The position numbers and the translations under genes were made by a program. From Rubeoparvulum massiliense (GTDB lineage: Bacteria > Bacillota > Bacilli > Rubeoparvulales > Rubeoparvulaceae): a stretch of 64,000 bases of DNA. The notes beneath the pieces are model-generated. The model was not told the DNA's origin. It saw only the letters and a list, made by a program, of their open reading frames with translations, and did no database searches. The stretch is from the NCBI RefSeq assembly GCF_001049895.1, contig NZ_CVPE01000006.1:952503-1016502 (forward strand), given 5' to 3'. Positions 1 to 64,000 of this stretch are shown here, one piece after another. Positions within the stretch are counted from its first letter, which is position 1. Every line of letters begins with the position of its first letter.

Positions 1-313
1 TATTTAGGATCGTCATTTTTGGAATGGAACGAATAAATTCGTCATAGGGTAATTGATCCACAGAAGCTACGTTGATCTGAACAAATGTACGTAATGCTGC
101 GGAGAAGTATGTAGTTAATAAGCGAGCGAAATTTTCATGAATTCTCGTTAAGCTTCGAATTTGATCTTTGGAAAATCGTAATGCTCGTTTGAAATCGTAG
201 GTCTTAACTTTCTTTTCGGTTTTCTCTTGCTTTAGCTGCTCCGCATCCATCTCACCAGATGAGAGTGCAGCTAATAGCGAATCGATTTCATTCTGTGAAA
301 GCACCTCTGCCAC
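1..313 (-). CDS. fliM: Flagellar motor switch protein FliM, N-terminal part (cut by window edge)
   Basis: FliM is part of the C-ring and binds CheY-P to switch rotor direction. Only the first ~104 codons are present; the gene runs off the left edge. The protein opens V-A-E-V-L-S-Q-N-E-I-D, the CheY-P binding peptide (LSQNEIDSLL) typical of FliM, then a lysine-rich linker and the start of the conserved middle domain (YDFKRALRFSKDQIRSLTRIHENFARL). I chose the GTG at 313 because it aligns with the usual FliM N-terminus and lies 8 bases after GGTGAGG. It follows fliL by about 60 bases, the normal fla/che order. Identification is by recognition of the family sequence. Confidence 0.95.
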   Translation of the reverse strand, partial: MAEVLSQNEIDSLLAALSSGEMDAEQLKQEKTEKKVKTYDFKRALRFSKDQIRSLTRIHENFARLLTTYFSAALRTFVQINVASVDQLPYDEFIRSIPKMTILN

Positions 314-376
314 ATGGTTCACCTCACCTTCACTACGCCAGAATATCCTATCTTATGTACTATTGATTGACGGTTG

Positions 377-829
377 CTATTGAATCACCTTCGTTGTGAT
401 CAGCACATCAACAACCTTGCCATCCTTCATCAAGCGATTCACATTATTGATAAGCTGTGCTTCGAAAGTGAGTAAACCATCAGTGCCCATTAACTCTTCT
501 CCAGTTTTTGCAGCCAGTAGCTTAATGGCTTCACTGGTGACTTGACGCTGCATCAGTTCCAATTCACTCTTGCCATCAACAGAGTTGGCCACGAGCGAAA
601 ACTGAAGGAGAATATGTTCTCCACTATATAGATCTGTGGTAATCTTCTCAAAATCCACCGTACAATCGTTCACTTCTGCAATGGTTTTCTCTTTCACTTC
701 AGTTGCAGGATCATCGGAACCTGGAAACGAGGCTAAATCCATCTTCCATATAACCAAAAAAACGACAGCTATCAATGTTAATGAAACTAGTATGATTATG
801 GCTATGTTTACAAGACGATTGTTGAACAA
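377..829 (-). CDS. fliL: Flagellar basal-body-associated protein FliL
   Basis: This 150-residue single-pass membrane protein associates with the basal body and stator and supports motor torque. Residues ~7-28 form one transmembrane helix. The C-terminal ~100 residues are the periplasm-facing FliL domain, ending in the characteristic V-D-V-L-I-T-T-K-V. The start is TTG: an in-frame stop lies just upstream and a GGAG/GGGG purine run precedes the TTG. It sits between flgG and fliM as in Bacillus, but the 207-base spacer to flgG is unusually long and carries a hairpin. Confidence 0.9.
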   Translation of the reverse strand: MFNNRLVNIAIIILVSLTLIAVVFLVIWKMDLASFPGSDDPATEVKEKTIAEVNDCTVDFEKITTDLYSGEHILLQFSLVANSVDGKSELELMQRQVTSEAIKLLAAKTGEELMGTDGLLTFEAQLINNVNRLMKDGKVVDVLITTKVIQ

Positions 830-884
830 ACCCCATCACTCCGCTCTTTATTCCCATCCTATTCTAGAATATTAATATAAAGCA

Positions 885-947
885 ATGCTAGATTGATCAT
901 TGATAGTACTATCATACCATTGATTCATCAATATGCTAGATTGATCA
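885..947. repeat. Pair of 15-bp direct repeats with a palindrome between them, upstream of fliL
   Basis: The 15-base word ATGCTAGATTGATCA occurs at 885-899 and again at 933-947. Between the copies is a perfect 14-bp palindrome TGATAGTACTATCA (901-914), followed by a looser TTGATGAATCAA inverted repeat. The block lies in the flgG-fliL spacer, inside the operon. It resembles a protein-binding array or a decayed repeat; no function can be assigned from sequence. Confidence 0.6.
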
Positions 948-962
948 AAAAAATTGAAAGGA

Positions 963-1019
963 GCAGGATAGGTAGGATGACTCACAAATTTGAATGGGTC
1001 AGAGACCTACCAATCCTGC
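963..1019 (-). terminator. Large hairpin in the flgG-fliL spacer, possible internal terminator or processing site
   Basis: Arms GCAGGATAGGTAGG (963-976) and CCTACCAATCCTGC (1006-1019) pair at 13 of 14 positions, and an inner TGACTC/GGGTCA pair extends the stem. On the minus strand the hairpin is followed, after GCTCCTTTCAA, by seven T residues (948-954). It starts 18 bases after the flgG stop. It could attenuate transcription between hook and motor genes, or stabilise the upstream mRNA 3' end. The T tract is displaced from the stem, so strong termination is not certain. Confidence 0.5.
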
Positions 1020-1036
1020 ATGAAGGTGAATCTACC

Positions 1037-1858
1037 CTATCGTTTTAGATTAACAACCTCTTGAAGAATTTCATCCGATGTTGTGATAATCCGGGAATTG
1101 GCTTGGAAGCCCCGTTGTGCCACAATCATCTCCGTAAATTCTTCGGTTAAGTCCACATTGGACATTTCTAGCATACCTGCAGCTAGTGTACCACTTCCAA
1201 CCTCTGGGTCCCCAGGAGCGACAAGGTCTCCCATTTCTCCATCTGGATTGGCATTGGGAGTCATCTTATATAAAGAGCCCCCAATCTTCTCTAAAGCAGC
1301 AGGATTGGCAACAATGGATAAACCGATGGTTCCTACAACATTCGTTTCTCCATCGCCATTGGTACCAAGAACCTCACCTGATTCGGAGATGGAGTAGGAG
1401 TTATATTCCTCACGATTCACTTGAATTGGCCCACCATCTACGCTTGCCACGAACAATCCTTGGGAATTAACTAAGAAGCCATAGGCATCTAGTTTGAAAT
1501 CGCCTGCACGCGTTAGGTAATATGGTTCCTCACCTGTTGGAGAAACTAAGAAATATCCATCTCCGTTAATGGCAACGTCTGTAGGAACGTTGGTCATCAT
1601 CGGGCTACCTGGTGTATGTAAGGTATCGATGGCTGACATACGAACGCCTAACCCAACTTGCCGAGGATTGACACCACCTCGTTCTCCTTCTTCTGGAGCT
1701 GAGGAGCCCGCAACAGTTTGACTTAAGATATCTTGGAACATGACACGACTTTTTTTAAACCCGGCTGTATTCACATTGGCAATATTGTTCCCAATCACGT
1801 CTAGCTTCGTTTGAAACCCTCTCATACCCGATACACCTGAGTACATCGATCGTAGCAT
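1037..1858 (-). CDS. flgG: Flagellar hook/rod protein of the FlgG/FlgE family
   Basis: A 273-residue axial flagellar protein. The N-terminus (MLRSMYSGVSGMRGFQTKLD...NNIANVNTAGFKK) and the C-terminus (FTEMIVAQRGFQANSRIITTSDEIL) are the conserved coiled-coil ends shared by rod and hook proteins; the middle is the FlgE/F/G domain. In B. subtilis the gene at this position, once called flgG, encodes the hook protein FlgE (264 residues), so this is probably the hook subunit although automatic annotation would say FlgG. The ATG is preceded by AAGGGGGA. It lies downstream of flgD, the hook-cap gene. No swrD/flbD gene follows. Confidence 0.88.
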   Translation of the reverse strand: MLRSMYSGVSGMRGFQTKLDVIGNNIANVNTAGFKKSRVMFQDILSQTVAGSSAPEEGERGGVNPRQVGLGVRMSAIDTLHTPGSPMMTNVPTDVAINGDGYFLVSPTGEEPYYLTRAGDFKLDAYGFLVNSQGLFVASVDGGPIQVNREEYNSYSISESGEVLGTNGDGETNVVGTIGLSIVANPAALEKIGGSLYKMTPNANPDGEMGDLVAPGDPEVGSGTLAAGMLEMSNVDLTEEFTEMIVAQRGFQANSRIITTSDEILQEVVNLKR

Positions 1859-1964
1859 TCAATTCTTCCCCCTTGTTTTGACAGGAGCAGGCGGTTCAAT
1901 CGGTCCCCACCTGTTGACTTCCTTTTTCAAGGGCCAGTCATTCTCTCCTGTATGTTATTCCCGG

Positions 1965-2357
1965 TTAGACAAACATTGCACTATCGATATTGGTGAAGAT
2001 ATTCTCCTTCATCTGTTCCCCTTGCATCGCTGTAATCACCGTTTTATTCGGAATGTTTACAACAAAGGCGAGGTCTCTCATCATGATTACAGATTGTTGA
2101 CCCCCCTTACTTGCTACCTTATCCACCGCTTCATTCAATTGGTCAATCTCTTGTTCTGACAATTGAATGCCCCGTTCAGAAAGTCGTTTATGAGCATGCT
2201 GGCTAAAATGTAGCTCTTCTTGGCGAAGGGTAGCTTGCGCTTTAACCAGTTCTTCCTGAAATGAAGGATGGGCAGCTGAATGAGTAGCAGAGTGCGTGGG
2301 TCTCCCGATTGGCGGCTGTGACAGATGGCTTAATCCAATGGGTAACGTCTTATTCAT
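1965..2357 (-). CDS. TIGR02530-type flagellar operon protein
   Basis: A ~130-residue protein between flgD and the hook gene. The N-terminal ~40 residues are low complexity (Ser/Thr/His/Pro). The C-terminal half carries H-F-S-Q-H-A-H-K-R-L-S-E-R-G-I and E-I-D-Q-L-N-E-A-V, followed by a beta-rich segment. This pattern matches the small family found only in flagellar operons of Firmicutes and some other bacteria; its molecular role is unknown to me. The start is uncertain: ATG at 2357 or GTG at 2366, both with weak SD sequences. Confidence 0.8.
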   Translation of the reverse strand: MNKTLPIGLSHLSQPPIGRPTHSATHSAAHPSFQEELVKAQATLRQEELHFSQHAHKRLSERGIQLSEQEIDQLNEAVDKVASKGGQQSVIMMRDLAFVVNIPNKTVITAMQGEQMKENIFTNIDSAMFV

Positions 2358-2384
2358 TCCGACCACACTTTCTTAATTCATCAC

Positions 2385-2843
2385 TTATTTACTTGCTTGT
2401 ACTACTTTACTTACTTCCACTTCCGTACCACCCGCTAATACATAATAAAAATGCTGGTCCCGTTGAACAACCGATTCTACGCTGCCACTGGATAATTCTG
2501 TGGTAGAATCTGTCTCCTTCCAATAGATTGTGTTACCAATCATTTGCGATAGACTTGCAAGCATCATCGGTTGCTGAAGGAGGTTGGCTGCTGGAAGTTC
2601 CTTTAATTGTTGTTCAATATTTTTCAATGATGTAGTCATATTCATCGTCTGCTCCAAAGAGCTAAATTGTGCCATCTGAGCAATAAATTCTTTATCACTT
2701 GTTGGCTGAAGCGGATCCTGCTGCTTAAGTTGCTCCACAAAGATTCGTAAAAAGTCATCTTTACCTAAGATGGATTTCTCTTCGTTGGTCTTCACCTTGG
2801 CATAATACTGATATTCTGTTGTCGTCTGATTAATGGATGGCAT
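2385..2843 (-). CDS. flgD: Flagellar hook capping/assembly protein FlgD
   Basis: FlgD caps the growing hook and lets hook subunits polymerise. The 152-residue protein carries the N-terminal FlgD signature L-G-K-D-D-F-L-R-I-F-V-E-Q-L-K-Q-Q-D-P-L-Q-P (around residues 26-47), followed by E-F-I-A-Q-M-A-Q-F-S-S-L-E-Q. The C-terminal beta domain is short, as in Bacillus homologues. GGTTGGTGA precedes the ATG. It lies 17 bases after fliK, fitting the functional pairing of hook cap and hook-length control. Confidence 0.92.
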   Translation of the reverse strand: MPSINQTTTEYQYYAKVKTNEEKSILGKDDFLRIFVEQLKQQDPLQPTSDKEFIAQMAQFSSLEQTMNMTTSLKNIEQQLKELPAANLLQQPMMLASLSQMIGNTIYWKETDSTTELSSGSVESVVQRDQHFYYVLAGGTEVEVSKVVQASK

Positions 2844-2860
2844 ACATCGTCACCAACCTA

Positions 2861-4294
2861 TCATACTTGATAGTGAATCGTACCTTTTTCATGGAAAAGC
2901 AGTTCTGATTCCTCAAGCCCATCTACCTGCGACATCCACTCTTGAAAGCTCGGAGAGTTCTTCTCATGATGGTCATCATTCTCGCGATGTTGATCCTGCT
3001 GGAATTGATGTTGAGCATTCCCTTGAGAGGAATCACGTTGCGGTAGTGGTGTACTATTCTGGCTTTGGGGAAGAGGCTGTTGAATTACTTCAAGCTTGTC
3101 CACAGCAAAGCCCTGCTGCAATAGTGTTTGCCGTAATTGAGACATTTGACTATCCAATGCTTCCTTTGCAGCTTGTGTTTGTGTCACAATCTGTGCAGTA
3201 ATATTTCCTTGATTAGCTACCACATGGATCTGAATACGTCCTAGTGATTTTGGAACTAACCAGATCGTCGCTTCACTCACACCATTTTGCTGGGCTAATT
3301 GAAAGTGTTGCACCAATATGGGCTTCACTTGTGACATAACAGCAGGCTGTGTTACAGATGGACTAGCCTGTAACAAGGAACTGTGATGGCTTTGAATTGG
3401 ATTAGCAGCATACTGATGGGTGAAAATCCTGAAGGGCTGAGCAGGTTCCCCTTCTTGTGAATCTAGGAGCTGAGCTGTTGCAAGATTGCTCTGTTGGTTG
3501 CCCTTCTCTACAGTTTGAACGGATACTGCCAACATGGACTCTTTGGCTGCTACTGTGAAAGCCTGTTGAATTCCTCCTGGTATTAGAGAATTGGCTGTTC
3601 CAACTTCTCCAACGAAACTCTGCTGAGTTGGAATGGTTGAATTCACTTTTATTGAGTCTTGAAACAACAGTTGAAGATTAGGTAAAGAACTCTTTGCAAC
3701 CTGCCCATCATTAGCTCGTGCTACCACTTTAATGGTTTCCCGGGAAATGAGAGGGATTAAAGCTTGAAGCTGTTGTGTTAATCGTCCAAGCTTAGGCTCA
3801 TCTTCTACCATGCCTTGAGCATTGACAGTCATCGTGGATGAGTTTTTAATTTCCTCACCAATGAGTTTACTACTTTCAGGTAGTGCTACAGGTTCTTCCT
3901 CGTTGACCAGTTGTGTCAATCTCTCGGTCCAAACTTGTAGTTCCTTCAGCAATTCTAATGACTGTATATCCACTGAATTCTGCGGAAATCGTGCAAGGGC
4001 TTGTTGCAATTCCCCTTGAAGCTCACTCCCCCATTGCGCTAGTTCGCCTTGCTCAGGATCCCCTGATAGCTGAAGCTGAGGAAGAATGAGTTCCATGGTA
4101 GCTAGTAAGCCAGCAAGCATTTCCAACAATTCTTCATCCATTCCTTCTAAACTCTGAATTGATTCGCCATTCAGCGCAATTGATTGAAGTAGCTGGGCAA
4201 ATGCTGGTGAGTTCTCGGTAGATAATTGGTTGGTCCCTGCTAGGCTCATGCTCTGTGTTGGAAGCATTCCCATTGATTGAATACTCGTCTGCAT
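2861..4294 (-). CDS. fliK: Flagellar hook-length control protein FliK
   Basis: FliK is the exported ruler that measures hook length and triggers FlhB to switch from hook to filament substrates. The ~477-residue protein is Gln/Ser-rich with no stable N-terminal domain. The C-terminal FliK domain is visible near residues 345-420 (A-T-I-W-L-V-P-K-S-L-G-R-I-Q-I-H-V, then L-R-Q-T-L-L-Q-Q-G). An upstream ATG at 4315 is not the start, because codons 2-5 of that frame are the Shine-Dalgarno itself (AAAGGAGGTGA). The ATG at 4294 is correctly spaced. Confidence 0.9.
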   Translation of the reverse strand: MQTSIQSMGMLPTQSMSLAGTNQLSTENSPAFAQLLQSIALNGESIQSLEGMDEELLEMLAGLLATMELILPQLQLSGDPEQGELAQWGSELQGELQQALARFPQNSVDIQSLELLKELQVWTERLTQLVNEEEPVALPESSKLIGEEIKNSSTMTVNAQGMVEDEPKLGRLTQQLQALIPLISRETIKVVARANDGQVAKSSLPNLQLLFQDSIKVNSTIPTQQSFVGEVGTANSLIPGGIQQAFTVAAKESMLAVSVQTVEKGNQQSNLATAQLLDSQEGEPAQPFRIFTHQYAANPIQSHHSSLLQASPSVTQPAVMSQVKPILVQHFQLAQQNGVSEATIWLVPKSLGRIQIHVVANQGNITAQIVTQTQAAKEALDSQMSQLRQTLLQQGFAVDKLEVIQQPLPQSQNSTPLPQRDSSQGNAQHQFQQDQHRENDDHHEKNSPSFQEWMSQVDGLEESELLFHEKGTIHYQV

Positions 4295-4364
4295 CTTTTT
4301 CTCACCTCCTTTCAATGCTTTGTATAATTCAAGTGATGATTCAAATGCTGTAATGACCTTGAAG

Positions 4365-5066
4365 CTACTTTGATCCTTCTTTATTTTTTAACTCTTCTTT
4401 GAGGCGAGCAATCTCTTGCTGATAAGCAGCTGTCTTCTGATCCTCACTCAGTTCTCCTTCTGTGAGCAACATCGTTAAGGATGCTGCCTTTTCAGGCGAC
4501 ATCTTTGCGAGAATCGGCCCCTTCTCTTCAGGTTTTAAACCTTCTAAGACGAGCCCTGCTTCAACGGTGGTTAATTGATCGATAATTTTAGCTGCCTTAC
4601 TCGCACTCATCGAGCGAAAGATATCTGCAATCTCTTTTAAATCCTGAGCTTGCTGTTCAACAGCAACTTGCTGGCTCACGATCTCAGCTTGTACCTTCTT
4701 CAACTCTTCTTGAAGCCTGGCAATTTCAAGATCCTTCGATTGTAATTCCTGCTCATATGCTTTTACTTGTTTTTCAGAATTGCTTCGAGTCTCTTCAAGA
4801 CGAAGAATTTCTGATTTCAATGCTTCCATATTATTGGCGCGACGTTCTTCTTCTGGTTCCAACTTAACTTGGGGGTCTGGTATCACTTTTTCAACGATGG
4901 GCACACGATTCAAAGTTGTCATGACACCATTCAGCACATCATAGCCCATCACGGTCATCAATGTTCCTACTAATATACTGGTAAAGAGAAGTGGAAGAAT
5001 GATAATGTAGAATATCCACTCCCACCAGCGGTATTTTTTCTCTTCATGTCCCATCACATCTTCCAT
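4365..5066 (-). CDS. MotE/YlxF-like flagellar membrane protein with C-terminal MgtE-N/FliG-like domain
   Basis: A 233-residue protein at the ylxF position between fliJ and fliK. After a tryptophan-rich start there is one transmembrane helix (~residues 19-40), then a long coiled coil (~70-160, heptads of E/L/K/Q). The C-terminal module (S-A-S-K-A-A-K-I-I-D-Q-L...V-L-E-G-L-K-P-E-E-K-G-P-I-L-A-K-M-S-P-E-K-A-A) resembles the MgtE N-terminal/MotE fold. MotE-like proteins chaperone the stator protein MotC in other bacteria; the role here is inferred. ATG at 5066 follows GGGGGTGA. An upstream in-frame GTG at 5087 is less likely. Confidence 0.8.
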   Translation of the reverse strand: MEDVMGHEEKKYRWWEWIFYIIILPLLFTSILVGTLMTVMGYDVLNGVMTTLNRVPIVEKVIPDPQVKLEPEEERRANNMEALKSEILRLEETRSNSEKQVKAYEQELQSKDLEIARLQEELKKVQAEIVSQQVAVEQQAQDLKEIADIFRSMSASKAAKIIDQLTTVEAGLVLEGLKPEEKGPILAKMSPEKAASLTMLLTEGELSEDQKTAAYQQEIARLKEELKNKEGSK

Positions 5067-5087
5067 CTCATCACCCCCTGCTTCCAC

Positions 5088-5522
5088 TCATCTGCTCATA
5101 TATCTACTATTTACTAGGTCATCTAGCATCTTCTGCTCGTCCCGGTTGACTGCTTCTATATACTCTTCACAATCTTTCTCACGAAGTTTTTCCCACATTT
5201 GCTCTTCCATCCGATTTCGCTTCCACTTTGCCTGAACAATCAATTCTTCGCGATGACAGGATTCTAGATCTGCTTTCGCATGATCGAGAGCCTCATCTAC
5301 CGTTTCCACATAGGTTTGCAGCAGTCGAAGTTGAGTGATGGAAGTTCCCTCCGATGAGACGCGAGCCATCTCTTCTTCTAAGTCATTGCGATGGTGTATA
5401 AGAGAATCCACTCTCTCTTCATGTGATGAGAGTTCTGCCCTCACTTGCTGGAGTCTCTTCTCGGTAATCGTGCGATAGTGTTTCTTCACATCGAGAATTC
5501 GTTGCATTCGATAATGATACAT
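5088..5522 (-). CDS. fliJ: Flagellar export chaperone FliJ
   Basis: A ~144-residue, almost entirely helical, charged coiled-coil protein (F-Y/H-Y-R-M-Q-R-I-L-D type N-terminus, then continuous E/K/R/L heptads), as expected for FliJ. FliJ acts with the FliI ATPase at the export gate and escorts subunits to FlhA. The start is ATG at 5522; the fliI stop overlaps a GTG at 5525, giving translational coupling. It lies directly downstream of fliI, the invariant position. Confidence 0.85.
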   Translation of the reverse strand: MYHYRMQRILDVKKHYRTITEKRLQQVRAELSSHEERVDSLIHHRNDLEEEMARVSSEGTSITQLRLLQTYVETVDEALDHAKADLESCHREELIVQAKWKRNRMEEQMWEKLREKDCEEYIEAVNRDEQKMLDDLVNSRYMSR

Positions 5523-5524
5523 CA

Positions 5525-6865
5525 CTATTCCGCCTCTCCTAGTAACTGAGCCATCTGTTGAAAGCTATCAGATAGGGAGTATGATACATTAACGCCTTGC
5601 ATTAAAAAGGAACGAAGAGGTTCGTGATATTGAATGGCTTGATCAATCTCCTGCTGACTTCCTCGCTTGTATGCGCCGATTTGGATCAAATCTTCTGCTT
5701 CCTGATAGGTTGCTAATAGGGTACGAACCTTCTGAGCCAGTTCCAGTTGTGAATCACTTACAATCTCTTTCATTAATCGGCTTACGCTTTGCAAGATATC
5801 AATGGCGGGGTACTGACCCTTTTGCGCGATTTTGCGATTTAAGACGATATGCCCATCGAGGATACCACGAGCAGCATCAACAATGGGTTCGTTCATATCA
5901 TCACCTTCAACTAAGACCGTATAGAAGCCCGTGATGCTACCCTTTTCCGAAGTTCCAGCTCGTTCCATTAAACGTGGAAGGAGGGCGAATACCGAAGGTG
6001 TATATCCCTTCGTAGCTGGTGGTTCACCAATGGCTAAGCCAACCTCTCTTTGTGCCATGGCAAAACGGGTTACAGAGTCCATCATCAGCATCACATTTTT
6101 ACCCTGATCGCGGAAATATTCAGCGATGGCCGTTGCAACAAAAGCACCTTTAATGCGGATCAAGGCTGGTTGATCCGAGGTGGCTACAACCACTACGGAA
6201 CGACGTAAGCCTTCTTCTCCTAAGTCTCGCTCAATAAACTCCCGAACTTCCCGTCCTCGTTCACCAATTAATGCGATCACATTAATATCTGCTTCCGTAT
6301 TACGGGCGATCATGCCTAACAACGTACTCTTCCCTACACCACTCCCTGCAAAGATTCCCACACGTTGACCACAACCGATGGTTAAGAGGGTGTCAATGGC
6401 CTTTACACCTACAGAAAGCGGTGCCTCAATCCGCGGTCGCAGCAGGGGATTGGGAGGTAGTTGATAAGCAGGGTAAACCTCCATTGTAGGTGATAAAGGG
6501 CTACCATTTAAGGGTCGTCCTAGACCATCAAGAACTTGACCTAGTAATTCATCTCCTACCTTAACCTGTAGTGTTTCTCCAGTGGCGATTACATCACAGC
6601 CCGGAGAGATATGCTCCAACGGACCAAGGGGCATTAAGAGAACAGAATCAGCTTTAAAGCCAACCACCTCGCAGAGAACCGGGTCCCCATCCTGATTGGG
6701 ATAGATGTGACACAATTCACCTATTTGTGCATCAGGGCCATGGGATTCAATGGTTAGACCGATCACCTGTGAAACCTTACCATTCTTCTTTATAGGGTCA
6801 AGGCGTTTTAATATATTTAAATAGGGATCAATGGAAACCAACTGCGATGAAGAAGCGTCTTGCAT
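5525..6865 (-). CDS. fliI: Flagellum-specific ATPase FliI
   Basis: The ATPase of the flagellar type III export apparatus, homologous to the F1 beta subunit. In the 446 residues the Walker A motif is [10 protein letters not shown] (around 176), Walker B lies near [10 protein letters not shown], and [17 protein letters not shown] is the family signature. Length and start (ATG after GGGAG) are normal. It sits between fliH, its negative regulator, and fliJ. Confidence 0.97.
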
Positions 6866-6869
6866 CAGA

Positions 6870-7682
6870 CTATACTCCCTTCTCTCTACTACGGAGATAT
6901 TGTTGGAAGGCTAGTTGAATTTGTTGCATTTGACTATCGATACGGGCATCATAGCTACCGAATGAAGTTTCAAGGATGGCACCACCTGGTGCTACACGAT
7001 GGTCAGGTAAAATTACCAGGGTTGCTTTGGAAGGAATACATTGCCGCAGTTGCTCCTCTCGTTCTTTCACCATCCCGAACTGTTCAGGATGAACTAAGAG
7101 ATGAATGATGTCTTCTTCCTTTAACTTCGCTAGTTGGTCCTCAATATAGGAAATAAAGCTCTCTTTCTCAAGCAAAACGCGACCCAGTACCTTTTCAGCG
7201 ATGGCTAAAACCAGTTGGATCATATCAGGTTCTAGTGCTTTCATTCGTTGTGTATAAAGGCTATTTGCCTCCTTGATGGTCTGCTGAGCCAGTTCAATTT
7301 GTTGTGAGAATTGAGCATCTGCTTCTTGTTTCCCAGCTTCATAGCCTAAGCGATGTCCTTCCTCCCATGCTGTTTGCTGCATATCTTCTGCTTTTCGGAC
7401 AAGCTCTTCATGAAGTCTTTCTCGCTCTTCGGCGATTTCTACTGCCAGTTGCTGACGCTGCTCTGCAACCCAACTTTCTGTTTCCTGACGTAATCGTTCG
7501 ATCTCCTGAAGCTTTGCATTGAAAGCCTGTTGATTAAAGGGCTTAGGAAGCTCAGTAGCATCTTCCTTCTCATCTACAATCGCTTCATTAGGAAGGTCAG
7601 CTTCATATGCTTGAAGTAGCTCGATCTGTTTCTGCTCATTTACACGTTGGTATTGGTAATACTTGAGAACCGTTTTAGACAA
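6870..7682 (-). CDS. fliH: Flagellar assembly protein FliH
   Basis: FliH binds and restrains FliI and links it to the C-ring. The protein is ~270 residues: a short N-terminal segment, a long Glu/Gln-rich coiled coil (~30-140), and a C-terminal domain with the E-type stator-like pattern ([32 protein letters not shown]). The SD GGAGGTG abuts an ATG at 7691 with zero spacing, so I prefer the TTG at 7682 (9-base spacing). The start overlaps the fliG 3' end by 8 bases. Confidence 0.85.
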
Positions 7683-8691
7683 TGATATCATCACCTCCAC
7701 CACGGGCAACGATAATCTCACCGGCCTCCTCTAAACGTCGAATAACAGCGACGATTCGCGTTTGAGCCTCTTCTACATCACGGAGACGTACAGGCCCCAT
7801 AAATTCCATCTCTTCCTTGAATGTTTCTGCCATCCGTTTGGACATATTTTTGAAGATCAAATCGCGAACCTCATCACTGGCTACCTTCAAGGAAAGCTGT
7901 AGGTCTTCATTATCCACATCGCGAATAACACGTTGTATCGAGCGATCGTCCAAGGTAACAATATCCTCGAAGACGAACATCCGTTTTTTAATCTCTTCGG
8001 CCAGCTCGGGATCTTGAATTTCTAGAGCATCGAGAATGGTTCGTTCTGTACTTCGGTCTACACCATTCAAGATATCAACTACCGCTTCCACACCACCTGC
8101 TTCAGTGTAATCAGTGGTTAGCGTAGAGGAAAGCTTCTGTTCTAGTACTTGTTCCACTTGATTGATCACCTCTGGTGAAGTACTTTCCATCAAGGCGATC
8201 CGTTTGGCCACATCAGCTTGTTTTTCATGGGGCAATTCCGATAAAATCTGAGCCGCTTGTGTTGGTTCCAAGTAAGCTAAGACTAGGGCAATGGTCTGTT
8301 CATTCTCATTTTGGATAAAGTTTAAGATTTGTGCTGGATCAGACTTACGAGCAAAATCAAAGGGCCGTACCTGTAAGGATGCGGTTAGTCGATTGAGAAT
8401 GGACGATGCTTTTTCTCGGCCTAATGCCTTTTCCAAGATTTCTTTTGCATATGTAATACCCCCCTGTGCGATGAAATCCTGAGCCACACAGATTTGGTAA
8501 AACTCATTTAGTACAGACTCTTTCTCATCTGTTTCCACTTTGCGAACACTGGCAATCTCCAGCGTAAGCTGTTCGATTTCATCCTCACGCAAGTGTTTAA
8601 AGACCTGGGCCGAAACCTCTGGACCCAAGGTAATCAATAGTATGGCCGCTTTTTGCTTGCTGCTCAACTCTTTCCCTACTCGTGCCAACAT
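7675..8691 (-). CDS. fliG: Flagellar motor switch protein FliG
   Basis: FliG forms the upper C-ring, anchors to FliF and interacts with the stator. At 338 residues it has normal length: N-terminal FliF-binding domain (K-Q-K-A-A-I-L-L-I-T-L-G), middle domain with E-H-K/P-H-E-K-Q-A-D-V-A-K-R-I, and the C-terminal torque helix (V-T-L-D-D-R-S-I-Q-R-V-I-R-D-V and S-K-R-M-A-E-T-F-K-E-E). The ATG follows GGGAGTGA. It ends in R-G-G-G-D-D-I-I-V, a typical end for FliG of this group. Confidence 0.97.
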   Translation of the reverse strand: MLARVGKELSSKQKAAILLITLGPEVSAQVFKHLREDEIEQLTLEIASVRKVETDEKESVLNEFYQICVAQDFIAQGGITYAKEILEKALGREKASSILNRLTASLQVRPFDFARKSDPAQILNFIQNENEQTIALVLAYLEPTQAAQILSELPHEKQADVAKRIALMESTSPEVINQVEQVLEQKLSSTLTTDYTEAGGVEAVVDILNGVDRSTERTILDALEIQDPELAEEIKKRMFVFEDIVTLDDRSIQRVIRDVDNEDLQLSLKVASDEVRDLIFKNMSKRMAETFKEEMEFMGPVRLRDVEEAQTRIVAVIRRLEEAGEIIVARGGGDDIIV

Positions 8692-8701
8692 TCTTCACTC
8701 C

Positions 8702-10276
8702 CTAATCATCAGCCAACCATGTTCGCAACACGCCGACAAAGTCTTCTGGTTTCTGCTGTGCTAGCTTTTCTAATTGTTTGCGAACCATTGTTCCTTCTGA
8801 CTCCTCATAAGGTATGTCAGGGATCTCCGTAGATTTTGGCGCTGTAGCCAGCTGATCCAGCTCTTCTTCTTCCCGTTTCTTTCTCTTAACAAGTACGAAG
8901 GCTAAGCCAGCTAGAGCAAGGGCTGCTAATGCTGCTAATAAGTATAAGATCAGCGGATTAATCCCTTTTTCAGCCTCAGGTACTGGCATTTTTTGGAATG
9001 TTTGTGGCAATACATTGATCCTTTGCGCAAGCTCTTCATCGGTCATTTGACGTGGTGAGTTTGCCAAAGAGGTCTGAACCACACTCCGTAATATTCCTTC
9101 GATCACGGCAATCTGTTCATCACTATTAGCCTGTTCCCCTACATCAACTGCCACGGTAATGGCTAGGTCTTCAACATAGTAGGGACTAGAAACAATCTCA
9201 CGAGAGATACGATTCACTTCATTTTGCACCCGTTGTTCAACACGCTCATATTCACTATTTCCATTGGTACCAGTCACCCCTGGATAACCAGGAATATCAC
9301 CTTGGCCTGTTCCCACAACACCACCTGGAACAGCGCCTTCACCAGTGAAGCTTTCTGTGATCTTTTCTTCACTTGTGGCAATCCCCTTACCATCTTCCGT
9401 AACAGGTTCGACCAGCTGTTGCTGCGTCGTTTGCTTATCGAAGTTAAGGGTGGCAAATACTGAGACAATCACTTGATCTGGACCAAGTACCTTCCCTAAC
9501 AGCGCTTCCAATTCTCGTTTAATGTCGCGTTCGATATCTTTTTTTACTTGGCGTTGTTGCTCATAGCCACTTAGATTTTGACCTGACTCATCTAATTCCA
9601 CCATTTCCAACACTTTACCCGTCTGATCCATAATTACAATCTCTTCAGTTGGAAGATTGGGAACGCTCTTTGAAACGAGATGATATAGACCATTCACCTT
9701 GGCTTGATCCAATTGGAAGCCTGGTCGAATTCGTACCACAACAGAAGCTGTCGCTACATCTTCTTCATCAGTAAGAAAATAAGATTTTTCTGGGATATCA
9801 AGAATCACCTGAGCTGATTCGATTGAATCGATGCCTCGTTCAATTAACCGTTCGATCTCTGATTGAAGTGCAGCTTGTTTTTGAAGATTAAACTGACTAT
9901 CAGTGACACCCAATCCCATATTCTCTGTGATATCCTTATATGTAATGGCTCCAGTACGCGGGAAGCCCTCGCTGGCAAGACTTGTAACAATCTCTGCTCG
10001 CTGCTTAGCAGGCACCATAATCGAAGTACCTGATGGGGATAATTGATACTTCACACCAGATGCATCAAGTTGACTTTTTATTTCTCCCACTTCTGCCTCT
10101 GACAACTCACTGTTGTACAATGGGACAAACTCCGTCTTTGATGCAAGCTGCACTGTTAGAACAATTGCAGCGAGGAGGAAGAGAATGGTTACCCCGATCA
10201 ATATTTTCTTCTTGGTCGATGTACTCTTCCATATCTCCATTAATTTATTGCGGTAGAGTTCAAGCTGTTCGTTCAT
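8702..10276 (-). CDS. fliF: Flagellar M-ring protein FliF
   Basis: FliF forms the MS-ring in the membrane, the base on which the flagellum assembles. The 524-residue protein has two transmembrane helices (~26-46 and ~441-465) bracketing the extracytoplasmic ring-building motifs (PLY-N-S-E-L-S-E-A-E, then a YscJ/FliF domain with R-I-R-P-G). The C-terminal tail (P-E-D-F-V-G-V-L-R-T-W-L-A-D-D) is the FliG-binding end. It lies 10 bases upstream of fliG, consistent with the FliF-FliG complex. Confidence 0.96.
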   Translation of the reverse strand: MNEQLELYRNKLMEIWKSTSTKKKILIGVTILFLLAAIVLTVQLASKTEFVPLYNSELSEAEVGEIKSQLDASGVKYQLSPSGTSIMVPAKQRAEIVTSLASEGFPRTGAITYKDITENMGLGVTDSQFNLQKQAALQSEIERLIERGIDSIESAQVILDIPEKSYFLTDEEDVATASVVVRIRPGFQLDQAKVNGLYHLVSKSVPNLPTEEIVIMDQTGKVLEMVELDESGQNLSGYEQQRQVKKDIERDIKRELEALLGKVLGPDQVIVSVFATLNFDKQTTQQQLVEPVTEDGKGIATSEEKITESFTGEGAVPGGVVGTGQGDIPGYPGVTGTNGNSEYERVEQRVQNEVNRISREIVSSPYYVEDLAITVAVDVGEQANSDEQIAVIEGILRSVVQTSLANSPRQMTDEELAQRINVLPQTFQKMPVPEAEKGINPLILYLLAALAALALAGLAFVLVKRKKREEEELDQLATAPKSTEIPDIPYEESEGTMVRKQLEKLAQQKPEDFVGVLRTWLADD

Positions 10277-10333
10277 TGTTCCACCTCACTAGCCAACCAT
10301 GCATCCAAGTATTATTTGAATCAATGCTCCCCA

Positions 10334-10633
10334 TTAGATTTGCATCCGCATAACTTCTTGATATGCTTCAATCGCCTTATCTCGCACTTGAACGGTAAGT
10401 TGAAGAGCAATGGAAGCCTTCTCTGTTGCAATAAGTACATCATGGAGATTCTCTACCTCACCAGTGACCAGCTTAGTTGTCATCTCTTCCCCATGGAGTT
10501 GTGCTTCATTTACTTTGTCGAATGCAGTTTGGAGCATATCGCCAAATGATGATTGCTTGGTGGTTTCTGTCTTATTAAGAAACCGGTTACCTACTTGATC
10601 TACTGCAGATATTGATTGGATCCCATTAATCAT
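10334..10633 (-). CDS. fliE: Flagellar hook-basal body junction protein FliE
   Basis: FliE joins the MS-ring to the proximal rod and is the first exported axial protein. It is 99 residues, the normal size, ending in the conserved L-T-V-Q-V-R-D-K-A-I-E-A-Y-Q-E-V-M-R-M-Q-I, with D-V-L-I-A-T-E-K-A-S-I-A-L-Q before it. The ATG follows AAGGAGGG. The order flgB-flgC-fliE-fliF is invariant in this operon type. Confidence 0.95.
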   Translation of the reverse strand: MINGIQSISAVDQVGNRFLNKTETTKQSSFGDMLQTAFDKVNEAQLHGEEMTTKLVTGEVENLHDVLIATEKASIALQLTVQVRDKAIEAYQEVMRMQI

Positions 10634-10646
10634 TCCTTAGCCCTCC

Positions 10647-11105
10647 TTACCTTCGACCGATCTCTAACGCCTTCATATTCATTGCCTTCGTAGCGTTAAG
10701 AGCTGTTACATTAGCTTCATAAGCTCGCATCGCCACAACCAGATCCGTCATCTCTTTCGTCATATCCACATTGGGATACGATACATACCCCTCTGCATCA
10801 GCATCAGGATGCTCTGGTTTATAGACACGTTTGAATGGTGTAGGATCCTCAGCAATCCTGGATACACGTACACCGCGATTAGCAGAGACATTACCATCGC
10901 GAATACCGGATAAAACTTGAGCGAAGGAAGCGCCGGATTTTTCCTCCATCATGACCATTTTGCGACGGTAGGGCTCCCATTGACCATTCACATATCTGCC
11001 CCTTGTTGAGGTACTATTGGAGATATTGGAAGAGATCACATCTAAACGAAGACGCTGAGCAGTAAGAGCTGAAGCACTAATATCCATTCCTGTAAAGATA
11101 CCCAT
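10647..11105 (-). CDS. flgC: Flagellar basal-body rod protein FlgC
   Basis: A proximal rod subunit of 152 residues. The N-terminal rod motif (S-A-L-T-A-Q-R-L-R-L-D-V-I-S-S-N-I-S-N) and the C-terminal helix (E-M-T-D-L-V-V-A-M-R-A-Y-E-A-N-V-T-A-L-N-A-T-K) are present, and Y-V-S-Y-P-N-V-D is the family signature. The start is ATG at 11105; a GTG one codon upstream overlaps the flgB stop by one base. The SD is a GGTAGGTAG run inside the flgB 3' end, giving translational coupling. Confidence 0.95.
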   Translation of the reverse strand: MGIFTGMDISASALTAQRLRLDVISSNISNSTSTRGRYVNGQWEPYRRKMVMMEEKSGASFAQVLSGIRDGNVSANRGVRVSRIAEDPTPFKRVYKPEHPDADAEGYVSYPNVDMTKEMTDLVVAMRAYEANVTALNATKAMNMKALEIGRR

Positions 11106-11107
11106 CA

Positions 11108-11479
11108 CTACCTACCACCAATCGATCGTTGTAATTGTGAAAAGTGATAATTCAAAACCTGTACTTGGGCATTATATTGGATTTGTGTTTCTGCCAGTCG
11201 AACCATTTCATACTCCACATCCACATCATTGTGATTATTATTCATCACTAAATTATTGGAGCTGGTGATAACTGGCCGTACCCGAGATGTTTCCATAGTC
11301 CTACCATTATTTCCGTATTTGGATAGTTCTGCTTTTAAGATGGATTCGAATTCTACCTGTTTACTCTTATAATAGGGCGTTTCAAAATTGGCGATATTGT
11401 TGTTAGTGACTGATTGACGAAGCTTCGTCGCACCCATCGCCTGTTCCAATAAATTGATACTCGGTCCCCACAGTTGCAC
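11108..11479 (-). CDS. flgB: Flagellar basal-body rod protein FlgB, first gene of the fla/che operon
   Basis: A proximal rod protein of ~123 residues with the motif T-N-N-N-I-A-N-F-E-T-P-Y-Y-K-S-K and a C-terminal helix rich in Q/Y. I place the start at GTG 11479, 7 bases after a GGGGG run. The GTG two codons upstream (11485) would touch the SD. The chosen start also aligns V-Q-L-W-G-P with M-S-L-F-S-G of B. subtilis FlgB. It heads the flagellar operon directly downstream of codY. Confidence 0.92.
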   Translation of the reverse strand: MQLWGPSINLLEQAMGATKLRQSVTNNNIANFETPYYKSKQVEFESILKAELSKYGNNGRTMETSRVRPVITSSNNLVMNNNHNDVDVEYEMVRLAETQIQYNAQVQVLNYHFSQLQRSIGGR

Positions 11480-11549
11480 ATTCACACCCCCAAACTGATC
11501 ATGCTTAAAGTCTTATAAACCTCGCTATTCATGTATGTATGCTACAAAT

Positions 11550-11558
11550 ATAATAGCA
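11550..11558 (-). promoter_or_regulatory. Extended -10 promoter candidate for the fla/che operon
   Basis: The minus strand reads TGC-TATTAT (11558 to 11550), an extended -10 element, about 65 bases upstream of flgB. No good -35 is present 17 bases upstream, which fits an extended -10 type. It lies downstream of the codY terminator and would make flgB the first gene of its transcript. In B. subtilis the corresponding SigA promoter is repressed by CodY. Confidence 0.5.
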
Positions 11559-11716
11559 TAAAAGGACTACTTATATATGGAACTCCTAGCAATATTCTTC
11601 ACTTTTTTGCTTTTGTTTTAAAAAAAAAATAATATTCTAATTAAAAAAGAGGAAGAATACGACGAAATATATAGATGGAACTCTTTTCTATCTTATCGTA
11701 CCAAATTATTAGGTAT

Positions 11717-11757
11717 GAAAAAAGCCCAATCATACAGGAAGATTGGGCTATTTTTTA
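11717..11757. terminator. Bidirectional intrinsic terminator after codY
   Basis: Arms AGCCCAATC (11723-11731) and GATTGGGCT (11741-11749) form a perfect 9-bp stem with a 9-base loop. It is flanked by six A on the left and six T on the right, so it can terminate in both directions. On the minus strand it closes the xerC-hslV-hslU-codY transcript before fla/che. Confidence 0.9.
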
Positions 11758-11789
11758 TATGTTTTTGTCGAAAAAACAGTCTAAAAATA

Positions 11790-12569
11790 CTACATCGTCT
11801 TCAATTTATCTAATTCAGGTAGCAATTTCTCATTAAGAACTTTAATATAGGTACCTTTCATACCTAATGAACGGGATTCGATGACACCTGCGCTTTCTAG
11901 CTTACGCAACGCATTTACGATCACCGAACGAGTGATACCTACGCGGTCAGCAATCTTACTTGCAACCAGTAGTCCTTCCTTCCCAGCTAGCTCCTCAAAG
12001 ATATGCTCAACAGCTTCTAATTCACTGTAAGAAAGTGAGCTAATGGCCATCTGAACAACAGCCTTGCTTCGTGCTTCTTCTTCAATCTCTTCTGAACGCT
12101 CACGTAGAATCTCCATCCCTACTACGGTTGCTCCATACTCAGCAAGAATAAAATCATCGTCATTAAATTCTTTATTTACGCGGGCCAGAATTAGGGTTCC
12201 TAGACGATCGCCACCACCATTGATAGGGACAATGGTAGTCAAGCCATTACGGAATACCTCTTTCATTTCAACAGGAAATGCAGTAAGCGAATTATCCACT
12301 CCAATATTAGCACTTGTCACTTCTACTTTTAGTAGATTAGAGGCATACTCTTCTGGGAAACGCCGCTCTTCATACATTTGTTTCAAGCGTGAATTTTCAA
12401 TATCTTGTGCAATGGCAAACCCCAGAAGTTTACCCCTACGGCTTACAACAAAGATATTGGCGTCAATCACGTCGCGTAATACCTCTGACATTTCAAAAAA
12501 GTTCACCGCGTGTCCTGCACTTTTTTGTAGTAAACCATTAATTCTACGTGTCTTCGCTAGTAGATCCAT
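11790..12569 (-). CDS. codY: Global transcriptional regulator CodY
   Basis: CodY represses stationary-phase, amino-acid and motility genes when branched-chain amino acids and GTP are high. It is 259 residues, the standard length: an N-terminal GAF domain (~1-155, including [17 protein letters not shown]) and a C-terminal winged helix ([26 protein letters not shown], ~200-228). The ATG follows AGGAGGAAA. It lies at the end of the xerC-hslV-hslU-codY operon, as in Bacillus. Confidence 0.98.
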
Positions 12570-12594
12570 TGAATTTCCTCCTAATCATTTTGTG

Positions 12595-13992
12595 CTACAG
12601 AATATATGCACTTAAATCCCGATCTTCCACGATGCATTCCAGCTTTTCACGAACATACGCTGGAGTAATTTGGACTTCTTCCAAAGTGATTTCTGGCGCC
12701 TCAAACGATAGATCTTCTAATAATTTTTCCAATACCGTATGTAAACGCCTTGCACCTATATTATCGGTCTCTTCGTTAACTTTTGTAGCAATTACTGCAA
12801 TTTCTCGAATTGCTTCCTCCGTAAATGTAAGTTTAATGCCTTCGGTAGCCAATAGTGCCATATACTGTTTGGTCATGGCAGTCTCAGGCTCTGTTAAAAT
12901 TTTAACAAACTCATCTTCGCCAAGACTCTCCAGTTCTACACGAATGGGAAAACGTCCTTGCAATTCGGGAATTAAATCTGAAGGTTTGCTCATATGGAAG
13001 GCTCCGGCAGCAATAAATAACATATAATCCGTTTTAACCGGACCATACTTGGTCATCACTGTCGATCCTTCAACAATTGGCAGTATATCACGTTGTACAC
13101 CCTCGCGAGAAACATCTGGAGAACCAGATTCCTTTCCAGCGATCTTATCGATCTCATCAATGAAGATGATCCCATCTTGTTCAGCACGACGGATCGCTTC
13201 TTGGTTCACCTCATCCATGTCGATGAGCTTTTGTGCTTCTTCTTGAGCAAGGATCTTTCGTGCTTCAGCAATAGGAACTTTCCGTTTTTTTCGACGCTTA
13301 GGAAGGAGATTACCAAAAAGATCTTGCATGTTGACACCCATTTGTTCAAAGCCCTGATTATTCAGGAGATCAAACATATTGGGAGCTTGTTCCTCCACTT
13401 CAATCTCTACCAATTGGTCATCCAATTCACCTAAACCTAGCTTATAGGTGATCATGCGCCGCTTTTGCTGAAGCTCCTCTTCATCACCCTTCGGTTCATT
13501 CTCACTTGTATCTTCATCGCTGGAGCCAAAGAGCATTTCTAAAGGATTCTTCATTGCTGGCGCTTTCTTTTTTTGCGGAAGTAAGAGGTCAACAAGGCGC
13601 TCATTGGCATGCTGCTCTGCCTTATCCATTACCTCCTCCATCTTTTCTTGCTTCACCATGCGGATGGAGGTTTCCACTAAATCACGTACCATCGATTCTA
13701 CATCACGGCCCACATATCCTACTTCTGTAAACTTAGTTGCTTCCACTTTGATAAATGGTGCACGCACTAGTTTAGCCAGACGACGGGCGATCTCGGTTTT
13801 TCCAACACCGGTGGGACCAATCATCAAAATATTTTTAGGAACAATCTCTTCCTTCACGTCTTCATTTAACAGATTACGACGGTAACGATTACGTAGGGCT
13901 ACAGCAACCGCACGCTTTGCTCGCTTTTGACCGATGATGTATTTATCTAATTCATCTACAATTTGTCTTGGCGTTAAGGCCTTTTGATCCAT
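12595..13992 (-). CDS. hslU: HslU/ClpY, ATPase subunit of the HslUV protease
   Basis: An AAA+ unfoldase that feeds substrates to HslV. The 465 residues show Walker [14 protein letters not shown] (~58-70), the pore loop G-Y-V-G-R-D (~90), an intermediate I-domain (~110-245) rich in charged residues, Walker [12 protein letters not shown], and the C-terminal tail ending D-L-S-A-Y-I-L that docks into HslV. The start follows GGGAGGTAG. The gene is 15 bases downstream of hslV. Confidence 0.98.
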
Positions 13993-14007
13993 TAAGCTAC
14001 CTCCCTT

Positions 14008-14553
14008 CTAAAGCTCTTCAACAATGATATGATCATTGGTATAAACGCAAATCTCCGAAGCCACCTTTAAGCTTTCCTCGGCAATTTCACGAGCTGACAA
14101 ATGGGAAGCATGCCGTTTTAATGCTCTCCCCGCTGCTAATGCATAGTTGCCACCTGAACCAATGGCCAAAATTCCGTCATCAGGTTCAATCACTTCGCCA
14201 TTGCCTGAGATGAGTAGTAGATTTTCCTTATCCATCACGATTAGCAATGCTTCTAAGCGACGGAGCATTTTGTCCATCCGCCATTCCTTCGCTAATTCTA
14301 CGGAAGCTCTCATTAAATTGCCATTATATGACTCTAATTTACCCTCGAATTTTTCAAATAGTGTAAAAGCATCTGCAACAGAGCCAGCAAATCCTGCTAC
14401 AACTTGACCGCGGTAGAGACGACGTACTTTTTTCGCCGTGTTCTTCATCACCATGGCATTACCAAATGTTACTTGACCATCACCTGCCATGGCAGCACCA
14501 CCATTATGCTGGATGGCAAAGATCGTTGTCGCATGAAATTGAATGGGTTCCAT
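14008..14553 (-). CDS. hslV: HslV/ClpQ, peptidase subunit of the HslUV protease
   Basis: An N-terminal-nucleophile peptidase of 181 residues. The body matches HslV closely ([41 protein letters not shown]). The start is the ATG at 14553, 8 bases after AGGAGG; the longer frame is spurious. The N-terminus reads [12 protein letters not shown]. It lacks the serines of the B. subtilis N-terminus (M-S-S-F-H-A-T-T) and, unlike E. coli-type HslV, does not put T-T directly after Met. How the active N-terminus is produced is unclear. Confidence 0.95.
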
Positions 14554-14566
14554 CACGTACCTCCTC

Positions 14567-15460
14567 TTAAGCCCTTGGATGAGCTTGGCGATATACTTGA
14601 CGCAGACGTTCATTGCTTACATGAGTATAGATTTGGGTCGTAGAAATATTCACATGACCCAATAATTCTTGAACGGTTCGTAAGTCAGCTCCTGCATCTA
14701 GCAGATGTGTTGCAAATGAATGACGCAGCGTGTGCGGGGAAACTTTTAAATAAATGGATGTTTGCTGAATCATCTTATCCAGCATCCGGCGTACACTCCG
14801 TGCCGTGAGCGGTCCACCACGAAAATTAAGAAAAAGATGCTTCTCATGGTCATTGCTAGCTAACTGTGGTCGTCCTTTTACTAAGTATTGCTGCAGTGCA
14901 GCCATCGCTGGTCTTCCCAGCGGCACGTACCGTTCTTTCGCTCCTTTACCAAAAACAAGTGCAGTCCCCACTTGTAGATCTAGGGAATTCAATTCTAATC
15001 CCACTAATTCTCCTACACGCATTCCGCTTGCATAAAGCACCTCCAAAATGGCACGATCTCGTAAACCAAGTGGAGTGGAGAGATCAGGTTGAGCTAATAA
15101 TTGCTCAATTTCATCTACGTATAACACCTTCGGAAGTTTCTTCTCTTTTTTTGGTGTAGCTACCAAAACAAAAGGGTTTTCAGCAATAACACCTTCACGC
15201 ATAAGGAAGCGATAAAAGCTACGCAAACTAGATAATTTACGAGCAATGGTGCTCTTTGCTAACTTTTTTTGATTGCACTCCACCAAGTATTTACGTACTA
15301 GGACATAAGAAACAGCAGCAAAATCCTGCATGTTTTGCTGCCTAGAAAAATCAAAAAAGTCCTCAATATCATGTGTATAGGAATGGATCGTATAGATCGA
15401 AGCATTTTTTTCAATTTGAAGATATTCTATAAATGCTCGTAACGCTTCTTCCATTTGCAT
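14567..15460 (-). CDS. xerC: Tyrosine recombinase XerC (CodV)
   Basis: Works with XerD at dif to resolve chromosome dimers. About 297 residues: an N-terminal SAM-like core-binding domain (~5-90) and a C-terminal catalytic domain. The catalytic residues are visible as Arg in [10 protein letters not shown], His/Arg in [10 protein letters not shown], His in L-L-G-H-V-N-I-S and Tyr in T-Q-I-Y-T-H-V. I chose ATG 15460 (GGGAG at 9 bases) over the TTG at 15469. It is the first gene of the hslVU-codY operon, named codV in Bacillus. Confidence 0.95.
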
Positions 15461-15533
15461 CAGCGTCAACTCCCTACCAAGCGCATATCCATGTTATCAC
15501 ATAATATTTTGACTTATCAATACTGCAACATCT

Positions 15534-16841
15534 TTAGTTGTGGATAAATTGTAAAATATTCTGAATTGTTTCTAAGGCCCGCTCAGCAATTTTCTGATTT
15601 TTCTCTTTTTTATTCTTTATTCTATCCGGAAGTGGAGAAATTAAACCAAAATTTGCATTCATCGGTTGAAAATGTTTTGCATCCGTATGGGTAATATAGT
15701 GTGCCATGCTTCCGATTACAGTCTCTTGCGGGAAAACGAGAGGCTCAATGCCCTGAATCAGCCGGGACATATTGATGCCTGCAAGCAAGCCAGAGGCAGC
15801 AGATTCAACATAACCTTCTACACCAGTCATTTGCCCTGCAAAAAACAGTCTGTCACGATCACGATACTGATAGGTAGGACGCAAAAGGCGAGGCGAGTTA
15901 ATAAAGGTATTCCGATGCATCACCCCATAACGAACAAACTCCGCTTCTTCCAAGCCTGGAATCATCCGAAAAATGCGTTTCTGCTCCCCCCACTTCAGAT
16001 GCGTCTGAAAACCAACAAGGTTAAAAAGGGTGCCTGCACTATTATCCTGTCTTAGTTGTACTACGGCATAGGGTTGCTTGCCTGTTCGCGGGTCAATGAG
16101 ACCCACCGGTTTCATCATACCAAAGAGGAGGGTTTGTGGTCCACGTTTGGCCAGTACTTCAACCGGCATGCAGCCTTCAAAATAGATCTCTCGCTCAAAC
16201 TCCTTCAGCGAAGCCACCTCTGCCTCAAGTAATTCCGAATAGAAGCGCTGAAATTCCTCCTCTGTAAAAGGACAATTGAGATATGCTGCTTCGCCCTTAT
16301 CATAACGAGAGGCAAGAAAAACTCGCTCTTGATCGATGGTTTCACCATCTATAATGGGAGCAGCTGCATCATAAAAATAAAGATACTCCTCTCCGGATAG
16401 CTCATGTAACTCTTTTGCAAGGGCAGAGGAAGTGAGAGGTCCAGATGCAATGATGGTATAGCCATCTGGAATCTCTGTCACTTCCTCATGAATCACTTCA
16501 ATGAAGGGATGTTGGGTTAAAGCTTCTGTAACCCTGTTGCTAAAATCATGACGATCTACTGCAAGTGCTCCTCCAGCAGGGACAGCCGCTTTATCGGCAG
16601 CCTTCATAATCAAAGAATCCAACAGGCGCATCTCTTCCTTCAATACCCCAACAGCATTGGTTAAGGTATTGGCACGTAAAGAATTACTACAGACCAATTC
16701 TGCAAATTGCCCTGTATGATGAGCGGGTGTCATTTTCACAGGACGCATCTCATACAGCTTGACTGGAATTCCACGTTTAGCTAACTGCCAAGCTGCCTCA
16801 CTTCCTGCTAAACCAGCCCCAATTACGTGCACCTGTTCCAT
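15534..16841 (-). CDS. trmFO: tRNA m5U54 methyltransferase TrmFO, folate- and FAD-dependent
   Basis: Methylates U54 of tRNA using methylene-tetrahydrofolate. Of 435 residues, the N-terminus has the FAD-binding [16 protein letters not shown]; the two functional cysteines known in the family lie in [11 protein letters not shown] and [14 protein letters not shown]; a second nucleotide motif is [12 protein letters not shown]. The true start is ATG 16841, sharing its A with the topA TAA stop; the SD AAAGGAGG lies within the topA 3' end. Confidence 0.97.
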
Positions 16842-18919
16842 TAGGACTCCTCCTTTACCTCTGCATAATCGCAAGCACTACAATGTACCGTACTATTCTT
16901 CTTATTTTTACGTTCTACAAGCATTTCTCCACACTTGGGACAGGTACGTGCTAATGGCTTATCCCACGAGACAAAGTCGCAGCCAGGATATTGATTACAT
17001 CCATAAAATACTCGATTCTTCTTGCTCTTTCGTTCAACAATTTGACCATCTTTGCATTTGGGACAGGCTACACCGATCTCTTTTAGGATAGCTTTTGTAT
17101 TTCGACAGTCTGGAAAGCCTGAACAGGCTAAGAATTTCCCAAAACGCCCCATTTTATAAACCATTGGTCTTCCGCACTTTTCACAAAGTTCATCGGAGAC
17201 TTCATCTTTAATCTCCACTTCCTGCATATGCTCTTCAGCAACCTTTAGGCGTTTTTCGAAGTTGCAATAGAATTCATCCACAATCCGAACCCATTCTTCT
17301 TTCCCTTCCTCGACTAAGTCCAGATCTTTCTCCATCTTGGCTGTAAAATCAATGTCGATAATCTCTGGAAAGAATTCCTCAATCTGTTCAAGGACAATCT
17401 CCCCTAATTCAGTGGGGACGAAACGCTTTTGCTCCAGTCTGACATAGTATCTTTTCTGAATCAGTTCAAGGGTAGGCGCATAGGTACTAGGTCGACCAAT
17501 ACCTAACTCCTCCAGCGTTTTGACCAAGCGAGCTTCGGAATAACGCGGTGGTGGAACGGTAAAGTGTTGACTAGGTTTGATCGCTTTTGCTTGCAGTCTT
17601 TCTCCTTCTTCTAGGGGCGGTAGGAGACGATTCTTCTCTTCTTGCGCATCATCTGTGTCCTCCACATAGACTCGCATAAACCCATCAAACTTCACCTTTG
17701 AACCAGTGGCACGGAAAAGCAGTTGGTCAACACCAAGATCCACCGTCATTGTATCGAGAACCGCTGATGCCATTTGACTGGCTACAAACCGTTCCCAAAT
17801 AAGACGATATAAGCGGAGCTGATCCCTGCTTAAGTAAGCCTTCAAATCATCGGGCTTACGTAGCACTGAGCTTGGACGAATAGCTTCATGGGCATCCTGA
17901 GCATTTTCTTGATTTTTTGCCTTTCGCGGTGTGTTCTGCAGATAGGCATCACCAAATTGCTCCTCGATTAAGCTGTGTGCTTCCTTTTGTGCTACTTCTG
18001 AAACCCGCGTTGAGTCTGTACGCATATAGGTGATAAGACCAACGGTGCCCTCTTTGCCAAGATCGATCCCCTCATACAATTGCTGAGCTACCATCATGGT
18101 TTTCGCTGCTTTAAAATTTAACTTGCGAGCAGCCTCTTGCTGTAGGGAGCTTGTGGTAAATGGAGGTGCTGGATTACGCTTCCGTTCCCTTTTCACAACC
18201 TTTTGGACAACAAACTCCTTGTCTTGTAAATGCTGAAGTATTCGCTGAACCTCTTCCTCGCTATGTAATTCTTCTTTCTTCCCTTGTTGACCATAGTATT
18301 GTGCTTCAAATTGTTGTTTTCCTTTTTGAAAGGTAGCAGCGATCTTCCAGTACTCTTCTGGGATGAAGGCTTGAATCTCTTTTTCCCGATCCACAATCAG
18401 CTTTAAGGTAACCGATTGTACCCGCCCTGCACTTAAGCCCTTCTTCACTTTCTTCCAGAGAAGTGGACTAATCTTATAACCCACAAGGCGGTCAAGAATT
18501 CTCCGTGCTTGCTGAGCATGGACGAGGTCCATATCAATTTTTCGTGGGTGCTTAAACGCTTCTTTTACAGCATCCTTTGTAATCTCATTAAAGACGACAC
18601 GACATACCGCATCCTCTTCAATACCAAGGTAGTGCGCAAGATGCCAAGCGATGGCTTCCCCTTCACGGTCCGGGTCAGCTGCCAGATAGACATACTTCAC
18701 TTTCTTTTTTGAATCACGCAATTTTTTCAGTACATCACCTTTTCCACGTATGGTAATGTACTTTGGTTCATATTGCTGATCCACATCCACTCCCAGTTGG
18801 CTTTTTGGTAGATCACGAATATGTCCCATGGATGCTTCCACAATGAAATTTTTCCCTAAATATCGTCCGATCGTTTTTGCTTTCGTCGGTGATTCCACTA
18901 TAACTAACGAATCAGCCAT
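16841..18919 (-). CDS. topA: DNA topoisomerase I
   Basis: Relaxes negative supercoils. The 692-residue protein has an N-terminal Toprim domain ([28 protein letters not shown]), the catalytic tyrosine in [12 protein letters not shown], and three C-terminal CxxC zinc fingers (around C-E-K-C-G-R, C-P-K-C-K-D, C-P-K-C-G-E), as in Bacillus TopA. It has its own SigA-type promoter upstream and is translationally coupled to trmFO. Confidence 0.98.
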
Positions 18920-18954
18920 GTTATTTCCCCTTTATCTATTAGTAAACATTCCCT

Positions 18955-18983
18955 ATTATTCATAATTCGCATGCCTTTGTCAA
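18955..18983 (-). promoter_or_regulatory. SigA-type promoter of topA
   Basis: TTGACA (18983-18978), a 17-base spacer, then AATAAT (18960-18955), on the minus strand 35 bases upstream of the topA ATG. The -35 is a consensus match and the -10 a 5/6 match. No terminator separates dprA from topA, so read-through is also possible. Confidence 0.7.
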
Positions 18984-19065
18984 ACCAGCATCGCTTTTTT
19001 TCTTTAATTTTAGTGCTCTACCTCCGTACAAAGTTTATCAAACCACTGAAATACTGTCCATGCAC

Positions 19066-20160
19066 TTATCTTATTTCATATGAGCCCCCAGGTAGCCTGT
19101 CAATCCATTGCTCCAGCTCTAATTGCAAGAGAGCTACCATGATTTGGACTAAAGGAATACCAGTCAATTCCGCCAATTGATCAGGATAAAGTCTACCATG
19201 ATTTCGCAGCGCCTGAAGGATGGGAGCATGCTCTAGCTGCATCACTCGTTCCTGAGTTTGCAATTGGGGTGCATGATCAAAAATCTCCTTCCAATCTGTG
19301 ATTAGGGTTGCCCCTTGCTTAATTAAATTATGTGTTCCTTCAGACTGAGGAGAAAAAATGGAACCAGGCACACAGAACACCTCTTTCCCTTGCTCAAGTG
19401 CCAAGTCAGCAGTGATTAAAGACCCGCTTTTCTTCGCTGCTTCCACAACAATCACACCATCACTAAGCCCGCTGATCAAACGATTACGCAGAGGAAAGTA
19501 GCTAGGATGGGGCTTAATATGAGGAGGATACTCACTGAGAAGTAAACCTTCCTTCCCCATCTGCTTATAGAGTTGACTATATTCTGGAGGATAGATGGTT
19601 CGAAAACCGCCTGCAATAACGCCAATGCTCTTCCCACCATAACGTAATGCACCTTGATGGGCAAGACCATCGATCCCTCGTGCCATACCTGAGACCACCG
19701 TTACACCATATTGGGATAACTGCTCAGCAAAACGCTGAGCAACCCGTTGACCATAGGGCGTAGGATTACGTGTACCTACAATAGCGATTTTTGGTTGGTA
19801 AAGATACTCAAGATTTCCCTTATAAAAAAGCAAGTATGGCGCTTGGTGGATATGACGTAATTGCTCAGGATATAGGGGATCCCACCAGGAGAGCAGACCT
19901 ACGCCTTCCTTCACCCAGTTTTCCCGCTCTTTCTTTACCCACTCTGTATAGCTTGCATCGTTCAGCTTACTTTTAATAATGGAAGTAATATGACGGCTGA
20001 TGCCTAAAGAATCAGCAAGTATCCCTTCTCCATAGATATCGAGTGCCTCCGGTTGATCGACAAATTGTTTCACGGTAGCATAACCTACGCCCATGATCAT
20101 GCTAAGGTGTATCAAACTACTTAACCTTATTTCATCCTTATTGGCATTCCCATTATTCAT
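19066..20160 (-). CDS. dprA: DNA-processing protein DprA/Smf
   Basis: Loads RecA on incoming single-stranded DNA during transformation. About 364 residues: an N-terminal SAM-like region, a central Rossmann fold with Y-G-Q-R-V-A, V-V-S-G-M-A-R-G-I-D-G-L-A-H-Q-G-A-L and S-G-S-L-I-T-A-D-L-A-L-E-Q-G-K-E-V-F-C-V-P-G-S, and a C-terminal winged-helix module (~305-364). The start is ATG 20160 after GGAGAGGAGGAG; a longer TTG-started frame is spurious. It suggests competence potential. Confidence 0.96.
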   Translation of the reverse strand: MNNGNANKDEIRLSSLIHLSMIMGVGYATVKQFVDQPEALDIYGEGILADSLGISRHITSIIKSKLNDASYTEWVKKERENWVKEGVGLLSWWDPLYPEQLRHIHQAPYLLFYKGNLEYLYQPKIAIVGTRNPTPYGQRVAQRFAEQLSQYGVTVVSGMARGIDGLAHQGALRYGGKSIGVIAGGFRTIYPPEYSQLYKQMGKEGLLLSEYPPHIKPHPSYFPLRNRLISGLSDGVIVVEAAKKSGSLITADLALEQGKEVFCVPGSIFSPQSEGTHNLIKQGATLITDWKEIFDHAPQLQTQERVMQLEHAPILQALRNHGRLYPDQLAELTGIPLVQIMVALLQLELEQWIDRLPGGSYEIR

Positions 20161-20218
20161 TCTTCTCCTCCTCTCCATATTGGATATATTAATCGTCAAA
20201 AAGGAAATTCCTGTATAT

Positions 20219-20250
20219 AAAAAAGCATGTAGAGAAGTTCCTACATGCTT
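20219..20250 (-). terminator. Intrinsic terminator after sucD
   Basis: On the minus strand AAGCATGTAG (20250-20241) and CTACATGCTT (20232-20223) form a perfect 10-bp stem with an 8-base loop, followed by a run of T. It lies 27 bases past the sucD stop and closes the sucCD transcript before dprA. Confidence 0.92.
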
Positions 20251-20276
20251 AGCCTTTGTATGAATGTTTTACTTAG

Positions 20277-21179
20277 TTATAGATTTTTACATTTCTCATA
20301 TATGCCCTGTTCCTTCAGAACAGCAACTAAGGTCTCACCGATCACCGCAGGGGTAGGAGCCACACGGACTCCACATGCTTCCAGGGTAGCAATCTTTTCC
20401 TTGGCAGTCCCTTGACCTCCTGAAATAATCGCTCCAGCATGTCCCATTCTCTTCCCAGCAGGTGCTGTTTGTCCCCCGATAAAACCGATCACAGGCTTCT
20501 TCATATGAGTGCGAATCCATTCTGCAGCTTCCTCTTCAGCAGTTCCACCGATCTCACCGATTAGAACAACTGCTTCTGTTTCTGGATCATGATTAAAGAG
20601 CTCCAAAGTATCGATAAAATCCATACCCTTTACGGGATCCCCACCAATTCCCACTGCAGTGGATTGTCCAATACCAAGTGTGGTTAATTGATGAACCGCT
20701 TCATAGGTTAAGGTTCCTGAACGGGAAACGATGCCAACATGTCCCTTCCGATGAATATATCCAGGCATAATACCAATTTTACATTCATCTGCTGTAATGA
20801 CACCAGGACAGTTGGGGCCGATCAGCTTCGTCTTCTTCCCTTCCATAAAGCGTTTTACCTTCACCATATCGAGAACTGGAATCCCTTCAGTTATACAGAT
20901 CACCAAATCCAATTCTGCATCTACAGCTTCCATAATTGAATCAGCAGCGAAGGCAGGAGGAACATAAATTACGGATGCAGTAGCTCCTGTGGCATGCACA
21001 GCTTCTTTTACGGTATTGAAGACTGGTAATCCTTCGATCTCCATTCCACCCTTACCAGGTGTAACACCTCCAACCATCTTCGTTCCATACTCTAGCGCTT
21101 GCTTCGTATGGAAATGACCAGTTGAGCCAGTAATCCCCTGTGTTATCACCTTTGTATCCTTATTAATTAGAATACCCAT
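20277..21179 (-). CDS. sucD: Succinyl-CoA ligase (ADP-forming), alpha subunit
   Basis: With SucC it converts succinyl-CoA to succinate with ATP formation in the TCA cycle. The 300 residues include the N-terminal CoA-binding fold ([14 protein letters not shown]), the loop [10 protein letters not shown] and the phosphorylated active-site His in [10 protein letters not shown]. Length and motifs are standard. It lies 20 bases downstream of sucC. Confidence 0.98.
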
Positions 21180-21199
21180 CCATTCATCCCACCTTTCTC

Positions 21200-22360
21200 T
21201 TATTGAACCTGAGCAACAATTTTTTCTGCTGCATGAGCCAACGAATCTGCTGCCACAATAGGTAGACCCGATTCACGGAGAAGCTGCTTACCTAACTCAA
21301 CATTGGTGCCCTCTAAACGAACCACCAATGGAACCTTCAGTTCCACTTGCTTGACCGCATTAATAATTCCCGAGGCGATCACATCACATTTCATAATCCC
21401 GCCAAAAATATTGACAAGAATCCCTTGTACTTTAGGATCGGAAAGAATGATTTTAAATGCCTCTGTTACCTTCTCTTCACTAGCACCGCCACCTACATCG
21501 AGGAAGTTAGCTGGTTCGCCACCATAATATTTAATAATGTCCATGGTAGCCATGGCTAAGCCAGCCCCATTCACCATACAACCGATATTTCCATCTAAGT
21601 TAATATAGGTCAGATCATACTTCGATGCTTCAATTTCCATGGGATCCTCTTCATCTAGATCGCGATAGGCTACCAATTCTGGATGACGGAAGAGTGCATT
21701 GGAATCAAAGTTTAATTTTGCATCCAAAGCCATAACTTGATTGTCACCTGTGACGACGAGAGGGTTAATCTCTGCGATAGAGCAATCCTTTTCAATAAAT
21801 GCTTGATATAACCCTAGCATAAACTTCGTAGCATGATTGATAAGAGAATGGGGAATATGTATGGCAAATGCCACTTCACGGGCTTGATATGGCATAAGAC
21901 CAACAGCAGGATCAATGGCTATTTTGATAATTTTTTCAGGCGTCTTTGCAGCAACCTCTTCAATATCCATACCGCCCTCTTCTGAAGCCATCAAAACAAC
22001 ACGACCTGAGCCTCGATCTAAAACCATACCCACATAATACTCTTGCTCAATCTTGCAACCTTCTTCAATGAGAAGGCGCTTTACTTCCTTGCCTTCTGGA
22101 CCTGTCTGATGAGTAACCAATGTCTTCCCTAGTAATTCCTCTGCATATTGATGCACTTCATCCAAGCTTTTCGCAAGCTTAACTCCGCCTGCTTTCCCCC
22201 GTCCACCTGCGTGGATCTGTGCTTTAACAACATAGATGGGTCCTTGCAATTGCTTGGCCACCTCTACAGCTTCATCTACTGAAAAAGCTACCCCACCTGC
22301 AGGCACCACGATGCCATAAGATTGTAAGATCTCCTTGCCTTGGTACTCGTGAATGTTCAT
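21200..22360 (-). CDS. sucC: Succinyl-CoA ligase (ADP-forming), beta subunit
   Basis: The 386-residue beta subunit has an N-terminal ATP-grasp domain ([24 protein letters not shown]) and a C-terminal CoA-ligase domain ([27 protein letters not shown]). It is the first gene of the sucCD operon, with a recognisable promoter and a symmetrical upstream element. The ATG follows AGGAGG. Confidence 0.98.
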
Positions 22361-22432
22361 TCTCCATCCTCCTAATTAACGGATAAAAATAATAGCATAT
22401 CCTGATCTTAGAGGTTACTTCCTTCCATCATG

Positions 22433-22461
22433 AGAATAACCGATTTTACAAAATAATTCAA
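22433..22461 (-). promoter_or_regulatory. SigA-type promoter of sucCD
   Basis: TTGAAT (22461-22456), a 17-base spacer, then TATTCT (22438-22433) on the minus strand, about 70 bases upstream of the sucC ATG. Spacing is ideal and each hexamer matches consensus at 4-5 of 6 positions. Confidence 0.65.
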
Positions 22462-22465
22462 ACAT

Positions 22466-22483
22466 ATGTAACATTTTTTACAT
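22466..22483. promoter_or_regulatory. Perfect palindrome ATGTAA-N6-TTACAT next to the sucC -35
   Basis: ATGTAACATTTTTTACAT spans 22466-22483: perfect 6-bp arms around a 6-base T-rich centre, ending 4 bases upstream of the sucC -35 hexamer. The TGTAA-N6-TTACA geometry recalls Crp/Fnr-family half-site spacing (TGTGA-N6-TCACA), but the half-sites differ. An operator or activator site is inferred; the regulator is unknown. Confidence 0.45.
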
Positions 22484-22615
22484 AGAAACTTAATCTTTCA
22501 TTTTTGGAATATTATATATTCATTTGATTTTTTATACCATTTTTTCATAGTATAAATCAATCACCACCTCATATAATGATTACTGTGGAATAGAAAGGCT
22601 TTAAGGATGACGGGC

Positions 22616-22640
22616 AAAAAAAAGAGAGGCGTAGCCTCCC
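22616..22640 (-). terminator. Intrinsic terminator of the 39-residue peptide gene
   Basis: On the minus strand GGGAGGC (22640-22634), loop TAC, GCCTCTC (22630-22624) form a 7-bp stem with one G-T wobble, followed directly by eight T. It begins one base after the stop codon of the small gene at 22642. Confidence 0.9.
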
Positions 22641-22641
22641 A

Positions 22642-22761
22642 TTACTTAGGTGTACGACCCAATTTGAATGTGAAGCGGAAATGTTGGGTTCCTTTTTCAA
22701 TGACTAATTGAATTCCTGTGATCCGAACAAGAAAGAGCGTGAAGAGAAAAGCCCAGTTCAT
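22642..22761 (-). CDS. Unannotated 39-residue small membrane protein
   Basis: Forty codons from ATG 22761 to TAA 22642. The SD AAAGGGGTGA is close to the ideal Bacillus sequence and well spaced, and a strong intrinsic terminator follows immediately. The peptide begins MNWAFLFTLFLVRITGIQL, one hydrophobic segment (~3-20) interrupted by Arg13, followed by a basic polar tail (…KGTQHFRFTFKLGRTPK). A weak promoter (TTGAAA-17-TATTCC) can be drawn 50 bases upstream; otherwise it could be read through from the MFS gene. I do not recognise the family. SD, reading frame and terminator together make it a likely real gene; function unknown. Confidence 0.75.
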   Translation of the reverse strand: MNWAFLFTLFLVRITGIQLVIEKGTQHFRFTFKLGRTPK

Positions 22762-22847
22762 ACCATCACCCCTTTCTATTCCATGTTATTAGGAAGGGAA
22801 TAAAAGGAAAAGGGTCCTATTTCAAAAATATGTAATATGGATGGGCT

Positions 22848-24068
22848 TTATGTCATTTTTTCGAATTTATTCTTGGATCGAATGTTTTTTTTATGAAAGC
22901 GAAGCATAAGCAATAAAAGCAGTAATGAACAAACTTGTAAAATAGAGAGTAATCCTCCGATACCCCTCCACCCAAATTGACTCCAAAACCAGCCCCCACC
23001 TGCACCGATGATACTAGAGCCTAAATAATAAAAGAGCAAATAAAGTGAAGAGGCATGTGCTTTATGATCTTCTGCTCGTGCTCCTACCAGTGAGCTTGCT
23101 GTGGAGTGACTCCCAAAAAAGCCAAAGGTGAAGCAGCCTAAACCAAGAATCACAATCCATAAATGCTCTACCATGGTTAACTGGATCCCGATGAACATCA
23201 TACTAATATTGATGAGAAGCGTCCAGTGATCACCGAAACGTTTTCGTACCAAGCCCATGGTGTTGGAACTAACAGTCCCCAACAAATAGATAATGAAAAT
23301 CCAACCCACTAGACTTTGACTTAGTGAAAAAGGTGGAAGTACTAAACGATAGGTTAAATAATTGAACATGGTGACAAAGCTCCCCATGAAAAGGAAAGCC
23401 AATAAAAATAATGGTAAGAGGCGAGGATTTAGGAGATGCATGCTGTAGGTCTTCATCGATTCACTCAAAGTAAAACGGTGAGGTCGAGTATGGGTTGGTT
23501 CTGGAAGATACCGCCAAAACCAGAAGGCACTAGCTAAGCTTAAAAGCGCTAAGATGACAACAGCCCAGCGCCAGTCTGCTAAGTCTGTAATCACGCCGAT
23601 AAGAATACGGCCGGTCATTCCGCCGATGGCTGTTCCACTTACATAGAGTCCCATGGCGGTGATAATACTTTTTGGATGATACTCTTCACCGATATAAGCC
23701 ATGGCAATCGCAGGGAATCCAGCGAGGAAGAATCCCTGTAATAATCGAATTGCTAGCAGTAGCTGGAATTGTGGTACCAGCACAATAAAGAAAGCAAGAA
23801 GCGAAGAAAGTAATAGGGACCATGACATCAAGGTCTTTCTTCCTAAACGTTCTGCTAGCTGTGAAGCAAACACAATAGCTATGGCAAGTGTGGCAGTAGA
23901 AAAAGAGACGGAAAGACTCGCAACCGTAGGACTCACACCGAATTCCTCTGAGAATACTGGGAGAAGCGGTTGGGTGCAATAAAGTAACGCAAATGTTACA
24001 AAGCCCCCAGCAAATAATGAAGTATTGGCTTGCCAATATCGTCGTTCTCCCTGTTGAATATATTGCAC
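22848..24068 (-). CDS. Major facilitator superfamily transporter, YnfM/YybF-like
   Basis: A 406-residue protein with about 12 transmembrane helices in two halves. The MFS signature between TM2 and TM3 is visible (A-S-Q-L-A-E-R-L-G-R-K-T-L). A-I-G-G-M-T-G-R-I-L-I-G and W-R-W-A-V-V in the first half, and F-F-G-S-H-S-T-A-S-S in the second, resemble drug/sugar efflux proteins of the YnfM/AraJ group. Substrate unknown; export of a drug or metabolite is inferred. The start is GTG after GGAGGAG. It separates yraN from sucC, which are closer together in B. subtilis, so it is probably a lineage-specific insertion. Confidence 0.88.
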   Translation of the reverse strand: MQYIQQGERRYWQANTSLFAGGFVTFALLYCTQPLLPVFSEEFGVSPTVASLSVSFSTATLAIAIVFASQLAERLGRKTLMSWSLLLSSLLAFFIVLVPQFQLLLAIRLLQGFFLAGFPAIAMAYIGEEYHPKSIITAMGLYVSGTAIGGMTGRILIGVITDLADWRWAVVILALLSLASAFWFWRYLPEPTHTRPHRFTLSESMKTYSMHLLNPRLLPLFLLAFLFMGSFVTMFNYLTYRLVLPPFSLSQSLVGWIFIIYLLGTVSSNTMGLVRKRFGDHWTLLINISMMFIGIQLTMVEHLWIVILGLGCFTFGFFGSHSTASSLVGARAEDHKAHASSLYLLFYYLGSSIIGAGGGWFWSQFGWRGIGGLLSILQVCSLLLLLLMLRFHKKNIRSKNKFEKMT

Positions 24069-24109
24069 GATGACTCCTCCTCGACTATTTCAACAATGGA
24101 TAAAGGAAA

Positions 24110-24481
24110 TTAACTATCAATGTGCTGAATATGTTTGACTCGATATGTTGAACGAGTGCCCTCTTTTGAAATGAATATATCAATCATATCTAAACGAATA
24201 TCATTATAGAAAGTAGCTGAGCTTGTTAAATAGTGAGTAGCAGCCTTGCGAATTCGTTGAAGCTTTTTCCTTGTTATTGCCTCGATACCACTTCCATATG
24301 CCAAACTTCTTCTTGTCTTCACTTCCACAAAGATGATGGTATTTCCATGCTGTGCAATGATGTCAATCTCCCCGTGTTTCGTCCAATAATTTTGGCATAA
24401 AATTTGGTATCCCTGCTCCATCAGATACAGTGTTGCCTTCTCTTCTCCCCATCGTCCTACTATATCAGCCCGCTTTCTCAC
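24110..24481 (-). CDS. yraN: UPF0102 protein YraN, predicted endonuclease fold
   Basis: About 123 residues of the YraN/UPF0102 family, a predicted PD-(D/E)xK nuclease-like protein often near rnhB and dprA. Visible motifs: G-R-W-G-E-E-K-A-T-L-Y-L, N-Y-W-T-K-H-G-E-I-D-I-I-A, F-V-E-V-K-T-R-R-S (catalytic D and ExK). I prefer the GTG at 24481 because AGGGGG lies 8 bases upstream; the longer ATG at 24508 overlaps the preceding gene and lacks an SD. In vivo role not established to my knowledge. Confidence 0.85.
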   Translation of the reverse strand: MRKRADIVGRWGEEKATLYLMEQGYQILCQNYWTKHGEIDIIAQHGNTIIFVEVKTRRSLAYGSGIEAITRKKLQRIRKAATHYLTSSATFYNDIRLDMIDIFISKEGTRSTYRVKHIQHIDS

Positions 24482-24500
24482 CAGATTTTCCCCCTCAATC

Positions 24501-24683
24501 CTATTCATGCTCTGCCTGTTCCATCATCGTGTAAAACTCCATGATTAACTGAGCCAGTTCCTCTGGTATTTGCCGTTCGGTTTCTAATCGACTCAATGCA
24601 TCCACAAGGTCTGGGTCCTCCTGAATGGGTAAACCATGGTCTTTCACAATCTGGATCCATCTTGGGGTAGAAAGATCATTCAT
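24501..24683 (-). CDS. Shortened FlhB C-terminal-domain-like protein (YlqH position)
   Basis: A 60-residue protein whose residues ~8-58 (W-I-Q-I-V-K-D-H-G-L-P-I-Q-E-D-P-D-L-V-D-A-L, Q-I-P-E-E-L) match the last part of the FlhB/EscU cytoplasmic domain. Stand-alone FlhB-like proteins (YlqH) are known at this site in Bacillus. This one starts inside the domain and lacks the N-P-T-H-type cleavage motif and first strand; I found no such sequence in any frame just upstream. The ATG overlaps the stop of the upstream gene (ATGA), so it is a clean coupled gene, not an obvious frameshift. Confidence 0.7.
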   Translation of the reverse strand: MNDLSTPRWIQIVKDHGLPIQEDPDLVDALSRLETERQIPEELAQLIMEFYTMMEQAEHE

Positions 24684-25978
24684 ATACGCACATCCAATCC
24701 ATGGTATGGTTGTGTACCCGGTAATTTCTGTTTAGTTGGTATGAGCTGATTCAGAGGGGAAAACCGAAGACTGGAGAAATGGTAGCCTATATCTTTTAAT
24801 CTCTTTTCCCACTCTTCCCGCTTCTTCTGTATCCGAAGAACCATATCTTCCTGCTCATAGTATAGGTGTACAGAAAGAATCCGCTTCACAATCTGTATAT
24901 CTAAAATATTCAAACCGCTTCGGGGCAGATGAAGATATAAGAGAAGATGAGCATGTTCTGGATCTAATTCTCCATTCCGTAACTTTTTACCTTCTAGCTG
25001 GATCCATGCCTCCTTCTTTGCATCTAAAACGGATTGAGGGAGCTGCAAGAAAAGCTGCTGAACGGTATCCTCTCGCTCATGAAGAAGCAAGAGTTGTTGC
25101 CCAGTAAGATGGTGTACTAGCGGTATCGTCAAATGAGAAAAGGCGCCATTTCCCTGTTGATTCCCTTGTAGACGAAGGAGCTCCTCTTTGAGCGAATGTG
25201 ACCAAGCCTTCGTAGCTGATTGATCTGGATGTTCTACCAACCATTTAAGCCTTTTTTCATAGGTAAGGCCCCAACTTTCCAGCCAATCCGCAAGAGGGAG
25301 AAAGGAAGCGTTGAGCTGATGCATGAGTCTCGTGATCCGTTGAACACTCTCCTCGGCCTGCGCATTTAATTCAGTGTGATCCTGCTGGATTTGTTGATAT
25401 CGTTGATCCCATTTACGTAATAAAGAGCCCCAGCTTTCTCCAAAGAAGAGCTGATGTAATGCCAATAAACTAGTTGAGGAAAATGGCAGATGGTGGGCAA
25501 TAATCCACCTTACTAGTTGCTGAAGCTCGCTCTGTGCCATGAAGGGGAGTTGCAATTGCATTTGGGATAATTGCTGCAGTTGATGAGCAATGATAGGAAG
25601 ATGCTCTTGCTGTAGGAATTGGACCATTTGAACCAATTGCTTATTGGCTCGTAGCCCGAGATAGTGGATTAAGGCTTCTGGAGTAGGAGGAAGGGGCTGA
25701 GGGTTACTGGAATGCTCTGAGGATGGTTGCATAATCACCTTCAGGGTAACGGGTGATGCTGCTCGTTCTACCAACAGCCAGGTAAATTCCCCACGCTTCA
25801 GGGGAGCCTTAACCTTAGCTACGAATGTCGTTCCTGCCAATTTAAGCTTTGCTAATTGATTGGGGTATAGATGTTCCACTTTTCCTAAATAGATCTGCCC
25901 ATAGCTTAACTCTGTAGGTTGTAAGGAAGTTGAATGCTGCTGCAGAAGCAGCCTCGTAAGGAGAGACTCTAGGTTCAT
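24680..25978 (-). CDS. YlqG-like protein with FliK-like C-terminus
   Basis: A 432-residue Leu/Gln-rich soluble protein at the ylqG position between rnhB and the FlhB-like gene. The N-terminus has an SH3-like beta segment (G-Q-I-Y-L-G-K-V-E-H-L-Y-P-N-Q-L-A-K-L, ~25-60); the middle is helical. Near residues 345-415 a pattern L-L-Y-L-H-L-P-R-S-G-L-N-I-L-D-I-Q-I, then W-E-K-R-L-K-D-I-G-Y-H-F-S-S-L-R-F, resembles the FliK C-terminal fold. With the adjoining FlhB-like gene this forms a FliK/FlhB-like pair. The molecular role is unknown. Confidence 0.7.
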   Translation of the reverse strand: MNLESLLTRLLLQQHSTSLQPTELSYGQIYLGKVEHLYPNQLAKLKLAGTTFVAKVKAPLKRGEFTWLLVERAASPVTLKVIMQPSSEHSSNPQPLPPTPEALIHYLGLRANKQLVQMVQFLQQEHLPIIAHQLQQLSQMQLQLPFMAQSELQQLVRWIIAHHLPFSSTSLLALHQLFFGESWGSLLRKWDQRYQQIQQDHTELNAQAEESVQRITRLMHQLNASFLPLADWLESWGLTYEKRLKWLVEHPDQSATKAWSHSLKEELLRLQGNQQGNGAFSHLTIPLVHHLTGQQLLLLHEREDTVQQLFLQLPQSVLDAKKEAWIQLEGKKLRNGELDPEHAHLLLYLHLPRSGLNILDIQIVKRILSVHLYYEQEDMVLRIQKKREEWEKRLKDIGYHFSSLRFSPLNQLIPTKQKLPGTQPYHGLDVRI

Positions 25979-25982
25979 CTTC

Positions 25983-26780
25983 TCACTCCTTCATACCATG
26001 CTCCTGTAACCAATCTCGTAACGGTTGAAAGCTTAAGCGATGAATCGGAGATGGACCATATTGTTGAATCGCTTCCCAATGCTCTTTCGTCCCATAGCCC
26101 TTATGTCGTTCAAACCCATATTGAGGAAATTCCTCAGCATATTGGATCATCAGGTGATCACGGGTGGTCTTGGCAATAATCGAAGCAGCAGCAATGCTTT
26201 GTGAGCGGGCATCCCCCTTCACAAGTGAAAGCTGAGGTACCTTCACCCCTGGAATCTTTAAGGCATCCACGAGGCAGAGCTCCACTTGCTCCTGTACTTG
26301 CGAGTATGCTCTTCTCATTGCTTCATAGGTTGCTTGTAGAATATTGATCTGATCAATTAACTGATGATCAACGATGCCGATTCCGATCGCTACTGCTTCC
26401 TTCTCAATCTCCTGACGAATGGCTGCTCGATGCTCTGCTGTTACCTGCTTAGAGTCATTCAGTCCTGCGATATAGAAAGGATGATCAACCACAACACACG
26501 CAGCTACAACAGGGCCAGCCCACGGTCCACGACCAGCTTCATCGATTCCTCCGATAATCTGAAAGCCTTGTTGCCATTGTTCTCGCTCGATCTCCCACAT
26601 CTTATAAATGCGCTCATGCTCATGTTGTTCCTGCTCTCGTTCCTTGATCCAGCGCTTCAAGATGGACTGAACACCTTTTCTTTGATCCTGCTGAAGCTCC
26701 TGGTAAAGAGAAGAAGGTAATTCTTTGTAGCTATCTAAAAGCTCTTTAACCTCTGATATGGTTGCCTCTGCAATTTTCAT
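25983..26780 (-). CDS. rnhB: Ribonuclease HII
   Basis: Removes ribonucleotides and RNA-DNA hybrids. In 265 residues the catalytic D-E are in I-G-G-I-D-E-A-G-R-G-P-W-A-G-P-V-V-A-A, a further Asp in C-L-V-D-A-L-K-I, and V-K-G-D-A-R-S-Q-S-I-A-A-A-S-I-I-A-K is the family signature. A ~70-residue helical extension precedes the catalytic domain, as in Bacillus RnhB. It is four bases from rbgA upstream and five from ylqG downstream: a compact operon. Confidence 0.97.
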   Translation of the reverse strand: MKIAEATISEVKELLDSYKELPSSLYQELQQDQRKGVQSILKRWIKEREQEQHEHERIYKMWEIEREQWQQGFQIIGGIDEAGRGPWAGPVVAACVVVDHPFYIAGLNDSKQVTAEHRAAIRQEIEKEAVAIGIGIVDHQLIDQINILQATYEAMRRAYSQVQEQVELCLVDALKIPGVKVPQLSLVKGDARSQSIAAASIIAKTTRDHLMIQYAEEFPQYGFERHKGYGTKEHWEAIQQYGPSPIHRLSFQPLRDWLQEHGMKE

Positions 26781-26783
26781 GGC

Positions 26784-27650
26784 TCATTCCTCGACTTCTT
26801 GGACATCTTCAGGTCTTTCAAAGCAGCAAGGACCTAGTTGTCCCTGGCGAAGATCACGCAAAAATATTTGGGCTGCCTTTTCTAGATCCACTCGACCGCC
26901 TGACATCATGCAACCACGTACCTTACCGATCTGTTCAATAGCACGCCAGGGTTCCTCTTCCCACGATGTAATGCCATAGCGCTGCTCTAGCCGATCTGTA
27001 TAATGATTGCGCATGTAGGCAATTGCGAAGGAAGCAACCTCTAACACATTGAGAATCTCATCCTTAATCGATGCGCAGATAGCTAAGCGATAACCTGCCT
27101 TTTGATCTTCAAATTTCGGCCAGAGTATACCTGGTGTATCCAACAGCTCCAATTGTGGACTCACCTTGACCCACTGTTGTCCTTTCGTAACCGCTGGCCG
27201 ATCCCCTGTTTTCGCAATATTCCGCTTGGACCAACGATTGATTAAGGAGGATTTTCCCACATTGGGAATGCCCAAAATCATGGCACGAACAGGACGTGGA
27301 TTCATTCCTTTCGCCCGTTGCTTTTCAAGACGGGCAGAGACCAATTGAAAGGCTTGACGTTCGATCTGCTGTAAGCCCTTCCCTTGTTTCACGTCAAGTA
27401 GAATGGTCTCGATCCCCTGTGCATGGTACCAAGCTTGCCATTCTGCAAGAATGCTTGGATCAGCTAAATCTGCTTTGTTTAATAGAATAAGGCGTGGCTT
27501 CTCGCCAATTAACCGATCTAACATTGGATTGGCACTGGAATAAGGAATACGAGCATCCCGCAGTTCCAATACCACATCTACTCGCTTTAATTGTGTTTCC
27601 ACCTCACGTTTTGCTTTGGCCATATGACCTGGAAACCATTGAATTACCAC
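26784..27650 (-). CDS. rbgA: Ribosome biogenesis GTPase RbgA (YlqF)
   Basis: A circularly permuted GTPase needed for late 50S assembly. About 288 residues: G4 L-L-N-K-A-D precedes G1 G-I-P-N-V-G-K-S-S-L-I-N-R and G3 D-T-P-G-I-L-W-P, the permuted order. The C-terminal helical domain ends in acidic residues. The GTG at 27650 is the start (AGGGGG 8 bases upstream), giving V-V-I-Q-W-F-P-G-H-M-A-K-A like other RbgA proteins. A longer frame would overlap lepB by 34 bases and is rejected. Confidence 0.96.
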   Translation of the reverse strand: MVIQWFPGHMAKAKREVETQLKRVDVVLELRDARIPYSSANPMLDRLIGEKPRLILLNKADLADPSILAEWQAWYHAQGIETILLDVKQGKGLQQIERQAFQLVSARLEKQRAKGMNPRPVRAMILGIPNVGKSSLINRWSKRNIAKTGDRPAVTKGQQWVKVSPQLELLDTPGILWPKFEDQKAGYRLAICASIKDEILNVLEVASFAIAYMRNHYTDRLEQRYGITSWEEEPWRAIEQIGKVRGCMMSGGRVDLEKAAQIFLRDLRQGQLGPCCFERPEDVQEVEE

Positions 27651-27670
27651 AGTACTTGCCCCCTTGCTGC

Positions 27671-28249
27671 TCAGTGTAAAGGACGGATGGAAGTAAGGGG
27701 CCAAATGACCACCTCAGCTTTTCCGATTACAGAATTAATGGAGATAAAACCTACATTAGGATCGCGACTATCCTTGCTTCCTCTCCGATTATCTCCTAGT
27801 ACAAAGAGATAACCTTGTGGGACAATGAGCGTATGCTCTTCCTGCTCATTTCCATAGATGGTGAAGGGAATTCCCTGGTCTTCATAATAGCTACGTAGTG
27901 TCTCTAAATAGGGCTCTTCTAGTTCTTCGCCATTTCGGTACACATCACCATGGGCGATCTGAATGACATCGCCTGGAAGGCCGATTACGCGCTTGATATA
28001 GCGTTCCTTTTCGTTAGCCTGAAAAACAATAATCTCATCATGAACTGGTTCACGCCAATAGTATGTCCACTTATTCACCATCACCTTTTCATGATTATGG
28101 ATCGTGGTTTCCATGGAAGCTCCATCTACCTCATAGGGTGAAAAGATGAAGATCCGAAACAGAATGGCGAGTGTAAGCATGAGGAGTACAAAGAAGAATT
28201 CTTTCTGCTTAGAACCCCTCTTTACTTTTGGACTATCGGCATTCTCCAT
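27671..28249 (-). CDS. lepB: Signal peptidase I
   Basis: Cleaves signal peptides of secreted proteins outside the membrane. In 192 residues there is one N-terminal transmembrane helix (~18-38), the catalytic Ser in V-D-G-A-S-M-E-T-T-I (~45) and the general-base Lys in Y-I-K-R-V-I-G-L-P-G-D, with the C-terminal box V-L-G-D-N-R-R-G-S-K-D-S-R. It belongs to the single-span SipS/T type of Bacillus. An extended -10 promoter lies upstream, after the rplS terminator. Confidence 0.96.
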   Translation of the reverse strand: MENADSPKVKRGSKQKEFFFVLLMLTLAILFRIFIFSPYEVDGASMETTIHNHEKVMVNKWTYYWREPVHDEIIVFQANEKERYIKRVIGLPGDVIQIAHGDVYRNGEELEEPYLETLRSYYEDQGIPFTIYGNEQEEHTLIVPQGYLFVLGDNRRGSKDSRDPNVGFISINSVIGKAEVVIWPLTSIRPLH

Positions 28250-28324
28250 GTTGCAGGGCCCCCTTCAGCTACTTATCAGACAAATGTTCTTCTCGCATGA
28301 TCAGCGAATTCTACATTGTGATCT

Positions 28325-28333
28325 ATTATATCA
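28325..28333 (-). promoter_or_regulatory. Extended -10 promoter of lepB
   Basis: The minus strand reads TGA-TATAAT (28333-28325), a perfect extended -10, immediately after the T tract of the rplS terminator and 75 bases upstream of lepB. No clear -35 is present. It gives lepB-rbgA-rnhB their own start after termination of the trmD-rplS transcript. Confidence 0.65.
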
Positions 28334-28365
28334 GAAAAGAAAAAGGGCTTGGTATACAAGCCCTT
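28334..28365 (-). terminator. Intrinsic terminator after rplS
   Basis: On the minus strand AAGGGCTTG (28365-28357) and CAAGCCCTT (28351-28343) form a perfect 9-bp stem with a 5-base loop, followed by TTTTTCTTTTC. It lies 7 bases past the rplS stop. Confidence 0.92.
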
Positions 28366-28372
28366 CGTTTCC

Positions 28373-28711
28373 TTACATCTTCTCTTTAATACGTGCAGCT
28401 TTACCATGACGCTCACGCAAATAGTAAAGTTTAGCACGACGAACCTTACCACGCCGTTTTACTTCGATGTTGGCGACTTTTGGTGAATGAACAGGGAATG
28501 TCCGTTCTACACCGACACCGTAAGAGATCTTACGAACAGTGAAAGTTTCGCGAACCCCAGTTCCTTTGCGTTTAATTACAACGCCTTCATATACCTGAAT
28601 CCGTTCACGCTGGCCTTCAATAACCTTTACGTGAACACGAACGGTATCACCAGGGCGAAAATCAGGAACCTCTTTAAATTGCTCTTTTTCAAGTTCACGG
28701 ATAATATCCAT
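28373..28711 (-). CDS. rplS: 50S ribosomal protein L19
   Basis: 112 residues, standard L19: [39 protein letters not shown] and the C-terminal [15 protein letters not shown]19 lies at the 30S-50S interface. It has its own promoter and a ~95-base leader, and ends in a strong terminator, so it can be expressed independently of trmD. Confidence 0.98.
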
Positions 28712-28807
28712 TGATATTTCCTCCTTCCTCTCAGACGTTCATACCTCAAAAAATCGTTCCTATATCTTAAGGGTAGAGGACCGTCGTATTACCACCAAAA
28801 TGGCACA
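28712..28807 (-). promoter_or_regulatory. rplS 5' leader, candidate L19 leader RNA
   Basis: About 95 transcribed but untranslated bases lie between the predicted start point and the rplS ATG, ending in GGAAGGAGGAAA. Firmicutes are known to carry an autoregulatory L19 leader RNA at exactly this place. I could not verify the conserved secondary structure by eye, so this rests on position and length; a covariance search for L19_leader would decide. Confidence 0.45.
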
Positions 28808-28813
28808 TCAGTA

Positions 28814-28842
28814 AGTTTATCATACTCCACTAGTGTTGGCAA
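28814..28842 (-). promoter_or_regulatory. SigA-type promoter of rplS
   Basis: TTGCCA (28842-28837), a 17-base spacer, then TAAACT (28819-28814) on the minus strand, just downstream of the trmD stop. Both hexamers are good matches with optimal spacing. Confidence 0.7.
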
Positions 28843-28848
28843 TAAAAA

Positions 28849-29625
28849 TCAACGAGAATCCCCAGCATTTTCTTCACCAATTACCTCATCAAGAAGAGCT
28901 TCCAGCTCTTTGGTGAGTTGCTTTCCTTCTAGAAGATCTGGACGTCGCAAATAAGTACGACGGAGGGATTCCTTCAGACGCCAGCGCCGAATTAACTCAT
29001 GATTACCGGAGAGTAATACATCGGGTACAGTAAGCCCACGAAACATAGCTGGTCTCGTATATTGAGGATGCTCCAATAAGCCGTTACTAAATGAATCATG
29101 GATGGGTGAATCTTCATTCCCAAGGACTCCAGGTAAGAGGCGGACGACACTATCGATCACCACCATGGCACCTAGCTCACCACCGGTTAGGATATAATCG
29201 CCAATGGAGACTTCATCGGTGACCAGAGTACGAATGCGTTCATCATATCCTTCGTAATGACCACAGATCAAGATTAGATGATCTGTATCGCGGGCTAGTT
29301 CTACAGCCTTGCTTTGATGATAGGGTTCTCCTTGGGGACATAGTAATAGAACTCTACGCCGTGAAGAGGCTGGCAGAACTTCTTCACTACTCCTAGTAAT
29401 ATCGTCCATGGCAGCAAACATTGGATCCGGTTTCAATACCATCCCTTCTCCGCCACCATAGGGGTAGTCATCCACTTGTGCATGCTTATCTGTGGCATAC
29501 TTGCGAAAATTGGTAAGATGGTACTGAACGAGCCCCTTTTCCTCCGCTCGACCTAGCATACTAGCGTGAAGGACCCCTTCGAACATTTCGGGAAATAGGG
29601 TTAATATATCGATACGCAAGCTCAT
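28849..29625 (-). CDS. trmD: tRNA (guanine-37-N1)-methyltransferase TrmD
   Basis: Makes m1G37 in tRNA with SAM, preventing frameshifting. About 258 residues: N-terminal [11 protein letters not shown], the SPOUT trefoil-knot segment [10 protein letters not shown] and the SAM loop [12 protein letters not shown], then a helical C-terminal domain. The start is ATG 29625, two bases past the rimM stop; the SD GGAGGG lies inside rimM. The longer frame reaching into rimM is rejected. Confidence 0.97.
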
Positions 29626-29626
29626 C

Positions 29627-30166
29627 TTATAACAAACCCTCCATGGGAACAATGAGAATCCGTTTCTCTTCTACATTCACCTGTTTAACAACAGGATCGA
29701 TATAGGGGATCAAAATTTCACGGCGGCTTCCCACCTCTTCCACCACCCATACATCATTAGCACCTGGCTGCAAGATGGATTTGACTGTGCCGATTATTGT
29801 CCCATCCTCAAGCTCAACACGACAGCCAATAATATCCGAAAAGTAAAACTCTCCATCCTCTAGGGCATTATGAAGGAGCTCTTTTGCATAGAGCGGACAG
29901 CCCTTAAATCCTTCCACGTCTTCGATCCGGTCTAAGCCGTGGAACTTAAGAAGTTGAAATTGCTTGTGTGTACGTTGACTTTCCACAGTAAGCTCTAACT
30001 CTTGCTTTGTTTGAGGATGCGTTAGGTACAAAAGATTCCCTGCACCATAGCGTTCCTCAGGAAAGTCAGTGATGGAAAGTACGCGAACCTCCCCACGGAT
30101 TCCATGGGTATTCACAATGGTTCCTACACGCAATAGCTCAGCGGTCTCATGCTTCTTCTCTTTCAT
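29627..30166 (-). CDS. rimM: 16S rRNA processing protein RimM
   Basis: Assists 30S head assembly by binding S19. About 179 residues: N-terminal beta-barrel ([17 protein letters not shown]) and a C-terminal PRC barrel ([17 protein letters not shown]). The start is ATG 30166 after a GGGGGG run; the first 11 codons of the longer frame are the end of ylqD and its SD. It is coupled to trmD. Confidence 0.95.
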
Positions 30167-30167
30167 C

Positions 30168-30572
30168 CTATTCCCCCCTAATATCCACCACAATATCATC
30201 CCGAATGATGATTTCGATGGGCGTGATCAATTGTGACCAACGATGACCAATACGGACCTCCACCTCAGTCTCTGTATGGTCAATTACAATTTCACTATCG
30301 ATGGGCAATTCAAGCAGAGCTTGTCGGCGCATTGTTTGCTCTTCTTGAGCTGTCTCTCGTTTTGCCATCTCACGATCCATTTTTTCTTGCACATATTGGA
30401 TAGCATCCTGTCCCTTTTTTTCTGCCATCGCCAAAAGCTTACGGCGTTCAAACTGAAGCTGCTCCATCTCAATTTGGAGCTGGCGCAGTTCATCATCCAT
30501 TTTGTGAAGCAAATCAGACTTGCTCTTTTCTGTTAAAATTGTTTTTACGATGATTGGACGTCTGATTTTCAA
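30168..30572 (-). CDS. ylqD: YlqD family protein
   Basis: A 134-residue protein at the ylqD position between khpA and rimM. The N-terminal M-K-I-R-R-P-I-I-V-K-T-I-L-T-E is followed by a ~65-residue charged coiled coil and a short beta C-terminus. Conserved in Bacillales; function unknown. It begins with TTG, 6 bases after GAGGGA. Its context with rpsP, khpA and rimM suggests a ribosome-related role (inference). Confidence 0.85.
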   Translation of the reverse strand: MKIRRPIIVKTILTEKSKSDLLHKMDDELRQLQIEMEQLQFERRKLLAMAEKKGQDAIQYVQEKMDREMAKRETAQEEQTMRRQALLELPIDSEIVIDHTETEVEVRIGHRWSQLITPIEIIIRDDIVVDIRGE

Positions 30573-30597
30573 CCTCCGTCCCTCCTCGCTCTATGTA

Positions 30598-30628
30598 GAA
30601 AAAAGGTTGGAAGCTTCCCCAACCTTTT
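30598..30628 (-). terminator. Intercistronic hairpin between khpA and ylqD
   Basis: On the minus strand AAAAGGTTGG and CCAACCTTTT form a perfect 10-bp stem with an 8-base loop (GGAAGCTT), followed by TT-C. It looks like a terminator or attenuator reducing transcription into ylqD-rimM-trmD after rpsP-khpA. Its arms share the AAAAGGTTG core with the hairpin upstream of khpA. Confidence 0.75.
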
Positions 30629-30637
30629 GTTCGCACC

Positions 30638-30868
30638 TTAGCTAAGTATTTCTACATTGACACGCTTATGCTCTTTTACAGCAGCAGCATTGACAACGGT
30701 TCTTATTGCATTGGCAATTCGACCTTGCTTCCCGATCACTTTCCCAACATCATCAGGATGGACACTCAGCTCTAAAACCACAGATCGTTCACCAACCACT
30801 TGATTAACATGGACTTCATCAGGATGGTCGACCAATGATTTTGCCAGCACCTCTAACAATTCCTTCAT
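30638..30868 (-). CDS. khpA: KH-domain RNA-binding protein KhpA (YlqC)
   Basis: 76 residues, essentially one KH domain with the G-x-x-G loop in V-I-G-K-Q-G-R-I-A-N-A-I-R-T-V. KhpA pairs with KhpB/EloR (Jag) in Firmicutes and binds many RNAs, affecting cell elongation. The start is ATG 30868 (GGAGGGG 7 bases upstream); the TTG one codon earlier is less likely. It lies between two related hairpins, directly after rpsP. Confidence 0.95.
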   Translation of the reverse strand: MKELLEVLAKSLVDHPDEVHVNQVVGERSVVLELSVHPDDVGKVIGKQGRIANAIRTVVNAAAVKEHKRVNVEILS

Positions 30869-30907
30869 CAAGTGACCCCTCCAATGCTATCTTTCCGTAA
30901 TATGTGG

Positions 30908-30937
30908 AAAAAAGGTTGAATTTACTCAACCTTTTTT
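30908..30937. terminator. Bidirectional hairpin between rpsP and khpA
   Basis: AAAAAAGGTTGA (30908-30919) and TCAACCTTTTTT (30926-30937) form a 12-bp stem with a 6-base loop. On the minus strand it lies 12 bases after the rpsP stop, with a built-in T run. Probably a partial terminator that gives excess rpsP transcript. Confidence 0.8.
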
Positions 30938-30949
30938 CAGTAGATGCCC

Positions 30950-31222
30950 TTATTTGGCACGCTTTGCATCATGATATTGTTTCATAATACCTTGTTGGCT
31001 AAAAATATTGCGAACCGTATCGGTAGGTTGAGCACCCTTTTGTAACCAGGAAAGAGCTTTTTCTTCATCCAATTTAATTTCTGCTGGAGAAGCTACTGGA
31101 TTATAGGTACCAATCTCTTCGATGAAGCGGCCATCCCGTGGTGAACGAGAGTCAGCAACCACGACACGATAAAATGGTTTACGCTTTGCACCCATCCGTT
31201 TGAGACGAATCTTCACTGCCAT
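30950..31222 (-). CDS. rpsP: 30S ribosomal protein S16
   Basis: 90 residues, standard S16: [31 protein letters not shown]. The start is ATG 31222 after AAAGGAGGTGA; three extra codons upstream belong to the SD region. It follows ffh and begins the rpsP-khpA-ylqD-rimM-trmD series. Confidence 0.98.
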
Positions 31223-31262
31223 TCTTCTCACCTCCTTTAAAGATTATCATAATTTATTTCAG

Positions 31263-32609
31263 TTAAGAGAAGAAAGGAAATTTAAAGCCTGATTTTTTCT
31301 TTTTCCCCTTCGTCATATTACTCATCTGTTTCATCATCTTTTTCATATCCTCAAACTGCTTTAGCAAGCGGTTCACATCAGAGACACTGGTCCCACTTCC
31401 CTGAGCGATTCGGCGTCGCCGATTGGCATTAAGAATGGAAGGGTTTTTCTTCTCTTCCTTGGTCATGGACTTGATGATGGCTTCAACACGAGCAAGCTGT
31501 TTCTCATCAAGTTGAAGATCCTTCATCCCTTTCATCTTGTTCATCCCTGGAATCATGCCGATAATCTCATCAAGCGGTCCCATATTGCGAACCTGCTCCA
31601 TCTGCTCAAGAAAGTCATCAAAGGTGAAATCAAGGGTCCGCATCTTGCGCTCTAATTCTGCCGCCTTCTCTTGATCCACAACTTCCTGTGCTTTTTCAAT
31701 CAGCGTCAGAACATCGCCCATTCCAAGAATCCGTGAAGCCATCCGTTCAGGATGGAAGGGTTCTAAGGCATCGAGCTTTTCTCCCATCCCCGCGAACTTA
31801 ATCGGGCAACCAGTGACTGCCTTAACAGAGATGGCCGCACCACCGCGTGTATCTCCATCTAGCTTCGTTAAAATAACCCCTGTCAACTTTAGCTTTTCAT
31901 TGAAATGCTCTGCTACATTAACAGCATCTTGTCCGGTCATCGCATCGATAACGAGGAGAATCTCCTGTGGTTGAACAGCTGCTTCGATCTGTGTCAATTC
32001 TTCCATTAGCTGCTCATCAATATGCAAGCGACCTGCTGTATCGATAATGACATAATCATAATGCTCTTCCTTCGCGTGAGCGATGGCAGCTTTGGCGATA
32101 TTGACAGGACTCACATCAGCACCCATGGAAAAGACGGGAATTGAGAGTTGTTCACCAAGGACCTGTAACTGTTTAATCGCTGCTGGGCGATAGACGTCAG
32201 CTGCTACCAGCAAAGGACGACGATTTTGCTTCGATAAATAGCGTGCCAATTTACCAGAATGGGTGGTCTTCCCTGCCCCTTGCAGGCCCACCATCATGAT
32301 CACAGTTGGTGGTTTTGGTGCTGTGGCAATCTTGCTTTGGGTTCCACCCATCAATTGTGTCAATTCTTCATGGACCACCTTGATTACTTGTTGGCCAGGG
32401 GTAAGACTTTTTAATACTTCCTGGCCAATGGCGCGCTCCTTGACCTGATTCAAAAATTGCTTTACTACTTTAAAGTTCACATCGGCTTCCAATAAGGCTA
32501 AGCGAACTTCTCGTAGCATTTCTGTTACATCCGCTTCGGTCACTTTTCCTTTGCCACGAAGCTTGCGCATCGTCTCCTGTAACCGGCTGGCGAGACCTTC
32601 AAAAGCCAT
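31263..32609 (-). CDS. ffh: Signal recognition particle protein Ffh
   Basis: The SRP GTPase that targets membrane proteins co-translationally. In 448 residues: N domain, G domain with G-L-Q-G-A-G-K-T-T-H-S-G-K-L-A (~107), D-T-A-G-R and T-K-L-D-G-D-T-R-G-G, and a methionine-rich M domain (I-P-G-M-N-K-M-K-G-M, R-R-R-R-I-A-Q-G-S-G-T-S) ending in the basic GKKKKSGFKFPFFS tail. It is co-transcribed with ylxM; ftsY is just upstream. Confidence 0.98.
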   Translation of the reverse strand: MAFEGLASRLQETMRKLRGKGKVTEADVTEMLREVRLALLEADVNFKVVKQFLNQVKERAIGQEVLKSLTPGQQVIKVVHEELTQLMGGTQSKIATAPKPPTVIMMVGLQGAGKTTHSGKLARYLSKQNRRPLLVAADVYRPAAIKQLQVLGEQLSIPVFSMGADVSPVNIAKAAIAHAKEEHYDYVIIDTAGRLHIDEQLMEELTQIEAAVQPQEILLVIDAMTGQDAVNVAEHFNEKLKLTGVILTKLDGDTRGGAAISVKAVTGCPIKFAGMGEKLDALEPFHPERMASRILGMGDVLTLIEKAQEVVDQEKAAELERKMRTLDFTFDDFLEQMEQVRNMGPLDEIIGMIPGMNKMKGMKDLQLDEKQLARVEAIIKSMTKEEKKNPSILNANRRRRIAQGSGTSVSDVNRLLKQFEDMKKMMKQMSNMTKGKKKKSGFKFPFFS

Positions 32610-32621
32610 AATTGTCGCCCC

Positions 32622-32963
32622 CTAATCGGATTCTTCTAATCGGATAAGTTGCTCTAGAAATTGATGCAACATTTTATCAGTAGGATAATTTTTATTCACA
32701 TAGGCTTCGAGCTGCTCGAAAATAGCCTGGCGTTTTTGCATCTCTTCCAAAAATCCTAATTTCGTTTCATACTCTAGTAATGCCGACTCTGCCCGCTTAA
32801 CCTGGTCATAGACAGCCTGCCGACTCACTTGAGAAATCTCGGCGATTTCACCTAAGCTCAGATCATCCTGATAATAGTAGGTGAGGTAGCTCTGTTGTTT
32901 CTCTGTTAACAGATCGGAGTAGATTGCAAAAAGCTCATTAATATATGTGGTCTTCTCCAGCAT
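32622..32963 (-). CDS. ylxM: YlxM family helix-turn-helix protein of the SRP operon
   Basis: 113 residues with a sigma-70 region 4-like helix-turn-helix (L-T-E-K-Q-Q-S-Y-L-T-Y-Y-Y-Q-D-D-L-S-L-G-E-I-A-E, V-S-R-Q-A-V-Y-D-Q-V-K-R-A-E). YlxM always neighbours ffh in Firmicutes, and in streptococci it modulates SRP GTPase activity. ATG after GAGGTGA. It is the first gene after a strong promoter. Confidence 0.93.
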   Translation of the reverse strand: MLEKTTYINELFAIYSDLLTEKQQSYLTYYYQDDLSLGEIAEISQVSRQAVYDQVKRAESALLEYETKLGFLEEMQKRQAIFEQLEAYVNKNYPTDKMLHQFLEQLIRLEESD

Positions 32964-33055
32964 GGAAAATCACCTCAATCATGTTTCATACCATGCTGCC
33001 TTGAACATCGAGTGCTGTCAAGTAAAATACCTTGTCAGTAAAATATCTAAAACCT

Positions 33056-33084
33056 ATATTACTGGAGCTACGAAGCTCTGTCAA
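33056..33084 (-). promoter_or_regulatory. Strong SigA-type promoter of ylxM-ffh-rpsP
   Basis: TTGACA (33084-33079), a 17-base spacer, TAATAT (33061-33056) on the minus strand: consensus -35 and good -10. It begins right after the ftsY stop. A second TTGACA (33021-33016) 60 bases downstream has only a poor CAGCAT -10 and is probably not used. Confidence 0.8.
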
Positions 33085-33101
33085 GTATTTTTTATTGTCA
33101 C

Positions 33102-34115
33102 TCAAACAAGCTCAGTATTTTCTTTTTCTTCATGTGCTTCTTTATTGATCAAATCGCTAAAGAGAGCGTTGACGAATTGGGCTGAATCAAAGGGCTGTAA
33201 GTCGTCCATCTTCTCGCCAAGCCCGACATACTTTACAGGCACATGCATCTCATTACGAATGGCCACAACGATCCCACCCTTGGCTGTTCCATCTAGCTTA
33301 GTCAAGACAATACCAGAAATATGGGCAACCTCCTGGAACGCCTTCGCTTGTTGCAGAGCATTCTGGCCAGTAGTAGCATCCAGTACGAGCAATACCTCGT
33401 GAGGGGCTCCGGGGATCTCCCGATCGATGACGCGATACACTTTGTTCAATTCATTCATCAGATTGACCTTATTTTGTAAGCGGCCAGCTGTATCACAGAG
33501 TAGAACATCCACACCCCGTGCTTGAGCAGCCTGGATCGCATCATAGACAACGGCAGCAGGATCAGAGCCTGACTGATGCTTAATCACTTCGACACCAGCT
33601 CGCTCACCCCAAACCTCCAGCTGCTCAATGGCTGCTGCACGGAAGGTATCGCCAGCAGCCAGTAGTACCTTCTTGCCATCCTGCTTCAGCATGTGAGCGA
33701 CTTTCCCTATGGTGGTTGTCTTACCTACTCCATTCACCCCAACGAACATGATCACTGTCAATCCATCGGGATTGAAGTGAAGCCCCTCATTCTCTTCCTC
33801 CACCTTGAGAAGTTGAATAATCTTCTCTGACAGGAGAGGACGTAATTGAGCTGCATCTTCAATTTTTTTTGCTTTCACTTCTGCTCGCAGGTCATCCACT
33901 AATTCCATGACGGTAGTTACACCCATATCTGCGGTGATCAACACCTCTTCTAATTCGTCAAAAAATTCCTCGTCAATCTTTTTCGTTCGGCTGATCAATT
34001 CCTCCACTTTGCCGACGAATGACTCCCTCGTCTTACTTAAGCCATCTTTAAACTTATTTGTCACACTTTCTGTACTTTTAGCAATCGATTCCTTAATCTT
34101 CGAGAAGAAACCCAT
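33102..34115 (-). CDS. ftsY: SRP receptor FtsY
   Basis: The membrane-associated SRP receptor GTPase that docks Ffh. 337 residues: a short amphipathic N-terminal region (M-G-F-F-S-K-I-K-E-S) and the NG domain with G-V-N-G-V-G-K-T-T-T-I-G-K-V-A (~133), D-T-A-G-R-L-Q, T-K-L-D-G-T-A-K-G-G and G-L-G-E-K-M-D-D-L. The acidic A domain is short, as in Bacillus. It lies 50 bases downstream of smc. Confidence 0.98.
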   Translation of the reverse strand: MGFFSKIKESIAKSTESVTNKFKDGLSKTRESFVGKVEELISRTKKIDEEFFDELEEVLITADMGVTTVMELVDDLRAEVKAKKIEDAAQLRPLLSEKIIQLLKVEEENEGLHFNPDGLTVIMFVGVNGVGKTTTIGKVAHMLKQDGKKVLLAAGDTFRAAAIEQLEVWGERAGVEVIKHQSGSDPAAVVYDAIQAAQARGVDVLLCDTAGRLQNKVNLMNELNKVYRVIDREIPGAPHEVLLVLDATTGQNALQQAKAFQEVAHISGIVLTKLDGTAKGGIVVAIRNEMHVPVKYVGLGEKMDDLQPFDSAQFVNALFSDLINKEAHEEKENTELV

Positions 34116-34166
34116 GAAATATCCTCCTTCATTATTTTTTTCGTTCGCTTATATGGTTATCCAAAA

Positions 34167-37100
34167 TTAGGAGGCACTGATTTCCCATCCTTCATCCAAA
34201 CGAACAGAGACTAGCTTCGATACGCCTGATTCCTCCATCGTAACCCCATAGAGGACATCAGCTCCCTCCATTGTACCCTTCCGATGGGTAACTACAATGA
34301 ACTGTGTTTCTTCAGAGAAACGACGAAGAAACTGGGCAAATCGAATGACATTGGCCTCATCTAAGGCTGCCTCAACTTCATCCAGCACACAGAAGGGAAC
34401 CGGTTTGATCTGAAGGATGGCAAATAGTAATGCAATGGCCGTCAACGCTTTTTCACCACCTGAAAGAAGGGAAAGATGTTGTAGCTTTTTACCGGGCGGT
34501 TGGGCAATAATATCCACCCCTGTATTCAACATATCCTCTTCATCGGTTAGCATCAGATCTGCCCGTCCACCACCAAAGAGCTGCGTGAATACCTGCTGAA
34601 ACTGCTGGCGAATTTGGACGAATGTCTCACTAAAACGTCGAGTCATCTCCTCATTCATCTCTTTGATCACCTGATAGAGTGATTCCTTGGCTGAGACCAG
34701 ATCTGCCCGTTGTGTGGTCAAAAATTGATAACGTTCCTTCACCTCAGCCAACTCTTCGATGGCGCCGAGATTCACATTACCTAGTTGAGTAATGGAGCGC
34801 TTTAACTGGCTCACCTTGCGTTTTGCTTCTTCCACATTTTCAGGAACAGCATACCGCTCCTTCGCTAGCTCGTAACTGATATGGTATTCCTCCCGTAAAT
34901 GGGATAAGTGATTATCCAATTCCACATCATAGCGGTTCACCTGAACCTCTGCTTGATGAAGTTGGCCATCTAAGATCTTCACGCGTTGATTGCACTGACG
35001 GATCTCAGCATCACGCTGGTCCATCTCCTCTTTCACAGTGATTCTGCTCGTCTTCCCTTCACCGATGGTTACCTCCAACTGGATACGCTGGTGACGATAC
35101 GCTTCCATGGTCAACCCTAGTGAGTCTAATTGTTCTCCCCATTGCTGAGCATTTTCACCACCTTGTGCCAATTGCTCTTGCAGTTGATCCTTCTCAGCAA
35201 TTAGCCCATCTTCTGTATCCTGTAATTGCTTCACTTGATCACGAACGCTACGAACATGCTCCGCCTGTTCTGCCACAGCAATTTTAAGCTGTGTAATGGT
35301 TTGATTATGCTCTTCCTTAAAATGCTCCTGCTGCTTTAACTGGTCTTCTATGCTGTTAATCTTCTCCTTCATCTCAGCACTAGCCAACTCTAATTCCTGC
35401 AGCTCTGTGCCTAAGCGACTTAATACCTCTTGATAGGCTGTAATTTCCTGTTGGAACTGATTCATCTCACTCTGGTGAAGGGTGGATTTCTCCTTCAGGC
35501 TTCGTTCTTCCATCAGTAATTGATTCCGTTTTGTTTCCACCTGTAGGAGTGTTTCTCGTTTTTCATCAATGAGATGACGGAGCTCAGTCTCCTGATGCTG
35601 CATGCTGTTAAGCTCTTGAGCTTGTTGCCGCATCGTAGCCTGTAATTCTTCCTGCTTCTTTCTTGCACGTTCTAATAAATCCTGAAGCTCATCAATCTGC
35701 CGTTGGCGTCCAAGGAGATGGGAATTATTCTGCTTCACACTTCCTCCTGTCATGGCTCCACCTGGACTAACTACGTCTCCCTCCAGCGTAACCAAACGAA
35801 AACGATAGCGAAGTAAGCTGGCAATGTGATTGGCTGTTTCCATCTGGTCCACAATAATCACATTTCCTAATAGATGTTCGATGACTGAGCGATATGTTTC
35901 AGTCACCTGTACAAGATCACTGGCAATTCCTAAGACTCCTTGTTCATGACGAATGAGGCTCTCTTCATTGCTAGAGATCCGCCGTGACTTGATAACATTT
36001 AAAGGAAGGAAGGTGGCACGGCCTGCACGGCGTGCTTTCAAGAGCTGAATGGCTTCGCGACCTACTTTCTCATCATCTACCACAACATGTTGGAGAGCAC
36101 TACCTAAGGCCGTCTCAATGGCTAATTCCACCTTAGGTTCAACCTGAATCAATTCAGCTACAGCTCCATGGATGCCTTGGAGATGATGCCCCCGTTCCTT
36201 CAGCACTTCTTTTACGCCTTGCATGAAGCCATTGAAAGAATCCTGCCATTCCTTTAGCACTTCATATTTGGAACGAATATGCTCGAGGTGGCTGCTCACT
36301 TCTTGCATATTGACGGTGGTACCTCGTTTAACCTCTTCTAGCTCTTCCTTCTTTGTCAGGAGAGCTTTTTGCTGATGCTGATAATGGGCCATCTCTGCGG
36401 TTAATTGCTTCAACTCTTCTTCAACAGCCTGAAGTGCTTCAGCGATTACACCTTCTTGTTCCAGTACATGCTGATGTTCCTCTTCCATCCGAAGAGTACG
36501 GCGCTTTAGCTGCTGAAGGTTCTCTTCCTTATTCCGTTGTTCATTACGATGGGCTGCCATCTTATTGAGCAGATCGATATAATCCCCTTTTAACTGTTCC
36601 AGTTCCTCAGGATTATGCTTGAGAAATTGTTGATATCGTTCCTCTTCTGCTGCTAACTCAGCTTCCTTCTTTGCAAAGCCTTCCTCACATTCCTGTAGAT
36701 ATTTACTTCGCTTCACTAGTTCTTCCTGGTATAGCTTTAGCTTTGTAATCATCTCTTCGAGCTGCTGGCTTTTATCGTCACGAACATTTTCTTGATTGCG
36801 GAGACGTTCCCGTAATACCTCCCGTTGCCCCTCCAGCTTCTCGATTGTTTCGCTTAATTCTAGCAATTGCTGTTGATGCTCATCTTGAGCTGTTTCTAGC
36901 TGATGATAGAGCAGTCGGAGTTCTTCATATTTTGCTTCGATGCTACGAAGCTTGGTCGTCTCCTCGTTCACTTCACGCTGAAGTTGAGATGAGCGGTTAC
37001 GAACCTCCTCCCACTTCACATGCACATCCTCAATTTGAAAAACATAGAGTCCAACCTCAGTCTGTTCCAACTCCGTTTTGAACTCTTTATATTGCCTCGC

Positions 37101-37733
37101 TTTCTCAGCTTGTTCCGTTAAGGGGCCAAGACGCTCTTCCAATTCTGTTTGGATGTCATTGAGACGAAGCAGATTTTGCTCAGTCTGCTCTAACTTTTTC
37201 TCTGCTTCCTTCTTACGTGTCTTATATTTAACGATACCTGCAGCCTCCTCGAAGATAATCCGACGATCCTCCGATTTACTGCTAAGAATCTCTTCAACAC
37301 GACCTTGTCCAATTACAGAATAGGCTTCCTTACCTAATCCTGTATCCATGAAAAGCTCTGTGATATCCTTTAAACGGCATGCTTGCTTATTGATAAAATA
37401 TTCACTTTCTCCAGAACGATACAGTCGACGTGTTACCATCACTTCTTGAAAATCAAGGGGTAAGGCTCTGTCACTATTATCTAAAGTAAGAGAAACCTCC
37501 CCAAAGTTTAGTGGTTTTAAATGATCGCTCCCAGCAAAAATGATATCCTCCATTTTTGCCCCCCGTAAGGAGCGAGCACTTTGCTCCCCAAGGACCCAAC
37601 GAATGGCATCAGAAATATTACTCTTCCCACTGCCATTTGGTCCAACCACCGCGGTTATCCCAGTTACAAATTGTAATTCGGTGCGTTGAGCAAATGATTT
37701 GAAGCCCTTCAGCTCCAATGATTTGAGGTACAT
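34167..37733 (-). CDS. smc: Chromosome partition protein Smc
   Basis: A condensin ATPase that organises and segregates the chromosome. 1188 residues, normal length: Walker A G-P-N-G-S-G-K-S-N (~32-40), a long coiled coil, a glycine-containing hinge (~500-680), second coiled coil, and the C-terminal ABC signature L-L-S-G-G-E-K-A-L-T-A-I-A-L-L-F with Walker B F-C-V-L-D-E-V-E-A-A-L-D. The ATG follows GGGGGAGGGG. rnc precedes it and a terminator separates the two. Confidence 0.99.
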   Translation of the reverse strand: MYLKSLELKGFKSFAQRTELQFVTGITAVVGPNGSGKSNISDAIRWVLGEQSARSLRGAKMEDIIFAGSDHLKPLNFGEVSLTLDNSDRALPLDFQEVMVTRRLYRSGESEYFINKQACRLKDITELFMDTGLGKEAYSVIGQGRVEEILSSKSEDRRIIFEEAAGIVKYKTRKKEAEKKLEQTEQNLLRLNDIQTELEERLGPLTEQAEKARQYKEFKTELEQTEVGLYVFQIEDVHVKWEEVRNRSSQLQREVNEETTKLRSIEAKYEELRLLYHQLETAQDEHQQQLLELSETIEKLEGQREVLRERLRNQENVRDDKSQQLEEMITKLKLYQEELVKRSKYLQECEEGFAKKEAELAAEEERYQQFLKHNPEELEQLKGDYIDLLNKMAAHRNEQRNKEENLQQLKRRTLRMEEEHQHVLEQEGVIAEALQAVEEELKQLTAEMAHYQHQQKALLTKKEELEEVKRGTTVNMQEVSSHLEHIRSKYEVLKEWQDSFNGFMQGVKEVLKERGHHLQGIHGAVAELIQVEPKVELAIETALGSALQHVVVDDEKVGREAIQLLKARRAGRATFLPLNVIKSRRISSNEESLIRHEQGVLGIASDLVQVTETYRSVIEHLLGNVIIVDQMETANHIASLLRYRFRLVTLEGDVVSPGGAMTGGSVKQNNSHLLGRQRQIDELQDLLERARKKQEELQATMRQQAQELNSMQHQETELRHLIDEKRETLLQVETKRNQLLMEERSLKEKSTLHQSEMNQFQQEITAYQEVLSRLGTELQELELASAEMKEKINSIEDQLKQQEHFKEEHNQTITQLKIAVAEQAEHVRSVRDQVKQLQDTEDGLIAEKDQLQEQLAQGGENAQQWGEQLDSLGLTMEAYRHQRIQLEVTIGEGKTSRITVKEEMDQRDAEIRQCNQRVKILDGQLHQAEVQVNRYDVELDNHLSHLREEYHISYELAKERYAVPENVEEAKRKVSQLKRSITQLGNVNLGAIEELAEVKERYQFLTTQRADLVSAKESLYQVIKEMNEEMTRRFSETFVQIRQQFQQVFTQLFGGGRADLMLTDEEDMLNTGVDIIAQPPGKKLQHLSLLSGGEKALTAIALLFAILQIKPVPFCVLDEVEAALDEANVIRFAQFLRRFSEETQFIVVTHRKGTMEGADVLYGVTMEESGVSKLVSVRLDEGWEISAS

Positions 37734-37804
37734 TCCCCTCCCCCTTCCTCCGAACTTTTCAAGTCAAAGGTATCTATTTTTTCACTTTACCATATCCACG
37801 GTGA

Positions 37805-37834
37805 AGAGAAAAGGGAACCACTTTGTGGTTCCCT
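37805..37834 (-). terminator. Intrinsic terminator after rnc
   Basis: On the minus strand AGGGAACCAC (37834-37825) and GTGGTTCCCT (37821-37812) form a perfect 10-bp stem with a 3-base loop, followed by TTTCTCTT. It lies 13 bases past the rnc stop and should limit read-through from the lipid/rnc transcript into smc. Confidence 0.85.
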
Positions 37835-37846
37835 AGTTTGGCTGCA

Positions 37847-38533
37847 TTACAACGCTCCCAGTTGCTCTAACGTAGTTTTTGCGGCATGCTGTTCCGCATC
37901 TTTTTTAGATTTGCCAACACCCAAGCCATATGGTTTACCATTCAAGATGGCTTGAATAACAAACTGTCGAGCATGGGCAGGTCCCTTTTCTTCCACTAAG
38001 CGATATTCGATCTCTTGGTGAATATCCTGCTGTACCCATTCTTGTAGCAGACTCTTATAATCTTCTACTTGGTCAAATACCCCTTGCTTTACAGCTGGAA
38101 ATACATGAGCTTCTAAGAAGCGATATACTGCATCCAAACCCTGGTCGAGATAAAGTGCACCAATAAAGGCCTCAAATGCATCAGCGAGGATGGCTGGTCT
38201 TTTTCGACCTCCCGTTAACTCTTCCCCTTTACCGAGAAGTAAGAACTGACCAAATTGCAAAGCATCAGCAAACTTTACCAAGGAGGCCTCACAAACAATG
38301 GCTGCGCGCAGCTTGGTCATCTCGCCTTCCCGTTTATTGGGATACTGTTGATAGAGGAAATGGGAGACGGTCAACTCAAGCACAGCATCCCCCAAGTATT
38401 CCAACCTTTCATTATCCTCATGATACCGTTTTCGATGTTCATTCACATAGGAAGAGTGGGTAAAAGCTTGGCGAAGAAGGCGAACATCATGAAAAGGTAT
38501 CTCCAATTGTTTGACTAGATCTGTTACCATCAT
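37847..38533 (-). CDS. rnc: Ribonuclease III
   Basis: Cleaves double-stranded RNA in rRNA and mRNA processing. About 228 residues: catalytic signature [14 protein letters not shown] (~40-53), second acidic cluster [14 protein letters not shown], and a C-terminal dsRNA-binding domain ([25 protein letters not shown]). The start is ATG 38533, 7 bases after GGAG. It lies at the end of the fab operon, as in B. subtilis. Confidence 0.97.
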
Positions 38534-38579
38534 TTCATCACTCCACTGCAATTGAAACGCCTCTTCCTCCAGCCATGTT

Positions 38580-39824
38580 CTATGGTTGGTATTTTTTTAG
38601 AACGATGGAGGCGTTGTGTCCACCAAATCCTAAGGAATTGGAAAGGACTACCTGCACCTCTTGTTTTCGTGCTTCATTGGGAACATAGTCTAGATCACAT
38701 TCAGGATCTGGCACTTCATAGTTGATCGTAGGAGGAATAATGCCAGTTTCAAGCACCTTTACACCAACAATGGCTTCCACTGCGCCAGCAGCACCGAGGA
38801 GGTGACCAGTCATGGATTTTGTTGAAGAGACAGCTACATCCATCGCATACTCGCCAAAAAGTCGTTTAATGGCTAATGATTCCAAGCGGTCATTAAAATC
38901 AGTAGAGGTTCCATGGGCATTAATATATCCTACATCCTGTGGCGAAAGTTTAGCTTCAGCTAAGGCTTCTCGCATGGCACGATAGGCACCATCACCTTCA
39001 GGTGCTGGTTGCGTGATATGGAAGGCATCTGCACTCATACCATAGCCAGCAATTTCTGCATAAATGGTCGCACCGCGTTCTAGGGCATGCTCTAATGATT
39101 CCAACACAAGAACACCTGCGCCTTCTCCCATCACAAATCCATCCCGCTCTCCATCAAAAGGACGAGATGCCCGCTTGGGCTCATCATTTCGCGTAGATAA
39201 AGCTCGCATCGATGCGAATCCAGCCACTGCCAGTGGTGTGATCGTAGCCTCTGTACCACCAGCGATCATCACATCAGCTTGTCCTCTTGCGATAATTGCA
39301 GCTGCATCACCGATAGAATGAGTTCCTGTGGCACATGCTGTTACTACTGTAGTATTAGGACCTTGTGCGCCAAAGTGAATGGAGACTTGACCAGATGCCA
39401 TATTGGCGATCATCATCGGGATAAAAAACGGGCTGACACGACGTGGACCTTTTTCCATGAGCTTCGTATGATTCTCCTCAAGGGTGGCAAGTCCACCGAT
39501 CCCCGAACCGATCAAGACACCAATCCGCTGACGATTTTGATCCGTAATCTGCAAGTTTGCGTGCTGGATCGCTTCGGTTGCTGCTGCCACTGCGAATTGA
39601 ACAAAACGGTCCATCTTGCGGGCCTCTGTACGATCCATATATTGTGAAGGGTCGAATTCTTTCACCTCTGCTGCGATTTGCACAGGATAATCAGATACAT
39701 CAAATGCGGTGATCGTATCAACACCTGATTTACCTTCTATTAATGATGACCAAAATTCTAGAATATTATTACCTACTGGGGTTATGGCACCATAGCCAGT
39801 CACCACAACACGTTTACCAAACAT
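38580..39824 (-). CDS. fabF: Beta-ketoacyl-ACP synthase II
   Basis: Elongates acyl-ACP with malonyl-ACP. 414 residues. The Cys-His-His triad is visible: Cys in [10 protein letters not shown], His in I-N-A-H-G-T-S-T and His in [13 protein letters not shown]. The start is ATG 39824 after AGAGGTGA; nine upstream codons are spacer. In B. subtilis fabF lies elsewhere, with fabHA; here it follows acpP inside the FapR cluster. Confidence 0.97.
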
Positions 39825-39868
39825 GGAATCACCTCTTATCTCCACATCCACTTCAAGACGTTGAATTC

Positions 39869-39903
39869 AAAAGGTGAAGAGTCCCGATGGGGACCCTTTC
39901 ACC
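39869..39903 (-). terminator. Intercistronic hairpin between acpP and fabF
   Basis: On the minus strand GGTGAA...GGTCCC (39903 inward) pairs with GGGAC...TTCACC (ending at 39873), followed by TTTT. The stem has a small internal bulge. It may partly terminate or stabilise the acpP mRNA, allowing more ACP than FabF. Confidence 0.65.
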
Positions 39904-39922
39904 AACAGGATACAGCATTCTC

Positions 39923-40156
39923 TTATGAGTGGGCTTCAATATAATGAACCGCATCCCCTACTGTAGAAATCTTCTCTGCATCCTCATCAGAAATTTCCAT
40001 GTCAAACTCATCTTCTAAATCCATGACTAATTCAACAATGTCCAGAGAGTCTGCGCCTAAGTCCTCTTTGAACATAGCTTCCATTGTTACATCAGCCTCG
40101 TTAACACCAAGACGTTCTACAATGATTTTTTTTACTTTCTCAAAGTTCGCTGACAT
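39923..40156 (-). CDS. acpP: Acyl carrier protein
   Basis: 77 residues, strongly acidic, with the phosphopantetheine serine in [21 protein letters not shown] (~Ser37). It carries the growing acyl chain in type II fatty-acid synthesis. The start is ATG 40156 after GAGGAGGTGA; a TTG six codons upstream is part of the SD region. It lies between fabG and fabF. Confidence 0.98.
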
Positions 40157-40211
40157 CCTGTCACCTCCTCTCAAGGTATTATAAATGATTAGGAGATAGG
40201 AATGAAAGATC

Positions 40212-41943
<1,732 letters not shown>

Positions 41944-41948
41944 CCTCG

Positions 41949-42956
41949 CTACTCCTCCTGTTCCTTCGTATCCCAGATCATGGAGGTAGCACCCCAGGTT
42001 AATCCACCACCAAAGCCTACTAAGATGACACGTGCCCCTTCATAAATACGACCACTTCGTACAGCCTCATCCAGTGCTACAGGGATGGAGGCGCTAGACA
42101 TATTTCCGTAACGATTCAGATTAACTACTACTTTTTCCAAAGGAAGATTTAGGCGTTCCCGCGCTGCTTCGATAATACGGATATTCGCTTGATGAGGGAC
42201 TAGAAAATCCACATCTTCCTTCTCCCAGCCGATCTTCCGTAATACCTCATCAGCAGAGGTATTCATAACACGAACAGCAAACTTAAATACTTCATTGCCT
42301 GCCATGGAAAGATAATGTAATCCTTGATGAATCCCTTCTTCAGTTAAAGGCTTACGTGAACCCCCACCAGGTAGACAGAGAAGCGAACCACCACTTCCAT
42401 CAGCTCCCAAGGTGAAGGAACGAACACCACTTCCTGGAGCCACACGTCCCATGACAACAGCGCCTGCCCCATCACCAAAAAGTACACAGGTATTTCGATC
42501 TTTCCAATTTACAATTTTCGATAAGACCTCTACACCAATGATTAAAACATGACGATAGACACCCGTCTGAATAAATTGTGATGCTTGGACGATTCCATAT
42601 AAAAAGCCTGCACATGCTGCAGAGGTATCATAAGCGGCGGCTTTCTTTGCGCCAAGACGATCTTGAATAATACAAGCTGTGGAGGGGAAGGCCATATCTG
42701 GTGTAACCGTGGCCACAATAATCAGATCCAAATCTTCAGCTGTAATTTTTGCTGCTTCCAACGCTCGTTTGGCAGCCTCATAGGCTAAATCAGATGCAGC
42801 TTGATCTTCACTTGCAATCCGCCGTTCTTCAATGCCGGTACGAGTACGGATCCATTCATCAGAAGTCTCCACCATTTTTTCTAGATCAAAATTGGTTAAG
42901 ACTTTATCTGGCACATAGGAGCCGGTACCCAAAATCCCTGCAGCAAAATGACTCAT
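41949..42956 (-). CDS. fabH: Beta-ketoacyl-ACP synthase III
   Basis: Starts fatty-acid synthesis by condensing acyl-CoA with malonyl-ACP. 335 residues: Cys in [12 protein letters not shown] (~113), His in V-P-H-Q-A-N-I-R-I and Asn in [12 protein letters not shown]. The start overlaps the plsX stop by 4 bases. In B. subtilis the two fabH genes are elsewhere, so this is a fuller fab cluster. Confidence 0.97.
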
Positions 42957-43945
42957 TCCTCATTCATTCCTTCCATATGTTTCATCACTCTTTGAACATA
43001 CTGACTCTCGATCATCTTGATCGCTTGCCCAATGGCATTCTCGATGGCTCTTGCATCTGATGAACCATGAGCTTTGATCAAAGGAGCCTGTAACCCTAGC
43101 AGCGGTGCACCACCATGCTCCTTGTAATCCAATTTATTCTTGATATTTCGTAAGCCTGGTTTTAAGGTGGCTGCTGCTAGCTTCCGCATCGTAGTCTTAG
43201 TTAGCTCCTCCTTGAGGATGGAAAAGAGTGTAGCAGCAACACCCTCGATGGATTTCAACATGACATTGCCTGAGAAGCCATCGCAGACTAAAACATCACA
43301 GACACCGTTCAACACATCGCGCGCTTCCACATTGCCAACAAAATTAAGCTCGCTTTCTTTTAAAAGTTGAAAAACTTCTTTTGTCAGCATATTGCCTTTT
43401 TTATCCTCTGTCCCCACATTGAGCAGTCCAATTCGTGGATGCTCACATCCCATTACCTCTTCCATGTAAGCATGACCTAAAATGGCATAATGGTAGAGAT
43501 GTTGAGGCTTTGCATCCACATTGGCGCCTAAGTCAATGACGAAACATCCTTTGCCATCCATGGTTGGAAAGACAGTCCCTAATCCAGGTCGTTCCACTCC
43601 CTGCATTCTACCGACGATGAAGAGACCAGCTGCCATTAAAGCGCCTGTATTTCCTGCAGAGATCATCGCATCAGCTTTTTGCTCCTGGAGAAGCTGTGTA
43701 GCTACTACTAAAGAGCTGTCCTTCTTACGTCGTATCGCCCTTGTCGGTTCATCATCGGTAGCAATCACTTCAGGGGCATCGATTAATTCCAAGTGATTGG
43801 CGCCCTCAATCAAGGGCCGCACTTCTTCCTTGCGACCAACTAATATATAGTGAACATTAGGCCACTTCTCTTGTGCGGCTAGTACACCTTTCACGATCTC
43901 GTGTGGAGCATGATCTCCTCCCATTGCATCGACCACGATTCTCAT
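42953..43945 (-). CDS. plsX: Phosphate acyltransferase PlsX
   Basis: Makes acyl-phosphate from acyl-ACP for phosphatidic acid synthesis. 330 residues: N-terminal [30 protein letters not shown] and G-F-S-G-N-V are the family blocks. The start codon overlaps the fapR stop (TAATG). It links fatty-acid synthesis to phospholipids, and its product is also what the FakA system makes from exogenous fatty acids. Confidence 0.96.
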
Positions 43946-44544
43946 TAACTTCTCCCCCCATCGCTGTTATGACTCTTGTTCCAATGCTGGCTACGATACA
44001 TCGTGAATCTTCCTTCGAACACGGCTTCACCTTCTACATAAGTAACGACTTCTACTTCGCTATACTTGCTAGTAGAGTTAAGGACCCGCGCTTTGGCAAT
44101 ACTACGTTCTCCTAGATAAACTGGTCTTATGTACTTCACATTGGCTGTTGCAGTCAATACCACTTCCTCATTGAGGACTGCAACGGCGAGGGAATTGGCT
44201 TGGGCAAAGATCACATGCCCTCTAGCAATGTGATTCCGTGAGAAGACATGGTCAGCGCCAATCTCTAATAGGGAGATCGCTGACTTATCCAGTTCAAGAT
44301 CGATAACCTCTCCAAAAACCTCTTCAATGGGTAGAGAACGAACCGTATCGAAATGCTTCTGAGCAACGGTCTTGATTCTCTCACGATATTCAGGAATACC
44401 AAGTTCTAAACGGTCAAGGCGAATCGTCTGAATACTAACAGTAAAAATATGCGCCAATTCTTCATCTGTCAGAAATGGATTCTCCTCGAGCTCTCGACGC
44501 AATTGTTCCTGCCTTTTTTCTTTCTTGATTCGTGCCAAGATCAT
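43945..44544 (-). CDS. fapR: Transcription factor FapR, fatty-acid synthesis repressor
   Basis: Represses fab/pls genes and is released by malonyl-CoA. About 199 residues: an N-terminal helix-turn-helix (F-L-T-D-E-E-L-A-H-I-F-T-V-S-I-Q-T-I-R-L-D-R-L-E-L) and a C-terminal hot-dog domain (~80-180; A-R-G-H-V-I-F-A-Q-A-N-S-L-A-V). The start is uncertain: ATG 44544 adjoins AGAAGAGG; the TTG at 44538 has better spacing. A FapR operator lies just upstream, so it is autoregulated. Confidence 0.95.
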   Translation of the reverse strand: MILARIKKEKRQEQLRRELEENPFLTDEELAHIFTVSIQTIRLDRLELGIPEYRERIKTVAQKHFDTVRSLPIEEVFGEVIDLELDKSAISLLEIGADHVFSRNHIARGHVIFAQANSLAVAVLNEEVVLTATANVKYIRPVYLGERSIAKARVLNSTSKYSEVEVVTYVEGEAVFEGRFTMYRSQHWNKSHNSDGGRS

Positions 44545-44595
44545 CCTCTTCTTTCTCAATCTATACTTCAAATATACGATGGTTAGTAGCAAGCT

Positions 44596-44612
44596 TTGAT
44601 ACCTGGTACTAA
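44596..44612. promoter_or_regulatory. FapR operator
   Basis: TTGATACCTGGTACTAA (44596-44612) matches the known FapR box TTAGTACCTGRTACTAA at 15 of 17 positions. It overlaps the predicted start site of the fapR promoter, where binding would block transcription. It supports autoregulation of the fapR-plsX-fabHDG-acpP-fabF operon by malonyl-CoA. Confidence 0.9.
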
Positions 44613-44616
44613 TAAC

Positions 44617-44645
44617 AGTATATAAAAAAAAGGATAAAAAAACAA
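44617..44645 (-). promoter_or_regulatory. SigA-type promoter of the fapR operon
   Basis: TTGTTT (44645-44640), a 17-base T-rich spacer, TATACT (44622-44617) on the minus strand. The -35 falls inside the T tract of the rpmF terminator. The FapR box sits directly downstream of the -10. Confidence 0.7.
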
Positions 44646-44669
44646 GAACCCATTCAAAGTTCTTGCTTT
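44636..44669 (-). terminator. Intrinsic terminator after rpmF
   Basis: On the minus strand CAAGAAC (44665-44659) and GTTCTTG (44649-44643) form a 7-bp stem with a 9-base loop, extended by a weak A/T flank, followed by seven T. It ends the yceD-rpmF transcript before the fapR promoter. Confidence 0.88.
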
Positions 44670-44691
44670 TTTATCATGAATTTAAACAGCC

Positions 44692-44865
44692 TTATTTCTC
44701 AACAACTACTTCACCTTTATAGTATCCGCAAGCTTTGCACACACGGTGAGCTAGTTTGTATTCACCGCATTGTGGGCATTTAACCATACCTGGCACGCTC
44801 AACTTAAAGTGTGTACGACGCATACGTTTTCTTGTCTTAGATGTTCTCCGTTGTGGTACTGCCAT
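44692..44865 (-). CDS. rpmF: 50S ribosomal protein L32
   Basis: 57 residues: [19 protein letters not shown], then a zinc ribbon C-P-Q-C-G ... C-K-A-C-G. This is the zinc-binding (C+) form. The start is ATG 44865 after AAGGAGGTG. It is paired with yceD, as in most bacteria. Confidence 0.98.
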
Positions 44866-44957
44866 GATGCCACCTCCTTCATCAGAATCAAAGGTTACCC
44901 TATACATTGTCAGGATGATAACTTCTACATTGTATCAAATAAATATGAATGTGACAA

Positions 44958-45488
44958 TCACTCATTCTTATCCTGTTTTTGAGCAAATAGTGTTGTTAAT
45001 TTTTCCCAACGAGGGTCGATTTTTTCAGTGTTACAGCCACAAGCACCCTCATTCCGATTCTTTCCACACTCTGGACATATTCCCTCACATGCCTCTTTAC
45101 ACAAAGGAGTATAGGGAATGGCTAACTTGATCTCTTCCTCAAGAAAGGGGCGAGGTTCGAGAGTATCTACATCGAGCCATTCAATTTCATCCTCAGGTAA
45201 CTCAGCATCTGGTGCATTGTTTCGCGAAGCAAAGAGAATACGCACTGGAATGGAGAATGGATGTTCAATCTCTGTTAGACAGCGGGAACAGAGGAGCGTC
45301 ATGGTCCCTTTTAGCTTACCTTCTAGAAGAAAGAGGCCAGCTAAGAGCTCAACCTTCCCTATAAACTGTACAGGGGATAAACGTTCCAATTGAACATAGC
45401 CTTCGATGATATGAGTAAAATCGAAGGTTTCATTCAACTCAATCTTTTTCTCAGGTAACCTACGTAATTGTGTTAAATCAATCTTCAT
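44958..45488 (-). CDS. yceD: DUF177/YceD (YlbN) family protein
   Basis: 176 residues. A conserved acidic protein always next to rpmF, linked in other bacteria to 23S rRNA accumulation. The motif L-C-S-R-C-L-T-E-I-E-H-P-F, an acidic middle, and C-terminal C-P-E-C-G-K-N-R-N-E-G-A-C-G-C (possible metal site) are visible. It has its own strong promoter, divergent from ylbM. Confidence 0.93.
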   Translation of the reverse strand: MKIDLTQLRRLPEKKIELNETFDFTHIIEGYVQLERLSPVQFIGKVELLAGLFLLEGKLKGTMTLLCSRCLTEIEHPFSIPVRILFASRNNAPDAELPEDEIEWLDVDTLEPRPFLEEEIKLAIPYTPLCKEACEGICPECGKNRNEGACGCNTEKIDPRWEKLTTLFAQKQDKNE

Positions 45489-45516
45489 ATCCTACACCTC
45501 ATTGGCAACAAATGAT

Positions 45517-45545
45517 ATTATATGTCCATGGAAAAACTTTGTCAA
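45517..45545 (-). promoter_or_regulatory. Consensus SigA promoter of yceD-rpmF
   Basis: TTGACA (45545-45540), exactly 17 bases, TATAAT (45522-45517) on the minus strand: a perfect match at both hexamers, as expected for a ribosomal-protein transcript. The same AT core read on the plus strand gives TGA-TATTAT, a possible extended -10 for ylbM. Confidence 0.88.
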
Positions 45546-45565
45546 TCTTCGGAAGGAGAATTCCT

Positions 45566-46831
45566 ATGGAGCATGTTCTCGGAATGATTGTGGAGTACAA
45601 TCCGCTACATAATGGTCATCATTATCACTATCATGAAGGGAAGGAGCTGACTGGTGCTACCAGCACCGTTGCTGTAATGAGCGGTCACTTCCTACAGCGT
45701 GGTGAGCCAGCCCTCATCGATAAATGGACTAGAGTACAGATGGCTCTTGATATGGGGGTTGATCTCCTCCTTGAACTCCCCACCGCTTATGCCACTCAAA
45801 ATGCAGAGAGATTCGCCTTCGGTGCTATCTCCACCTTGCATGCCCTTGGCGTAGTAGATACGGTCTGCTTCGGCAGTGAAAGTGGCGAGATCGCTTGGAT
45901 GATCCAATTAGCAGAAATTCTGCTGAACGAGCCTGATTCCTTTCAACTCCGCTTACAAGCTGAACTGAAGCAAGGAGGCAATTATCCAACAGCATTTTCT
46001 GCTGCCCTAAATCAATGGGCAAAGGAGCACAGAGTCTCCTTCGACGAACACGATTGGAGTCAGCCCAATAATAGACTGGGCTTATATTATTGCGTTGCCT
46101 TAGCGCGCCTGCAATCGTCCATTACACCTTGCACCATAAAAAGATGGAAGGCAGGTTATCATCAGCAGGACGTAGAGGATGGAAGGATTGCTAGTGCTAC
46201 TGCGCTTCGACAATTAGCCAATGAAGCAAGAAATCCTAGTGAAGCCCTGACATCTCTCCAGCCCTATATACCGAACTCTACCTATCAATTATTACATGAA
46301 CGCTGGCTACAAGGCTACCCCATGATCACTGGGGAAAGCTTCTATCCTCAAATGATCAGCCGACTCATTGCCACTCCATCCCATGAGCTAGCAACTTACC
46401 TTGACGTATCAGAGGGATTAGAGCATCGCCTCAAGAAAAGCTTGGTTGTTGCAGATTCACTCTATTCTCTAATTGAAGGGACCAAGAGTAAACGCTATAC
46501 CTGGACGAGAATTCAACGTGCCCTTACCCATGTTCTTCTAGGCTATACCAAAGAGATGGCTAGTCAGTTTAATTCACTTGCTCAGGTTCCCTATCTTCGA
46601 GTTCTTGGGATGAGTGAAAGGGGGCAACAGTTATTGCAACGCGCAAAAAAGATTTGTGCAACTCCCATCATTACCAATGTAAGCCGTGAACGCCATCCCA
46701 TGCTGGAATTAGATCTACAGGCCTCCTTGATCTACGCGACCGCTTTACCCAGTCACCTACGCAAGCATGCACTCTTGCGTGAATATCAACAGCCACCACT
46801 GCGACCATCATGGGAAAGGGAGACAAAATAA
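45566..46831 (+). CDS. tmcAL: tRNA(Met) cytidine acetate ligase TmcAL (YlbM)
   Basis: Forms N4-acetylcytidine at position 34 of elongator tRNA-Met using acetate and ATP. 421 residues: N-terminal nucleotidyltransferase-like motif I-V-E-Y-N-P-L-H-N-G-H-H-Y-H (HxGH type) and A-V-M-S-G-H-F-L-Q-R-G-E-P-A. The start is ATG 45566 (GGAAGGAG upstream); a longer frame into the yceD promoter is spurious. It lies on the plus strand, convergent with ylbL with only 2 bases between stop codons. Confidence 0.93.
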   Translation: MEHVLGMIVEYNPLHNGHHYHYHEGKELTGATSTVAVMSGHFLQRGEPALIDKWTRVQMALDMGVDLLLELPTAYATQNAERFAFGAISTLHALGVVDTVCFGSESGEIAWMIQLAEILLNEPDSFQLRLQAELKQGGNYPTAFSAALNQWAKEHRVSFDEHDWSQPNNRLGLYYCVALARLQSSITPCTIKRWKAGYHQQDVEDGRIASATALRQLANEARNPSEALTSLQPYIPNSTYQLLHERWLQGYPMITGESFYPQMISRLIATPSHELATYLDVSEGLEHRLKKSLVVADSLYSLIEGTKSKRYTWTRIQRALTHVLLGYTKEMASQFNSLAQVPYLRVLGMSERGQQLLQRAKKICATPIITNVSRERHPMLELDLQASLIYATALPSHLRKHALLREYQQPPLRPSWERETK

Positions 46832-46833
46832 GG

Positions 46834-47925
46834 TTAAGGTGTCGTTGTCGTATTCTTGCGGGGCAAGGTGCGAAGATATTGTAATGCTTCCTGCAGTGTA
46901 TCCACCGGTATCACCTGCATCGAGCTACCAATCTCTTCTGCTCTTTGCTTCGCCACTGTTGCATTAGGATCTGAGGAGTAAGCATCACGGGGAGCAAAGA
47001 AGAATTCAGCTCCCGCTTCATCAGCAGCTACAACCTTATGCTCGATTCCCCCAATCCGCCCTACATTACCATTCTCATCAATCATTCCTGTACCGGCAAT
47101 CACATAGCCCTTGGTTAAATCCTCCTCAGTCAATTGATTCAGAATTTCTAATGAGAACATGAGGCCAGCTGATGGTCCACCAATATTTCCTGTTTCAAAT
47201 TGTACCTCTTTTGGTAACTTAACATTTCGCTTCGTCAGCAGGCTCACACCGATACCCGGTCGTTTCTCTCCTTCGTTTTCAATCTTCCCAACGGTTAATT
47301 GAACATCAATCGGTTTATCCTCGCGGAGCAATTGAAGCCGAAGCGTTTCTCCAACAGCCTTTTGCTGCATCAATTGGACCAGCGATTCGCTAGTTTCTAT
47401 AGGCGTGCCATTGAGTCCAACAATCAGGTCTCCTACTTGTAGCTTACCTTCTGCTGGCATACCTTTAATGATGGAAGCCACCAATGCCCCTTCATTTTGA
47501 AACGATACCTCCATACTAGCGGCACGAAAAGCAGCAATCGCTGATGTTTGCTGTGAATTATTCATATAATAACGCTGGCGGAATTGATATTCTTCTTCAC
47601 TTTCATCAGGTAGCATCACACTCTCTTTTTTTCGCAACTCCTGATTAGGATTCACCTGTGCCCAAAGATAACGAGCAATATTGGCTTGACCCACACGAAC
47701 CGTCGTCAGCTTGAATGTACCCTTTTCATCATGAAAGCCACCTGCCACAGTGATCATGGGAGCTACGTCCATGGCTGATCCTGGCTCATAGATGAAATAT
47801 GGCGTGGGTATCATCAGAAGAGCAATCATCAAAATTAAAAGAAATGGTCCCTGCCATTTTCTTTTTCGGCGACTCTTTTCAACGGGATGGTTCATTAAAC
47901 GATTCTGATCTTCATTTTTACTCAC
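46834..47925 (-). CDS. ylbL: SepM/YlbL-type PDZ-Lon family serine protease
   Basis: A membrane-anchored protease of 363 residues: one N-terminal transmembrane helix (~26-45), a PDZ domain (~155-215; L-Q-V-G-D-L-I-V-G-L-N-G) and a C-terminal Lon-type proteolytic domain with the Ser in G-G-P-S-A-G-L-M-F (~250) and the Lys in G-G-I-E-H-K-V-V-A-A. In B. subtilis YlbL is linked to removal of a cell-division inhibitor after DNA damage; in streptococci SepM processes a peptide pheromone. The GTG start overlaps the ylbK stop. Confidence 0.93.
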   Translation of the reverse strand: MSKNEDQNRLMNHPVEKSRRKRKWQGPFLLILMIALLMIPTPYFIYEPGSAMDVAPMITVAGGFHDEKGTFKLTTVRVGQANIARYLWAQVNPNQELRKKESVMLPDESEEEYQFRQRYYMNNSQQTSAIAAFRAASMEVSFQNEGALVASIIKGMPAEGKLQVGDLIVGLNGTPIETSESLVQLMQQKAVGETLRLQLLREDKPIDVQLTVGKIENEGEKRPGIGVSLLTKRNVKLPKEVQFETGNIGGPSAGLMFSLEILNQLTEEDLTKGYVIAGTGMIDENGNVGRIGGIEHKVVAADEAGAEFFFAPRDAYSSDPNATVAKQRAEEIGSSMQVIPVDTLQEALQYLRTLPRKNTTTTP

Positions 47926-48709
47926 ACTCAGTCACCTGCCATTGTTCAATCGCTTTTAATAATGCTTCAATGGATTCCTCTGCAGCACGCTCGCCTGCTG
48001 AAATAATCGATTCCACTTCTGTAAATCCTAGCGAGCTATATTGCCCTACCTGAGGGCGGATCAAAAAGTCTGGTGTTGGAGGATTGGTTTCATAAAGCTG
48101 CTTCTCTAAAATATCCATGGTTTGAACCACTACATCCACCATACTGGCGATGCTTTCTCGCTGTTGGAAGTAGGTTACATCAGATGCGATGACAAAATCT
48201 GCGCCCATCTGGCGTACCACCCCGATGGGGACACGATCCACCACGCCACCGTCTACTAAGATTCGGCCATCTAATTCTACAGGAACGAAGACACCAGGAA
48301 TGGCAATGCTTGCACGTACAGCTACGTCCACAGGCCCTTCAGCAAAGATGACTGCCTCGCCTGTTGTTAAGTCCGTTGCTACAATCCGTAATGGTATTGG
48401 TAACTCTTCAATCTTCTTCCGATGGGTAAGGAGTTGGATTAATTCACGAGTTCGTTCCCCTTGGACAAAGCCCATTTTAGGAATGGTCACATCCATCCAA
48501 TACTTACTTTTTAATTCAATAGCTAGTTTCCCCAACATGTCAGGAGATACTCCATTTGCATATGTAGCTCCAACGAGACTTCCCATACTACTTCCTGCAA
48601 TAAAGTCAATGGGAACATGATATTTTTCTAAAACACGAAGAACGCCAATATGGGCAAGCCCTTTTGCACCACCAGCCCCTAAGGCAATTCCGATTTTTGG
48701 CCTTTTCAT
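47918..48709 (-). CDS. ylbK: Patatin-like phospholipase, YlbK family
   Basis: 263 residues of the patatin/NTE-like (RssA) group: oxyanion loop G-A-G-G-A-K-G-L-A-H-I-G, nucleophile G-S-S-M-G-S-L (Ser ~41) and catalytic Asp in L-V-D-G-G-V. Predicted lipid acyl hydrolase; the physiological substrate is unknown. A TATAAT lies ~25 bases upstream, without a good -35. It is coupled to ylbL. Confidence 0.92.
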   Translation of the reverse strand: MKRPKIGIALGAGGAKGLAHIGVLRVLEKYHVPIDFIAGSSMGSLVGATYANGVSPDMLGKLAIELKSKYWMDVTIPKMGFVQGERTRELIQLLTHRKKIEELPIPLRIVATDLTTGEAVIFAEGPVDVAVRASIAIPGVFVPVELDGRILVDGGVVDRVPIGVVRQMGADFVIASDVTYFQQRESIASMVDVVVQTMDILEKQLYETNPPTPDFLIRPQVGQYSSLGFTEVESIISAGERAAEESIEALLKAIEQWQVTECE

Positions 48710-48868
48710 TTCCCCACCTCATTTCCTCTCCACATTATACCACCCAACCTCGTTTGCTTGGATAGGATGATAGAAGGTTCCCCCTTCCTTTCTATTCTAC
48801 GAATGGTCTAAAGAATCAGTACAAGTCGTATGTATGAATTGATGGAACAAGCATTAGGGGGCTTGACA

Positions 48869-50107
48869 ATGCATCGAGCAAAAATGGCGATCTCCGGTAT
48901 CATTGGGCTTAGTTCGATATTTATTGTATTCACGATTCTCATGTATCCAGAAGAGATTTTCCAAGCATCTCTCCGTGGCTTGAGCATTTGGTGGGATGTT
49001 GTCTTTCCTTCACTTTTACCCTTCATTATCCTCTCTGAACTCCTGATGGGAATTGGCGTGGTCCACTTTTTTGGTGTACTTCTACACCCCATCATGTTTC
49101 CACTTTTTCGTGTTCCCGGTCCTGGCGGCTTTGTGCTTGCAATGGGCTTTGCTTCTGGCTATCCCGTCGGTGCCAAACTAACCACCCAATTACGGCAGCG
49201 CAATATGATCAACCAATTTGAAGGTGAACGCCTCGTCTCTTTTACAAGCACCTCTGATCCCATCTTTATTTTTGGAGCAGTGGCGGTAGGCATTTTTCAC
49301 GATCCAAGTCTTGGTGTCATTCTTGCATTGAGTCATTATCTCTCTAGTCTGCTTGTGGGGTTCATTATGGCCTTTCATGAAAGAAAAGCACCACGTACCT
49401 TCTATCAATCGGAAAGAGGCAACTTGTTACGCCAAGGATTGCGTGCTATGCATCGTGCTCGTATGGAGGATGGGCGATCCTTTGGTACTTTGATGGCTGA
49501 AGCGATCAGCTCTGGTTTTAAAACAACATTTTTAATTGGAGGCTTTATGATCTGCTTTTCCGTCTTAATTCAGGTCTTAACGTTGATCAATCTGGTTCAG
49601 CTTATTCAATGGATCGTAACACTAATACTGCTACCGCTCGGCTTCGCAAGTGAATTATCTTCACCTACCATTTATGGACTCTTTGAGATTACTCTTGGTA
49701 CCCAAGGGATCAGTCTTAGTCCGTCAAGCATCCCCCTATTAGATAAGATGATTCTCGTCAGCTTTCTTATTGCTTGGAGCGGTTTCTCTATCCATGCCCA
49801 AGTTGCGTCCATTTTGAGTACAACAGATATTCGATATACACCTTATCTCTACTCACGGATCCTTCATGCCTTCCTTGCTGGCTTCCTGACCTATTTCAGT
49901 TGGGATCCACTCTATCATTCTCTCTTAGCACCTGCAAGCATCCCCACCTTCCTTACTCAGCTTCCAAAAGGGGGATTCTTCATGATGGCTCAATATTCTC
50001 TTTTACATGGGTTCCTCTTCCTTGCATTCGTCATTCTATCCCTATTTGTCATCCTCATCTTGCGAGTTGCCAAGAGATTAGTTCTGCTCAATCCCCAACG
50101 TAAATAA
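48869..50107 (+). CDS. ylbJ: Sporulation integral membrane protein YlbJ
   Basis: 412 residues, about 8-10 transmembrane helices, with two nucleoside-transporter-like gate segments (F-P-S-L-L-P-F-I-I-L-S-E-L-L, A-M-G-F-A-S-G-Y-P-V-G-A-K and the repeat-like G-F-K-T-T-F-L-I-G-G). In B. subtilis ylbJ is mother-cell expressed and needed for spore coat/cortex formation. The start is ATG 48869, 7 bases after AGGGGG. I could not identify a convincing SigE promoter upstream. Confidence 0.9.
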   Translation: MHRAKMAISGIIGLSSIFIVFTILMYPEEIFQASLRGLSIWWDVVFPSLLPFIILSELLMGIGVVHFFGVLLHPIMFPLFRVPGPGGFVLAMGFASGYPVGAKLTTQLRQRNMINQFEGERLVSFTSTSDPIFIFGAVAVGIFHDPSLGVILALSHYLSSLLVGFIMAFHERKAPRTFYQSERGNLLRQGLRAMHRARMEDGRSFGTLMAEAISSGFKTTFLIGGFMICFSVLIQVLTLINLVQLIQWIVTLILLPLGFASELSSPTIYGLFEITLGTQGISLSPSSIPLLDKMILVSFLIAWSGFSIHAQVASILSTTDIRYTPYLYSRILHAFLAGFLTYFSWDPLYHSLLAPASIPTFLTQLPKGGFFMMAQYSLLHGFLFLAFVILSLFVILILRVAKRLVLLNPQRK

Positions 50108-50114
50108 GCCCCTT

Positions 50115-50606
50115 TCAGGGCTCTTTCACGTTAAACCGTTCCTTTAATTCCTTGAGTACATTGGGAGGTACCAGATCACTCACCTCATCTGGATTATAAC
50201 GAGCTACCTCCTTCACGATACTGGAGCTTAAGAAGGAGAACTGATGATTCGTCATCATAAAAAACGTCTCGATAGTGGGTGCTAATTTTCGGTTGATGGC
50301 CGCCATCTGTAACTCGTACTCAAAATCAGAGATAGCACGCAAGCCCTTCACAATCACATTGGCATTTTTTTGCTTCATATAATCCACTAATAAGCCATCA
50401 AAGCTATCCACTTGGACATTGGAATAGGAGGAGGTAGTCTCTTGAAGGAAGTGCATCCGCTCTTCCACTGTAAACATGGGATTCTTCGCACGGTTATTCA
50501 ATACTGCAACAATAACATAATCAAAGGCCTTCGTAGCCCTTACAATAATATCTAGATGACCATACGTCACTGGATCAAAGCTTCCAGGAACCACTGCAAT
50601 GCTCAT
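50115..50606 (-). CDS. coaD: Phosphopantetheine adenylyltransferase
   Basis: The penultimate step of CoA synthesis. 163 residues: [14 protein letters not shown] (T/HxGH nucleotidyl-transfer motif), N-P-M-F-T-V-E-E-R and S-S-S-I-V-K-E-V-A at the C-terminus. It overlaps rsmD by 4 bases (ATGA). A weak AGCCC/GGGCT hairpin at its 3' end separates it from convergent ylbJ, which ends 7 bases away. Confidence 0.98.
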
Positions 50607-51169
50607 TCTTCTCCCTCCTTTTTTACGCGATAAATTGTGACTACCGTATCACCATAGGTGTTTTCCTTCCAAATCTCAAGGCCTGCCACATTGGTTTGAA
50701 GTGTTGTTCCAACATCATGTTCAGCCACGATGACTGCAAAAGGACTTAGCAGCTTGTGATCCCAAAGAATGGCCATATCACTTTCGATGCGCTGCTTTTG
50801 ATAGGGAGGATCTAAAAAAACCAGATCAAATTGAACCTGCTGCTGAACGAGAAAGAGTAAAGCGCGCTGCGCATCATTCCGATATACAGAGCATGACTTC
50901 TCTACACCTAATGCTTGGATGTTCTTTTTGATGGTCTGAATCGCTTTGGCATCTTGGTCAATGAAGGTGATATGGAGCGCACCACGACTGAGCGCTTCTA
51001 AACCAAGAGCTCCTGTCCCTGCATAGAGATCTAAGACCTTTTCTGCAGAGAAATAAGGCCCAAGCATATTGAAAATAGCCCCCTTCACCTTATCTGAAGT
51101 AGGTCTTGTGGAGCGCCCTGAAACACTCTCCAATGGTCGTCCCTTATAAGTTCCAGCAATAATTCGCAT
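50603..51169 (-). CDS. rsmD: 16S rRNA (guanine-966-N2)-methyltransferase RsmD
   Basis: 188 residues: [12 protein letters not shown] at the start, a SAM-binding loop [17 protein letters not shown], and the catalytic F-L-D-P-P-Y. It is commonly paired with coaD. It has its own promoter after the recG-rsmD hairpin island. Confidence 0.97.
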
Positions 51170-51202
51170 ATACTCACCTAGTTTATGAATGGAGTTTGTT
51201 TC

Positions 51203-51231
51203 ATCGTAACATACTGATCGCTTGATGTGAA
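51203..51231 (-). promoter_or_regulatory. SigA-type promoter of rsmD-coaD
   Basis: TTCACA (51231-51226), a 17-base spacer ending in TGT, then TACGAT (51208-51203) on the minus strand: an extended -10 with a good -35, 34 bases upstream of the rsmD ATG. Confidence 0.65.
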
Positions 51232-51242
51232 ACTTCTATTAG

Positions 51243-51278
51243 CAAATAAGAAAAAGGAGTATATTTTTCTTACTCCTT
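51243..51278 (-). terminator. Minus-strand terminator in the recG-rsmD spacer
   Basis: On the minus strand AAGGAGTA (51278-51271) and TACTCCTT (51261-51254) form an 8-bp stem with a 9-base loop, followed by TTTCTTATTT. It would end recG read-through or a short transcript starting inside the spacer. Confidence 0.75.
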
Positions 51279-51410
51279 GTAGATAATAGGAGTAACAACA
51301 TGCTAAATGTTGTTACAACCGCGGAGAAGACTTACGTTTCCCCATAAGCTCTTCCTCCGGTTTCTCCTCTCCCATTATTTTCCATTATACTTAATGCTTT
51401 GCATTAAGTA

Positions 51411-51441
51411 CCCATAGGGATCTGCCCTATGGGATTTTTTT
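51411..51441 (+). terminator. Plus-strand terminator abutting the recG stop
   Basis: CCCATAGGG (51411-51419) and CCCTATGGG (51425-51433) form a perfect 9-bp stem with a 5-base loop, followed by A and seven T (51435-51441) on the plus strand. No plus-strand gene is known here. On the minus strand the hairpin follows recG but lacks a T tract. Confidence 0.7.
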
Positions 51442-53482
51442 AATCCAAGAGCTGCTCTGAGAAGATTCCCTTCCTCTCAAGCCACTGAAGGAGCTGAGGC
51501 TCTAATTGACCTTGCCAAAACTGCTCCTGACGAACAAATTGCTCCACATCCCCACGGGCATATTCCAACATCGTCGTGTCCCGGCTCAGATCTGCCACGA
51601 GAAAATCAGGAAGGCCACTTTGTTTTTTTCCAAAGTAATCACCAGGACCACGAAGCTCAAGGTCTTTCTCTGCAAGGATAAAACCATCTTGAATCTCTGC
51701 CATGATCCGCATCCGTTCTTTACCCACCTCACCCTTGGGGTCAGCGATGAGAATACAGTAGGATTGATCATCTCCTCGTCCCACCCGTCCCCGCAATTGA
51801 TGGAGCTGTGCGAGTCCAAAACGATCGGCATCATAGATCACCATCACCGTAGCATTGGGCACATTCACACCTACTTCAACAACGGTGGTAGATACTAGAA
51901 CCTGCGTCCTACCAGCTGTGAATTCCTCCATCACACGATCCTGCTCCTCATTTTTTAAGCGTCCATGCATGATGTCAACGGTTAAATGAGGTAGATACTG
52001 TGTAATGGTTTGATATAGATCTAGGACATTTTGAACATCCAGCTTGTCTGATTCTTCGATGAGAGGAGCGATCACATAGGCTTGATGACCCTTCGCCACT
52101 TCTTTTGCGACAAAGCGTAGAATGCGCTCTAGCAACTGAGGCTTTACCCAGTATGTCTCTACCTCTTTGCGTCCAGCTGGCATTTCATCAATCCGCGAAA
52201 TATCCATATCTCCAAAAGCAGTGATGGCCATGGTCCGTGGAATGGGCGTTGCTGTCATAAAGAGCGTATCTGGTAACCAGCCCTTCGCGCGGAGTATTCT
52301 CCGTTGTTCAACACCGAAACGGTGCTGCTCATCGGTGATCACCAAGCCTAAGCGCTGAAAAGTAACATCCTCTTGAATAAGCGCATGGGTGCCCACTACC
52401 ACTTGGGCAAAGCCAAGCTGAATTTGGGCAAGAATATCCCGACGTTGTCGCGATGGTAAGCTACCTGTAAGGAGAACCACCTCAATGTCATAGGGAGCGA
52501 GTAGCTCCTGTAAGGACTGAAGATGTTGATTGGCCAAGATCTCTGTAGGTACCATCAATGCACCCTGATAACCTGCCAATACGGATGCATAAAGTGCAAT
52601 GGCGGCCACAAGGGTTTTACCTGAGCCCACATCGCCTTGAAGGAGACGATTCATTTGAAAAGGAGAAGCCATATCCTTTAAGATCTCCACCACCACACGT
52701 TGCTGCGCACCAGTGAGAGTAAAGGGTAATCTCTCAATAAATTGCTCCACCTGATCTTGCGGAAAAACTTGCGTGATGCCTCCGAGCTCACGCCTTTGCT
52801 TCATGCGAAAAGCCTGCATCTTCAATTGAAAAAGAAAGAGTTCTTCATATGCTAGACGACGGCGGGCCCATGAGCCCTGTCGAAGATCCTGAGGGAAGTG
52901 CATCCAACGCAGGGCATCCCAACGTGATGCTAACCGATATTTCAGCAGTAAGGAGGCTGGGAGAATTTCCTCCAGATGGGCTCCATACTGCTGGAAACTC
53001 TGCCGAATTATTTTACGAAGAAAGGTTTGACTTAATGAACCTGTTACTCGATAGACCGGCTCTAGAGCTTGATCAGCCTTGGGTGTGGCGAAGCGATGCT
53101 TCTCTACATTGACTTGAAGTCGATGCATGTCCCAGGTTCCAGTAATGGTAATCTCCTTACCTGGCACCAATTGCTCCTTCACATATGGTCGGTTAAACCA
53201 CACTGCAGTCACCACATGGGGGCCAGAGACCAGGCGGCAGGTAAGCCGTGATTTTTTTCTTCCGTAGTATTGTACAGTGGGCAACCCATAGATGGTTGCA
53301 CGAATCGTCGCCTTTTCACCATGCTGAATCTCTGTAAGATCACGCAGGCGAAAATCCTCATAACGAATGGGAAAGTAATAGAATAAAGCACCGATACTCT
53401 CTACACCTAATTGGGCAAAATCTTTCGCCCTCTCCTCACCAACTCCAGATAGCTGAGTGAGTGGAAGACTCCATGGATCCAT
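51440..53482 (-). CDS. recG: ATP-dependent DNA helicase RecG
   Basis: Remodels stalled replication forks and Holliday junctions. About 680 residues: N-terminal wedge/OB domain, Walker A G-D-V-G-S-G-K-T-L-V-A (~285), D-E-Q-H-R-F-G-V-E-Q-R (DEQH box), M-T-A-T-P-I-P-R-T and the C-terminal T-T-V-V-E-V-G-V-N-V-P-N-A, Q-L-H-Q-L-R-G-R-V-G-R-G. The start is ATG 53482 (GGAG 10 bases upstream); the longer frame reaches into sdaAA. Confidence 0.98.
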   Translation of the reverse strand: MDPWSLPLTQLSGVGEERAKDFAQLGVESIGALFYYFPIRYEDFRLRDLTEIQHGEKATIRATIYGLPTVQYYGRKKSRLTCRLVSGPHVVTAVWFNRPYVKEQLVPGKEITITGTWDMHRLQVNVEKHRFATPKADQALEPVYRVTGSLSQTFLRKIIRQSFQQYGAHLEEILPASLLLKYRLASRWDALRWMHFPQDLRQGSWARRRLAYEELFLFQLKMQAFRMKQRRELGGITQVFPQDQVEQFIERLPFTLTGAQQRVVVEILKDMASPFQMNRLLQGDVGSGKTLVAAIALYASVLAGYQGALMVPTEILANQHLQSLQELLAPYDIEVVLLTGSLPSRQRRDILAQIQLGFAQVVVGTHALIQEDVTFQRLGLVITDEQHRFGVEQRRILRAKGWLPDTLFMTATPIPRTMAITAFGDMDISRIDEMPAGRKEVETYWVKPQLLERILRFVAKEVAKGHQAYVIAPLIEESDKLDVQNVLDLYQTITQYLPHLTVDIMHGRLKNEEQDRVMEEFTAGRTQVLVSTTVVEVGVNVPNATVMVIYDADRFGLAQLHQLRGRVGRGDDQSYCILIADPKGEVGKERMRIMAEIQDGFILAEKDLELRGPGDYFGKKQSGLPDFLVADLSRDTTMLEYARGDVEQFVRQEQFWQGQLEPQLLQWLERKGIFSEQLLD

Positions 53483-53495
53483 GAAACATCTACTC

Positions 53496-54380
53496 CTACT
53501 CCGATTTCTGACCAAATATTTGGCGTTGAAGTTTGATCCCCGTTGGTGTAGCAGCTAATCCTCCTAGCGCTGTCTCTTTTAAAGCATGAGGCATCTGAAG
53601 ACCAATTCGGTACATGGCTAGTATCACTTCATCAGGAGGGATGACACTGGTAATACCTGCAAGGGCCATATCCGCTGAGACAATAGCATTGGCTGCACCA
53701 ATTGCATTACGCTTCACACAGGGAACTTCCACCAATCCTGCAACAGGATCACAAACTAATCCTAGCACATTTTTTAGGGCAATGGCCATGGCATGGGAAG
53801 CCTGGAAGGGTGTGCCTCCAGCCATCTCCACAATGGCTCCTGCCGCCATAGCCGCTGCTGAGCCCGTCTCTGCCTGACATCCACCTGTGGCTCCTGCGAT
53901 AAACGCATTATTGGCAATCACATAACCAAAGGCTCCAGCAGTTAATAAATAATCAGCCATCTCCTTACGGGAGGGATGAAATCGTTCTTTCACAGCGAAG
54001 AGCGTGCCTGGAACAATGCCACATGAGCCTGCAGTAGGTGTTGCCACAATGGTTCCCATGGCAGCATTCACCTCGTTGGTTCCGATCGCCTTACGAACAG
54101 CATCCATGAGAATATCTCCAGATAGATACTGTCCGCCCTCCATATAACGAGATAGCTTCCGAGCATCTCCGCCTGTCAGCCCACTTGTGGAACGAATCTC
54201 CTCTTTTTCACTGCGCTCTAACGCCTTCTCCATAATATCTAATGAACGGTACATTTCATCATAGATCTCATCAGCAGATTTCTGTGAGATCGACATCTCT
54301 GCCTTCAGCATCACTTCAGCAATGGTTCGCTGTTCTGTTTCGGCTAACTCCACTAATTCAGCAACTGTGCGGAACTTCAT
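53496..54380 (-). CDS. sdaAA: L-serine dehydratase, iron-sulfur-dependent, alpha subunit
   Basis: Deaminates serine to pyruvate with a 4Fe-4S cluster. 294 residues; conserved cysteines lie in A-G-S-C-G-I-V-P-G, G-G-C-Q-A-E-T-G-S-A and L-V-C-D-P-V-A-G-L-V-E-V-P-C. The start ATG follows AAAGGAGGAG. It is paired with sdaAB, the two-subunit arrangement typical of Firmicutes. Confidence 0.97.
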   Translation of the reverse strand: MKFRTVAELVELAETEQRTIAEVMLKAEMSISQKSADEIYDEMYRSLDIMEKALERSEKEEIRSTSGLTGGDARKLSRYMEGGQYLSGDILMDAVRKAIGTNEVNAAMGTIVATPTAGSCGIVPGTLFAVKERFHPSRKEMADYLLTAGAFGYVIANNAFIAGATGGCQAETGSAAAMAAGAIVEMAGGTPFQASHAMAIALKNVLGLVCDPVAGLVEVPCVKRNAIGAANAIVSADMALAGITSVIPPDEVILAMYRIGLQMPHALKETALGGLAATPTGIKLQRQIFGQKSE

Positions 54381-54392
54381 CGCGCTCCTCCT

Positions 54393-55058
54393 TTACTCTT
54401 CGATCCGGCAAACGCCGCGAATATATGGAATCTCTTCAATTTCACGAAGCAGTGATTCATCCATATTTTGATCCACTTCAATTAACATCATCGCTTCTTT
54501 ACCCTTCTCCTTGCGCGCCACCTTCATCTGACCAATATTGATCTCATGATTGGCTAAGATGGTACAAACCTTAGCGATCATCCCGAAACGATCCTCATGA
54601 AGAACTAATAACGCGGCATTTTCACCAGTGAACTCCAGTTCGAATCCATTCACTTCCACAATCTCAATTTTTCCACCGCCCACGGAGATTCCGACCACCT
54701 CAAGGGCTCGTTCACCTTTTACTAAACGAATACGAGCTGTATTTGGATGTGTCGGGACATCGTCAGAGGTGAAGAATGTAACAGCCATTCCCAATTCTTC
54801 TGCCAACTGTAATGACTGAGGAATTCGGTCATCATCTGTATCAAAATTGAGCAGACCGCCTACGATAGCCACATCAGTTCCATGACCACGATAGGTTTGG
54901 GCAAATGAACCGTACAAAGTGATGATCGCCTTGTCTGGTTGATTACCAAAAATATGGCGAGCCACTCGGCCAATGCGAGCTGCTCCAGCTGTATGAGAGC
55001 TTGATGGTCCAATCATAATCGGACCGATAATATCAAAAACCGATCGATATTTTGCCAT
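54393..55058 (-). CDS. sdaAB: L-serine dehydratase, iron-sulfur-dependent, beta subunit
   Basis: About 221 residues. The N-terminal domain has I-I-G-P-I-M-I-G-P-S-S-S-H-T-A-G-A-A-R-I-G (substrate-binding region); the C-terminal ~75 residues are an ACT domain (L-L-V-L-H-E-D-R-F-G-M-I-A-K-V-C), which probably senses serine. The start is ATG 55058, 9 bases after AAAGGA. A palindrome lies in its upstream region. Confidence 0.97.
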   Translation of the reverse strand: MAKYRSVFDIIGPIMIGPSSSHTAGAARIGRVARHIFGNQPDKAIITLYGSFAQTYRGHGTDVAIVGGLLNFDTDDDRIPQSLQLAEELGMAVTFFTSDDVPTHPNTARIRLVKGERALEVVGISVGGGKIEIVEVNGFELEFTGENAALLVLHEDRFGMIAKVCTILANHEINIGQMKVARKEKGKEAMMLIEVDQNMDESLLREIEEIPYIRGVCRIEE

Positions 55059-55086
55059 TATACCCAATCCTTTCTTTTTATGTAAG

Positions 55087-55102
55087 CGTATTCACGAATA
55101 CG
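55087..55102. promoter_or_regulatory. Palindrome CGTATTC-AC-GAATACG upstream of sdaAB
   Basis: A 16-base inverted repeat with perfect 7-bp arms, 28 bases upstream of the sdaAB start and just downstream of TATATAAAG on the minus strand, which could serve as a -10. The position fits a repressor operator for sdaAB-sdaAA, but no -35 is convincing and the regulator is unknown. It could instead be a short mRNA hairpin. Confidence 0.4.
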
Positions 55103-55176
55103 TTCTTTATATAGCATTCTATGTTGTTAATGTACCATATGGAACAATATTTGAACATACTGACCACAGGGTATCC

Positions 55177-55986
55177 CTAAGTCATGGAGAGGACAGCCAG
55201 ACTTTGCTTACCTAGCATGCGAGCAAGATGTGGATTTAAGGGAAACTGAGGTAAAGTAAGTGCTAAACATTTTCCTAGATCTGCATCTTGTCCGTAACTC
55301 ACATAGAGTAGCTGGGACTTCGGATAAGCTGTTTGCAAAAAATTCAGAAACCAAGCAGTAGGTTCCTTCCACTGCCAACACCACTCATCTAACACCAAGT
55401 TCCCTAGTGGATCACAACCCAAAACCTGCTTATAGCCGATGAGGTGAAGCAGAAAACGCGGTATTGGGGAAGAAGTAACTCCTGCAGAAATTTGCAAGGA
55501 ATGCATGGGAAAAAGATGAAGTTGAAGACGGGCCTGTACTTCTTCAATGAGCTTGAGAAGTTCACCTAGGGTAGCACCTTGCTGAACCGCTTTCGCAGCT
55601 TCTAACACCAAGTATCCTAAAGCACAAGAAGTGGTTAATGTATCAACAACCACCACTTTCATCCGTTGCTTCACGATATTTTGGGCAAGCATCGCCTGCT
55701 GGACTAGCCTGCTTAAGCGGGAGGAAAGATGGAGTGAAAGGATGATACTTTCAGGATGCTCCTCAGCAATTTTTTGATATAATGCAACAATTGAACCTAC
55801 TGAACTATGAGGTAATAATCTTCTAATTTTCTCGTCCTCATTCGATAAAAAAAGCGTGGAAAAATCCTGCGTCCACGCTTTTTTAGGTCGATTATCTTGA
55901 AGGGAGATCATGTTAATATTGTAATACTTCAGCAATGATGGTGACAAATCGGCTGTATCATCTGTGACAATACAGATGCGTGTCAT
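55177..55986 (-). CDS. DegV family protein, FakB-like, with altered lipid-binding motif
   Basis: 269 residues. The N-terminal I-V-T-D-D-T-A-D-L-S and V-V-V-V-D-T-L-T-T-S-C-A-L-G-Y fit the DegV/FakB fold, which binds fatty acids and presents them to FakA. The usual S-S-x-L-S-G-T-Y-Q-S-A motif here reads S-S-R-L-S-R-L-V-Q-Q-A, and the T-S-Q-P-S block is L-P-H-S-S-V-G-S. It lies directly downstream of fakA (38 bases), so a partnership is plausible, but ligand binding may differ. Confidence 0.8.
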   Translation of the reverse strand: MTRICIVTDDTADLSPSLLKYYNINMISLQDNRPKKAWTQDFSTLFLSNEDEKIRRLLPHSSVGSIVALYQKIAEEHPESIILSLHLSSRLSRLVQQAMLAQNIVKQRMKVVVVDTLTTSCALGYLVLEAAKAVQQGATLGELLKLIEEVQARLQLHLFPMHSLQISAGVTSSPIPRFLLHLIGYKQVLGCDPLGNLVLDEWCWQWKEPTAWFLNFLQTAYPKSQLLYVSYGQDADLGKCLALTLPQFPLNPHLARMLGKQSLAVLSMT

Positions 55987-56024
55987 CGGGCGACACCTTC
56001 CTTCACAACCTTTTTGTCTACATC

Positions 56025-57710
56025 TTATTCAACAGAAACAATAAAATGATAAACCGGTTGATCTCCTGCATGTACTTCATATTCAAAGCTCGGATATTCT
56101 TCTTCCAGCAGCTTTTCAGCTTCCTGGAGCTCGTCCTCCGTCACATCTTCACCATAGATTAATGTAATCACTTCATCATCTTCACTGATCATCGCTTGTA
56201 ACAGTGCACGGAGTGCTTCCAATCGTGTTGATGAAGAATGTACGATTTCCTTCTCCATAATACTAATAAAGTCACCCTCATGAATTTCCACATCATTGAG
56301 ATTAGAATCTCGTACAGCAGTGGTAATTTGACCTGACTTTACATTGAAGAGAGCGCTATTCATTGCATCTTGATTCTCTTCGAGGCTCGCATCTCCATTA
56401 AAGGATAGCATCGCTGTCATCCCCTGTGGAATGGTCTTGCTCTTTACAACAGCGACAGGGATCTCTGCTAGCTCTGCTGCTTGATCTGCTGCCATAATAA
56501 TATTGGAGTTATTAGGAAGAATAATAACATATTCCGCATGACTATCTTCAATTACTTTGAGGAAATCCTCAGTACTAGGGTTCATAGTTTGACCACCCTG
56601 TAGTACATAATCCACACCAAGGCTCTTAAAAATCTGTTCCATTCCTTTTCCTGCTGCCACTGCAATCACATAGGAAGAATGATCAGTTATTACTGCAGGC
56701 TCCAGCTCAGCATGATGGGCAGTAGCTTCTTCAATCTCTGCTGCAAGGATCTCTGTATGTTGAATCCGCATATTCTCCACTTTAATCTTGACGAGGTCGC
56801 CATATTGTTGACCTAGATTCATAATCTCACCAGGGTGCTCTGTATGAATATGCACCTTGACTAGTTCATCATCTGCTGCAACGAGTAAGGAGTCCCCATG
56901 TTCATTCAATTCCTGACGGAAAAGTGCTTCAGAGAAGGCTTTAAACTTCCCAGAATGGTCTAATTCCACCATGATTTCTGTGCAATAGCCATATACAATA
57001 TCTTCTGTATTAAAGTGTACTTGTGCATGATGTGTCTCATCGACTGCATCATGATAATCCACATTTATCGCTTCTTCATTCACTGATAACTGTTGACCAA
57101 GCAGAGTAGATAGCATCCCTTCGTAAATGAAGACTAATCCCTGACCACCTGAGTCTACAACACCTACCTGCTTTAAAACAGGCAAAAGATTAGGTGTATT
57201 CTTGAGCGATACCTTAGCAGCTTCCAATACTTCTTCCATGAGCTGATTCATATTGGCTACATAACGAGCTCGGAGCTTGGCCTCTTTTGCTGCATCTTTT
57301 GCAACCGTTAAGATCGTTCCTTCAACGGGCTTCATCACTGCTTGATACGCGGTTTCAATTCCTTGCTGCAGCGCATCAGCAAATTGGTGAGAATCTAACT
57401 CTTCAAGCTGTTCTACATGCTTTGCAAAGCCACGAAAAAGCTGAGAAAGAATTACGCCAGAGTTTCCGCGTGCACCCATAAGCAAGCCTTTTGCCAAAGC
57501 TTTCGCTGTTCTACCAACATGGGCCTCCTGTTTGCTCTGCATCTCCTTAACTCCTGAGGTTAAGGTTAGATTCATATTGGTACCTGTATCCCCATCAGGC
57601 ACAGGAAAAACATTCAACGCATCAACTTTAGCTACATTGCTTTTTAAATTTTGCGCTGCAGCTGTCATCATTTGCGTGAATAGATAGCCATCAATTCTCT
57701 GATGTGTCAC
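56025..57710 (-). CDS. fakA: DAK2-domain fatty acid kinase FakA (YloV)
   Basis: Phosphorylates FakB-bound fatty acids to acyl-phosphate. 561 residues: N-terminal ATP-binding DAK2/DhaL domain with N-V-F-P-V-P-D-G-D-T-G-T-N-M (~30-43) and G-A-R-G-N-S-G-V-I-L-S-Q, a middle domain with V-H-I-H-T-E-H-P-G, and a C-terminal DegV-like domain (P-N-N-S-N-I-I). It begins with GTG after AGGAGGAAA and follows asp23 closely. Its product feeds the PlsX/PlsY phospholipid pathway encoded 12 kb away. Confidence 0.95.
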   Translation of the reverse strand: MTHQRIDGYLFTQMMTAAAQNLKSNVAKVDALNVFPVPDGDTGTNMNLTLTSGVKEMQSKQEAHVGRTAKALAKGLLMGARGNSGVILSQLFRGFAKHVEQLEELDSHQFADALQQGIETAYQAVMKPVEGTILTVAKDAAKEAKLRARYVANMNQLMEEVLEAAKVSLKNTPNLLPVLKQVGVVDSGGQGLVFIYEGMLSTLLGQQLSVNEEAINVDYHDAVDETHHAQVHFNTEDIVYGYCTEIMVELDHSGKFKAFSEALFRQELNEHGDSLLVAADDELVKVHIHTEHPGEIMNLGQQYGDLVKIKVENMRIQHTEILAAEIEEATAHHAELEPAVITDHSSYVIAVAAGKGMEQIFKSLGVDYVLQGGQTMNPSTEDFLKVIEDSHAEYVIILPNNSNIIMAADQAAELAEIPVAVVKSKTIPQGMTAMLSFNGDASLEENQDAMNSALFNVKSGQITTAVRDSNLNDVEIHEGDFISIMEKEIVHSSSTRLEALRALLQAMISEDDEVITLIYGEDVTEDELQEAEKLLEEEYPSFEYEVHAGDQPVYHFIVSVE

Positions 57711-57729
57711 AATATTTCCTCCTTACGTA

Positions 57730-58092
57730 TTACGCGTTTACCACACGTACCCCTTGTACAAAGATATTTACAACATCTACTTTATAGCCTAAGGTATTTT
57801 CCAAAGTATATTTAACAGTTGATTGAACATTATTGGCTACTTCAGATATCTTGGTTCCATAAGCAACAATTACATAAATATCCACATGTGTCTCTTCACC
57901 AACTTTGCGGACCTCTACACCCTTGGAAATATTTTCACGCCCTAACAAGTCAATAATCCCATCTTTTAATGCATTCCGTGAAACCATTCCCACTAAGCCA
58001 TAGCAATCAAGCGTAGCGCGACCAGCAATCATGGCGACAACATTATCATCTACCATAATCGTGCCCAAATCATTTTTTAAATTGAGACTCAT
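57730..58092 (-). CDS. yloU: Asp23/Gls24 family envelope protein (YloU)
   Basis: 120 residues of the Asp23/YloU family: G-L-V-G-M-V-S-R-N, E-V-R-K-V-G-E-E-T-H-V-D-I-Y-V-I-V-A-Y-G-T-K-I, V-K-Y-T-L-E-N-T-L-G-Y-K-V-D-V-V-N-I-F-V-Q-G-V. Usually adjacent to fakA in Firmicutes; related proteins are associated with the envelope or stress, exact role unknown. ATG after AAGGAGGT. It is divergent from rpmB. Confidence 0.92.
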   Translation of the reverse strand: MSLNLKNDLGTIMVDDNVVAMIAGRATLDCYGLVGMVSRNALKDGIIDLLGRENISKGVEVRKVGEETHVDIYVIVAYGTKISEVANNVQSTVKYTLENTLGYKVDVVNIFVQGVRVVNA

Positions 58093-58182
58093 GAGATGAC
58101 CTCCTTACGTATTCCTACATTAAGGACAATTTTACACTATCATAACCATAAATGAAAGAGAAAGGGGGAATTTGACCGGTTA

Positions 58183-58211
58183 TTGAAGGTTACGCTATGT
58201 TATGATATACT
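58183..58211 (+). promoter_or_regulatory. SigA-type promoter of rpmB
   Basis: TTGAAG (58183-58188), a 17-base spacer ending in TGA, TATACT (58206-58211): a good promoter with an extended -10, 60 bases before the rpmB ATG on the plus strand. Confidence 0.75.
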
Positions 58212-58271
58212 TCTAAAGTATTTGTATACCTTATGATTTTGTAATGCGCTACTCGCTAAGGAGGTGGAGAC

Positions 58272-58460
58272 ATGGCACGCGTATGTTACGTTACAGGCAA
58301 AAAAGCTGGCTCCGGTAATCAACGCAGCAAAGCATTGAACGCCACAAAACGGAAATGGAATGCAAACCTTCAAAAAGTCCGTATTTTAGTGGATGGAAAG
58401 CCAAAACGTGTCTATGTAAGCACAAAGGCTTTGAAAAAAGGTTTAGTAGAACGTGTTTAA
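58272..58460 (+). CDS. rpmB: 50S ribosomal protein L28
   Basis: 62 residues: [40 protein letters not shown]. Standard L28; the single Cys indicates a form without the full CxxC zinc site. ATG after AAGGAGGTGGAGAC. Divergent from yloU, convergent with spoVM. Confidence 0.98.
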
Positions 58461-58475
58461 TTACTGATAAAAATG

Positions 58476-58504
58476 AAAAAAAGCACCTAGATGGTGCTTT
58501 TTTT
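58476..58504. terminator. Bidirectional terminator between rpmB and spoVM
   Basis: AAGCACC (58481-58487) and GGTGCTT (58493-58499) with a 5-base loop, extended by A/T pairs to a long stem, with A and T runs on both sides. It terminates rpmB on the plus strand and spoVM on the minus strand. Confidence 0.92.
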
Positions 58505-58509
58505 CATTC

Positions 58510-58593
58510 CTATTTGCGCCTAGCGAACATGCTCATCATGGCCTTCACAACGCCACTTAAAAAGCGAGGTAGTTTAATTGTATAAAAGCGCAA
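58510..58593 (-). CDS. spoVM: Stage V sporulation protein M (SpoVM)
   Basis: 27 codons plus stop, starting with TTG at 58593, 8 bases after GGAGG. The peptide contains RFYTIKLPRFLSGVVKAMM, which aligns residue by residue with SpoVM of B. subtilis (MKFYTIKLPKFLGGIVRAML), including the key proline at position 9. SpoVM is an amphipathic helix that recognises the curved forespore membrane and anchors SpoIVA, the base of the spore coat. Position between rpmB and thiN matches B. subtilis. The short length and TTG start make it easy to miss. Confidence 0.95.
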   Translation of the reverse strand: MRFYTIKLPRFLSGVVKAMMSMFARRK

Positions 58594-58630
58594 GCCCTTC
58601 TCCTCCTTCATGCCACAACCCTTCACATCC

Positions 58631-58660
58631 ACTGTATGCAGAAAGGGGTGGACAACATCC
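58631..58660 (-). promoter_or_regulatory. Candidate SigE promoter of spoVM
   Basis: GGATGTT (58660-58654), a 15-base spacer, CATACAGT (58638-58631) on the minus strand, 38 bases before the spoVM start. The -10 fits the SigE consensus CATACAHT closely (G at the H position); the -35 matches kmATATT at 5 of 7. B. subtilis spoVM is transcribed by mother-cell SigE. Confidence 0.6.
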
Positions 58661-58742
58661 CTCTACTTTTGGTGACCTGCCTGCTCATCGATTCTCAATC
58701 CTATGTATATTCACCAAGCCCAAAAAGTTGCACATAATTCTT

Positions 58743-59378
58743 CTAATCTCTACTAAAGATTGCAAATAGATATCCTGTTTGAAAGCGCAGGGTTCCCGTC
58801 TTATCTATCAGTTCATTGCTAATCCCTAAGGTTTCACCTAGTCGGAAGGTAGCCTGTGATAAAGGATAGCGAAACCCTTCTAAGTCTACGCCTTCCACCG
58901 TTGGTGTAACAGGAAGGAAGGAGATAAAAGGGAACTGCTCACGTCGTTGAAGCTGGTATTCACCTGGTCCCAGAACCGTTGCTTCACTATGAAGTGTCCG
59001 CAGAAAGGTAGGAATTTTTTTTTTGTATCCTTGAACCAATAGATAAAGATTGGCCAAGCTGTGATCTAGGCGCGTACCAATCCCCGCAAAAATCGTAATC
59101 CGCTCAGGTACTTGCTGGAAAGCCCAATTTAATGCTAACTCCGTATCTGTATAATCTTTCTCTGGAGGAAAACGCTCGATGATGGTAGATAGCTCTTGTA
59201 ACAGTTGAAAATCCTGCTGAGACAAAGAATCAAAGTCTCCCACACAGTGATGGGGGACTACATGATGCTGCAGAAGTCGTGCAGCCCCTTGATCACAAGC
59301 GATAATTAATTGATTTGCTTCAATCTCTGCAATGAGAGGAAGCTCTAGCTCTCCTCCGCTCACGATGGCGATCTGCAT
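58743..59378 (-). CDS. thiN: Thiamine pyrophosphokinase
   Basis: Converts thiamine to thiamine diphosphate. 211 residues: D-Q-G-A-A-R-L-L, catalytic V-G-D-F-D-S-L-S, K-D-Y-T-D-T-E-L-A-L (substrate Asp cluster) and G-I-G-T-R-L-D-H-S-L-A-N. The start is ATG 59378, overlapping the rpe TGA; GAGGTGA lies in the rpe 3' end. Same position as in Bacillus. Confidence 0.95.
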   Translation of the reverse strand: MQIAIVSGGELELPLIAEIEANQLIIACDQGAARLLQHHVVPHHCVGDFDSLSQQDFQLLQELSTIIERFPPEKDYTDTELALNWAFQQVPERITIFAGIGTRLDHSLANLYLLVQGYKKKIPTFLRTLHSEATVLGPGEYQLQRREQFPFISFLPVTPTVEGVDLEGFRYPLSQATFRLGETLGISNELIDKTGTLRFQTGYLFAIFSRD

Positions 59379-60028
59379 CACGCTTCACCTCGAATGAGAC
59401 GAATCGCTTCCTTTCGATTCACTTGACCGAAGATGGCTGAGCCTGCAACGAGAACATCAGCTCCTGCAGCGATTACAGTAGAAGCTGTAGTTGGATTAAT
59501 TCCTCCGTCCACCTCAATATGTAGTTCCTTTCCTTTCTCCTTACACCATTGATGTAATGCAGCAATCTTTCCTGCTACGTGTGGGATAAATCGTTGCCCG
59601 CCAAAGCCTGGGTTTACACTCATAATCAAGACTAAATCAACATCATATAAAATCGGTTCAATCATCGCCAGCGGAGTTGCTGGATTGATGGCTACACCTA
59701 CCTTAATGCCTTCCTCCTTAATATGATAGATGGTTCGATGTAGATGAGGACATGCTTCTTGATGAACGGTGAGTAGATCAGCTCCAGCTTTCACAAACTC
59801 TGAAACATAGCGATCGGGTTCCTCAATCATTAAATGAACATCCATTTTTAATGATGTATGGCTACGAATTGCTTCCACTACCACGGGGCCTAAGGTGATA
59901 TTGGGAACAAAATGGCCATCCATGACGTCCACATGAATCCAGTCAGCTCCAGCTTCCTCTACGTCATGTACCTCTGCAGCTAAATTAGCAAAGTCAGCTG
60001 ATAAAATGGATGGGGCAATCTTTATCAT
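59378..60028 (-). CDS. rpe: Ribulose-phosphate 3-epimerase
   Basis: A pentose phosphate pathway enzyme. 216 residues, TIM barrel: I-A-P-S-I-L-S-A-D-F-A-N-L, W-I-H-V-D-V-M-D-G-H-F-V-P-N, M-S-V-N-P-G-F-G-G-Q and E-V-D-G-G-I-N. Catalytic Asp residues are present. ATG after GGAGG; two bases after rsgA. Confidence 0.98.
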   Translation of the reverse strand: MIKIAPSILSADFANLAAEVHDVEEAGADWIHVDVMDGHFVPNITLGPVVVEAIRSHTSLKMDVHLMIEEPDRYVSEFVKAGADLLTVHQEACPHLHRTIYHIKEEGIKVGVAINPATPLAMIEPILYDVDLVLIMSVNPGFGGQRFIPHVAGKIAALHQWCKEKGKELHIEVDGGINPTTASTVIAAGADVLVAGSAIFGQVNRKEAIRLIRGEA

Positions 60029-60029
60029 T

Positions 60030-60926
60030 TCAATACCTCCGTTGATACTGATCTTTTATCTCTTGAAGAAATTGTAGATATCGTTCATAACGCTCTACAC
60101 TTATTTCACCGCGCGCCACACGTGCTTTAATCGCACAATCTGGCTCGTGATCATGAAGACATTGACGAAATTTGCATAGCTCATTCCAAGGCTGCATCTC
60201 AATAAAGTAGTTGGATAGCATCCAGGGTTCCATCACAGGAAGATCCAGGGAGCTAAAGCCTGGTGTATCAGCGATCCATCCACTCTCCTCAACAGGATAT
60301 AATTGGACATGCCTTGTGGTATGACGTCCTCGTTGGAGCTTTTGGCTAATGGCCGATGTTTCTAATTGTAAGGTTGGAAAAAGACGATTTAGTAAAGTGG
60401 ATTTTCCCACACCTGATTGACCAGCCACCGCTGTCATTTCCCCCTGAAGTCGTTCTTTGATGGGTATAAAATTATTTTTATCCAACTGAATGCTCGAGAG
60501 AAAGACAGGATAGCCCAGCGATTCATAGAGCTCTTTCCAATGCGTGATCTCTCCCTCATCTTCACAAAGATCGATCTTCGTTAACACAATGAAAGAGCGA
60601 ATACTCGCTTCCTCCATGTGAATCAGAATCCGATCTAGTAAGACGGGATTGAAGGTTGGCTGCTTCATCGAAAAAATGAGCATGGCTTGCGTGAGATTGG
60701 CTACAAGGGGGCGGATCAGCTTTGAAGTACGAGGAGCAATGGCTTCAATCACACCTTCATGCTCTGTCGTCTGTTGAACATGAACCCGATCCCCTACTAA
60801 GGGTACAATCTGATCTTTTTTGAAGCGCCCTCGTGCCCGGCATAAGATGGAGCGACAGCGGTCGTTGAACGTTACCTCATAAAAACCACCTTGACTTCTT
60901 GTAATCAGTCCATTCCATGTTTCCAC
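60030..60926 (-). CDS. rsgA: Ribosome small-subunit-dependent GTPase RsgA (YloQ)
   Basis: A late 30S assembly GTPase. About 298 residues: N-terminal OB fold, circularly permuted GTPase with G4 L-T-K-I-D-L before G1 [12 protein letters not shown] and G3 D-T-P-G-F-S-S-L, and a C-terminal zinc domain C-K-F-R-Q-C-L-H-D-H-E-P-D-C. I chose GTG 60926 (GGAGG 7 bases upstream) over ATG 60959, which overlaps the prkC stop without an SD. Confidence 0.96.
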   Translation of the reverse strand: METWNGLITRSQGGFYEVTFNDRCRSILCRARGRFKKDQIVPLVGDRVHVQQTTEHEGVIEAIAPRTSKLIRPLVANLTQAMLIFSMKQPTFNPVLLDRILIHMEEASIRSFIVLTKIDLCEDEGEITHWKELYESLGYPVFLSSIQLDKNNFIPIKERLQGEMTAVAGQSGVGKSTLLNRLFPTLQLETSAISQKLQRGRHTTRHVQLYPVEESGWIADTPGFSSLDLPVMEPWMLSNYFIEMQPWNELCKFRQCLHDHEPDCAIKARVARGEISVERYERYLQFLQEIKDQYQRRY

Positions 60927-60955
60927 CCAATTGCCTCCTTCAATACCTTCACTCC

Positions 60956-62917
60956 TCATTGACCTGTATACTCTACCATCATAACCTCTGCTTCACTACC
61001 ATCTAAATAGGTGGTAATGGTTGCATTTTTTTGTGGAGATAGTACTAATTCAATGGGAAAGACAGTAGGAGAATCAATCGATTGTTCACTTACAGCATAA
61101 ATTTCCATCCCTCTTGCATCACGAACGAGGATATTCACAATCGTCGCTCCTTCGTGAGTTGGATTGACTGTAATGTTTTTAACGATTACCTGTGCATCAC
61201 TTGGGTAACCACTACTGACCCATAGGTTCACCTTACTGCCTACATCCACTTCTTCACCTGATTCATAGGGCGCCATTTTAAACACTTTGCCCTTCTCCAG
61301 GTAACTAGGTTGTTCATGAATATCGCCAACTTCTAGATTTCTTTCCAATAGCAGTGCCTCTGCTTCAGGCACAGTGAGTCCCATTAGCTCTGGCATCTCT
61401 ACGACCTTCTCACCTTCACTTACATAGAGAACCACGTTCTGCTCACTAGGGACCACCTTCACATTAGGGCCTGGGTCTTGAGCAAATACCTGCCCCACAG
61501 GAATATCACGACGCACTTCATGTTTTACATCATAAGATTTATATCCATCCAAGAGTGCAATAGCTTGTTTCTCTTGCATTCCTACAAGACTTGGCATATC
61601 AAACGCTTTTTTCCCTTTGCTTACAACAAGTAATACCTCTGTATTTTCTTTAACCGAAGTGCCTGGTTGAGGATCTTGACGAATGATATGATTCTCTTCC
61701 ACTAGATTATCATTTTCTTCCACAACCTTAGGGAGCAAATGATGATCATCGAGAAGGCTCAATGCTTCCTCTAGTTCCAACTGATCCACAGAAGGTACCT
61801 CCACTTCAGGAACCCATAACTTCGCTTTGATCCATTGCCCCATGATAAGGAGAAGAACGATGACCACCAGGATGGAGCCTACCCAGATTGCAGGCTTTAC
61901 CCAAGATTTTCGCCCTCCATGCCCACGATCTTCGTCAATCTGATCATCTGCATTCTCTGAGTCATTGCTCTGGATTCTCCCGAAAGAAGAGGAGGAACTT
62001 AGATGGGCGTTCAACTCTTGGCGCCAGTTCGGAAGAATCTTGGTTTCCTCATCATCCATTTCCGGTAGTAGAAACTTCTCTTCATTCCGTCTTGAGGGAG
62101 CCAACACCGTTCGTAGATCATCTAGCATCTCTTGCGCCGATTGATAGCGATAAGCTGGATTCTTAACCAAGGCCTTGAGAATTACATTCTCCACGCTTTG
62201 GCGGATATCTGGATTAATCTCCCGCGGTTCCTTAAATGGTGCCTGTAAATGCTGAAGAGCCACAGTGATCGGTGAATCACCTGAAAAGGGAAGCTCTCCT
62301 GTTACCATTTCGTAAAGAACGACTCCTAGGGAATAAAGATCAGACTTTTCACCGGTCATGCCACCACGTGCTTGCTCAGGTGATAGATAGTGAACTGAGC
62401 CCATAAGAGTATTCGTATGAGTAATGGTTGCAGCTGTTGCTGCACGTGCAATCCCAAAGTCAGTAACCTTAATCCGCCCATCCTTGCCGATTAAAATATT
62501 GTGAGGCTTAATATCACGGTGGATTAATTGACGCTGATGGGCATGTACTAGTGCATCGCAGATCTTGATGGCGATGGGTACGGCCTCATCATCAGATAGA
62601 TGTCCCTTCTGTTGAATATACTCCTTCAAGGTGTAGCCATCTACATACTCCATGACAATATAATGAATCTCTTCCCCAGGAACTTCACCTACATCATAGA
62701 TATTGACCACATTGGGATGGGATAAGCTAGCAGCTGCTTGCGCCTCACGAAAAAAACGTTTTTTAAATTCATCATCCGACGCAAATTGGGGACGTAAGAC
62801 CTTAATGGCTACTTCCCTCCCCAAAAGGCGATCATAGCCACGATAGACAATGGCCATCCCTCCACCGCCGATCCGTTCTAATACATCATAGCGCTGTCCA
62901 AGACATTGTCCGATCAT
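60956..62917 (-). CDS. prkC: Serine/threonine protein kinase PrkC with PASTA repeats
   Basis: A transmembrane Hanks-type kinase sensing peptidoglycan fragments. 653 residues: kinase domain (~10-270; G-G-G-G-M-A-I-V-Y-R-G, H-R-D-I-K-P-H-N-I-L-I, D-F-G-I-A-R), a cytoplasmic juxtamembrane region, one transmembrane helix (~340-360), three extracellular PASTA repeats (~370-570) and a C-terminal Ig-like domain. In B. subtilis PrkC drives spore germination and stationary-phase growth. It overlaps prpC by 4 bases. Confidence 0.97.
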   Translation of the reverse strand: MIGQCLGQRYDVLERIGGGGMAIVYRGYDRLLGREVAIKVLRPQFASDDEFKKRFFREAQAAASLSHPNVVNIYDVGEVPGEEIHYIVMEYVDGYTLKEYIQQKGHLSDDEAVPIAIKICDALVHAHQRQLIHRDIKPHNILIGKDGRIKVTDFGIARAATAATITHTNTLMGSVHYLSPEQARGGMTGEKSDLYSLGVVLYEMVTGELPFSGDSPITVALQHLQAPFKEPREINPDIRQSVENVILKALVKNPAYRYQSAQEMLDDLRTVLAPSRRNEEKFLLPEMDDEETKILPNWRQELNAHLSSSSSFGRIQSNDSENADDQIDEDRGHGGRKSWVKPAIWVGSILVVIVLLLIMGQWIKAKLWVPEVEVPSVDQLELEEALSLLDDHHLLPKVVEENDNLVEENHIIRQDPQPGTSVKENTEVLLVVSKGKKAFDMPSLVGMQEKQAIALLDGYKSYDVKHEVRRDIPVGQVFAQDPGPNVKVVPSEQNVVLYVSEGEKVVEMPELMGLTVPEAEALLLERNLEVGDIHEQPSYLEKGKVFKMAPYESGEEVDVGSKVNLWVSSGYPSDAQVIVKNITVNPTHEGATIVNILVRDARGMEIYAVSEQSIDSPTVFPIELVLSPQKNATITTYLDGSEAEVMMVEYTGQ

Positions 62918-63678
62918 GGCTTACTCCCCTCCTTCTCCTGCGAGCCTCCACAATCTATTAATAATGCTGTAATGTTATCATCTCCACCAGCATTCAATCC
63001 TTCTTGAATAAGGAGAGCTACCCGTTCCTCCACTGAGCCCCCCATGGAGATGATTTCTTCAATACGTTTAAATGGAACCATATCACTAAGTCCATCGGAG
63101 CATAATAGGATGGATTGGAGCTCGTCAGTAGAAATGGTCTGCAACTCCACCTCAATGATCGCCTCCGTACCTAAAGCACGGGTAATAATATTTCGTTGAG
63201 GATGATGGAAGGCTTCCTCCTCATTAATTTGGCCAGAACGGAGTAGTTCATTGACCAGAGAATGATCCTCTGTAATCTGATGTAAGTGATGATCGCGATA
63301 AATATAGACACGACTATCGCCAATATGAGCGATGGAACAACGCTCATCATATAAGCATGCCAAAACAACCGTCGTCCCCATACCACGGCAGTTCTCATGT
63401 TCATTGGCATATGAATAGATCTTCTCATTGGCATTTTGGATGGCTTCGCGAATTCTCTTCTCCATCGAAGCTTGATCCAGCTCCTCATCTTGTGAAGCTT
63501 TTAACCATTCTTGGATTAGTTCTACCGCCATCTGACTGGCCACCTCACCTGCTTGGTGTCCGCCAACACCATCAGCTACAATGGCCAAGGTCCAACCTTG
63601 GGGAGATTGATAGAAATAACCAGAGTCTTCATTGATCGTTCTTACACAACCAGTGTGGGATTGTAAAGCCCCCTCCAT
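62914..63678 (-). CDS. prpC: PP2C-type protein phosphatase PrpC
   Basis: Dephosphorylates PrkC and its substrates. ~254 residues: G-C-V-R-T-I-N-E-D-S-G, V-A-D-G-V-G-G-H-Q-A-G-E, A-H-I-G-D-S-R-V-Y, S-D-G-L-S-D-M-V and G-G-D-D-N-I-T-A are the metal-binding motifs of PPM phosphatases. The start is uncertain: ATG 63678 (AAGGAG 11 bases upstream) aligns best; ATG 63687 overlaps rlmN and is too near the SD. Confidence 0.95.
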   Translation of the reverse strand: MEGALQSHTGCVRTINEDSGYFYQSPQGWTLAIVADGVGGHQAGEVASQMAVELIQEWLKASQDEELDQASMEKRIREAIQNANEKIYSYANEHENCRGMGTTVVLACLYDERCSIAHIGDSRVYIYRDHHLHQITEDHSLVNELLRSGQINEEEAFHHPQRNIITRALGTEAIIEVELQTISTDELQSILLCSDGLSDMVPFKRIEEIISMGGSVEERVALLIQEGLNAGGDDNITALLIDCGGSQEKEGSKP

Positions 63679-63686
63679 GGATGGCA

Positions 63687-64000
63687 TCACTCCTTTGCTC
63701 GATCATATTGAGCACGTAATTGTCCACACGCAGCAGCAATATCACTGCCTTGTTCGCGGCGGATCGTTACAGAGATCCCGCGGTCCTCCAAGGTGTGCAA
63801 GAAATCAAAGATCTTATTACGAGGTGTACGAACATAATCCCGCTCTTCCACCTCATTGACTGGTATTAAATTCACATGGCATTTAAGGCCTTCGAGGAGA
63901 TCCGCTAAACGTTCTGCATGGTAGATAGAATCATTCACACCACCGAGCAAGGCATATTCAAATGAAATACGCCGCCCTGTCTTCTCAACATAGTAAAGAC
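63687..64000 (-). CDS. rlmN: 23S rRNA/tRNA adenine-C2 methyltransferase RlmN, C-terminal part (cut by window edge)
   Basis: The C-terminal ~103 residues of RlmN, a radical-SAM enzyme that makes m2A2503 in 23S rRNA. Visible: [41 protein letters not shown] (the C-terminal catalytic Cys). The gene continues past 64000. Next to prpC-prkC-rsgA, as in Bacillus. Confidence 0.97.

Follow-up and report, generated by a model that had tools for sequence, protein, structure and literature searches.

Does the 39-codon open reading frame (ORF) that lies between an MFS exporter-like gene and sucC constitute a gene, and if so, what might its product do? The ORF occupies positions 22761-22642 on the minus strand of the window, i.e. 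the whole analysed DNA stretch of 64,000 nucleotides, and encodes MNWAFLFTLFLVRITGIQLVIEKGTQHFRFTFKLGRTPK. Directly 5' of its start stands AAAGGGGTGATGGT-ATG, in which the Shine-Dalgarno (SD) sequence AAAGGGGTGAT (22765-22775, minus strand) is placed with 7 nt between its last core G and the ATG, and has a duplex energy of -17.8 kcal/mol with the 16S tail. The near-ideal SD proposed in a first-pass annotation was thus located and described correctly, being near-consensus and at ideal spacing before 22761. Downstream, an intrinsic terminator (22640-22616, minus strand) consists of a 7-bp stem with a TAC loop, GGGAGGC-TAC-GCCTCTC at 22640-22624, and eight T at 22623-22616; as had been proposed, the stem begins one base after the stop codon of the ORF. 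It is the sole terminator-like site found in 22350-24600. Such closeness of stop and stem is ordinary in this genome: of 24 long genes that have a terminator-like stem close by, 7 have it no more than 9 nt from the stop. The ORF had also been considered too short for gene callers and therefore overlooked, which is not supported: it measures 120 bp, and the usual minimum ORF for gene callers such as Prodigal is 90 bp.

Coding evidence was evaluated against a background of 464 kb of the same genome, consisting of the window plus twenty 20-kb pieces of its contig. Comparison sets from these 464 kb comprised 380 intergenic ORFs of 25-75 aa outside longer ORFs, and 340 long genes. The SD:anti-SD energy ranked first among the 380 intergenic small ORFs, and was attained by just 2 of the 340 long genes. 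The codon score of 0.54 corresponds to approximately the 5th percentile of the long genes and exceeds that of 93% of the intergenic ORFs; among 39-codon pieces taken from real genes, 16% scored lower. When all six frames of the stretch were compared, its own frame was best, with 0.55 vs. at most 0.35 elsewhere, and the ORF combines the properties expected of a protein-coding sequence, namely a ribosome binding site, gene-like codon usage and a frame that beats the other five. A strong SD and a terminator occurred together in only three of the 380 intergenic small ORFs, this one included; of the other two, one reads as ribosomal protein L28 and one resembles DUF1540, and both look like ordinary genes. 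When the 487-nt intergenic region was shuffled with its dinucleotide composition preserved, 0.02% of the shuffles contained an ORF that was both 39 aa or longer and preceded by such an SD.

Irrespective of the SD, an ORF of at least 39 aa was obtained in 78% of these shuffles, which, like the absence of homologues described below, would suit a chance ORF that is not translated, with a terminator that does no more than end the MFS transcript. Such a coincidence, which we consider quite improbable, has against it the combination of SD strength, spacing, codon usage and terminator position. In all likelihood the ORF is translated, and what follows the MFS gene is very probably a true small gene; the earlier proposal of such a gene, with an SD and a terminator of its own, is backed by SD rank, codon score, terminator and shuffles.

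For structural characterization, the peptide was analysed for hydropathy, charge and fold. Hydropathy reaches its maximum of 1.93 over residues 3-21, and the tail carries most of the net charge of +5. AlphaFold, run on the single sequence, predicted one helix spanning residues 3-34 with a mean pLDDT of 75.7, and of about 85 at residues 1-20. These values agree with the earlier description of a hydrophobic helix interrupted by an arginine and followed by a basic tail, with Arg13 falling inside the hydrophobic stretch and rendering the predicted membrane span marginal. According to the positive-inside rule, a basic tail is expected to face the cytoplasm, and the prediction is most naturally read as a peptide that crosses the membrane once and leaves its tail on that side.

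Homologues of the peptide were sought in 399 genomes of the class and 398 of the phylum (overlapping sets, nearly 800 genomes) as well as in plasmids and phages, and none was found; all matches returned by the genome searches were at chance level, and several (L002, L073, L128) lay on the strand opposite a real gene. The relatives compared were all class-level, i.e. from the same class, and none from the same genus, family or order. The peptide had no match in Pfam, NCBIfam, PHROGs, PADLOC or PDB, and these library searches assigned it to no named small-protein or toxin family; the region had no match in Rfam. A second pair of MFS gene and peptide was found in none of the genome sets searched. 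From the lack of a homologue it follows that the gene is confined to its lineage or too short for its relatives to be traced; that the gene is false does not follow.

The MFS exporter-like gene (22848-24068, minus strand) matches PF07690 with 2.1e-46 and stays below every NCBIfam cut-off. Its GC content is ordinary for this genome, and its codon score of 0.52 and purine fraction of 0.44 fall near the lower limit for long genes, as expected for a very hydrophobic protein. Its stop codon is separated from the small ORF by 86 nt, and since a terminator is absent between them, the two are presumed to share one transcript. Translational coupling to the MFS gene was considered and dropped, as a gap of 86 nt counts against it (PMC12548453) and, together with the moderately masked SD, does not suggest tight coupling.

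Gene order around sucC was compared with that of relatives, with the names of neighbouring genes read from translations. The upstream neighbours of sucC were flhB-like (L083, L093, L094), rnhB (L088, L090, L091), UPF0102-like (L080), comM-like (L081, L085), or others, and an MFS gene was visible within 1.5 kb upstream of sucC in none of the 17 relatives inspected. Relative to these, the MFS gene and the peptide gene are extra material between UPF0102 and sucC. As sucC is preceded by other genes in the relatives, without a visible MFS gene, the pair looks inserted, and the earlier suggestion of an insertion into a conserved order stands: the pair interrupts the usual order and was seen before sucC in none of the 17 relatives. 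MFS orthologues with 36-50% identity are present in many families, located elsewhere than upstream of sucC, and none of them is followed by a comparable ORF. A scan of named genomes gave a single match, a 39% MFS homologue in Bacillus pinisoli, likewise without the peptide.

Our best guess, offered tentatively, is that the product is a small membrane protein specific to this lineage that cooperates with the MFS exporter; this guess takes its start from a computed coding signature, SD, terminator and gene order, and from a helix that is predicted. The small gene would be the last cistron behind the exporter gene, co-transcribed with it and closed by its own terminator. The 39-residue single-span peptide would insert via its N-terminal hydrophobic stretch, leaving the basic tail in the cytoplasm, and would bind the co-expressed MFS transporter, whose activity, specificity or stability it might adjust in the way AcrZ and MgtS act on their transporters. 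This reading is favoured by coding signals that rank with those of real genes, by a terminator after the peptide and none between it and the MFS stop, by hydropathy, charge and the one predicted helix, and by the joint presence of both genes as additional material next to sucC; moreover, modulation of transporters by small membrane proteins is an established phenomenon (PMC10710835). It is weakened by the searches, which yielded neither a homologue nor a second MFS-peptide pair, by MFS orthologues of up to 50% identity that manage without the peptide, by the 86-nt gap with its moderately masked SD, and by Arg13, which makes the span marginal.

The described small transporter modulators AcrZ, MgtS, MgtR, MgtU and WatS1 (PMC10710835) resemble the peptide in having fewer than 60 residues and one hydrophobic helix, and the small ORF here stands directly behind a transporter gene. 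No sequence relation to them was found. In the examples that the review works through, the partners are for the most part RND pumps, P-type ATPases and PTS systems from Gram-negative species (PMC10710835), whereas the putative partner here would be an MFS protein, with an interaction proposed by analogy. Should the peptide bind this exporter, a Gram-positive lineage would provide a small protein that partners an MFS transporter; otherwise, the ORF would be one more lineage-specific small gene, chiefly of use to illustrate that a short gene can be recognized by SD strength, codon score and terminator combined where a conservation test is out of reach. In a rival reading, the peptide is a small membrane protein of this lineage that shares no more than a transcript with the MFS gene and has some other role in the envelope. 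The same coding evidence applies to this possibility, MFS orthologues elsewhere lack the peptide, and neighbourhood by itself is no proof of partnership; the location of the ORF as the last gene of the MFS unit and the joint absence of the pair from the sucC region of relatives favour a link to the transporter, and we judge a separate envelope role somewhat unlikely. As an orphan small membrane protein gene with a candidate role, the locus is an ordinary kind of thing, and probably real.

For RNA features, a repeat search identified a perfect 13-nt inverted repeat, with one arm at 22771-22783 (minus strand), overlapping the SD, and the other at 22586-22598 (plus strand), beyond the terminator, separated by a gap of 172 nt. 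Such a repeat was obtained in 0.45% of shuffles vs. 5% of real 500-nt windows of this genome, and is at most suggestive because of the latter frequency. A mobile cassette bounded by the repeat was rejected, as it is present in single copy in the genome and no duplicated flanks were seen. The SD is predicted to pair with an upstream pyrimidine-rich segment, its opening energy of 11.5 kcal/mol corresponding to the 90th percentile of ordinary genes; removal of the 5' arm, as by a terminating ribosome, is predicted to leave the SD unopened, and the fold of the whole region has a z-score of -0.85. A special SD-masking structure was discarded on account of this merely 90th-percentile opening energy, at or near chance.

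The repeat could also be read as part of an RNA device, in which translation up to the stop would hinder termination, and read-through into sucC would bring an anti-SD arm that shuts the SD of the peptide. The repeat joins the SD and the read-through sequence, and read-through lifts the computed opening energy of the SD from about 11 to 19 kcal/mol. However, the frequency of similar repeats in this genome and the ordinariness of a stop-to-stem spacing of 0-9 nt count against such a device, as does the finding that RNA polymerase in B. subtilis runs ahead of the ribosomes, which therefore seldom disturb terminators (PMC12207403, PMC13323073). For the same reason, a spacing of one base between stop and stem is to be expected in Bacilli (PMC12207403, PMC13323073), and we regard the device as very unlikely.

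In another reading, the gene would encode a type I toxin on the pattern of TxpA/RatA and BsrG/SR4: a short hydrophobic peptide, with a convergent antisense RNA that silences its mRNA and that here would start at about 22584 (plus strand) and overlap the gene in its 3' part. The peptide fits in size, in its helix and in its basic tail (PMC6562991), and the SD region can pair. Transcription from a perfect TATAAT at 22572 (plus strand) would begin at the left arm of the repeat, and at 22677-22697 (plus strand) there is a weak stem, GGAA-TTCC, together with TTTTT. This TATAAT, which has no -35 element, and the weak five-T stem are the only antisense candidates on the plus strand; the -35 position matches at just 2 of 6 bases, and the terminator stem has only 4 bp. 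Against a toxin speak further the single copy in the genome, the masking of the SD at merely the 90th percentile of ordinary genes, and the searches of Rfam, Pfam, NCBIfam and PADLOC, in which neither peptide nor locus matched a described toxin or antitoxin RNA family. In summary, the likeness to type I toxins (PMC6562991) consists of a short hydrophobic helix, a charged tail, an own terminator and a conceivable convergent antisense RNA; the differences are the missing family match, the weakness of the antisense promoter and terminator, and the location behind a chromosomal transporter gene, not in a stand-alone module. We hold a toxin to be improbable. That the gene founds something new, be it a family of small proteins that bind an MFS exporter and tune it, or a type I toxin paired with convergent antisense RNA, so far in one isolated Bacilli lineage, is conceivable, with the odds somewhat against it.

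Two weak matches from the genome searches proved to be N-termini of AraC-type regulators, and the ORF could be a relic that retains the N-terminus of such a gene, the remainder being lost. Several AraC regulators (L097, L102, L104) align with the peptide without gaps from the start Met on, with 38-42% identity over 31-34 residues. Profiles were built from 30 collected regulator loci; that of the close subfamily placed the peptide above 2000 shuffles (11.8 vs. 9.5 bits), whereas a wider profile placed a shuffle above the peptide. The search from which the lead came is expected to yield dozens of equal matches, an unrelated sodium-transporter family fits the peptide equally well, and no further AraC sequence is found downstream of the ORF. 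The peptide lacks the N-terminal PPFP and the RTF-V-F-D-LLYV core that would mark an AraC fragment, the PPFP being invariant in the regulators, as well as a conserved second Arg, and the regulators adjoin other genes (MATE-type transporters, amylase-like) than this MFS gene. The resemblance, striking in pairwise alignment, failed the profile and search-size tests and is at or near chance; we rejected the relic as very unlikely. The collected regulators (L074/L097-L114) form an AraC-type subfamily with an invariant N-terminal PPFP and a KHF-RTF-VFDLLYV core, mostly encoded next to MATE-type transporter or amylase-like genes.

Several further features were recorded in the window and in the same genome. 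Between the terminator of the peptide gene and sucC, at 22531-22556, lies an operator-like near-palindrome, TTTATACCAT-6-ATAGTATAAA. The leader region upstream of sucC contains a 16-codon ORF at 22500-22574 (minus strand), MKKWYKKSNEYIIFQK, behind GAGGTGGTGAT, and further down than this ORF, at about 22438-22466, a promoter-like pair TTGAAT-17-TATTCT for sucC. At 24501-24683 (minus strand), a 60-aa ORF (MNDLSTPRWIQIVKDHGLPIQEDPDLV...) resembles a shortened FlhB-C-terminal-like (YlqH-type) protein, versions of which have 86-96 aa in relatives. Elsewhere in the genome, a 32-aa glycine-rich membrane ORF, MSACGGGGYGGGFTLILVLFILLVIIGASLYA, with a strong SD (L038:12560-12658, plus strand), resembles YjcZ-type sporulation peptides.
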